Source of the DNA: a virus
IMG/VR virus record: IMGVR_UViG_3300037193_000219
Coordinates: 1 to 29,067 of that record
Length of the DNA stretch: 29,067 nucleotides
Reading direction: 5' to 3' (one strand)
The notes beneath the pieces are model-generated. The model ran no database searches. It worked only from the letters and a program-made list of their open reading frames with translations, and was not told the origin of the DNA. The position numbers and the translations under genes are program-made. Below, piece after piece: positions 1 through 29,067 of this stretch. Numbering within the stretch: the first letter of the stretch is position 1; each line of letters starts with the position of its first letter.

Positions 1-1698
1 CCGTTCGCTTACGGCGGGCAGTTCACACCCGGTGAGAACTGGCAGAAGTCGGAGGTCGGTCCGAACACCCTGACTGAGGTTGGGGGCGCTGACACACCAG
101 TCGCTCTGTTGCTGGGAAAGCCTTCGAAGCTGGTGGTGCTGGACATCGACCCGCGCAACGGTGGCGATGTCAAGGCGGTGCTGGAGTACTTCCAGATCCC
201 TGAGACGCGTGTGCACTCCACGCCGTCTAAGGGCTGGCACCTGCTGTTCAAGTATCACGGCTCGCTCAAGAAGACGAAGGGCGAGAAGACCGGCATCCCC
301 GCGCTCAAGGGCGTGGACTTGTTGGCCGACGGGTCGCACATCCTGGCACCCCCCACGGTTCGAGTGAACCACCCTGACGGGAAGCCGGACGGTCAATACA
401 AGGTGGCCGTGGACGTCGAGCCGATCGAGCTTCCGGACAACGTCGAACAGGTGTGGCAGGAAGCATTGGTCACCCACCTCCCTGACGATGTCAAGGCCGG
501 TGAACTTCTGGATGAGGAGGACCACGCGTGGGCTCTCCAGATCCACGAGTCCAACGTCAGCCTGGCGGCTCGGGCTGAGGAAGGTACCCGCGACGACACG
601 GTGATGTCCCGGCTGGGTGCTTCGATGCGCATCGCTTTGTCCTTGCCCGACGAAGTCTTGTCAATCGACAAGGTCCGCCAGGATTACGAGGACAACGTCC
701 CGTACGAGATCAAGGACTTGGACGGCAAGGTCAAGCGAGCGGTCGAGTGGGCACAAGAGCGTGCCTGGACGGCCCCTGAGAAGCCCAAGAACGCAGTGCT
801 GCCGGAAGGCGTGCCTGCTACCATGGCGGCCGAGTATTGGGACACCCTGAACCGCCTGAGGGTGCGTGAGGCTGCGTCGGACACCTTCAAGATGGAGAAG
901 ATCGAGAAGGCTGCAGCCGCTGTCCGGTTCGGTGACTTCGTTGAAGGTGACGACTTCCACCGGAACAAGCCGGATCAGCCGAAGTGGTTGATGAAAGGCC
1001 TGATCCACAACGGGGGCAGTGTCCTGTTGAACGCTCAGTACAAGGCGGGCAAGTCCACGTTGATGATCAACCTGATCAAATCGATGACTGCCGGAACTCC
1101 GTTCTTGGGAACATTCGAGGTCCCCGAGCGGTTGAAGGTAGCGTACGTGGACATGGAGCTGGGCCATTCGCTGGCTTGGGACTGGTTCGACACGGTCCCG
1201 GGTGTCGACTTCTCCAGGATGGTGTACGTTCCGCGTGTGGGCCAGGGCAATCAACTCCACATGCAGTCTGAGACCATCCGCTCGAAGTGGGCGAGGAGGC
1301 TTCGCACTTCAGGGGTGGACGTGTTGATCGTTGACCCGATCTCACCCGTGTTGTCCGCGCTCGGGATTGAGGAGAACCAGGTCCAAGGGGTTCGCCCTCT
1401 GCTCGACGCGTTCGATGTCCTGAAGGTGGAGGCAGGGCTGAAGGCAGTGGTGATCACACACCACACAGGGCACCAAGACGTTGGGCGTGCACGAGGGGCC
1501 ACGGCCTTCATGGACTGGCCGTCTTCGATCATGTCTATCATCAAGCAGGGCGACGAGGAGGACTCGGACCGAGTGTTCAGGGCCTTCGGTCGTGACGTGT
1601 CGCAGCCGACGACAACCTTGGAGTTCAACAAGAACACCAAGGAACTGATGTTGACCTCAGCAATGTTCAACCCCGGCAGTCAGCCGGATCCCTTCTAG
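1..1698 (+). CDS. Bifunctional primase-polymerase / RecA-like NTPase (helicase), 5'-partial
   Basis: The frame is open from base 1, so the gene starts upstream of the window; 565 residues are visible. The first 110 codons look like an archaeo-eukaryotic prim-pol (bifunctional DNA primase/polymerase N-terminal) domain: LVVLDIDPRNGG with metal-binding Asp at visible codons 48 and 50, STPSKGWHLLF with the conserved His at codon 80, and GVDLLADGSHILAPP. The C-terminal half is a RecA/DnaB-type NTPase: Walker A AQYKAGKS (bases 1033-1056), Walker B VDVLIVDP (Asp codon at 1333) and a VVITHHTGH sensor-like segment near 1450. Family knowledge suggests it primes and unwinds DNA at the phage fork. It heads a run containing DNA polymerase and an SSB-like protein. 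A TTG at 109 could be taken for a start, but it would delete the beginning of the prim-pol fold. The family is fairly sure; helicase activity is inferred. Confidence 0.85.
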   Translation, partial: PFAYGGQFTPGENWQKSEVGPNTLTEVGGADTPVALLLGKPSKLVVLDIDPRNGGDVKAVLEYFQIPETRVHSTPSKGWHLLFKYHGSLKKTKGEKTGIPALKGVDLLADGSHILAPPTVRVNHPDGKPDGQYKVAVDVEPIELPDNVEQVWQEALVTHLPDDVKAGELLDEEDHAWALQIHESNVSLAARAEEGTRDDTVMSRLGASMRIALSLPDEVLSIDKVRQDYEDNVPYEIKDLDGKVKRAVEWAQERAWTAPEKPKNAVLPEGVPATMAAEYWDTLNRLRVREAASDTFKMEKIEKAAAAVRFGDFVEGDDFHRNKPDQPKWLMKGLIHNGGSVLLNAQYKAGKSTLMINLIKSMTAGTPFLGTFEVPERLKVAYVDMELGHSLAWDWFDTVPGVDFSRMVYVPRVGQGNQLHMQSETIRSKWARRLRTSGVDVLIVDPISPVLSALGIEENQVQGVRPLLDAFDVLKVEAGLKAVVITHHTGHQDVGRARGATAFMDWPSSIMSIIKQGDEEDSDRVFRAFGRDVSQPTTTLEFNKNTKELMLTSAMFNPGSQPDPF

Positions 1699-1711
1699 AG
1701 AGGAGAACCCC

Positions 1712-1912
1712 GTGAACGAGGAAACCAAGAAGGAGTTCGACCAGAAGGTCGAGGTGCTGGTCACCAGTGCAACCTTCGCCTACGCGGTCAAGCTGGCCGC
1801 CGGAGCCACCGAGATGGAGGCGATGCAGTTCGCGGTCCGTACGACGGTCAAGGCGATCTTCGACGCACTCGAGTCGCTCAGCAACGAGAAGGCCTCCAAG
1901 GAGGGCGAGTGA
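1712..1912 (+). CDS. Small acidic protein, unknown function
   Basis: A 66-residue ORF starting with GTG behind a good ribosome site (GAGAGGAG, about 6 bases upstream). It lies 13 bases after the primase-helicase stop, and its stop overlaps the next start as GTGA, so it is translationally coupled. The protein is rich in Glu, Lys and Ala and looks mainly helical (residues 1-60, with a central LAAGATEMEAMQFAV segment). No catalytic or metal-binding motif is visible. I do not recognise the family; position suggests an accessory to replication, which is only context. Confidence 0.7.
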   Translation: MNEETKKEFDQKVEVLVTSATFAYAVKLAAGATEMEAMQFAVRTTVKAIFDALESLSNEKASKEGE

Positions 1913-2385
1913 AGTACCCCCACGGCACCGAGGTCGAGATCATCGGGGGTGATTTCAAGGGCTATCGGGGTAAGATCGAGGGTTTCGAAGGATGGGCTGG
2001 CTTGTACCTGATCAAGCTTCCCGAGTTCTCGGGTGTGGCCGCGTGCAAGGAGCACCAGATCCGGCCGGTTCAGCCTGACTCTGAACCCCAGCCAGAACCG
2101 GAAGTTCGGGTGGTCGACCAGATCCCAATCCCGACCTTCCCGGCCTCCGCCGAAGATCTGCAGAACCACCTTGAGTGGATGCTGCCTCGGGTCCTCGGCA
2201 AGATCGGCGAGGTGGGGCCTGAGCAGGCCTTGTTCGGATTCCAGCAATTCGAAGGCAAAACCCCCACGCAGATCCTCGTCGCGATGATGGAGAAGCTGGA
2301 GGAGAGCATGGCGATGCACGCTCAAGTTCACATCCTGCTCGGGCGTATCGTGATCGCACTGGAGACACCTGATGATCAGAAGTAA
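1909..2385 (+). CDS. KOW-motif protein, unknown role
   Basis: 158 residues from a GTG that overlaps the previous stop by four bases. Residues 5-26 (HGTEVEIIGGDFKGYRGKIE) match the KOW motif of NusG, Spt5 and ribosomal protein L24/L26, a small beta barrel that contacts RNA or protein; the barrel seems to run to about residue 50 (HQIRPV). A Pro/Glu-rich linker (about 52-75) follows, then a helical region (80-158). There is no NGN domain, so it is not a full NusG. A role in transcription elongation or RNA binding is possible but inferred. The 3' end overlaps the next gene by 14 bases. Confidence 0.7.
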   Translation: MKYPHGTEVEIIGGDFKGYRGKIEGFEGWAGLYLIKLPEFSGVAACKEHQIRPVQPDSEPQPEPEVRVVDQIPIPTFPASAEDLQNHLEWMLPRVLGKIGEVGPEQALFGFQQFEGKTPTQILVAMMEKLEESMAMHAQVHILLGRIVIALETPDDQK

Positions 2386-3160
2386 CGACCGGATGAAGAG
2401 GCTCGTCCTCGACATCGAGACCTCAGCCAACCTAGCGGCCACGTGGTCCTTGTTCAACGCCAACATCGGGATCAACCAAGTCATGGAGCCTACGAGGATG
2501 ATCTCCTTCGCGGCGAAATGGCTGGACAACCCGAAGGTGGCTTTCTACTCGGAGTTCCACCACGGGCGCGACGAGATGGTGCGTTCAGCTTTCGAGCTGG
2601 TGAACGCAGCGGATGCGGTCATCCACTACAACGGTAAGGGCTTCGACATGAAGCACCTCAACCGTGAGTTCAAGGAGTACGACGTCCGAGTGCGGGACGG
2701 CTTGCTCGTGGCCGAGAAGCTCGGCAGGCCAGACGACTACAGGCACATCGACCTGCTGTCCGTGGTCAAGGCCAGCTTCAAGCTGACCTCGAACAAGCTG
2801 GATTGGGTGGCCCACGAGTTCCTCAAGGTGGGTCGGAAAGTCAAGCACCCAGGCTACGACTTGTGGGCGGCCTGCCGAGCAGGAGACCCGAAGGCTTGGG
2901 CTCTGATGCGCAAGTACAACAAGCACGACGTCGTGCTCACCGAGATGGTGTACTGGGAGTTACTCGAGTGGATTGACAATCACCCGAACATGCAGCTCTT
3001 CGGTGCCGAGCCGGGTACATGCCCGAGGTGTGCGAGTCCTGATAGGCAGAAGCGAGGCATTCGAACCACGAACCTGTCGGCCTACCAGACGTACAAGTGC
3101 AACAACTGTCGCCACCGATACAGCGACCCCAAGCCCCTGGTCAGGGTGGAGGAGCGATGA
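2372..3160 (+). CDS. DEDD-family 3'-5' exonuclease-like protein with C-terminal zinc ribbon
   Basis: 262 residues. The N-terminal 200 residues resemble the RNase H-like exonuclease domain seen in family B polymerases and YprB-like proteins: Exo I LVLDIETS (D14, E16), Exo II HYNGKGFDMKHLN (N87, D92) and Exo III KYNKHDVVLTEMVY (Y182, D186). A zinc ribbon follows: CPRC at 217-220 and CNNC at 243-246. There is no polymerase domain, so this is a free-standing nuclease, probably for replication, recombination or repair. The ATG at 2372 has GGAG seven bases upstream and overlaps the previous gene by 14 bases; an in-frame ATG at 2393 (MKRLVLDIET) is the alternative start. Family assignment is confident, substrate unknown. 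Confidence 0.8.
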   Translation: MIRSNDRMKRLVLDIETSANLAATWSLFNANIGINQVMEPTRMISFAAKWLDNPKVAFYSEFHHGRDEMVRSAFELVNAADAVIHYNGKGFDMKHLNREFKEYDVRVRDGLLVAEKLGRPDDYRHIDLLSVVKASFKLTSNKLDWVAHEFLKVGRKVKHPGYDLWAACRAGDPKAWALMRKYNKHDVVLTEMVYWELLEWIDNHPNMQLFGAEPGTCPRCASPDRQKRGIRTTNLSAYQTYKCNNCRHRYSDPKPLVRVEER

Positions 3161-3783
3161 TCAGAGAGGAGAACTACGTGGATGTGATCGAGTCCATTCT
3201 GCCCGACTTCCAGACGGCCGCTGAATCGGTGGCGAGGAAGTGGCCCCAGGCAACCAACCCTGAAGACTTGTTCCAAGACCTGATGATTCACTTCTTGGAG
3301 CGACCAGGGTCGCTTGAGAGTCTGTTCAATCTGAACCAAGTGGACCGGGTCAAGAGGCTGACTGCTATCGGCCACGAGAAGGCCTCATCCGCACGAGACG
3401 ACTACGCCTTGTTCTCAGGGCAGATCGCGTATTCAGTGGACGAGGTCAGGTTTCTGGCCTCGAAGGGTGCGGCAACCAAGACCGTGCCCAACTTCGAGGC
3501 TGGGTCTACCGATTTCCAGGTGGCCTTGGAGGAGCTTCGTAAGAAGAACCCCAAGTACCACGGCGTTCTGGTCAGGGTGTACGTGGGAGGGGAGCACTTC
3601 GATCGCAAGTCCAACGAAGCTAAGAACGTCCTGCCCCGAGCCATGGAGTCGCTGACCACGCTGATGAACCGGCTCAACACGGCGCGACGGTACAACCACG
3701 AGAACGGCAGTCGGCGACGTAACAACCGGCAGGCTAGGGTTGACGTCGAGTTGGACTACCTGGGAGGTGACAGCGTTGAGTAA
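3157..3783 (+). CDS. Sigma-factor-like protein (tentative)
   Basis: 208 residues from the ATG at 3157, which overlaps the previous stop as ATGA and follows GGAGGAG; an upstream in-frame start at 3097 would overlap the previous gene without its own ribosome site. Residues 20-48 (ARKWPQATNPEDLFQDLMIH) resemble the DLxQD/E segment of sigma-70 region 2. A helical segment around 140-185 could correspond to region 4, followed by a very basic stretch (HENGSRRRNNRQAR) suited to nucleic acid. The match is weak and no clear -10 or -35 recognition helix can be assigned. It could be an early-to-late transcription switch or simply a DNA-binding protein. Confidence 0.55.
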   Translation: MIREENYVDVIESILPDFQTAAESVARKWPQATNPEDLFQDLMIHFLERPGSLESLFNLNQVDRVKRLTAIGHEKASSARDDYALFSGQIAYSVDEVRFLASKGAATKTVPNFEAGSTDFQVALEELRKKNPKYHGVLVRVYVGGEHFDRKSNEAKNVLPRAMESLTTLMNRLNTARRYNHENGSRRRNNRQARVDVELDYLGGDSVE

Positions 3784-3985
3784 CTGGGACCAGGCGGAGT
3801 CCGACGGCATGGTGGTGTCGGTTTTCCAGCCAGGGGCCGTTGCGGTCCATGCTAAGATGTACCAGGCGTGGGCGAAGCCGGAACTGTTCCCCGAGGAACC
3901 GCAGCCACGGCTGGAGAACTGGCCGATGGAAGACAAGATCGCATTCTGCGGCGGCGAATTCGCCAAAGCAGCCTACACCAAGTAA
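3776..3985 (+). CDS. Small hypothetical protein
   Basis: 69 residues starting at TTG (MSNWDQAESDGM), with GGGAGG 7 to 10 bases upstream and an 8-base overlap with the preceding gene. An in-frame GTG at 3767 is an alternative but overlaps the ribosome site itself. The protein ends EFAKAAYTK and has two Trp-Pro rich patches (WAKPELFPEEPQP, ENWPMED). No known motif is visible. It sits just upstream of the SSB-like gene. Confidence 0.6.
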   Translation: MSNWDQAESDGMVVSVFQPGAVAVHAKMYQAWAKPELFPEEPQPRLENWPMEDKIAFCGGEFAKAAYTK

Positions 3986-4011
3986 CCCTCGAAGAAAGGA
4001 ACACACAAACC

Positions 4012-4422
4012 ATGTCCTTCGACGATGTGAACGCCGACATTCGCAACGGTGGCGGCAACTACCTGGCCCTGAACAAGCAGGGCGAAGGAGTCGTGGGTGT
4101 CGTCCTCGACGTCAAGCGACGCGGGATGGTCTTCAACGGCGACCCGGTGCTCAACAAGAACAAGGAGCAGCGCGTCGAGTGGGTCTTCACCTTCGACGTG
4201 AACGGTGAGACCAAGAAGTGGGCCGCCAAGGAACAGGGCCAGATCGCGGTGCGCGAGGCGCTGCGCAAGGCAGGTGTCGAGAAGCTCGAGCCGAACTGCC
4301 GTCTCAACGTCAAGGTGACGAAGTCCTCGGTGCAGGGCAAGGCCCAGGCCGAGTACGACATCACCTACGAGGCCCCGAAGCTGCAGGGCTTCAGCGGTTC
4401 CGACGAGGACACCCCGTTCTGA
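4012..4422 (+). CDS. Single-stranded DNA-binding-like protein with SSB-type acidic tail
   Basis: 136 residues. The ATG at 4012 follows GAAAGGAA; longer upstream in-frame starts overlap the previous gene. The body is beta-rich (GVVLDVKRRGMVFNGDPV, VEWVFTFDVNGETKKWA, LNVKVTKSS, AEYDITYEAP), as expected for an OB fold. The C-terminus is SDEDTPF, very like the DDDIPF tip by which bacterial SSB and T7 gp2.5-type proteins recruit partners. It lies two genes before the DNA polymerase. Tail and location support an SSB role; I did not find a canonical SSB core by eye, so the fold is inferred. Its stop overlaps the next start (TGATG). Confidence 0.65.
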   Translation: MSFDDVNADIRNGGGNYLALNKQGEGVVGVVLDVKRRGMVFNGDPVLNKNKEQRVEWVFTFDVNGETKKWAAKEQGQIAVREALRKAGVEKLEPNCRLNVKVTKSSVQGKAQAEYDITYEAPKLQGFSGSDEDTPF

Positions 4423-4613
4423 TGTTCGTCTCGGTATCACTCGAAGAGTGGTCGGGCCTCCAGGCGGCAGCTAACAAGCTCGCCGCCTTGGAGGCGGCCG
4501 GGGTGGACAACTGGGAGGGCTACGACGAAGCCATGCGCACTCTCCACGAAGAAGAGCTGATCTCAGAGAAGGAGGCCGAGGATGGCGGCGGATCCCCTCG
4601 CTACAGGTACTGA
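4422..4613 (+). CDS. Small acidic helical protein, unknown
   Basis: 63 residues, starting at an ATG that shares one base with the previous stop. The sequence is acidic and helical (SLEEWSGLQAAANKLAALEA, then MRTLHEEELISEKEAEDGGG). Its last 32 bases overlap the next gene in another frame. No motif is recognised. Coupled translation with the SSB-like gene suggests co-production, but that is context only. Confidence 0.6.
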   Translation: MFVSVSLEEWSGLQAAANKLAALEAAGVDNWEGYDEAMRTLHEEELISEKEAEDGGGSPRYRY

Positions 4614-5031
4614 CGTCTGGACCGAAGAGGACGGCTCCGTCACCGTGACGCTGAAGGGCGCGTCGGGTTACGAAGCTCCGTGGCTCGTGGTCAAGGGTCG
4701 GACTGCTGCGGATGTTCTCAAGCAGTTCGAGGGCGACACGGTGGCTAAGCTGATGAAGGAGGTGTCCGAGGCTAACGCTTCGTTCGGTCGAGTCTGGCTG
4801 GCCGCGCGTAACGCTCCGGTCCCTCAGCCTGGCCAGTACGGCAAGCCTGCAGGTGCCAGCGAGAAGCCGGGTGCTTCCGACGAGCTACCCTTCGCCAACT
4901 CGTCGGCCAAGGAAGACCCGTCCATCTGCCAGCACGGTCAGCGGACTTTCCACGAAGCCGGTGGCAAGCGAGGCTGGGTGTGTCCGGTGCCCAAGGGTGA
5001 ACCGGGCCGGTGTGACACCCTGTTCGTCTGA
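4582..5031 (+). CDS. Hypothetical protein with C-terminal Cys/His metal-binding motif
   Basis: 149 residues. The ATG at 4582 is preceded by GAAGGAGG, inside the end of the preceding gene. The first 80 residues are a compact alpha/beta domain (GSVTVTLKGASGYEAPWLVV). A Pro/Gly/Ser-rich linker (88-112) follows, then a putative zinc site: CQHGQRTFHEAGGKRGWVCP and a final CDTLF, giving C-x-H and C-x(n)-C ligands. Such knuckles are common in phage DNA-binding proteins, but I cannot assign a named family. It sits between the SSB-like gene and the polymerase, so a replication accessory role is plausible. Confidence 0.65.
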   Translation: MAADPLATGTDVWTEEDGSVTVTLKGASGYEAPWLVVKGRTAADVLKQFEGDTVAKLMKEVSEANASFGRVWLAARNAPVPQPGQYGKPAGASEKPGASDELPFANSSAKEDPSICQHGQRTFHEAGGKRGWVCPVPKGEPGRCDTLFV

Positions 5032-5036
5032 TCGAC

Positions 5037-5065
5037 ATGGGCCGGGGGATTTTCTCCCGGCCCAT
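5037..5065 (+). promoter_or_regulatory. GC-rich hairpin before the DNA polymerase gene
   Basis: ATGGGCCGGG (5037-5046) is perfectly complementary to CCCGGCCCAT (5056-5065). A G-U and a G-C pair extend the stem to 12 bp, with an ATTTT loop. It fills the short gap between the previous stop (5031) and the polymerase ribosome site (GGAGGT, 5071-5076). There is no T-run after it, so it is not a standard intrinsic terminator. It could act as an attenuator, RNA-processing site or mRNA stabiliser. Confidence 0.55.
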
Positions 5066-5079
5066 CCTTGGGAGGTAAG

Positions 5080-6924
5080 ATGCAAGGCACGTTGATCTTC
5101 GACATTGAGTCGTTCGAGAGCAACTTGATCTACTCGATGCCTCCGGAGGAGTTCGTCAGGCTGATCGGATACGCGTGGGACGACGGACCTGTCGTGATCA
5201 CCACTGACCTGGAGGAGCTGAAGGAACAAATCCTGAAGGCTCGCTGGATCATTGGCCACAACATCCACGAGTTCGACCTGCGCGCGGTGTTTGGCGTCAA
5301 GTCGAACATCCCGATGCAGCTCGCCGACGAAGGTCGAGTCTACGACACGTTCACGCACGCAGGTCTAGTTCACCCTGCTCCGTACAAGTCGATCAACCGG
5401 TTCGGTAAGCAAGCCACGTACGACACGCCGGAGAAGATGCTCAAGTGGTTCAGTCTGAATGAGCAGGCGTACCAACTCGGGGTGCCGGGTAAGCTGTTCG
5501 AGCTGAAGGAACTAGCACTGGAGTTCGGCGACAAGAGCCTGCCCAAGAACGAACGAGCGTTGGATGGTTACGGGAAGATCCCTGTAGACGACCAGCGCTA
5601 TCGGGAGTACTTGGTGGCTGATGTCGAGGCCTCCCGATGGGTGGCTAAGAAGCTGATGGCCAGGGGTCCGCTCGACGCGTACGCCAAGCGTACTCAGCGA
5701 GTGGCTTCACGGGCGGCAGCGATCAGCTCTAACGGTGTCCGAGTCGACCTCGACAAGGCCACGGCTCGACGCGACTTGCTGAAGGGCAAGCGTGACGAGA
5801 TCATGGCTTGGCTGGTTGAGGAGTTCGGGTTCCCGACTGAGGGCAAGCAGCCTTGGCGTTCCAAGGTGGGCAAGGAAGCGGTCATCAAGGCGCTCGCGTC
5901 CAAGGGCATCACAGAGGGCTCTAGGCCGATGTGGAAGCGCTCGGAGAAGACGGGGGACCTTTCCCTAGGGGGCGAGGTTCTTCTCGAGCTGACGGCCAAT
6001 ACAGAGGCCGAAGAGCTGGGCAAGGCGTTGGCTCAGTTGATGGGCCAGCGGACGCTCAGCCAGCTCACCCTGGACTCGATGCACCCGGACGGATTCGTGC
6101 ACCCGCAGATCACCATGCTGCAGCGATCGGGCAGGTGGTCGACGACCAAGCCAGGCCTCACGGTCTGGACGTCGCGAGGGCCGAATGCGGTGGAGAAGGA
6201 GTACTACATTCCCGACTCCGAGGACGACGTGTTCTTGGAGATCGACCTCTCCAACGCGGACGCTCGGATCGTGGCCTGGTACTCAGGCGACACCGACTAC
6301 GCCGAGAGGTTCAAGCCGGGGGCTGACGGCCACTTGATCAACGCTTGGGCGGCTTGGGGTAAGGACGTCGTCGGCACGGACAAGTCCAACCCGGTGACAG
6401 CAGAGTTCAGGCAGAAGGCGAAGCCGTTGGGCCACGGGTGGTCGTACGGCGGGGGCTACAAGACCCTGTCGATCCACTCGGGTGTTCCGGAGCGAGAGTC
6501 GAAGCAGTTCTGCGAGGGGATGGCGAAGGCCTTCCCGCGCATCATCAAGTGGCAAAACTCGGTCCGTTCCTTCGCTAGGAACAACGGCTACGTGGTCAAC
6601 TGGTGGGGTCGGAAGATGTGGGTGGAACCTGGGAGGGAATACACTCAGGCTCCTGCCTTGTTGGGCCAATCAGGGACCACAGAGCTGATGTGTGACCTTC
6701 TGCTGGCCCTCCCGCACCATTGGGTTCGCAGGTGGAAGATCCAAGTTCACGACGCTGCGTTGTTCTCTGTGCCTCGGGCTAAGTTCGAGGAGAGCAAGGA
6801 CTACCTGGTGTCGATGATGTCCCGCTCGCTCAAAGCACCTGTGGGCGGACAGGACATGGACTTCCCGGCCGAGCCTGGCCCTGCTGGTGAGAACTGGTAC
6901 CTTGCGGACCACAACAACCACTGA
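5080..6924 (+). CDS. Family A (Pol I-type) DNA polymerase with 3'-5' exonuclease domain
   Basis: 614 residues from the ATG at 5080, with GGAGGT four bases upstream. Exonuclease: Exo I IFDIES (D8, E10), Exo II GHNIHEFD (N61, D66), Exo III YLVADV (Y177, D181). Polymerase: motif A LEIDLSNADAR (D389), motif B RQKAKPLGHGWSYGG (R444, K448, Y456), motif C QVHDAA (H557, D558). There is no 5' nuclease domain, as is usual for phage enzymes. Oddities: the Glu that normally follows motif A Asp by five residues (steric gate) is Asp394, the aromatic dNTP-selectivity position in motif B is His452, and motif C has Ala after the catalytic Asp where Glu is usual. This is the replicative polymerase of the phage. 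Confidence 0.93.
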   Translation: MQGTLIFDIESFESNLIYSMPPEEFVRLIGYAWDDGPVVITTDLEELKEQILKARWIIGHNIHEFDLRAVFGVKSNIPMQLADEGRVYDTFTHAGLVHPAPYKSINRFGKQATYDTPEKMLKWFSLNEQAYQLGVPGKLFELKELALEFGDKSLPKNERALDGYGKIPVDDQRYREYLVADVEASRWVAKKLMARGPLDAYAKRTQRVASRAAAISSNGVRVDLDKATARRDLLKGKRDEIMAWLVEEFGFPTEGKQPWRSKVGKEAVIKALASKGITEGSRPMWKRSEKTGDLSLGGEVLLELTANTEAEELGKALAQLMGQRTLSQLTLDSMHPDGFVHPQITMLQRSGRWSTTKPGLTVWTSRGPNAVEKEYYIPDSEDDVFLEIDLSNADARIVAWYSGDTDYAERFKPGADGHLINAWAAWGKDVVGTDKSNPVTAEFRQKAKPLGHGWSYGGGYKTLSIHSGVPERESKQFCEGMAKAFPRIIKWQNSVRSFARNNGYVVNWWGRKMWVEPGREYTQAPALLGQSGTTELMCDLLLALPHHWVRRWKIQVHDAALFSVPRAKFEESKDYLVSMMSRSLKAPVGGQDMDFPAEPGPAGENWYLADHNNH

Positions 6925-6930
6925 TACAAT
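6902..6930 (+). promoter_or_regulatory. Candidate sigma-70-like promoter upstream of the SprT-like gene
   Basis: TTGCGG (6902-6907) and TACAAT (6925-6930) are separated by exactly 17 bases, close to the TTGACA/TATAAT consensus. The -10 box starts immediately after the polymerase stop codon, and the next start codon is 30 bases downstream with GGAGGG between. This is one of the few real gaps in the left block. Activity is not shown. Confidence 0.4.
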
Positions 6931-6959
6931 GTTTACACAACCTACCGAAGGAGGGCCAG

Positions 6960-7553
6960 ATGGCATACGGTACTCGTGAAGAGTGGCTGGAGGCGGCGGT
7001 GATCCGCCTGACCCGGCTGTTCAAGGACATCAACATCGAGATCCCCAAGGTGCGAGTCAGTGTCGGCTGGCCCTCCAAGGGTGGGACCTCAGCTAAGAAC
7101 CAGGTGGTCGGGCAGTGCTGGAAGAAGTCGGTGTCCGAGGATGGGGTGTCGCAGATCTTCATCTCACCCACGCACGACGACGCGGTCAAGGTGCTCGGCA
7201 CCCTGGTCCACGAACTGATCCACGCTTGGGACGACGTTGAGTCCGGCCACAAAGGTGAGTTCGCTCGGGTAGCTCGGAAGATCGGGCTGGAGGGCAAGCT
7301 CACAGCCACGGTGGTCACACCCGGTACCAAGCTGTGGCGAGAGCTGGACGAGATCTCCGAGACCTTGGGCTCGTTCCCGCACGCGGCTCTGAACGCTCAG
7401 GAGATGGAGAGGCTGACCCCGAAGCAGACGACCCGGATGATCAAGCTGCACGCTCCGGATTGCTGCGGGTACACGGCCCGGACCACCCGGAAGTGGATCG
7501 ACGAAGGTCTTCCTTCGTGCCCACACGGAACTGAAATGGAGGTAGCCGAGTAA
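6960..7553 (+). CDS. SprT-like zinc metalloprotease
   Basis: 197 residues from an ATG behind AAGGAGGG. The SprT/Spartan-type protease core has the HExxH motif HELIH at residues 84-88 (E85 catalytic) and a probable third zinc ligand in GHKGEF (H97). A C-terminal zinc ribbon follows (CC at 168-169, then CPHG at 187-190), the same architecture as bacterial SprT proteins. Eukaryotic Spartan cleaves DNA-protein crosslinks; the substrate of phage members is not established here. Placement right after the DNA polymerase fits a role at the replication fork. Family confident, role inferred. Confidence 0.85.
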   Translation: MAYGTREEWLEAAVIRLTRLFKDINIEIPKVRVSVGWPSKGGTSAKNQVVGQCWKKSVSEDGVSQIFISPTHDDAVKVLGTLVHELIHAWDDVESGHKGEFARVARKIGLEGKLTATVVTPGTKLWRELDEISETLGSFPHAALNAQEMERLTPKQTTRMIKLHAPDCCGYTARTTRKWIDEGLPSCPHGTEMEVAE

Positions 7554-7894
7554 TGTCGATTTACCCGGAGGACATCATCCGCGACCACGAGCTGACCATC
7601 GAAGGTCTCGCCGGGGCCAACACCGACCTGGAGCGTGAGGTGGCTCAGCACAAGGTCCGATACGAAGGGGCTATCCGGCTCATCGAGAGCAAGGAGCGGG
7701 AGCGCGGCCATCTGATGGATCAGTACCGCGCTCTGGCCAAGAGCACCCAGAAGCTGGCCGATGCCTTCCTCAAGCTCCGGAAGGCAACCGAACATCTGGC
7801 CAACGAGATCGGCAAACTCAAGGATGTGCCGGTCAGTGACCTCGATGCGTCGATCGACTCCCTCCAGGTCGAGGCGTACAAAGCCATCCAGTGA
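7553..7894 (+). CDS. Coiled-coil protein, unknown function
   Basis: 113 residues; the ATG shares one base with the previous TAA. Most of the chain (about 12-100) shows heptad-like spacing of Leu/Ile/Ala with many Glu, Lys and Arg (TDLEREVAQHKVRYEGAIRL, LADAFLKLRKATEHLANEIG), so a coiled coil is likely. No catalytic motif is seen. The stop overlaps the following GTG start by four bases. Confidence 0.65.
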   Translation: MSIYPEDIIRDHELTIEGLAGANTDLEREVAQHKVRYEGAIRLIESKERERGHLMDQYRALAKSTQKLADAFLKLRKATEHLANEIGKLKDVPVSDLDASIDSLQVEAYKAIQ

Positions 7895-8106
7895 ACAACT
7901 ACGTGTGGGTCGTGCTCGGGGATGCTTCAGGTGTCCCCGTGTACGCCACCACAGACTCGTACAAGCTTATGGCGTGGCTGAACAGCCGTCGGGGCAACGC
8001 CATGCTCAGGTTGTTCCGCTTGACAGACGGAGTTTACCCGTCTAAGGTGGAGCTGTGCATCCAATGCACGTTAGAGGATCGAGTGGAGAAGAGGAGGCAC
8101 TGGTGA
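7891..8106 (+). CDS. Small hypothetical protein
   Basis: 71 residues, GTG start overlapping the previous stop as GTGA. It begins with a beta-like stretch (NNYVWVVLGDASGVPVYA), contains a CIQC pair near the end, and has a basic C-terminus (EKRRHW). No family is recognised. A candidate promoter and an inverted repeat (8020-8048) lie inside its 3' half. Confidence 0.6.
   Translation: MNNYVWVVLGDASGVPVYATTDSYKLMAWLNSRRGNAMLRLFRLTDGVYPSKVELCIQCTLEDRVEKRRHW
8020..8048 (+). promoter_or_regulatory. Candidate internal promoter with inverted-repeat operator
   Basis: TTGACA (8020-8025, a perfect -35) and TAAGGT (8043-8048, TAnnnT type -10) are 17 bases apart. Spanning the spacer is a perfect inverted repeat, AGACGG (8025-8030) and CCGTCT (8038-8043), separated by 7 bases and touching both boxes. 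This is where a repressor would block polymerase. It precedes the DUF5664 nucleotide hydrolase gene. The call rests on sequence match only. Confidence 0.35.
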
Positions 8107-8726
8107 TCGATCCGAACGCAGTGACTACGAAGGACTCGGGGGCTCGAGCGGCCTTCGGCAACGGCGGTGTTCGCGACACTCAGGAGGGAAAGCCCAGGTT
8201 CGACCTGATCTTCCCGAAGAACGTGCCGTACGAGCATCAGCTGATCACGCGCCTGGCAGCCTTGATGGCCCGGGGCGCGGAGAAGTACGCAGATCGGAAC
8301 TGGGAGCAATTCTCGGACATCCCCGCACGTGAACGTGCTATTGCTTCGGCCCTACGGCACATCGTCCAGTGGGCCAACGGCGAGGAGGACGAGGACCACG
8401 GAGCTGCTGTGGTGTTCAACATCATGGCGGCCGACTACGTGGACGGGGTCCTGGCCAGAAACTGGAAGGCTCTGGAACCACCAGAGGCGAGGGTCGAGGA
8501 GCCTGAGCTGTGGGAGGGTGACGCAACTGTCCCGCCTCCGGACCACGTGACCGTGATGAAGCTCATGACCCCCAGCCTGGTGCAGTACAACTACCACCTG
8601 GTTCGCGCGGAGAACGGATTGTGGTACTGGGAGCGAGGGATCCCGGTAAACGAACCTCGTCGCGAAGGGGACTTCAAGTGGTTCACGATCACAGTTCCCT
8701 ACAAGTTCAAAGAGGTTCGGCCGTGA
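8103..8726 (+). CDS. DUF5664 / dATP-dGTP diphosphohydrolase N-terminal (MazG-superfamily) protein
   Basis: 207 residues from GTG 8103, which overlaps the previous stop and follows GAGGAGG; the longer frame from 8055 lacks a ribosome site. Residues 10-115 carry the DUF5664 pattern: DSGARAAFGNGGVRD, EGKPRFDLIFP, GAEKYADRNWE, then SALRHIVQWANGEEDEDHG and AAVVFNIMAADY, an all-alpha MazG-like fold with acidic metal ligands. Related phage enzymes (MazZ) hydrolyse dGTP/dATP to monophosphates. Residues 120-207 form an extra Trp- and Pro-containing domain I do not recognise. No PurZ-like gene is in the window, so 2-aminoadenine DNA is not implied. It probably acts in nucleotide-pool control. Confidence 0.8.
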   Translation: MIDPNAVTTKDSGARAAFGNGGVRDTQEGKPRFDLIFPKNVPYEHQLITRLAALMARGAEKYADRNWEQFSDIPARERAIASALRHIVQWANGEEDEDHGAAVVFNIMAADYVDGVLARNWKALEPPEARVEEPELWEGDATVPPPDHVTVMKLMTPSLVQYNYHLVRAENGLWYWERGIPVNEPRREGDFKWFTITVPYKFKEVRP

Positions 8727-9271
8727 GTTGGGGCGGGTACATACCGGGCAGCTTCATAAACGAGAAGGCGGTTCAAGCCTACGAAAAGTGGCTGGAGGAG
8801 AACCCCGTCCCGTTCGTGCGTATGAGCGAGGAGGAGAGGAACAACATACCCATGATCACCGAACCGCTCCCGAATGAGCCTTATCGTCCGGAGATCTCTG
8901 AACCCGAACCCTTCGAGACCGTTCCGCCCCGGGGCAACCTGCTGTGGGCTGCGGTTGACCTGGACGGTACACTGGCGGAGAGCGTCTGGACGCCAGACAA
9001 CCCGACCACGGACATCGGTCCGGTCAAGGTCTACCCGAACGGCAAGACGGCGAAGGACCTGGTCGACGAGCTGTACGAGGCCGGGTACAAGGTCGTGGTC
9101 CACACGTCCAGGGGTTACACCGATCTCGAGAACATCGAGCGCTGGCTGAAGCATCACGGTATTCGCTTCAGGCAGGTGGTGTGTGGTAAGCTTCTGGCAG
9201 CGATTTACATCGACGACCGGAACAAGAGCATCTGGGACGAAACCTGGGTGCCGGAGAGGGGCGAGAAGTGA
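8723..9271 (+). CDS. HAD-superfamily phosphatase
   Basis: 182 residues from the GTG that overlaps the previous stop as GTGA. After a Pro/Glu-rich N-terminal arm (1-72) comes a HAD fold: motif I AAVDLDGTLAES (nucleophile D79, acid D81), motif II VVVHTSRG (T128), a lysine in CGKLLAAIYIDDRN (K156) and motif III acidic pair D164-D165. There is no large cap insertion, so small substrates such as nucleotides or phosphorylated ends are likely. It follows the DUF5664 gene directly and may dephosphorylate its dNMP product, which is inference. Confidence 0.85.
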   Translation: MSWGGYIPGSFINEKAVQAYEKWLEENPVPFVRMSEEERNNIPMITEPLPNEPYRPEISEPEPFETVPPRGNLLWAAVDLDGTLAESVWTPDNPTTDIGPVKVYPNGKTAKDLVDELYEAGYKVVVHTSRGYTDLENIERWLKHHGIRFRQVVCGKLLAAIYIDDRNKSIWDETWVPERGEK

Positions 9272-9399
9272 ACGAAGCACTGGAGTTCGTACTCTGGGTA
9301 CTGGGGGTTCTACTGGCGATCGGCGGTGCGACCGTTATCACCATCATGGTCATCGCCGCGATCCGAGTGTTCCAAAACAGCAAGGAGGACAAGCGATGA
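9268..9399 (+). CDS. Small single-pass membrane protein
   Basis: A 43-residue ORF, GTG start overlapping the previous stop by four bases; its stop overlaps the next start (ATGATG). It has one hydrophobic segment of about 25 residues (about 7-32, VLWVLGVLLAIGGATVITIM), an acidic N-terminus and a basic end (NSKEDKR), suggesting an N-out, C-in orientation. Perfect fit between flanking genes supports it being real. Function unknown. Confidence 0.65.
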   Translation: MNEALEFVLWVLGVLLAIGGATVITIMVIAAIRVFQNSKEDKR

Positions 9400-9905
9400 T
9401 GGTCCTGAGCAACGACCTGGTGTTCGTGGACACCGAGACGACCGGCCTGGATCTGGAGCACGACATCTGGGAGGTGGCGTACGCGGTGGGTGACGGCGAG
9501 ATCAAGTCTTACCAGTTGCCTCACTCGCTGAAGAACGCTCGTCCCGACGCGCTGGAGCTGAACGGCTACTACACCCGGTTCCGACCCGCAGACGTTTCGG
9601 TGTACGTCGATCTGGTTCTGCGCGAGGAGTTCAAGGACAAGACCCTCGTCGGTGCCAACCCGTCGTTCGACGCGTACCGGCTGGCTCGACGCTGGGGTGT
9701 CGCACCCTGGCACTACCGATTCGCGGACGTCTCGTCCATGGCGATGCCGGTCTTCCGAGTCGAGAAGCCGATGGGCTTGTCCGAGATCGTTCAGCGATAC
9801 CAGGACATGGGGTACGCGATCACGACCAACGACCACAGCGCAGCGGCGGATGTCGCAGCCACGCGTCAGGTCTTCAAGCTGCTGAACCAGGGGGTTGACG
9901 CCTGA
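9396..9905 (+). CDS. DnaQ-like DEDDh 3'-5' exonuclease
   Basis: 169 residues; start ATG 9396 (or the adjacent ATG 9399) behind AAGGAGG. DEDDh exonuclease motifs: Exo I VFVDTETTGL (D12, E14), Exo II GANPSFDAYRL (D92), Exo III NDHSAAADVA (H147, D152). Length fits a free-standing epsilon-subunit or oligoribonuclease-type domain with no extra domains. It may proofread, trim DNA ends or degrade short RNA. This is the third DEDD exonuclease module in the block, besides the ones at 2372 and inside the polymerase. Confidence 0.88.
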   Translation: MMVLSNDLVFVDTETTGLDLEHDIWEVAYAVGDGEIKSYQLPHSLKNARPDALELNGYYTRFRPADVSVYVDLVLREEFKDKTLVGANPSFDAYRLARRWGVAPWHYRFADVSSMAMPVFRVEKPMGLSEIVQRYQDMGYAITTNDHSAAADVAATRQVFKLLNQGVDA

Positions 9906-10093
9906 TGGGACCACGAGTTCTGACCTACCACGGTGATGTGACCCACCTGATGGGCGAGTCCTTCACCTGCCCTCGGTTCATGCTCAACGGCGGTGTCCGC
10001 AAGGTCCGTTGGGTCGTGACCGACGTGGTCTACCAGTCCAAGTCCGACGTCACGTACGTCGAGCTGGACGTCAGCACCGAGGAGGCGGCATGA
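9905..10093 (+). CDS. Small hypothetical protein
   Basis: 62 residues; ATG shares one base with the previous stop (TGATG). The chain looks like a small beta barrel (VLTYHGDVTHL, VRKVRWVVTDVVYQ, VTYVELDVS) with a single Cys. No known family is recognised. Its stop overlaps the next start by four bases. Confidence 0.6.
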   Translation: MGPRVLTYHGDVTHLMGESFTCPRFMLNGGVRKVRWVVTDVVYQSKSDVTYVELDVSTEEAA

Positions 10094-10305
10094 GCGAATA
10101 CGACGAGGTGTTTCGAGTCGTCCTGGTCGCACCCGAAGGCACCGTGAAGCCTGTCAGCCGACCGTACGACACGTTGGGTGCGGCTCGAAACAGGCGCTCG
10201 TACCTTCAGAACCGGGCAGACCGCGCCACCCAAGAATACGGTAAGAGCCCTCGAACCTACAGGGTTCAGGTCGCTACCGGACCATGGGAGTTCGTGAACC
10301 CGTGA
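10090..10305 (+). CDS. Small hypothetical protein
   Basis: 71 residues from the ATG at 10090 (ATGA overlap with the upstream stop); an earlier in-frame start at 10009 would overlap the previous gene extensively. The sequence is an alpha/beta unit (FRVVLVAPEGTVKP, a basic helix AARNRRSYLQNRADRAT, then YRVQVATGPWEFV). Phages often carry such small strand-helix-strand proteins; the function is unknown. Confidence 0.6.
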   Translation: MSEYDEVFRVVLVAPEGTVKPVSRPYDTLGAARNRRSYLQNRADRATQEYGKSPRTYRVQVATGPWEFVNP

Positions 10306-10736
10306 GCGACGAACAACTCGAGCTGCCGCTGGACTTCGGGGGTCCAGTGGTGGCCGAGCACGAGGAGGCCTTGTGGGCGGGCGGTGCCATCTTCGACAAG
10401 GTCCAGGACGAGCGGAACCGGCAGGTCGAGAAGTGGGGTGAGCAGAACCACCCGCACCGATCCACGTACCCTGGGAATTCCCGATTCAGAACCCCCGACT
10501 ACAAGTTCCTGGGTGTCGAATACCACAACCGCAACGACGTTGCCGTCCAGAAGGGTGTGGTAGGCTGGGACACGATCCTGCTGGAGGAGGTCTTCGAGGC
10601 TCTCGAGAAGGCTGGGGTCGATGACGACGAGTACGAGAAGGAACTGGTTGAGGTGATGGCGGTCGCGGCTGCTATGATCGAGGCCAACCGACGACGGAGA
10701 GGAGTGCCTCATGGCAAAGCTCGTGGGAACCGCTGA
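10302..10736 (+). CDS. MazG-like NTP pyrophosphohydrolase
   Basis: 144 residues from GTG 10302 (GTGA overlap); an in-frame ATG at 10284 adds six residues. MazG-superfamily features: VQDERNRQVEKWGEQNHP (35-51), GWDTILLEEVFEALEKAG (88-105) with the metal-binding EExxE (E95, E96, E99), and the second acidic helix KELVEVMAVAAAMIEA (113-128, E114, E117). Members hydrolyse NTPs or dNTPs to monophosphates. Together with the DUF5664 enzyme it gives the phage two nucleotide hydrolases of this superfamily. Substrate unknown; (p)ppGpp control or dNTP sanitation are both possible. Confidence 0.82.
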   Translation: MSDEQLELPLDFGGPVVAEHEEALWAGGAIFDKVQDERNRQVEKWGEQNHPHRSTYPGNSRFRTPDYKFLGVEYHNRNDVAVQKGVVGWDTILLEEVFEALEKAGVDDDEYEKELVEVMAVAAAMIEANRRRRGVPHGKARGNR

Positions 10737-11184
10737 ACTGGTCATCACGCCCAAGAAATCGGTACTGGTTGTGGACGGCCAGGAGTTTCCGTTCCACATC
10801 CTGGCAGACGACATCGAGGTGGTGACGACGCCCGACGGGACTTCGTTCTTCCGCGTGTCGGTGCTCGCCCAGTCCGTGCAGGTTCGTGCGGATCTGGGTG
10901 CCGAGCCAATCGTCCCCGTGGAGAGCGGACCCTGGGACGGGGTGAGCGAAGGCGACGAGGTTCAGGCATTTCTCCATATGCCGGAGCCTCCGTACCGGAT
11001 TACTGTTCTGGAGGAGATCGGCTGCGTGACGGCCAACAAGTTCCTCGTCCGTGCGGGGTCCGGTTGGCTCTGGTCGACCGAACCACGGGTGGAGAAGACC
11101 GAGGGAGACCCGTGGAAGAAGTGGTTCAAGTATTCGGTCAAATTCACCGAGTCGAAGTACAAGGTCGTGGCAGTCGATGACTGA
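10711..11184 (+). CDS. Hypothetical protein
   Basis: 157 residues from ATG 10711, preceded by GGAGAGGAG and overlapping the MazG-like gene by 26 bases. It looks beta-rich (AELVITPKKSVLVVDGQEFP, FFRVSVLAQSVQVRA, YRITVLEEIG, WFKYSVKFTESKYKVVAV) and Trp-rich near residues 112-140. No catalytic signature or known family could be recognised. Its stop overlaps the next start (ATGACTGA). Confidence 0.65.
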   Translation: MAKLVGTAELVITPKKSVLVVDGQEFPFHILADDIEVVTTPDGTSFFRVSVLAQSVQVRADLGAEPIVPVESGPWDGVSEGDEVQAFLHMPEPPYRITVLEEIGCVTANKFLVRAGSGWLWSTEPRVEKTEGDPWKKWFKYSVKFTESKYKVVAVDD

Positions 11185-11494
11185 CATCGACCTGGGTCGG
11201 GTCACCAGCAACCCGCTCACTGAGGTACGGACGGTGCTCTCTCGCGCTGAGAGTGCGCTGTCCGTGCTTCGGCACGCCAAAAACGACCCCGACCTTCGTT
11301 GGTCAGGCGGATACCTCTGGAAGCTTGACGGGGTGTGGGATGGTGCGTATCCTTGGCGTAAGACGGATGAGGAGCTGGAGGAGATCCCGCGAATCGTCCA
11401 CCCAGACCTCGACGAGATGATCGCTAGTCTTGAGGGTGTGGTGGCGAGCCTGAAGAAGTGGGAGCGCACCGGCCGACCTAGGAGGAGGAAGTAG
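11177..11494 (+). CDS. Hypothetical helical protein
   Basis: 105 residues from ATG 11177; the longer frame from 11051 lies inside the previous gene. Two helical segments (LTEVRTVLSRAESALSVLRH and LDEMIASLEGVVASLKKW) flank a Trp/Gly/Asp-rich middle (RWSGGYLWKLDGVWDGAYPW). The C-terminus is basic (RTGRPRRRK). Not recognised. It directly precedes the RNA ligase, and its TAG overlaps the ligase GTG by one base. Confidence 0.65.
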   Translation: MTDIDLGRVTSNPLTEVRTVLSRAESALSVLRHAKNDPDLRWSGGYLWKLDGVWDGAYPWRKTDEELEEIPRIVHPDLDEMIASLEGVVASLKKWERTGRPRRRK

Positions 11495-12639
11495 TGAAGC
11501 TGTTCGACCTGATCGACTACGAGCTTCTGGACGAGATGATCCGCGAAGGGTACATCCGTGAGCGACGCAGCCCGGACGGTGATCTGACGCTCTTGAACTA
11601 CACGGAGAAAGCTCAGTTCGACCGAGTGTGGAACGCGGCCACGATGAACAGTCGAGGTCTGATCTTCAAGACCGTGTTCCCGCACGAGATCGTGGCCCGG
11701 CCATTCTTCAAGTTCTTCAACTACGGCGAGGGCTTGGACTTCAGCCTGGAGGAGCCGGTCGTTGTCACGGACAAGGTCGACGGTAGCTTGGGAATCCTGT
11801 ACAAGGACAGCTCCGGCATGAACCAGATCGCCACGAGGGGTTCGTTCGAGAGCGACCAGGCGCTGCACGCCAGCCATGTCCTGAACACCAAGTACGCGGG
11901 CTTCGAGCCGAAGGAGGGCTGGACGTACCTGTTCGAGATCGTGTACCCGGAGAACCGGATCGTGGTCGACTACGGTGACACCGACGACCTCATCCTGCTC
12001 GGAGCGGTGCACATCGAAAGCGGGTCCGTATTAGGGCCTGACGTCTTCCTGGACTGGCCGGGACCCCACACCGAGGTATTCGGTTACCGGAACCTGCGCG
12101 AGGCTCTCAGCGCGCCTCTCAGGCCCGGGAAGGAGGGTCTCGTTGTCAGGTCAGTCATGGACGACGCGATGGTGAAGATCAAGCAGGAGGACTACGTCTC
12201 TCTGCACCGTGTCGTGACAGGTTTAAACGAGCGAGAGATCTGGCGTCGAGCCCGGGACCTCGACTTGTCCTACGACTACCTGAGCGGTGACGACTTCGCC
12301 TCGCAGGTCATCAACGAGATCCCGGACGAGTTGCACGACTGGGTGGTGCGTGTGTCACTGAGCCTACGGGACATGGTCTACAACAAGCTCAAGCTGGTGA
12401 ACGAGCTGTTCGCGCAGTCTCAGGTTGAGGCTATCGCCCCTGGCGACGAGTGGAAGTCTGAGAGGGGCAGGAAGAAGGCCTTCGCCCTCTGGCTGAACCG
12501 ACAGTGCGGCCTGCCTCTGCTGGCTCAGAAGAACGAGACGAACTGGCTGAAGAAGGCCATGTTCATCAAGTACGACGGGGGAGACCCCCGCCAATACCTG
12601 TGGCGTCTGGTCGAACCGAAGGGAGACGTGAAGAAGTGA
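11494..12639 (+). CDS. T4 RNA ligase 1-type (Rnl1) RNA ligase
   Basis: 381 residues (T4 Rnl1 has 374), GTG start behind GGAGGAGG. Covalent nucleotidyltransferase motifs: upstream Arg in NSRGLIF (R54) and FFKFFNYGE (K73, F75), motif I VTDKVDGSLG (AMP-accepting K94), TRGSFES (R115), motif III/IIIa YLFEIVYPENRIVVDYG (E148), motif IV EGLVVRS (E214) and motif V MVKIKQEDY (K228, K230). The order and spacing follow Rnl1, not Rnl2 or RtcB. It would join 5'-phosphate and 3'-hydroxyl RNA ends such as broken tRNA anticodon loops. A Pnkp-type end-healing enzyme lies two small genes downstream, matching the T4 pair. Family very likely; substrate inferred. Confidence 0.92.
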   Translation: MKLFDLIDYELLDEMIREGYIRERRSPDGDLTLLNYTEKAQFDRVWNAATMNSRGLIFKTVFPHEIVARPFFKFFNYGEGLDFSLEEPVVVTDKVDGSLGILYKDSSGMNQIATRGSFESDQALHASHVLNTKYAGFEPKEGWTYLFEIVYPENRIVVDYGDTDDLILLGAVHIESGSVLGPDVFLDWPGPHTEVFGYRNLREALSAPLRPGKEGLVVRSVMDDAMVKIKQEDYVSLHRVVTGLNEREIWRRARDLDLSYDYLSGDDFASQVINEIPDELHDWVVRVSLSLRDMVYNKLKLVNELFAQSQVEAIAPGDEWKSERGRKKAFALWLNRQCGLPLLAQKNETNWLKKAMFIKYDGGDPRQYLWRLVEPKGDVKK

Positions 12640-12887
12640 GCTACACCGTAGAGGAAGACCGGGAGTCGTTCAAAGACCGAGCCGACCAGGAGGTTAGGCG
12701 CGGAGACCGTATCGCCTACGCAGTTCGGGTCTTTAACGACGCTCAGCTTGTCCTGGGTACCGTGCTGAACATTCAGCGTGTGAAGCCCGAGTACGGTTGG
12801 GAGCGCTGGCGCATCACCGTTCAGGGCGACACCCGTACCAAGCCGAGCAGGCTCGAGTACCCGTCACGAATCGTGAAGCTCGGATGA
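12636..12887 (+). CDS. Small hypothetical protein between RNA ligase and kinase
   Basis: 83 residues; GTG overlaps the RNA ligase stop as GTGA. The sequence is charged with a beta-barrel look (RRGDRIAYAVRVFNDAQLVL, GTVLNIQRVKPEYGWERWRI, YPSRIVKLG), like a small SH3/KOW-type domain that could bind RNA. No named family is assigned. Its stop overlaps the next ATG by four bases, so it is coupled with the RNA-repair genes. Confidence 0.6.
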   Translation: MSYTVEEDRESFKDRADQEVRRGDRIAYAVRVFNDAQLVLGTVLNIQRVKPEYGWERWRITVQGDTRTKPSRLEYPSRIVKLG

Positions 12888-13108
12888 GTGACCCGACCCA
12901 CGAGCGGTGGTACGTGCTCGTCGATGACCTCGTCGGCGGGCACGCCATCGCGAACGTTGACAAGAAGCGCGTCTCTGAACTAGACTGGAGCAAGGGAGAG
13001 AGGACGTACGTGGACCTGATCCTGACCGAGGAGCTGGCCCATTACATCGTCGGACTCCACAACTACCTGCACAAGAGCAGATTTCCTGAGAAGTGGAAGG
13101 AGAGCTAG
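12884..13108 (+). CDS. Small hypothetical protein upstream of Pnkp
   Basis: 74 residues, ATGA overlap with the previous gene; its TAG abuts the ATG of the kinase/phosphatase. It begins with strands (ERWYVLVDDLVGGHAIANVD) and ends with a helix rich in His and Lys (LAHYIVGLHNYLHKSRFPEK). Unrecognised. A promoter-like TTGACA/TAGACT pair lies within it (12957-12986). Confidence 0.6.
   Translation: MSDPTHERWYVLVDDLVGGHAIANVDKKRVSELDWSKGERTYVDLILTEELAHYIVGLHNYLHKSRFPEKWKES
12957..12986 (+). promoter_or_regulatory. Candidate internal promoter upstream of Pnkp
   Basis: TTGACA (12957-12962, perfect -35) is followed after 18 bases by TAGACT (12981-12986, four of six to TATAAT and of the TAnnnT type). 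The kinase/phosphatase gene starts 122 bases downstream. The site is inside a coding region and may be chance; it would let the repair kinase be made separately. Confidence 0.3.
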
Positions 13109-14056
13109 ATGAGTGAGCAGACTGAACTGCACATCTACCGGGGGATTCAGGGGTCGGGCAAGACCACCCTGGCGAAGACTCTCGCGCTGCTGGACGGTGG
13201 TCGGGTCGTTGGCCGGGACCACATCCGGCGCATGCTGGGTTTCGAGGGGCTCGGCACCAAGAAGCAGGAGGACGAGGTCACCCAGATCCAGACCCGTCTG
13301 ATCCACGGTGGCCTGCGCGCCGGACAGAACGTGCACGTGGACGACATGAACCTGAAGGCCGTGTACGTCAAGCGGCTGATGGGCATCGCCGAGTACTTCG
13401 ACGCTCGGGTCGTGTGGCACGACCTGGCTCGGGTTCCGCTCGAGACCTGCCTGGCCCGCAACGCTGAGCGATCAGTAGGCAGGCTCAACCAGGACGTGAT
13501 CAAGAAGAACTGGGAGCGGTTCATCAAGCCGTTGAACGGCGGCACCTTGCCGATCCCGGAGAAGCCGGAGTTCGACACCAAGTACCTGCCGTTCGAGCCG
13601 TACAAGGCACCCGAAGGTGTGGTCCGGAACGCCGTCCTCATCGATATCGACGGGACCGTGGCCCTGCACGGTACCCCTGGGAACCCCGAGTCCATCCGTA
13701 AGCATCACGACTACGATAAGGTCTGGATGGACGCTCCGAACTACCCGGTCATCAGAGCGGTAAGGTCCATGATCCACGATGGGTACTACCCCATCTTCGT
13801 GTCTGGCCGACCTGATTCTTGCCGCGATGACACCGCTCGATGGATCAACCGGCATGTGAGCACGGCACCCCGCAAGCTGTTCATGCGTCGGACCGGGGAC
13901 CACCGGCCGGACTACCTGGTCAAGTACGAGCTGTTCAACGAGCACGTCAGGGACAACTACTTCGTAGTCGCGGCCTTCGACGACAGGGACCAGGTCGTCA
14001 ACATGTACCGCGAGATCGGGATCACGGTCTTCCAGGTCGCACCGGGGAACTTCTGA
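13109..14056 (+). CDS. T4 Pnkp-type polynucleotide 5'-kinase / 3'-phosphatase
   Basis: 315 residues (T4 Pnkp has 301), with the same two-domain order. Kinase: P-loop RGIQGSGKTT (K18, T19), catalytic VGRDHIRRM (D37, R40) and a lid-like ARNAERSVG (about 116-124). Phosphatase (HAD/DxD): VLIDIDGTVALHG (D179, D181), IFVSGRPDSCRDDTARW (229-245), RKLFMRRTGDHRPDYLVK (255-272) and AAFDDRDQVVNMYRE (288-302). Such enzymes remove 2',3'-cyclic phosphate and add a 5'-phosphate, producing the ends that the nearby Rnl1 ligase seals. All key residues appear intact. It starts directly after the preceding TAG and its stop overlaps the next ATG. Confidence 0.93.
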   Translation: MSEQTELHIYRGIQGSGKTTLAKTLALLDGGRVVGRDHIRRMLGFEGLGTKKQEDEVTQIQTRLIHGGLRAGQNVHVDDMNLKAVYVKRLMGIAEYFDARVVWHDLARVPLETCLARNAERSVGRLNQDVIKKNWERFIKPLNGGTLPIPEKPEFDTKYLPFEPYKAPEGVVRNAVLIDIDGTVALHGTPGNPESIRKHHDYDKVWMDAPNYPVIRAVRSMIHDGYYPIFVSGRPDSCRDDTARWINRHVSTAPRKLFMRRTGDHRPDYLVKYELFNEHVRDNYFVVAAFDDRDQVVNMYREIGITVFQVAPGNF

Positions 14057-14148
14057 TGGAAGGCATCCTGGTTGGCCTGATTCTAGGCGTCGTGATCGTG
14101 GCAATCGCTGAGTTCCTCTGTCAATCACGAGGGGGTGGCGGACGGTGA
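14056..14148 (+). CDS. Tiny membrane protein
   Basis: A 30-residue ORF whose ATG overlaps the Pnkp stop (TGATG). It is nearly all one hydrophobic segment (ILVGLILGVVIVAIAEFL, residues 4-21) with a basic Gly-rich tail (CQSRGGGGR). Its stop overlaps the next GTG as GTGA. Such mini-proteins are common in phage operons; function unknown. Confidence 0.5.
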   Translation: MEGILVGLILGVVIVAIAEFLCQSRGGGGR

Positions 14149-14294
14149 GCAAGAAAGACACCAAGAAGGCTCGACAGGCTGCGGAGAATCGCACTCGGCC
14201 CGAAGCCGTCCAGTGTAAGACCTGCACCGAGTTCTACACCCCAGGCGGTCCTCAAGACCACTACCACACGAGCGGCGCATGTGCGCGCTGCTGA
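14145..14294 (+). CDS. Small basic protein with four-Cys zinc-ribbon-like motif
   Basis: 49 residues; GTG start with a four-base overlap to the previous stop. The N-terminus is very basic (SKKDTKKARQAAENRTRP). Two Cys pairs, CKTC (24-27) and CARC (46-49), enclose a His-rich segment (PQDHYHTSG). This arrangement suggests one zinc ion and nucleic-acid contact. The 3' end overlaps the next ORF by 16 bases. No family is named. Confidence 0.55.
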   Translation: MSKKDTKKARQAAENRTRPEAVQCKTCTEFYTPGGPQDHYHTSGACARC

Positions 14295-14434
14295 TCGCCC
14301 TACCGTTCCTCATCGTCGGAGCTTGGTTCTTTGCTAAGTTTCTGATCTTCGTGATGGTGATCTTGGTAATCTCAGCGGCATTGGCAGGAATCCTAGAGAC
14401 TGTGTTCGGAGGAGGTGACGATGATGAGGACTGA
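14279..14434 (+). CDS. Small two-segment membrane protein
   Basis: 51 residues from an ATG inside the end of the zinc-ribbon ORF. Hydrophobic segments span about 3-19 and 20-43 (LIALPFLIVGAWFF; FLIFVMVILVISAALAGI), followed by a strongly acidic tail (GGGDDDED). It could be a holin-like or inner-membrane protein, but it lies in the early block, away from the lysis genes. No ribosome site is obvious, so translation would depend on coupling. Confidence 0.45.
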   Translation: MCALLIALPFLIVGAWFFAKFLIFVMVILVISAALAGILETVFGGGDDDED

Positions 14435-14465
14435 CAACCACTGGCGGAGCGACCGCGAGTACTGA
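14421..14465 (+). CDS. Possible 14-residue mini-ORF
   Basis: ATGATG at 14421 follows GGAGG with good spacing and opens a 14-codon frame (MMRTDNHWRSDREY) that overlaps the previous stop region and ends 10 bases before the terminator stem. A strong ribosome site in front of so short a frame may be real or may be a by-product of the Gly codons of the previous gene. Low confidence. Confidence 0.2.
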   Translation: MMRTDNHWRSDREY

Positions 14466-14475
14466 TTCAACGCAC

Positions 14476-14523
14476 AAAAGCCCCCGGGCTCTTGGACCTA
14501 AGTCCTTGAGCCCGGGGGCTTTT
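14476..14523. terminator. Bidirectional intrinsic terminator at the convergence of the two blocks
   Basis: A perfect 16-bp stem pairs 14476-14491 (AAAAGCCCCCGGGCTC) with 14508-14523, followed on the + strand by a T-run (14520-14524) and, read on the - strand, by TTTT from the left arm. The 16-base loop contains a further GGAC/GTCC pairing. It can end transcription from both sides: the early block (last ORF ends at 14465) and the late block (last gene ends at 14558). Confidence 0.92.
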
Positions 14524-14533
14524 TGTCATGCTA

Positions 14534-14550
14534 GTAGGCGTTAAGCCTAC
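14534..14550. repeat. Short inverted repeat beside the terminator
   Basis: GTAGGC (14534-14539) and GCCTAC (14545-14550) form a perfect 6-bp stem with a 5-base loop. It lies between the main terminator and the stop of the last late gene. It could be a minor hairpin that protects the 3' end of the late transcript. Confidence 0.4.
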
Positions 14551-14557
14551 GCTCGTG

Positions 14558-14770
14558 TCACTTGTAGCGGTAACCCTGCTTCATGCCGCAGATCGTGGCC
14601 TGCAGGATGCACTTCTCGCCGTGCGTGTGCTCGGTCTTACCGCACACGTTCGAACCCCTCTTCCAGCAAGAGTTCGAGTGGCTGTGCTCCACTGAACCGC
14701 ACACCAGCCTACGGCTGAAGCACGACTGGTTGTGATAATGGACCGTGCCAAGATCCTCGCTCTTTGCCAT
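14558..14770 (-). CDS. Cys/His-rich repeat protein (three HxHxxxC units)
   Basis: 70 residues, ATG preceded by GAGGAGGG on the - strand; last gene of the late block. Three similar units are visible: VHYHNQSCF, EHSHSNSCW and EHTHGEKCI, the last two each preceded by VCG (LVCGSVEHSHSNSCW, NVCGKTEHTHGEKC). The pattern C-G-x-x-E-H-x-H-x(3)-C resembles CGxEEHTHxxxC repeats that I recall from Gram-positive surface proteins. Evenly spaced Cys and His imply metal binding. No signal peptide or membrane segment is seen. I do not know a function. Confidence 0.75.
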   Translation of the reverse strand: MAKSEDLGTVHYHNQSCFSRRLVCGSVEHSHSNSCWKRGSNVCGKTEHTHGEKCILQATICGMKQGYRYK

Positions 14771-14780
14771 GGGACCCTCC

Positions 14781-15299
14781 TCAGGTCTTCTGGTCGTCGG
14801 CCTTTGCCTTCTTCGGAAGAGGAAGGCTGACCAACCATAGCACAGTCAGCATGATCTGCACAACCAAGCTTGGTGGTACAACCACGGGGGCTGACAGCAA
14901 CAGAACCAGGAGCAACCTGGGAAGGGTCCTGAGGCTTCCTCTCCGGCGCTTGGGGTTGCCGATGGCACCAAGCCTCACCCCGGCCCACATAACCCACCTA
15001 CGGGGAAATGAGACGCCAGAGGCCTTCATAGCCTGATAGAACATCCAGTCCACGTGTGTCGACGTGATGTAGCCAGTCGGCAGCATGTGCGTGATCAACC
15101 AGTCGTGAAGCACGGCCGCCTTAGAGTGCAAGCCGGTGCGCGGGTACAGCCAGGCCGTGGCTCTAGGTACCGATGCGAAGTCGGTGACGTAGCCTTCCGG
15201 CACGCGGTACTCGACGTCCTTGGTCTTGAAGACCAGGTCGGAGAGGAGACGCCAGTCTCGGCTGTCAACCTCTCCGACCTTCAGGTCCGTGATGAACAT
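14781..15299 (-). CDS. DUF1353 family protein with C-terminal hydrophobic hairpin
   Basis: 172 residues. Residues 20-112 match DUF1353 by its signature segments: VPEGYVTDFASVPRATAWLY (33-52), AAVLHDWLI (61-69, His65-Asp66-Trp67), VDWMFYQAM (83-91) and RRWVMWAGVRLGA (100-112). The conserved His and Asp suggest a metal or catalytic centre, but the family role is not established. Residues 128-160 are strongly hydrophobic (LLLVLLLSAPVVVPP, LVVQIMLTVLWLVSL), giving two membrane segments, followed by a Lys-rich end. Such proteins are frequent near phage lysis genes. It overlaps the endolysin stop by one base. Confidence 0.8.
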   Translation of the reverse strand: MFITDLKVGEVDSRDWRLLSDLVFKTKDVEYRVPEGYVTDFASVPRATAWLYPRTGLHSKAAVLHDWLITHMLPTGYITSTHVDWMFYQAMKASGVSFPRRWVMWAGVRLGAIGNPKRRRGSLRTLPRLLLVLLLSAPVVVPPSLVVQIMLTVLWLVSLPLPKKAKADDQKT

Positions 15300-16126
15300 C
15301 AGACCTGCGGGTAACCCGCGATGTCGATGTCCACGTTCACGGTGTTCTCTCGCAGGGCCTTGGCCGTGCCCTCTTCGGCCGCTTGCCGGACCGCGTCGAG
15401 GTCGACCTCACCATCAGCCGCCAGGCTCTGCACCGCCGTGAGCAGCGCGGAGACCTGACCCTGCAGCGAAGCCACCATGGCACGAACCGCCTTGGCGTTC
15501 TGTTGGGCGTTCAGCCAGACCCAACCCCACTTGTCCGGGCCAGGGTCCCTGACCACGTCGGTTGGCTGCATGTCGTTGTCCTCCTGAACGGTTCCACTCA
15601 GATACTGCTGGACCAGCGAACGAAACGCTGGCATGTCGCCGGGGATCCCGACGGGGTCGATCTTCCGACCGACTGGGTAACAGACCTCCTTGTGCCCAAG
15701 CACTCGAGACACCGGAACGCCGTACCGCTTGCACAAGGCCGCCACCAGCTTGGCTGTAGCGTGCACCTGCACCGAAGGCCACTCAGGGCCAGTACCAACC
15801 GACTCGACCTCGATGCCGATGGAGTTGGCGTTGTTCATCCAGGTCTCCTTGACCGTGCCCGCGTGGTACGCGAGACCGTTCGAGAAGACGTAGACCTTGC
15901 CACTCCGGCCGACGCCGAGCTGAGCGAGCGGCCCCGGGAGACCAGTCCGACCGTTCCGTACGACGTTGTACGAAGGGTAATCACCGGTTGGAGAACCGGC
16001 TGTGTGGTGGATGACGATGCAGGACACCGAATTCATCGCACCGTGGTTGTGGCCAACCCAACCGGGAGCCTCATGAACCGTAAGGCCCATGCCCCTAGCC
16101 AGAGAGGCCAGGTCGTTCAGCAGCAT
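15299..16126 (-). CDS. Endolysin: N-acetylmuramoyl-L-alanine amidase (amidase_2/PGRP fold)
   Basis: 275 residues. The amidase domain covers about 10-175: CIVIHHTAG (zinc ligand H40, with H41), GLAYHAGT (H88), NANSIGIEVESVG (E107 region) and VLGHKEVCYPVGRKIDP, with H145 and D157 as the remaining zinc ligands and K155 in the usual catalytic Lys place. It cleaves the amide bond between MurNAc and the stem peptide. Residues 175-275 hold an Ala/Gln-rich predicted coiled coil (QQNAKAVRAMVASLQGQVSA) instead of a recognised cell-wall-binding domain. There is no signal peptide, so release depends on a holin; two candidates lie upstream in the same operon. A small hairpin covers its start codon. Confidence 0.92.
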   Translation of the reverse strand: MLLNDLASLARGMGLTVHEAPGWVGHNHGAMNSVSCIVIHHTAGSPTGDYPSYNVVRNGRTGLPGPLAQLGVGRSGKVYVFSNGLAYHAGTVKETWMNNANSIGIEVESVGTGPEWPSVQVHATAKLVAALCKRYGVPVSRVLGHKEVCYPVGRKIDPVGIPGDMPAFRSLVQQYLSGTVQEDNDMQPTDVVRDPGPDKWGWVWLNAQQNAKAVRAMVASLQGQVSALLTAVQSLAADGEVDLDAVRQAAEEGTAKALRENTVNVDIDIAGYPQV

Positions 16127-16134
16127 GCGCTGCT
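16119..16134 (-). promoter_or_regulatory. Hairpin over the endolysin start codon
   Basis: On the - strand, AGCAGC and GCTGCT form a 6-bp stem with loop GCAT, and the endolysin ATG lies partly in the loop. The GGAG ribosome site touches the upstream arm. It could lower translation of the endolysin. A short stem like this may also be chance. Confidence 0.3.
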
Positions 16135-16138
16135 CCTT

Positions 16139-16915
16139 TCATCCGGACGAACAAGGGACGTCCAGGATCACATCGTGGGTCTGTTCGGTACCGACCCCCG
16201 AAGGGTCGTACACGTGAAAGGTGATCGTGCATTGCAATGGTGTCGGCCCAGAGGCCTGGGTTATGGCCACCACGCTCGCACCATCAACACCATCTGCTCC
16301 GTCCTCCCCGTCCTTACCTGCGGGTCCGACATCACCCATGCAGGGTTGTGAAGCCTGCGAGCAGTAAGCCGCTACAGCCTCCGCGATCGTGGCCGGAGGG
16401 GTAGGAGGCGCGTCTTGGCCCCTAGGACCCTCTGTGCCAGGCTGTCCCTGCTCCCCGGGCTTACCAGTCTCACCCGGCTTACCAGGCTCTCCAGGACGCC
16501 CCTGGGTGCCCTTAAAGCGTGGGTCTGACCTGATGTCCTCAAGCACGATGGCCGAGGCCGCAGCAGCCAGCGCCTGGACGTCGACCTCCTGGCCCGGAGC
16601 GGGCAGAGGGATCTCAGGCAGTCCGGCCTCAACGCGGAGCTTGTTCGCCTCGCGCAGATCCTTGATGTCTTCCTCATTCACCGTGGCCCGAGCAGTGATT
16701 TTGGCGATGTCCTCGGAGTTGTTCCCCGATTCGATGGAGTTCCAGGTCGACCAGGCCATGGACAAGAGGGCGATGATCAAAGAAACGACCACCACGATCT
16801 GGTTCTTCCGGTCGACCCGGCGCTCAATCTTCTCAACCTTGGGTACCTGCTCGACCTCGACTAATGCCGCGTCGAGATTAGCCAGAGGCTCCCCGTTGCC
16901 TCTTGAGGTAGTCAT
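16139..16915 (-). CDS. Membrane-anchored collagen-like protein
   Basis: 258 residues from the ATG at 16915 (MTTSRGNGEP), 38 bases inside the upstream gene; the longer frame from 16987 is less likely. A charged N-terminal region (1-38) precedes one membrane segment (39-58, IVVVVSLIIALLSMAWSTW), then a helical linker (65-130). Eleven uninterrupted Gly-X-Y triplets (136-168, rich in GKP, GEP and GQP) follow. After a spacer with two Cys comes a second run of six triplets (194-211) and a C-terminal beta-like domain with Cys229 and Cys255. This predicts a trimeric stalk outside the membrane. It lies between holin-like genes and the endolysin, so a link to lysis or cell-surface change is possible but unproven. 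Confidence 0.82.
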   Translation of the reverse strand: MTTSRGNGEPLANLDAALVEVEQVPKVEKIERRVDRKNQIVVVVSLIIALLSMAWSTWNSIESGNNSEDIAKITARATVNEEDIKDLREANKLRVEAGLPEIPLPAPGQEVDVQALAAAASAIVLEDIRSDPRFKGTQGRPGEPGKPGETGKPGEQGQPGTEGPRGQDAPPTPPATIAEAVAAYCSQASQPCMGDVGPAGKDGEDGADGVDGASVVAITQASGPTPLQCTITFHVYDPSGVGTEQTHDVILDVPCSSG

Positions 16916-17285
16916 TCTCCGTCTCCAGTTCTCGTACTCGATCGTCGAGCTTCTCGATCTGCTTCTCACGAGCCTCGATCCGAGCACGAAGCTCTGCCGT
17001 CTCAGCTGCGTGCTCCACCTTCATGGCAGCGATTTCAGCCCTCATGGCATCCATCTGCTCACGCACCAGCTTGACCGCCTCACGTGCCGCAGCCACGGCA
17101 CCAACCTCTCCTTCGAGATCTGCCTTCCGATCTTCGCGCTTCTCCTTGCGGCTGTCTATCCAGACCTTGAACAAGAATCCGAGTAGACCAACCGCAGCGG
17201 CTAACGGTCCCGAAGTACCTAGGAACTGAGCCCAAGAGAAAGGCTGCGCCTCCACAGTCTGCTGTAGCAGCAGGGTCCACGTCAT
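16878..17285 (-). CDS. Holin-like single-span membrane protein with coiled coil
   Basis: 135 residues, ATGA overlap with the upstream gene. One hydrophobic segment (about 22-43, LGTSGPLAAAVGLLGFLF) is followed by a highly charged region (DSRKEKREDRKADLE) and a long coiled coil (70-130, VEHAAETAELRARIEAREKQ). The N-terminus is short and probably outside. Phages of actinobacteria often carry a second small membrane protein of this kind beside the holin; a holin or holin-regulator role is inferred from position only. Confidence 0.7.
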   Translation of the reverse strand: MTWTLLLQQTVEAQPFSWAQFLGTSGPLAAAVGLLGFLFKVWIDSRKEKREDRKADLEGEVGAVAAAREAVKLVREQMDAMRAEIAAMKVEHAAETAELRARIEAREKQIEKLDDRVRELETENDYLKRQRGASG

Positions 17286-17704
17286 CGCCCTTCTCCCTGT
17301 CTCATCCCGTTGGCCAGATCTGCCAGCTCCTCCGCGAGCTTCTTTTCTTCCTGTCGTTCGCGCCGCTCGCTTAGGATATCGCTGACGCTTTGCATGGCGA
17401 ATGCCCCGAACAGGAAGGCGTACGCCAAGACCCGGGTACCGCCCGCGAAGGCGATAACCAAGGAGATCGTAGTAAGGCCCACGGCCACCACGAGGAGACC
17501 GGCTAAGCGCAACTTCTTGTGCCCCATCATGCCGAGCATAAGAAGTCCGCCAGCCGCGAAGAATTCCACACCGAGCATTATTTCAGCCCAGTACGGTGCT
17601 GCGCGTTCGAAGCTCACAATCGGATAGATCGTCGAGTAAGCTCCGAACGCCATCAGCAGAAGGTAAATCCCGAGGCGAGGCCATTCCCGCCTCAGGGTTT
17701 CCAT
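17282..17704 (-). CDS. Putative holin (four transmembrane segments)
   Basis: 140 residues with four hydrophobic stretches: about 11-30 (LGIYLLLMAFGAYSTIYPIV), 38-61 (YWAEIMLGVEFFAAGGLLML), 66-88 (RLAGLLVVAVGLTTISLVIA) and 91-110 (VLAYAFLFGAFAMQSVS). A charged cytoplasmic tail follows (RRERQEEKKLAEELADLA). Size, multi-span layout, charged tail and position just upstream of the endolysin fit a holin, although holins have no diagnostic motif. It follows the deacetylase gene by one base. Confidence 0.65.
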   Translation of the reverse strand: METLRREWPRLGIYLLLMAFGAYSTIYPIVSFERAAPYWAEIMLGVEFFAAGGLLMLGMMGHKKLRLAGLLVVAVGLTTISLVIAFAGGTRVLAYAFLFGAFAMQSVSDILSERRERQEEKKLAEELADLANGMRQGEGR

Positions 17705-17705
17705 G

Positions 17706-18359
17706 TCACATCACCGGCAAGTGGTACTTACTCCACCCATTGGCCTTGACCTGAGCGAAGTAATTCACGGATTGGAATCCGATTCCGTACATCCCCGCCA
17801 TCGGGTCGACCCGACCGTACTCGTCGAGAGCTAGGTGAGGCTGGGTGTTGTCCGGAACTGTATCGGTGCTGATCGCGATCCCTGTCGGGAACGAGCTGAT
17901 CAGCCATGGCTCGATGTAGCACCTGAGATTGTCCACGAGACCGTCCTGCAGCGCCTTGCGCGCGGCGAGGCCCGAGTTGATGTGGTCCTGGTGCCTACCG
18001 CCGTAAGTCAGATGGCTGTAGGCCTTCAACCACGTACCCGGGTGGTCCTCCGCGAAGTCCTGGATGGCGTCGTAAGCCACCTGGACTGAGAGTTGGCCGT
18101 CGGGCGGCGAGACTCTTGCGAAGTGGATGTTCTCGTATGGGATACCGAGCTGACGACTCGCTCGAATGAATTCGTCGTCACGTGCCCGACCGAACTTAGG
18201 CCTCGAGAGACCCGAGCCAGGCTGTGCAGCCGACTCAACACCGCCGCAATGCAGCAGAACGTGAACGTCGTGTCCCGCCTGCACGTGCTTGTAGATGGCG
18301 TAGGCCCCGTAAAGGTCCGAGTCATCCTGGTGCGGCGATGTGAAGAGAATGGTTGCCAC
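17706..18359 (-). CDS. PIG-L/LmbE-family deacetylase-like protein
   Basis: 217 residues. The N-terminal strand and motif ILFTSPHQDDSDLYGA matches the AHPDDE motif of the family (zinc ligands H10 and D13, base D12). A second site, YGGRHQDHINSG (H123, D125, H126), matches the HPDH motif that supplies the third zinc ligand. In both motifs the usual Pro is Gln. Family members (MshB, LmbE, PIG-L) remove acetyl groups from N-acetylglucosamine-type substrates. It lies between a fibre-like gene and the holin, so it may act on host surface glycans or be made late for another use. No signal peptide is seen. Family likely; target unknown. Confidence 0.85.
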   Translation of the reverse strand: MATILFTSPHQDDSDLYGAYAIYKHVQAGHDVHVLLHCGGVESAAQPGSGLSRPKFGRARDDEFIRASRQLGIPYENIHFARVSPPDGQLSVQVAYDAIQDFAEDHPGTWLKAYSHLTYGGRHQDHINSGLAARKALQDGLVDNLRCYIEPWLISSFPTGIAISTDTVPDNTQPHLALDEYGRVDPMAGMYGIGFQSVNYFAQVKANGWSKYHLPVM

Positions 18360-18374
18360 TGGTTTCCTTTTCTA

Positions 18375-19049
18375 TTATGCGGCGTTCGGAACACCCGAGC
18401 CGATGTAGTATTGATGGGAAATGGAGATGGTGTTCCCCGACGTCTGACCGATAGGAATCTTGATCTGCATGTTCCCATTGGCCAGGATCTCCATCGCGGC
18501 GAGGACGTTTGAGCTGTCCATGCCGAAGATCACCGCAGAACCCAGCGGCCGAAAGCCAGACGGGATGATGCAGGTGACCGTACCGGGACCTTGGCCACCG
18601 GCTGCCCGGTAGATGGTCCCGAAGATCTGGACGTTGTCACCGGGTAGCGTTCGAACGCTGAGCACCGGGAACCCCGACCTGCTGCCCCACGAGTTTTGAT
18701 ACGTGGAGATAGCCGTCCAAGCCCCCGGCAGAGTACCGCCACTCTCGAGCGCACCAACCCTCGTGCGAAGATCGGTGAGCTGAGCAGTAGCGGTACCCGT
18801 GGTGACGTTGGTGGTGTTCGAGACACCCGAACCAAGACGGTCCGACAACCTCTGGTTGCCGATACCCACGTTGCCTGAGACGTTGGTAGTCAGCGACTCC
18901 AACGCCGTCAAGCGAGCGTGTGCTGTGCTGCCAGAGACAACCGCACCCAGTCGAGCGTCAAGGTCCCTGATGTTTGCTGTGACCTTGTTGTATTCAGACG
19001 CCAGCGCGATAGCGCCAGGAGAGGCGTCCGCCATCGAGACGATTGCCAT
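18375..19049 (-). CDS. Tail fibre-like / receptor-binding minor tail protein
   Basis: 224 residues. The N-terminal part (15-103) has two similar helical units ending in ALES: RLGAVVSGSTAHARLTALES and the later TATAQLTDLRTRVGALES, separated by a Thr/Asn/Gly-rich stretch. This fits a trimeric fibre shaft. The C-terminal half (110-224) is beta-rich, with patterns typical of fibre heads (DNVQIFGTIYRAAGG, GNMQIKIPIGQTSGNTISIS, ending in YYIGSG). It sits at the end of the tail gene series, where host-recognition proteins are expected. No enzymatic motif is visible. Confidence 0.7.
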   Translation of the reverse strand: MAIVSMADASPGAIALASEYNKVTANIRDLDARLGAVVSGSTAHARLTALESLTTNVSGNVGIGNQRLSDRLGSGVSNTTNVTTGTATAQLTDLRTRVGALESGGTLPGAWTAISTYQNSWGSRSGFPVLSVRTLPGDNVQIFGTIYRAAGGQGPGTVTCIIPSGFRPLGSAVIFGMDSSNVLAAMEILANGNMQIKIPIGQTSGNTISISHQYYIGSGVPNAA

Positions 19050-19052
19050 GTG

Positions 19053-21605
19053 TCAGCTCCAGATGAATGTCTGATTCCACTTACCGTACTGACCCGAGTC
19101 CCAGATACCTACATCCGGAGGCCTGGTCATCTCGACGGTCAGTGTGTCAACCAACCCGCTCTCCTTGGAGAACGAACGGTTGATTCCGAGAACCTGCAAT
19201 CGCATATCCTCGCCCATGCCATCGGGATCCAGAACCTGGATAGCATCACCCAGCTGCAGTCGTGGATCCCCTGCGATGGCGATCGCGTCCGTAGCCGGAA
19301 TGGACTCCACGGTTCGCTCGATCAGGTACTCGCCAAGCCTCTTGATCGCAGCAGGCTGGTACTGCACCCAATCGCCGGACAGCTGCAGGTTCCGAGGACC
19401 GAACTTATCGATGCTCGCCTGGTTCTCCCACCGCACGATCCGGTTGTCCTGACGGGTGATCTTCGTTCCGCCAATGTGCAGCTTGGAGAATCGTGCGTGC
19501 TCCGAGTACCCATTCCAGAACGTGATCGTAAGCTGGCCCTTGGCATCCGCGTAGGCGTAAACGTCAACACCGGAAACGAAGTGGTTCTTCTCAGCCCAGC
19601 TGTTCGGGTTCTCCGGAGTCGCCGTGAACTGAACCACGTAGCCGTGGTATGTGCTGTCGCTCCATGCTGGGGCCGGGACGTTTGCGTCCGGCACCGTTGC
19701 GAACCTTCGCACCTTACCTGGGGTCACAGCCTGGATGCTGTTGTCGCTGATCTGGATTCGCGTCGAGATCGCAGTGCCTGGTGCCAAATAGAACTGGTCC
19801 GGGTCACTAGACTTGAAGACGTTATCCTGATCGGCGGTAGCCACGATCGTATCCATCGAAATGACGTTACGAATCGAATCCGAGCTGTCGGTGATGTTCA
19901 GGTCGCCGATTTCATCCAGCGTGAACGTGCGAACCGGGCTCTCCTGAAGGGCTGCGATTCGATCCCTATTCCAGAATCGGAACACCCCGTTCTCGTCCCA
20001 GAACACCGCACCAAGCTCAGCAGCGGCCACACTCGTAGCCAATGCCCAACCGTCCTCGTACGAAGTAGCTGGCGTGCTCGTCAAGCGGTTCAGACCAAGA
20101 TCCAGGACCGCACCGTACTTAGCTGGTCGACGGGCGTATGTCCCGAAACGGCTGTCCTGGATATCGCCGAAGCCCCCGAATCGAACCGCCCAATAGATAT
20201 CCGCCATGTTGGCCAAGTGCCTGACTCGGACAACACCTTCACGGTTATCGTCTGGCTTCGAACCGCTGGCGTCGGCAACGACGTTGTACGTGGAGAAGTT
20301 AGAACCCGCTCGGATCCCCATCTTCATGTCTGGCCACCACGGGCCACCGACCTGAGCATCGATCTGCACAGAGGCCTGGCCTGTCGGGATTACGACCCAA
20401 GGGCCGCCCCACAACATGGTTTCCGTGGACCAGTTCCACACCTCGACCCGCGCGCTGCCGGTCATGATGTGAATCCTCAGCGTTCGGTTACCCCCGATGT
20501 AAACTTCCAGGGGGTAGTGGTTCATCGTCTGCCAGTCGGTGTCCCCGGCTGGAGTCAGAAGCGTGAACCCGAGGAAGTGCGTACCGTCGGTGTTCAAGCG
20601 CATCTCATCGACGTCTCGAGCGCGGTACTGCAGGTTGAATGCCCGGCCCGCGTCGGTGTCCGTGGTCGAAGGGTGGTACGGCATGAGCCTAGGAACCACG
20701 CCTGTAGCATCGCCACGAACGTCGTTGAGCACGAGTGGCTTGTCACCCGAGGCGTTGACCTCAGCGGCCACCGTCGGGTGCGGCAGGCCGACTCGGTTGT
20801 ACATGGGCTGCCCCGAACCCTCCATCCAAGGGAACCCCTGGACTCGAGCGTCACCCATGACACCCACGGACGGGATGTAAGAACCGTTGCCGGTCAGGTA
20901 GAACTGGAGACCCCACTCGTCGTCGTTAGGCCATTCCGCCTTACCTTCACGCTCGGCAACAGGCCTGTACGGAGTAGGTGAGATGTCCGCGCTGCGCAGG
21001 CACTGGTCGATGACCCAATGCGAGTACATGAGCTGGGCTTCCTGGTAGCCACGATCGGCATGCCAAGAAGCCGTAGCCCAAAGCGGGATATCCACCGGCT
21101 GTCGCATCTTCTCCGTGCGGTCAAGAGCCGTAATCGTCACGGTGTGGGTCGACCTGGAGGCGTTGATGGTTCGGATGTTGCCCACGAATTGCGGGTACCA
21201 GATCGTCCCTGTGGCCGTTTCGACCCCCAGACGGTACTTCACCTCAGCACCGACGGTTTGGACGTTGTGCAGCGGCGACAGGCCGTTGTAAGGGCTAAGG
21301 ATGGACACCCAGCTCAGGGGTACCGTTGTCGTCGCGCCCAGGCCCCAGTCGCCCGGTGGGATCTCTCCACCCAGCGTGAAGGTAAGCTCAGCCGCCGAAG
21401 ACCCTTCCACAAGCATCAGCTCAGGAGGAAGGGTCCCCGACAGCGCACGATCCACGGAGATGGTGCCGACCATGGGACTGATGTCGGAGAGCGGGTGGTC
21501 GAACAGCCCGTTCCCATACCAGTCCACCTTGAGGTCGACCACAAACGTCCTCTCAGGGGCCAGGATCGCCTCGTGGGCCGCCTGCCCTCCATGCGCTTGC
21601 ATCAT
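19053..21605 (-). CDS. Large minor tail protein (tail tip/baseplate hub-like)
   Basis: 850 residues, starting MMQAHGG at an ATGATG that overlaps the previous stop. It is third after the tape measure start, where Tal/hub-type proteins sit in siphophages. The sequence is beta-rich and Trp-rich throughout; recurrent themes are LTFTLGGEIPPGDWG (about 74-88), HTVTITALDRTEKM (about 154-167) and a C-terminal LTVEMTRPPDVG. A middle portion (about 330-450) looks like a jelly-roll (FLGFTLLTPAGDTDW, TLRIHIMTGSARVEVWNWS). No peptidase or glycosidase motif could be picked out. Minor tail assignment rests on size and synteny. Confidence 0.8.
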   Translation of the reverse strand: MMQAHGGQAAHEAILAPERTFVVDLKVDWYGNGLFDHPLSDISPMVGTISVDRALSGTLPPELMLVEGSSAAELTFTLGGEIPPGDWGLGATTTVPLSWVSILSPYNGLSPLHNVQTVGAEVKYRLGVETATGTIWYPQFVGNIRTINASRSTHTVTITALDRTEKMRQPVDIPLWATASWHADRGYQEAQLMYSHWVIDQCLRSADISPTPYRPVAEREGKAEWPNDDEWGLQFYLTGNGSYIPSVGVMGDARVQGFPWMEGSGQPMYNRVGLPHPTVAAEVNASGDKPLVLNDVRGDATGVVPRLMPYHPSTTDTDAGRAFNLQYRARDVDEMRLNTDGTHFLGFTLLTPAGDTDWQTMNHYPLEVYIGGNRTLRIHIMTGSARVEVWNWSTETMLWGGPWVVIPTGQASVQIDAQVGGPWWPDMKMGIRAGSNFSTYNVVADASGSKPDDNREGVVRVRHLANMADIYWAVRFGGFGDIQDSRFGTYARRPAKYGAVLDLGLNRLTSTPATSYEDGWALATSVAAAELGAVFWDENGVFRFWNRDRIAALQESPVRTFTLDEIGDLNITDSSDSIRNVISMDTIVATADQDNVFKSSDPDQFYLAPGTAISTRIQISDNSIQAVTPGKVRRFATVPDANVPAPAWSDSTYHGYVVQFTATPENPNSWAEKNHFVSGVDVYAYADAKGQLTITFWNGYSEHARFSKLHIGGTKITRQDNRIVRWENQASIDKFGPRNLQLSGDWVQYQPAAIKRLGEYLIERTVESIPATDAIAIAGDPRLQLGDAIQVLDPDGMGEDMRLQVLGINRSFSKESGLVDTLTVEMTRPPDVGIWDSGQYGKWNQTFIWS

Positions 21606-22468
21606 TCCTCCAGAATGGTGATCGTGGTCGATGTGTAAGGGAACCGAGGGGTCTTCACCGCCATCTGGTCGATAGCGACTCGTGGTGCGCCACCGCCAGG
21701 ACTCCAGGATGTAGCCGTGGGACCTACTTCAACCTGGGCTGCAGCCACGAACAGCTCCGCACTCACCAGGCTCTCCGACGGACTCACAAACGCGAACCTC
21801 GCGTTCACAGCCCCTGCGGGGGGAGTAGCGGTCAAGGTCTTTCGCGTCCAAGACGTGTCGAGGTTGACCACCCCGGTCGGAGCCGTATTACCGATCTGCA
21901 CGCCCGCCTTGTCGAACCAGTCGAACCTCAGCTCGATGGTCCCAGCATTCGCACACTTCAGCCACACCGACCCCGTAACGGGTTGACCCGCCGTGACGGG
22001 GGTTTTGTACAACGAGTCGAACCGACCGTAGTTCCCAGCTCCTAGTGAGATGGTCCAGCCGGTCGATACAGCACCTTCGGTTCCCGCCGCGCTCGGCCAG
22101 TCGAGCACCTTTCGGGTAGCACCGACGTACACCGAGAAACCGGTGTGGTTCAAGTGCACCGCGCCCCCAGCCTTGACGATCGAACCGTCAGCGCTGAGCC
22201 GATTCTTCTTCAGCGGACTGATGAGCCGGTGGGGTCCTGGGATCCTGCGGAAGTGCAGGGCCTCCAACCGGCCGTACTCCTCAGGAGTGAGGTAGGTCAA
22301 GTCCATTGTGTACTGGTACTTGAGCCCGGTGTTCGACACCGTCCGTGCGCCGGAGAGACCTTGGAAGATCCCTCCGTAGCGCACGGGCGTGATGTCGAAG
22401 TCACGTTCGGGGCAGACCAGCGGCTGGAGATCCCAGTCGGGACCCAGGAACCAGATTGGATCCGCCAT
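21602..22468 (-). CDS. Distal tail (Dit-like) minor tail protein with carbohydrate-binding-like domain
   Basis: 288 residues, directly after the tape measure gene (stop and start overlap by one base), the place of Dit proteins. The N-terminal 90 residues (WFLGPDWDLQPLVCPERDFD to IPGPHRLISPL) resemble the tail-ring part of actinophage minor tail proteins. Residues 125-255 form a beta-sandwich like CBM4/9-type modules: GWTISLGAGNYGRF, PVTAGQPVTGSVWLKCA, TIELRFDWFDKAGVQIG, SWTRKTLTATPPAGA and AQVEVGPTATSW. The sandwich may bind host surface sugar during adsorption. The fold is by pattern only. Confidence 0.75.
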   Translation of the reverse strand: MADPIWFLGPDWDLQPLVCPERDFDITPVRYGGIFQGLSGARTVSNTGLKYQYTMDLTYLTPEEYGRLEALHFRRIPGPHRLISPLKKNRLSADGSIVKAGGAVHLNHTGFSVYVGATRKVLDWPSAAGTEGAVSTGWTISLGAGNYGRFDSLYKTPVTAGQPVTGSVWLKCANAGTIELRFDWFDKAGVQIGNTAPTGVVNLDTSWTRKTLTATPPAGAVNARFAFVSPSESLVSAELFVAAAQVEVGPTATSWSPGGGAPRVAIDQMAVKTPRFPYTSTTITILEE

Positions 22469-25440
22469 TACCGCCTCGCATTCATGTTGTTCCTCTTGTT
22501 GACCCTCTTGGTAACCTTCTCGCCGTCCATCTCGACGACGATTCCCCTTTCCAGGGCGGCCACAAGTCGGTCCTCAAGCGGATCGAAGTCTTCCGACTCC
22601 ATGAGCGTCGACCACTGGCCCTGAGCCCGCGACTGCATCTGCGAGGTCAAGGAGTCGACAGCCCTCAGTGCGCCTGGCGTAGCGTCCTCGATTGGAGTGA
22701 CCATGTCCAGCTCGATCTGAGGCTTACCGAACCCCTCCAGCACGGCGTAGGCCATCTCGTCGCCCGCCCGGAACACGCCCTGACTCTGCGACTTGATACC
22801 GATGATCAGGCCCATGCCAAGGTATTCACCGATCTCTCGGAAAACCCTGGAGGGCGAGAACACGCCGAAGATCCCGTTGATGTTGTCGATCAGCGAGTTG
22901 CCGTCGTCGATCACGGCCTGCCTGAAGTCGTCGAAGTAGCTGTTCCAGCCGTCCCACAACCCCTTGACGAGGTTACGGCCGGTATCCCACAGCAGACGAC
23001 CCAGGTCGCCGATGGCGTTAAGGATCTTCTGTCCGAGGTCACCCAGCCAAGTCAGGACTTCCTGGACCTTCTTGACGATTCCGTCCTTGATCCTCTGGAA
23101 GAACCCGATCACCTCGCCGATGATTTCACCAATTCCCCGGAAGACACCCTTGATCTTATCGACCACACCTCGGATGATATCTCCCGCCTTGGTGATAATG
23201 TCCGACACGACGCGCCAGCATTCATCCCAGATCTTGCGAATGAAGCTGACCACGGCCTGGAAACTATCCGAGATCTCTCGGCCGATCCGGGTGATGTGTC
23301 CCCAGATCCAATCCCAAGCTGCCTTCGTGGCTGCGACGATCTTGTCCCAGTTCAGGATGATCAGAGCAACCAAGGCGACAATCGCGGCGATCAGCAGGGC
23401 GATCGGACCCATGGCGATCAACCAGGCTAGGGCGATTCGGGCCGCTTGCGCGAGCGCTACAGCAGCCATCCGGATCCAGTTCGCAACCCACGTGGCGACA
23501 GCGACAGCCATCTGAGCAACCGTAGCCGCTACCATACGGGCGAGGTTCGAGATCCAGGCAACAGCAGTCTTGGCTGCCTGCACCGCAGCGGCCTTCGCCG
23601 CGCTAGCCCAGCTCTTAGCCCACTCGGCCACAGCGCCAGCCCACTTGACAGCGGTTTCCTTGGCTGTGGAAGCCGTCTTCTTCACCCACGCCTTCGAGAC
23701 CTCAGCAGCGTTGGTCACGGCGCTAGCCGCAGCCTCTCGCCACTTCGAGGTCATCGTCGACACCCAGGTAGCCGCGTTGTTCGCGGACTCCCAGAGCGAA
23801 GTGCCGATCTTCTTGACGCTTCCAGTGATGCCGGTGGCGATAGTGCCGATCGTGTCGGCCCCAGCCTTCAACACCGTGAAGCTGTCCTTGATCGCTGCAA
23901 CGCCCCTGGCCGCCGTCGCCAGCAGCTTGAAGCCAGTCACCAGCGACACGATCACGATCCCCAGAGGGACCATGACAGCCTTGTTCTCCGACAGCCAGCG
24001 CGCCATGTCCTTCAGCACCGGCGTGATCGCCTTGATGGCGTCTGCCAGCACAGTCGCGAAGGTCTGCGCGAAGGTGATCAGGAACGGCTCCAGCTCCTTG
24101 AAGACCTCACCGGCCGAGCGGAACACCTGGCCGAACAGCTCGGAGCCAGCGTCGATCACGACTCGCATGACTCGAGCCAGGCTCTGAAGCGTCGACTGCG
24201 TGGAATCCAACTCCGACCACTCGCGGAACCCTTGGCTGATCCGCTCGATGATGTCGAGGAAGTCCTCACCGCCACGCAGAGCGCCGAAGATGTTCTGGAA
24301 CCCAGCGACCACGTCACCGATGATCCGACCGGTCTGCTTCAGCTTCTCAATCATGTTGTCGATGATCTGCTCAAGCCTGCCGGACTCTCGTGCCTCTGCA
24401 GCCCACTTCGCGAACCGTGCGGTCACGTCCGTCGTCGCCTTACCCAGCCGTGGCATGAAGGTCGATCCAACAACCGTGATATCCTTGAGCGCAGCGGCAA
24501 ACGAGGCCAGCGAAGGACGAGCCTCCTTGAAGCCCTTACCGATGTTGCTCAGGATCGTGTCCGCGTCCTGCACAGACTTCTGAGACGTGGCCATGTCGAT
24601 CCAGCCCTTGACCATGTCCCGGATCCCACCGGCGACACCGGTCAGACCCGACTTGATCGGAGGGAGCAAGGCCTTCAAGCGAAGTAGTGGCTTGTCCATG
24701 CCTTGGAACAGGTTGTCCTGCACGGACTCGCGGATGTCTCGAAGGGGCTCTCGGAACGTCGCCAGTGCACGAGCGGCAGCCTGAGCGTTCGGGGTCAACT
24801 CCTTGAGAGCCTGCTCGAACTTCTCGGTGTTGCCTGCCTCGCTCATCGCAGTAGCGAAGCCTCGGAAACCCACGATCAGGGTAGCGATACCCGCAGCACC
24901 TGCAGCGGCCAAGGCCGGAAGCAGGGCAAGAGCGCCAGCAACCACGTTCACTGCCCCACCGATCGCACCGATGATGTGCGGGAAGGACAGCAAAACCCCT
25001 GACACTGCAGTCAGGATGGCAAGCCACTTCGAGATCCCGACCACTTCCATCGGGATCCTGATGTTGTAGCCACGCACGAGCTTGTTGATGATGGCGATGT
25101 CGGCCCGAACTCGAGCCACCGAAGCGGCGATGTTCAGACCAACCGTGGCCTTGATCGCACCCAACGTCTTCTGGATGAACTGCTTGATACGACCGGCCTC
25201 GCGCCGAGCCCCATCTCCGTCGACCTCAACGCCCATCTTGGCAGCCTGGTCTTCAGCGGCCTTCTTGAGCTTGGCCAGTTCCGCCTTGATCCTCTTGTCG
25301 TCCAGCTCGACGAGAACCTGAACCCGCAGGCTCTTGGCTATCTTGTCGAGCTGGCGCTTGGCTTCCTGCCTGAACTTGGACGTGTCCGGGACGACTCGGA
25401 TGGAGACCCGCCCGACCTCCACACCTCCGGGACTGGTCAT
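22468..25440 (-). CDS. Tape measure protein
   Basis: 990 residues, the longest gene, right after the G/GT chaperone frameshift pair. N-terminal coiled coil (about 20-90, RQLDKIAKSLRV, RIKAELAKLKKAAEDQAAKM). A large hydrophobic region spans about 135-200 (IGAIGGAVNVVAGALALLPA). An Ala-rich stretch with regularly spaced Trp runs from about 545 to 675, followed by a very hydrophobic segment (IALLIAAIVALVALIIL). The rule of about 0.15 nm per residue gives a tail near 150 nm. It fixes tail length and probably enters the cell with the DNA. No lytic transglycosylase or peptidase motif is seen. Confidence 0.93.
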   Translation of the reverse strand: MTSPGGVEVGRVSIRVVPDTSKFRQEAKRQLDKIAKSLRVQVLVELDDKRIKAELAKLKKAAEDQAAKMGVEVDGDGARREAGRIKQFIQKTLGAIKATVGLNIAASVARVRADIAIINKLVRGYNIRIPMEVVGISKWLAILTAVSGVLLSFPHIIGAIGGAVNVVAGALALLPALAAAGAAGIATLIVGFRGFATAMSEAGNTEKFEQALKELTPNAQAAARALATFREPLRDIRESVQDNLFQGMDKPLLRLKALLPPIKSGLTGVAGGIRDMVKGWIDMATSQKSVQDADTILSNIGKGFKEARPSLASFAAALKDITVVGSTFMPRLGKATTDVTARFAKWAAEARESGRLEQIIDNMIEKLKQTGRIIGDVVAGFQNIFGALRGGEDFLDIIERISQGFREWSELDSTQSTLQSLARVMRVVIDAGSELFGQVFRSAGEVFKELEPFLITFAQTFATVLADAIKAITPVLKDMARWLSENKAVMVPLGIVIVSLVTGFKLLATAARGVAAIKDSFTVLKAGADTIGTIATGITGSVKKIGTSLWESANNAATWVSTMTSKWREAAASAVTNAAEVSKAWVKKTASTAKETAVKWAGAVAEWAKSWASAAKAAAVQAAKTAVAWISNLARMVAATVAQMAVAVATWVANWIRMAAVALAQAARIALAWLIAMGPIALLIAAIVALVALIILNWDKIVAATKAAWDWIWGHITRIGREISDSFQAVVSFIRKIWDECWRVVSDIITKAGDIIRGVVDKIKGVFRGIGEIIGEVIGFFQRIKDGIVKKVQEVLTWLGDLGQKILNAIGDLGRLLWDTGRNLVKGLWDGWNSYFDDFRQAVIDDGNSLIDNINGIFGVFSPSRVFREIGEYLGMGLIIGIKSQSQGVFRAGDEMAYAVLEGFGKPQIELDMVTPIEDATPGALRAVDSLTSQMQSRAQGQWSTLMESEDFDPLEDRLVAALERGIVVEMDGEKVTKRVNKRNNMNARR

Positions 25441-25443
25441 CGG

Positions 25444-25896
25444 TTACGCTCCTTGGGGTTTGATGGCCTTAGCGCGCCTTGCGGCTGCCAGTCGCTGGGC
25501 GAACGGGTTGTTCGCCGACTTGGCCTTCTTCATGCGCGCCTGAGGCCTCTGAGCGGGCTCGGGCGGTTTCGGTTTCCTCTTACCAGACGCAGCTGCAATC
25601 GTCGCGTACGTGTTGTAGTTCACCGCGTCGAGCAGGTTAGTCATCTGGTACTGCTCAATGGTCCAGCCTCGGAACTCGTCCCCGCCTCTCATGGCGGCAA
25701 CGGTGGCGGACTCCAGAGGCAAGCCCTTGATCAGAACGATGATTTGACGGGGCGAATAGCCCGAACCTGGCCGCAAAGCTGCGACAAGGCTCAGGCCACC
25801 CGCGTAACGATGCAGGTCTTGGAAGATCTGCTCGCCGTACTGATCAATCAGTTCGACGAGCTGGAGGCTTCCCCCGGCTGCGTGGCCTCGGACCAC
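25444..25896 (-). CDS. Tail assembly chaperone, frameshift extension (T part of GT)
   Basis: This open frame lies in the -1 frame relative to gene G and overlaps its 3' end; its own first GTG has no ribosome site. After the slip site the reading goes on SLQLVELIDQYGEQIFQDLH, then a helical region and a Pro/Lys/Arg-rich end (KPKPPEPAQRPQARMKKAKS). The fused product would have about 268 residues, with about 141 from this frame. In siphophages the G/GT ratio guides tape measure folding and tail tube assembly. It should be annotated as a frameshift product, not as an independent gene. Confidence 0.85.
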   Translation of the reverse strand: MVRGHAAGGSLQLVELIDQYGEQIFQDLHRYAGGLSLVAALRPGSGYSPRQIIVLIKGLPLESATVAAMRGGDEFRGWTIEQYQMTNLLDAVNYNTYATIAAASGKRKPKPPEPAQRPQARMKKAKSANNPFAQRLAAARRAKAIKPQGA

Positions 25897-26249
25897 TTCT
25901 GCATGAGCTTCATGTGGCGCAGGAAGTCGTTGCCGAGCTTGTCGACCATCATCTGGCCCACGTACTCCGGACCCTTGGTCACGTTGGACAGCACGACCTT
26001 CAGCGCCTGAGTGAGCTTCTCCAGCTCGTCCTCATCGCCCTCAGCCACCGAGGCGTCCAGAACAACGGTGCCGTCCTCCTTCGACTCGAAGGCCTTCAGC
26101 GCGTCCTGCGCCTTCTTGCGCCGGTCCTTGTCGACCCGCAGCAGCGGAAGCAGCGTGTAAACGTCACCCTGGACGGTGAACTCCACCGGCGCGTACTCGG
26201 CCTCCAGCTCGCGGTCGATGTCCTCGAGGGAGAATGAATTCTTGCTCAT
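25848..26249 (-). CDS. Tail assembly chaperone G
   Basis: 133 residues, ATG behind GAAAGG. It is an acidic, helical protein (SLEDIDRELEAEYAPVEFTV, KLTQALKVVLSNVTKGPEYV), ending in EASSSSN. Size, acidity, position between the major tail protein and the tape measure, and a following overlapping -1 frame are the hallmarks of lambda gpG-type chaperones. The stop is at 25848, 27 bases after the slip site. Confidence 0.88.
   Translation of the reverse strand: MSKNSFSLEDIDRELEAEYAPVEFTVQGDVYTLLPLLRVDKDRRKKAQDALKAFESKEDGTVVLDASVAEGDEDELEKLTQALKVVLSNVTKGPEYVGQMMVDKLGNDFLRHMKLMQKWSEATQPGEASSSSN
25869..25875 (-). other. Programmed -1 ribosomal frameshift site (G/GT)
   Basis: On the - strand the heptamer GGGGGAA is read in frame G as xxG GGG GAA (Pro-Gly-Glu). 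A slip of -1 gives GGG GGA and continues in the downstream frame with AGC CTC CAG. It is the only homopolymer run seen in the overlap, and the frame relation (-1) is as expected. P-site re-pairing is perfect; A-site re-pairing has a second-position mismatch, so the site is good but not ideal. Confidence 0.7.
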
Positions 26250-26261
26250 GGTTGGCGAACC

Positions 26262-26302
26262 TTTCGTGAATGGATATTACCAAAGAGGCAGACCTCAAAC
26301 AA
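26262..26302 (-). promoter_or_regulatory. Candidate promoter for the tail chaperone/tape measure unit
   Basis: Read on the - strand, TTGTTT (26302-26297) and TAATAT (26279-26274) are 17 bases apart, just after the terminator and before gene G. A -35 made within the terminator T-run may be accidental. If the terminator is efficient, a promoter here would be needed for all downstream tail and lysis genes. Confidence 0.28.
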
Positions 26303-26342
26303 AAAGACAGGGCGGCCGGTCCGCCAGGAAACCGCCCTGTCT
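26296..26342 (-). terminator. Intrinsic terminator inside the late block
   Basis: On the - strand AGACAGGGCGG pairs perfectly over 11 bp with CCGCCCTGTCT (plus positions 26332-26342 and 26305-26315), loop 16 bases, followed by TTTTTGTTTG. It lies directly after the small basic protein gene and before gene G. It likely sets lower expression of tail chaperones and downstream genes relative to the major tail protein. Confidence 0.85.
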
Positions 26343-26347
26343 CAGAA

Positions 26348-26548
26348 CTACGACCGGCGCTTCCACCTTCGCGCGTTCAACGCGAAGTTGGCCCGCTTTC
26401 GAGTCGTCGGGTTCTTGGACTTCTTCATCTTCCGGAGCTTGGAAACGGGGATCTTCTCCCCCTTCTTTACTCCGGCCGTCTTCCGGAGCTTGCCCCGGTT
26501 CGACTTCTTGATGTGAATGCCGGACTTCCGTCGTGCCGTCGGGATCAC
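26348..26548 (-). CDS. Small very basic protein after the major tail protein
   Basis: 66 residues, strongly rich in Lys and Arg (GIHIKKSNRGKLRKTAGVKK, MKKSKNPTTRKRANFALNAR), suggesting nucleic-acid binding or interaction with acidic tail proteins. The start is unclear: AAGGGAGGTGATC almost fully matches the anti-Shine-Dalgarno sequence, but the GTG used here begins with its last G. A start 8 bases downstream of GGAGG would have to be ACG (26539). It lies 17 bases after the major tail protein stop. Function unknown. Confidence 0.7.
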   Translation of the reverse strand: MIPTARRKSGIHIKKSNRGKLRKTAGVKKGEKIPVSKLRKMKKSKNPTTRKRANFALNARRWKRRS

Positions 26549-26565
26549 CTCCCTTCCGGCTCAGA

Positions 26566-27180
26566 TCACGGGGTGGTGTCCGGGGCGATGATCGAACCAC
26601 CGATCCAGTCGAACAGCAGGCTGTCGCCCGCAGGACCGTCGGTACCCTGGAGGAAGGTCGCACGGACCGGCAGGGTGCCGAAGTCGTCGACCGCCAGGGA
26701 AATCGCATCGTCACGGGTGAACGAAACGCGCGGTGCGTACAGACCGACCGAGACGTTGCCGTCCACGATCACGATCAGCAAGGCCTTCTCGACCGTGCCC
26801 GTCGGCGTGGTGGCCACACGGAACCGGCGCTCGCCGTTCGTCAGCGGGTTCTCGACGCCGTAGTACAGCTCGAGAGTGTCGTTGTCGAACTGGAGCAGGT
26901 TGATGGTCACGTAGTCGACGGCGGTCTCGGTGATGACCTGCCGCAGCGAGGCGTTCTGCCACGAACCCCGAACCTCGGTGTCACCGCCGTCGGAGCCGAA
27001 CTCCGGAAGGTCGTCACGCGAGGTGTGGCCAACCGGAACCCAAGCCGCTGGCAGGGCACTCGGAACGAACGGACCGGCCGGTGGGTCGACCAGGTCGTCG
27101 CCGGGGGAGACGGTGTTGGCGTCGGCCAGGAACACCCAACCGGCACCAGCGGTGAGAACCGCACTGTCATTCGTCGCCAT
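26566..27180 (-). CDS. Major tail protein (tail tube)
   Basis: 204 residues, ATG behind AAGGAG. It begins with a Pro/Gly-rich segment (LTAGAGWVFLADANTVSPGD) and is beta-rich: WVPVGHTSRDDLPEF, VDYVTINLLQFDNDTLELYY, EKALLIVIVDGNVSVGLYAP and VSFTRDDAISLAVDDFGTLP. These patterns (the DNDTLELYYG stretch and the VxFTRDD beta unit) are typical of actinophage tail tube proteins. Synteny, between tail terminator and tail chaperones, is the main support. Confidence 0.88.
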   Translation of the reverse strand: MATNDSAVLTAGAGWVFLADANTVSPGDDLVDPPAGPFVPSALPAAWVPVGHTSRDDLPEFGSDGGDTEVRGSWQNASLRQVITETAVDYVTINLLQFDNDTLELYYGVENPLTNGERRFRVATTPTGTVEKALLIVIVDGNVSVGLYAPRVSFTRDDAISLAVDDFGTLPVRATFLQGTDGPAGDSLLFDWIGGSIIAPDTTP

Positions 27181-27193
27181 GAGGCGTTCTCCT

Positions 27194-27637
27194 TCAGTTT
27201 GCTGGGCGGAGGCCCAATTGGATCAGACTCTGCCACCGCCAGGTCCCGTTGAACGGGGAGTCCAACTGAAGCGGACCCATGGTCTGGAAGTAGCTGTGAA
27301 GGTAGCCGACGTTGGCGACCACCGTCTGGTTACGGACTGCCTCCCACACGATCATTTGCGTGTCGAGGAGAAGGTCCTTGGTGCCCGCGTAACCCTTGTA
27401 GGACGGATCCTTGCCGTCGCTGTACGCGGTGAACTCGACCACCGGCTTGTCCAGCAGGTCGGGTCGCTTTTGGTTGGGTAGGCCGCTGAGCTGGCGAACA
27501 TGCATGATCGGAAACGTGCGGCTGTCCACATCCTTGGTCCAAGACTCCACGGCAACTCGCGCCGGAAGCCTGGCCTTCAAGAGCGGAATGACCACAGCTT
27601 CGATCATCGGCATATCCCGCCCGATTTCGGAAGCCAT
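27194..27637 (-). CDS. Tail terminator protein
   Basis: 147 residues. Features: an N-terminal helix (MIEAVVIPLLKARLPARVAV), strands with FPIMHVRQLSG and KPVVEFTAYSDG, then a helix with KDLLLDTQMIVWEAV and a final strand TWRWQSLIQLGLRP. This alpha/beta plan and size match the gpU/Gp17-like tail terminators, which cap the tail tube and bind the head connector. The position just before the major tail protein agrees. The start overlaps the upstream stop by one base (TAATG). Confidence 0.82.
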   Translation of the reverse strand: MASEIGRDMPMIEAVVIPLLKARLPARVAVESWTKDVDSRTFPIMHVRQLSGLPNQKRPDLLDKPVVEFTAYSDGKDPSYKGYAGTKDLLLDTQMIVWEAVRNQTVVANVGYLHSYFQTMGPLQLDSPFNGTWRWQSLIQLGLRPAN

Positions 27638-27960
27638 TACATCAACCTCGCAGCCCTCTTGAGGACATGCAGGCCTTCGACGTAAACCGGGAACCCCGAA
27701 GCCGTCCGAACGAAGTGACCCGCCTCAATGGCAAGTGCGTTATCCGGGTCGACCAGGTAAACGTTCACACCCCAATGGTCATACGAGGAAGGCGTATCGA
27801 TCTCGATTGAGGACCGACCTTCACGGTGATGCTCTGCGAGGTTAGCCGTCGCGCGCCAGAAGATCTCGCCCGCTTCGCCTCGAACCGCGTCTCGAACACC
27901 ATCGATCTTGGCCACGACTTCAACCATCGCATCCTGACTGATCAGGTCAACACGTGCCAT
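27637..27960 (-). CDS. Tail-completion/connector protein (DUF5403-like)
   Basis: 107 residues from ATG 27960, with GGAGG five bases before; a GTG three bases upstream is too close to the ribosome site. Sequence pattern: an N-terminal helix (MVEVVAKIDGVRDAVRGEAG), EIFWRATANLAEHHREGRSS, then strands with WGVNVYLVDPDNALAIEAGH and a final helix (VLKRAARLM). This matches the DUF5403/HK97 gp10-like proteins in the head-tail module of actinophages. The role is structural, assigned mainly by synteny. Confidence 0.75.
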   Translation of the reverse strand: MARVDLISQDAMVEVVAKIDGVRDAVRGEAGEIFWRATANLAEHHREGRSSIEIDTPSSYDHWGVNVYLVDPDNALAIEAGHFVRTASGFPVYVEGLHVLKRAARLM

Positions 27961-27969
27961 CACAGCCTC

Positions 27970-28332
27970 CTAGTTGCGTTGGATCATGTAGTCGATGTGC
28001 CGGGTCCTCTTGGAGCCGTTGTAGAAGGTGGGCTTGCCGACGAAAGTCCAGCGCTCGCCCTTCCAGACCAGCTCTGAACCTTGCCCAAGAACACCGCGCT
28101 CTCGGTCGTGCTTGCGCGTGAACCGAAGTCGGTAGTTCTCCTCGGTCTCGTAACCTTCGTTATCCTGCTCAGCCCTTCGGGCCGAAGTACCCGACTGCCG
28201 AGCGGGCTGAATCGTGGCCTTGGCCTGGTAACCCACGGTCGAGGGCCGGAGGATCTGGTTTCCCAGATCGTCGAAGTCCTCAACCTCTGGGTACACCGTG
28301 ACGTCCTCGACAGCCTTATCGAGCAGTGCCAT
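27970..28332 (-). CDS. Head-to-tail stopper protein
   Basis: 120 residues, beta-rich with the sequence of strands expected for SPP1 gp16-type stoppers (EDVTVYPEVEDFDDLGNQIL, VGYQAKATIQPA, NYRLRFTRKHDR, ELVWKGERWTFVGKPTFY). It comes after the adaptor and before the tail-completion protein, as in other siphophages. It would close the portal channel to hold DNA in the head. The assignment is by position and pattern. Confidence 0.75.
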   Translation of the reverse strand: MALLDKAVEDVTVYPEVEDFDDLGNQILRPSTVGYQAKATIQPARQSGTSARRAEQDNEGYETEENYRLRFTRKHDRERGVLGQGSELVWKGERWTFVGKPTFYNGSKRTRHIDYMIQRN

Positions 28333-28335
28333 TGA

Positions 28336-28776
28336 TCAACCCTCCAACCACCAAGGCGGAGGCCATGGCTTGGTTGGGTCGTACGCGGCCTCGGGCGCAG
28401 GGTAATCCGGGAAGTACGGTGAGATCGTGAACATGCCCATGCCCAACCCACCGGTGAGCAGATCCCACTCCTCATCCAGGACCATCAGCCGACCCGCAGC
28501 CACCTGCTGGTAGATCGCGTACGAGTAGTTCCCGTCCGACTCTTGCGAATAGCCGTCGGGGTTCTTGATCAGCCGGAGGATCATGTCCGACTCGACCTGA
28601 ACCACCGTCTCCGCATACTCCGCGTCTTCCGCAGCTCGGACCAGGAGGTCCGGCACCCTGTTCTTCAGGATGCGCTCCGCGTCGTTCAGCCGAACGTCGA
28701 TGACCGCCAGCACCTCAGCTTCGAGCGGCTCGCCGAGCCAACGGTCAACCACATCTTGCGAGGTCGCCAGCGCCAT
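28336..28776 (-). CDS. Head-to-tail adaptor (Gp19/Gp15/Gp42-like)
   Basis: 146 residues, ATG behind AGGAG. It is a helical protein opening with ATSQDVVDRWLGEPLEAEVL, AVIDVRLNDAERILKNRVPD and later AETVVQVESDMILRLIKNPD, the pattern of the phage Gp19/Gp15/Gp42 family that docks on the portal dodecamer. The Pro/Trp-rich C-terminus (YDPTKPWPPPWWLEG) is unusual but frequent in actinophage members. Synteny with the stopper supports the call. Confidence 0.82.
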   Translation of the reverse strand: MALATSQDVVDRWLGEPLEAEVLAVIDVRLNDAERILKNRVPDLLVRAAEDAEYAETVVQVESDMILRLIKNPDGYSQESDGNYSYAIYQQVAAGRLMVLDEEWDLLTGGLGMGMFTISPYFPDYPAPEAAYDPTKPWPPPWWLEG

Positions 28777-28782
28777 CGCTCA

Positions 28783-29067
28783 TCACTCCTTGTGCGCAGC
28801 CATGTAAGCGTCGATCACGGCCTTGGACAGCTTGCCCTGCGGCTTCGCGCCTTCAACGTCGTTCTCGAGCGCCCACTTCCGGATCTCCGGGATGGAGGGC
28901 GCGGGGTCCGAACCGTCCTCGGCCTGAAGCTCGTTCTGCCCAGTGGCCTGTTCCTGGCCCTGAGATGGCTCCTGAGGCAGCGAAGGGGCATCCTGGGTGT
29001 CCTCACCCTCGGAACCCTCTTCCGACGTCTCAGCGTCCTCCTGAGGGGGCTCTTCCGCGTACCGCCA
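28783..29067 (-). CDS. Acidic protein with C-terminal Lsr2-like DNA-binding domain, 5'-partial
   Basis: The - strand frame is open from the window end to the TGA at 28783-28785; 94 residues are visible and the start is outside. The first 60 visible residues are an acidic Glu/Gln/Ser/Pro-rich linker (EEPPQEDAETSEEGSEGEDT). The end reads IPEIRKWALENDVEGAKPQG followed by KLSKAVIDAYMAA, matching the C-terminal domain of actinobacterial Lsr2, whose IRxWAxxNG segment contacts AT-rich DNA minor groove. In the phage head module it is probably a head-associated or scaffold-like protein that also binds DNA. The first part of the gene is unknown. Confidence 0.75.
   Translation of the reverse strand, partial: WRYAEEPPQEDAETSEEGSEGEDTQDAPSLPQEPSQGQEQATGQNELQAEDGSDPAPSIPEIRKWALENDVEGAKPQGKLSKAVIDAYMAAHKE

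Follow-up and report, generated by a model that had tools for sequence, protein, structure and literature searches.

The window analysed here, a 29 kb fragment of virus record IMGVR_UViG_3300037193_000219 (positions 1 to 29,067), encodes an Rnl1-type ATP-dependent RNA ligase and a polynucleotide 5'-kinase/3'-phosphatase. The two enzymes probably form a phage RNA-repair module that heals and seals RNA cut by host defence RNases, the cut RNA probably being tRNA; we put the probability of this reading at roughly 80%. It is based on family and fold matches, intact catalytic residues, the linkage of the two enzymes, the tRNA arrays of relatives and published proposals. Against it stand a ligase in which the tRNA-specificity domain of T4 is not recognisable, and the absence of tRNA genes from the 29-kb window, which is itself a fragment of a record. 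The pair as such has been documented before, in many related phages, and the window represents one more lineage.

The pair lies at positions 11494–14056 of the plus strand, with open reading frames as given in the first-pass annotation. The ligase gene (11494–12639, 381 aa, GTG start) is followed by small gene 1 (12636–12887, 83 aa), small gene 2 (12884–13108, 74 aa) and the kinase/phosphatase gene (13109–14056, 315 aa, ATG start), all on the plus strand. The coupling by overlaps that had been described for the small genes is present: a GTGA overlap (12636–12639) joins the ligase gene to small gene 1 and an ATGA overlap (12884–12887) joins the two small genes, while the TAG of small gene 2 abuts the ATG of the kinase gene (13106–13111). 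The four coupled genes thus have the operon-like layout expected of a single transcription unit. The window as a whole has a tailed-phage layout: the replication genes are on the plus strand, and beyond 14.5 kb the minus strand carries the tail and lysis genes.

Several minus-strand genes were recorded in passing. Where the two gene arms meet, a 70-aa open reading frame (14558–14770) carries repeated Cys/His units (VCG..EHxHxxxC) and has no PHROG match and no Pfam match above the cut-off. The gene at 16139–16987, next to the endolysin, encodes collagen-like repeats (PF01391) and a hydrophobic stretch, and a PIG-L type deacetylase (17706–18359; PF02585, 42 bits), which perhaps acts on cell-surface sugars, lies between the tail and lysis genes.

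The ligase matches the Pfam family RNA_lig_T4_1 (PF09511) with 45.9 bits (cut-off 28.3), PHROG 562 with an E-value of 8e-64 and, by sequence, the solved structures of T4 Rnl1 with an E-value of 2e-11. An AlphaFold model (mean pLDDT 84), for which nine related sequences were used, resembles T4 Rnl1 most closely among solved structures (Z-score of 21 over 226 residues), with the fungal tRNA ligase Trl1 second (Z-score of 20). The nucleotidyltransferase domain comprises approximately residues 1–236, and within it K94, E148, E214, K228 and K230 align with T4 K99, E159, E227, K240 and K242, corresponding to the KxDG lysine and motifs III, IV and V; R54, K73 and D96-G97-S98 are also kept in the alignment with T4. 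With this domain and these motifs the protein belongs to the Rnl1 family. A DNA-ligase identity was considered and rejected, as profile searches matched RNA ligase families only.

The one qualification to the earlier statement that all motifs are kept concerns T4 K119, a residue that is important in T4 and that is R115 in the window ligase. Of the 12 non-T4 ligases in the alignment, 11, with the window ligase among them, have arginine at this position, and one distant viral sequence has glycine; the replacement is therefore a lineage-wide substitution rather than damage.

PHROG 562 carries a double name, RNA ligase and tail fibre attachment catalyst, in line with the annotation of T4 gp63, and on that basis the ligase might serve chiefly in virion assembly, with the kinase a separate nucleic-acid end-processing enzyme. 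We consider this scarcely credible: the ligase gene is part of the early/replication arm, whose strand is opposite to that of the tail genes at 14.7–29 kb, and in many phages the ligase adjoins its kinase partner.

The C-terminal part of the ligase (approximately residues 236–381; positions 12199–12636, plus strand) is a domain that is predicted to be all-helical and is conserved among actinophage ligases. The profile alignment of the window ligase with T4 ends near residue 246, and in a sequence-profile test the Pfam T4_Rnl1_C family was not matched by the window ligase or by six relatives, even at an E-value of 5, while T4 RnlA scores 135 bits. An alignment of this domain, made from the window and from viral contig sequences of the corresponding stretch, found it in each of the five named actinophage records that were tested (E-values from 2.5e-23 to 4.3e-34), whereas T4 gave no match. 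A fold search with the domain alone gave top Z-scores of at most 4.3, which for helical proteins may be due to chance, and T4 Rnl1 was not among the matches listed; a distant common origin of the actinophage-type and T4 domains is possible, and we do not put the domain forward as a new fold.

The C-terminal domain of T4 Rnl1 is credited with tRNA specificity. Since T4_Rnl1_C was not detected, the substrate and tRNA specificity of T4 cannot be transferred to the window ligase; the missing match limits the claim of a T4-like specificity, not the family membership of the catalytic domain. The description of the pair as complete and T4-style accordingly holds for the catalytic domain of the ligase and for the kinase/phosphatase and is overstated for the C-terminal domain. 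A broader proposal, that actinophage Rnl1 ligases have a C-terminal domain of their own, unrelated to that of T4, which directs the shared repair chemistry to other broken RNAs (such as tRNAs or rRNA that toxin RNases of actinobacteria have cleaved), is one that we regard as doubtful.

The kinase/phosphatase keeps the domain order of T4 Pnkp, in which the P-loop kinase precedes the HAD phosphatase. It matches AAA_33 (E-value of 1e-14) and HAD_PNKP (PF25109; E-value of 2.7e-43) in Pfam, PHROG 505 (E-value of 1.9e-74) and T4 Pnkp (PDB entry 1ltq; E-value of 1.1e-17), and the nearest solved sequence is that of bacterial Pnkp1 (PDB entry 4xrp). The N-terminal P-loop kinase is identified by K18, D37, R40 and R121, equivalent to T4 K15, D35, R38 and R126, and the HAD phosphatase by D179, D181, R197, R234, K272, D291 and D292, equivalent to T4 D165, D167, R176, R213, K258, D277 and D278. 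All nine residues that the first-pass annotation had named in the two enzymes thus align with their T4 counterparts. Approximately 2.2 kb upstream of the ligase gene, the window encodes a separate HAD-type phosphatase (8723–9271, plus strand) that shows weak similarity to the phosphatase portion of polynucleotide kinases (phrog_415; E-value of 3.8e-8) and is kept in the syntenic contig L007; it might act as a further phosphatase of 3' ends or of nucleotides.

Relatives of the ligase were found in 1,598 phage records, 126 of which cover at least 80% of its length, and relatives of the kinase in 2,898 phage records. The best relatives of both enzymes belong to Streptomyces and Arthrobacter phages, in which the pair is annotated, and identities to the listed Streptomyces, Arthrobacter and Gordonia phages are 39–49% for the ligase and 37–40% for the kinase. 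The two genes are adjacent or at most approximately 1.5 kb apart in all five annotated actinophage loci inspected, and adjacent in contig L007, which is syntenic with much of the window and has a DNA polymerase 70% identical to that of the window; three viral records of 111–113 kb hold both enzymes far apart. In Streptomyces phages, and likewise in the related viral contigs L008, L010 and L012, the ligase gene is located within or next to tRNA arrays. In the latter three it is directly downstream of arrays of 14–18 tRNA genes, with the kinase gene approximately 40 kb away. No tRNA genes were seen in the L007 stretch or in the Arthrobacter stretches.

A search for near-identical phage DNA found none. 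The nearest relatives of the window DNA polymerase are those of Mycobacterium abscessus prophages (61% identity), which is consistent with an actinobacterial host. The RNA_lig_T4_1 profile found no match in the two M. abscessus prophage records searched, in keeping with gain or loss of the module by mosaic exchange.

The two small genes match no Pfam or PHROG family and have no relative in viral contigs. Weak relatives of small gene 1 adjoin an HNH endonuclease in Arthrobacter Liebevirus phages, and small gene 2 has one weak relative, beside the DNA polymerase I of Streptomyces phage Success. The overlapping start and stop codons tie these genes to the enzymes and invite the view that their products are accessory subunits of a repair complex, or accessory RNA-binding factors as had been suggested. 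This is highly improbable: contig L007 has the enzymes adjacent and no homologue of either small gene, and the five annotated actinophage loci have either no genes or unrelated ones between ligase and kinase, so that the gene-order comparison proposed earlier shows no conservation of the small genes. Given their absence from syntenic L007 and the unrelated surroundings of their weak relatives, we judge the small genes to be co-transcribed by position, yet not part of the repair module; they resemble ordinary mosaic small genes. A PADLOC search of the enzymes and the small genes matched no defence-system family.

The chemistry of the two enzyme families, in which phosphatase and kinase heal the ends and the ligase seals them, is well established. 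In the module proposed here, an RNase of the host or of a competing element would cut an essential RNA, leaving a 2',3'-cyclic phosphate and a 5'-OH. The HAD domain of the Pnkp-type enzyme would remove the 3' phosphate and its P-loop domain would phosphorylate the 5' end, after which the Rnl1-type ligase would adenylate itself on K94, activate the 5'-phosphate and seal the break, allowing translation and phage growth to continue. The likeliest substrate would be a tRNA cut in the anticodon loop. Breaks with a 2',3'-cyclic phosphate and a 5'-OH, as made by PrrC, MazF, colicin-type and HEPN RNases, need a healing enzyme, whereas the ends left by VapC are directly joinable and need none. If both enzymes act on the same breaks, the former RNases would therefore be likelier targets than VapC.

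The same end chemistry also fits a more general repair of RNAs other than tRNA, such as mRNA or rRNA that MazF-like enzymes or HEPN RNases, Cas13 among them, have cleaved; the C-terminal domain, which is common to the actinophage clade and unmatched to T4_Rnl1_C, would then confer a specificity unlike that of T4. MazF3 and MazF9 gave phage protection in M. smegmatis (PMC13273310). We nevertheless hold such a general role to be unlikely, given that tRNA arrays adjoin the ligase in several relatives and that published proposals favour tRNA repair.

Repair of tRNA as a counter to host defence has its precedent in the T4 pair and PrrC (PMC2610378), and mycobacterial VapC and MazF toxins have been reported to protect against phage D29 (PMC13273310). 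Of the mycobacteriophages known at the time, those of clusters E, J and L alone had Pnk and RNA ligase, and one or more tRNAs accompanied the two in every case; the enzymes were described as having apparently co-evolved, with repair against host defence proposed as their role (PMC3706429). An anti-defence proposal for the mycobacteriophage pair was also made in the announcement of CrystalP (PMC5511906), and the use against RNA-cutting defences suggested for the window pair from its sequence agrees with both. Microbacterium cluster ED phages have the pair as well and drew the same proposal of anti-defence repair (PMC7302621). A 2004 biochemical study, as cited in the two mycobacteriophage papers (PMC3706429, PMC5511906), dealt with Pnkp of mycobacteriophages Omega and Cjw1, and in a 2026 screen the ligase and kinase of LeBron inhibited growth when overproduced (PMC13148394).

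Compared with T4 Pnkp (PseT) and RNA ligase 1 (RnlA/gp63), the window pair is alike in enzyme families, kinase/phosphatase domain order and catalytic residues, and differs in the lack of a detected T4_Rnl1_C domain and in the arginine at the position of T4 K119. The enzyme genes are approximately 0.5 kb apart in the window and approximately 1.4 kb apart in T4, with other small genes in the reverse relative setting. The pairs of Streptomyces Stanwilliamsviridae, of Arthrobacter phages Bauer and Seahorse and of mycobacteriophage clusters E, J and L share with the window both the linkage and the common C-terminal domain; the window, however, belongs to a different phage lineage, has two lineage-specific small genes between the enzymes and shows no tRNA genes in the fragment. 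In the bacterial Pnkp1–Rnl–Hen1 complex (PDB entry 4xrp; PMC4411300), Pnkp1 resembles the window kinase/phosphatase, but the window ligase groups with Rnl1 instead, and no Hen1 methyltransferase was found among the window genes scanned.

With the window, one more lineage joins the actinophages that maintain an RNA healing-and-sealing pair, in agreement with hosts in which RNA-cutting defence is common. The point of interest is the shared, unstudied C-terminal domain of the actinophage ligases, and with it the question of which RNA these phages repair.

Follow-up and report, generated by a model that had tools for sequence, protein, structure and literature searches.

Genome layout and the end of the late operon

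The stretch of DNA analysed here (the window) is a whole virus record of 29,067 bases, possibly a fragment. Judging from its protein similarities, the virus is an actinobacterial tailed phage: the DNA polymerase is 61% identical to its counterpart in Mycobacterium abscessus prophages, and the tape measure protein and the endolysin have matches in phages of Streptomyces, Gordonia, Mycobacterium and Arthrobacter. For an 850-aa tail protein, searches of viral contigs and phages gave no relative within the limits applied. The early genes occupy the plus strand up to about position 14,434 and the late genes the minus strand between 28,776 and 14,558, the two convergent transcripts being separated by a strong two-way intrinsic terminator (14477-14523, approximate; -45 kcal/mol, z -7.6). 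The plus strand also carries genes for an RNA ligase (PF09511, RNA_lig_T4_1; 11494-12639) and a polynucleotide kinase-phosphatase (AAA_33 and HAD_PNKP domains; 13109-14056), a pair of the RNA-repair type that phage T4 employs against tRNA cleavage.

The late operon ends with three closely spaced minus-strand genes. The first encodes an endolysin of the Amidase_2 family (15299-16126; E 4.3e-23), whose stop codon overlaps by one base the start of the second, which encodes a 172-aa DUF1353 protein (14781-15299; PF07087, E 6.5e-28). The third, at 14558-14770, encodes a 70-aa protein, here called P0001, and ends just ahead of the terminator. Gene order and Pfam matches thus agree with the initial annotation, which had described P0001 as the product of the last late gene, next to DUF1353 and the endolysin. 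Upstream of the endolysin, a protein encoded at 17282-17704 (minus strand) has several hydrophobic segments and looks holin-like by eye, and the product of 16878-17285 (minus strand) has weak matches to hol-like and spanin-type PHROGs. Among the tail and lysis genes there is also one for a PIG-L type deacetylase (PF02585; 17706-18359, minus strand).

A 70-residue protein made of three His/Cys units

The P0001 reading frame is exact, starts with ATG and has no further ATG, GTG or TTG start in frame upstream. A Shine-Dalgarno sequence, GGAGGG (14775-14780, minus strand), directly follows the DUF1353 stop codon (14781-14783), and the P0001 start codon lies 10 nt past that stop, making the two proteins probable co-translation partners. 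The synonymous-codon score of the frame, 0.31 bits per codon, is among the best of the phage, and the scores of the two other frames of the same strand are negative. By its coding and translation signals the open reading frame is real. That it might stay untranslated is extremely improbable: the strong codon bias, the ribosome site, the position in the operon and the ordered repeat in its product all argue against such a reading.

The complete product, MAKSEDLGTVHYHNQSCFSRRLVCGSVEHSHSNSCWKRGSNVCGKTEHTHGEKCILQATICGMKQGYRYK, has a pI of about 9 and a net charge of +5, and neither a signal peptide nor a transmembrane segment was found in it, the most hydrophobic 19-mer scoring -0.16. Residues 11-65 are taken up by three consecutive units of the form HxHxxxC-x(5-7)-[VI]CG, delimited by sequence and profile: unit A (residues 11-28; HYHNQSCFSRRLVCGSVE; 14687-14740), unit B (residues 29-47; HSHSNSCWKRGSNVCGKTE; 14630-14686) and unit C (residues 48-65; HTHGEKCILQATICGMKQ; 14576-14629), all on the minus strand and reading HYHNQSC-FSRRLV-CGSVE, HSHSNSC-WKRGSNV-CGKTE and HTHGEKC-ILQATI-CGMKQ. 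All 12 His and Cys residues of the protein fit this pattern and form three complete four-ligand sets. As noted initially, VCG precedes two of the units, the second and the third; ICG follows the third. The three HxHxxxC units, likewise recognised at the outset, exceed chance expectation, since no reading frame in 200 shuffles of the window held more than two HxHx3C motifs, and the two exact DNA matches to CGxxEHxHxxxC in the window compare with none in 100 dinucleotide shuffles.

No model in Pfam, PHROGs, NCBIfam or PADLOC matched P0001 above the cut-off. Weak Kazal and hirudin matches in Pfam fell below it and were rejected, and the sequence matches in the PDB look like noise. An AlphaFold2 model computed without relatives reached a pLDDT of 53.7, too poor for a fold search.

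The spacing of the ligands makes zinc binding likely. With H11, H13, C17 and C24, then H29, H31, C35 and C43, and finally H48, H50, C54 and C61 as ligand sets, each unit of 18-19 residues would supply four ligands, and binding of three Zn(II) ions would be expected to give three compact folded modules, with basic residues (SRR, KRG) in the loops and a tail that is basic too. A grouping by CGxxEHxHxxxC, in which C61 closes on H11, H13 and C17, appears equally possible. The classical C2H2 zinc fingers (PF00096) also employ two Cys and two His per unit; their CxxC...HxxxH arrangement differs from the HxHx3Cx(6,7)C order and spacing of P0001, which has no PF00096 match.

Twelve potential ligands in 70 residues would also suit a metallothionein-like buffer that takes up zinc or copper late in infection or after release, and metallothioneins are similarly small and ligand-rich. 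However, metallothioneins are rich in Cys arranged as CxC or CC, whereas P0001 has only 6 Cys among its 70 residues, lacks both arrangements and has no match to a metallothionein model in Pfam. In P0001, pairs of Cys and of His recur regularly, with the spacing of a four-ligand site for a single ion rather than of a cluster, and the agreement at non-ligand residues described below argues for a folded structural site, so that a buffering role is improbable.

Relation to surface-protein repeats of Lachnospiraceae

The initial annotation had likened the units to repeats of large surface proteins of Gram-positive bacteria. This likeness was evaluated with a profile of two consecutive units, built from Lachnospiraceae-type surface-protein repeats only and leaving out P0001. 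The profile scores P0001 at 44.5 bits, above the maxima obtained with 5,000 plain shuffles of the protein (13.7 bits) and with 5,000 shuffles in which Cys and His were held fixed (40.2 bits, mean 13), and the best unrelated frame among 9,941 six-frame ORFs reached 15.2 bits. The likeness therefore stands and exceeds what ligand spacing alone would give: the G after C, the E before H and the aromatic residue after C match as well.

The surface arrays compared (20 proteins, L046-L065) follow the pattern CGxxEHxHxxxC[YF]-x(4-9)-LxCG. P0001 shares this unit, including the G, E, hydrophobic and aromatic residues outside the ligands, carries at least three units in tandem as they do, and is 28-39% identical to them over the aligned array. 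On these sequence features P0001 is a clear variant of a repeat type that is known but has no name. It does not qualify as a surface protein of the repeat-bearing kind. The surface proteins are large, some with CHAP or Big domains, and 17/20 have an N-terminal membrane segment, whereas P0001 is a stand-alone, domain-free protein of 70 aa that lacks such a segment. Its array is basic (+3 over 54 aa) and those of all 20 surface proteins are acidic (-5 to -31 per 100 aa). Finally, the P0001 array starts with HxH and ends with CG, a shift of half a unit relative to the surface arrays, of which nearly all have C at the start and HxHxxxC at the end.

In 17 of the 20 surface proteins the array lies 13-31 residues beyond the N-terminal membrane segment. 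The array behind this segment, with CHAP or Big domains frequently following it, is an unnamed module; CHAP was found in 6 of 10 proteins tested (four above the Pfam cut-off and two below it). The surface arrays tested matched no model in Pfam or NCBIfam. Literature searches covering the motif, repeats of surface proteins and metallothionein-like proteins of phages surfaced nothing that evidently describes the repeat.

A search with the repeat itself as query found it encoded by 31/299 genomes in a sample of the family to which Lachnospiraceae bacterium 3-1 belongs, most of the open frames being 1,000-3,000 aa long. In wider samples it was found in 2/299 genomes of the same phylum, in 1/396 genomes of Actinomycetota (within a large surface-type protein) and in 0/249 of Pseudomonadota. 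No occurrence was found in the plasmids searched. Matches of tblastn in actinobacteria were rejected, the 15 loci fetched having failed against the profile. The one match among 50,697 phage records comes from an unverified faecal scaffold, where the array lies inside a longer open frame and is not a stand-alone gene. Viral contigs yielded no stand-alone array, either with a DNA pattern limited to TGC-start codons or with a scan derived from the profile; these scans cover TGC codons best, so that AT-rich phages are under-sampled and the absence of the repeat is limited evidence. A profile search of eight related phage records also gave no match. At this limited sensitivity, no stand-alone relative of P0001 was found in other phages, plasmids or sampled bacterial genomes, consistent with the initial remark that the motif is not seen as a stand-alone phage protein. 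As the unit is otherwise found in big surface proteins of gut Firmicutes, P0001 is an unusual stand-alone version.

The profile match favours, without proving, common descent of P0001 and the surface repeats. Convergence on the spacing of a metal site, which would be compatible with any role of the protein, is a serious possibility that we nevertheless rate somewhat below even chances. It is suggested by the lack of intermediates in phages, plasmids and sampled actinobacteria, by the half-unit shift and opposite charge of the arrays, and by the codon usage of P0001, which is that of the phage itself and thus indicates no recent import. The score above all 5,000 Cys/His-fixed shuffles and the matching G, E, V/I and aromatic positions speak for descent, although functional constraint on non-ligand positions could still produce such agreement.

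Possible role at the end of the lysis cassette

Tentatively, and with confidence well short of one half, P0001 is proposed to assist the lysis cassette as a late cytosolic protein with a zinc array, serving as a small binding factor or adaptor. It would be produced along with the amidase endolysin and the DUF1353 protein, which is of membrane type, might bind an anionic partner (an envelope polymer, the membrane surface or the DUF1353 protein itself), and might thereby adjust or localise the attack on the envelope. Membership in the cassette has positional support from the one-base overlap and the 10-nt junction, and the closeness of the gene to DUF1353 points to a common task. Gene order by itself, however, proves no lysis role, and late operons can close with assorted small genes. 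No P0001-like gene adjoins the DUF1353 relatives compared (L009-L012). As no second phage copy of P0001 was found, there is no conserved neighbourhood, which counts against the proposal.

The enzymatic context is provided by TtaP, a DUF1353 protein with phospholipase A2 activity that is abolished by mutation of the catalytic Asp (PMC11525133). The catalytic His of TtaP is followed by an Asp, as in the DUF1353 protein of the window, whose HD pair (H65 D66) is invariant in five aligned relatives and which has a hydrophobic C-terminal segment. By analogy, this protein may be a phospholipase. A fold search with it gave a best Z of 4.0; a rice PLA2 (Z 3.5, 76 aligned at rmsd 4.5) ranked level with unrelated folds. 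The TtaP activity, the HD pair, the hydrophobic C-terminal stretch and the cassette junctions lead us to favour an accessory of envelope attack over the other roles considered. The proposal is also in keeping with the codon bias and ribosome site of the gene, with the 12 regularly spaced Cys and His residues and the significant profile match, with the frequent proximity of surface arrays to a cell-wall hydrolase (CHAP), and with the basic charge that sets P0001 apart from the acidic surface arrays.

Next in rank, and rather unlikely, P0001 would act late in infection as a small binder of nucleic acid or of a host protein, resembling a zinc finger and unrelated to lysis, and its place after DUF1353 would be accidental. 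The basic loops and tail, the net positive charge and the lack of a membrane segment would suit such a binder, as would the occurrence of other small Cys/His ORFs in phage-classed contigs (CxxCxxC...CGxREHxHCxxCGHC) and of one in this same phage across the terminator (14145-14294). Against it stand the lack of above-cut-off similarity to any nucleic-acid-binding zinc-finger model and the tight packing behind DUF1353. Two of the contig ORFs (L088:2154-2288 and L089:9814-10284) resemble P0001 in being small and in having the CGxxEHxHxxxC motif, but they contain it once, in a zinc-ribbon-like CxxCxxC/CxxCxxxH arrangement rather than an array, and do not match the profile. They have CxNCERCTWNPGxDCGxREHxHCExCGHCxGRH in common and look like a zinc-ribbon family. 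The ORF across the terminator, on the plus strand, encodes 49 aa (CxxC...DHYHTSGACARC) and is another candidate metal protein, small and rich in Cys and His, with a weak coding signal and no family match.

A virion decoration or tail-tip component is a very doubtful reading: the gene is late and lies downstream of the tail genes, but the lysis genes intervene and P0001 has no similarity to virion proteins. In the most specific form of the preferred lysis-accessory reading, P0001 would be a metal-dependent lysis factor of an undescribed kind: an unnamed zinc-repeat module, seen elsewhere next to cell-wall hydrolases in surface proteins of Gram-positive bacteria, would have been domesticated by the phage to act freely in the cytosol as a partner controlling the lysis pair of DUF1353 phospholipase and amidase. 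This form is speculative and improbable as it stands.

The repeat unit occurs in about one in ten of the genomes sampled from one bacterial family, but neither Pfam nor NCBIfam has a model for it. P0001, a minimal form with three units that is probably soluble and could be expressed intact, would make the metal content and fold of this repeat directly testable. If it proves to be tied to the putative DUF1353 phospholipase, it would bear on how actinophages attack membranes.
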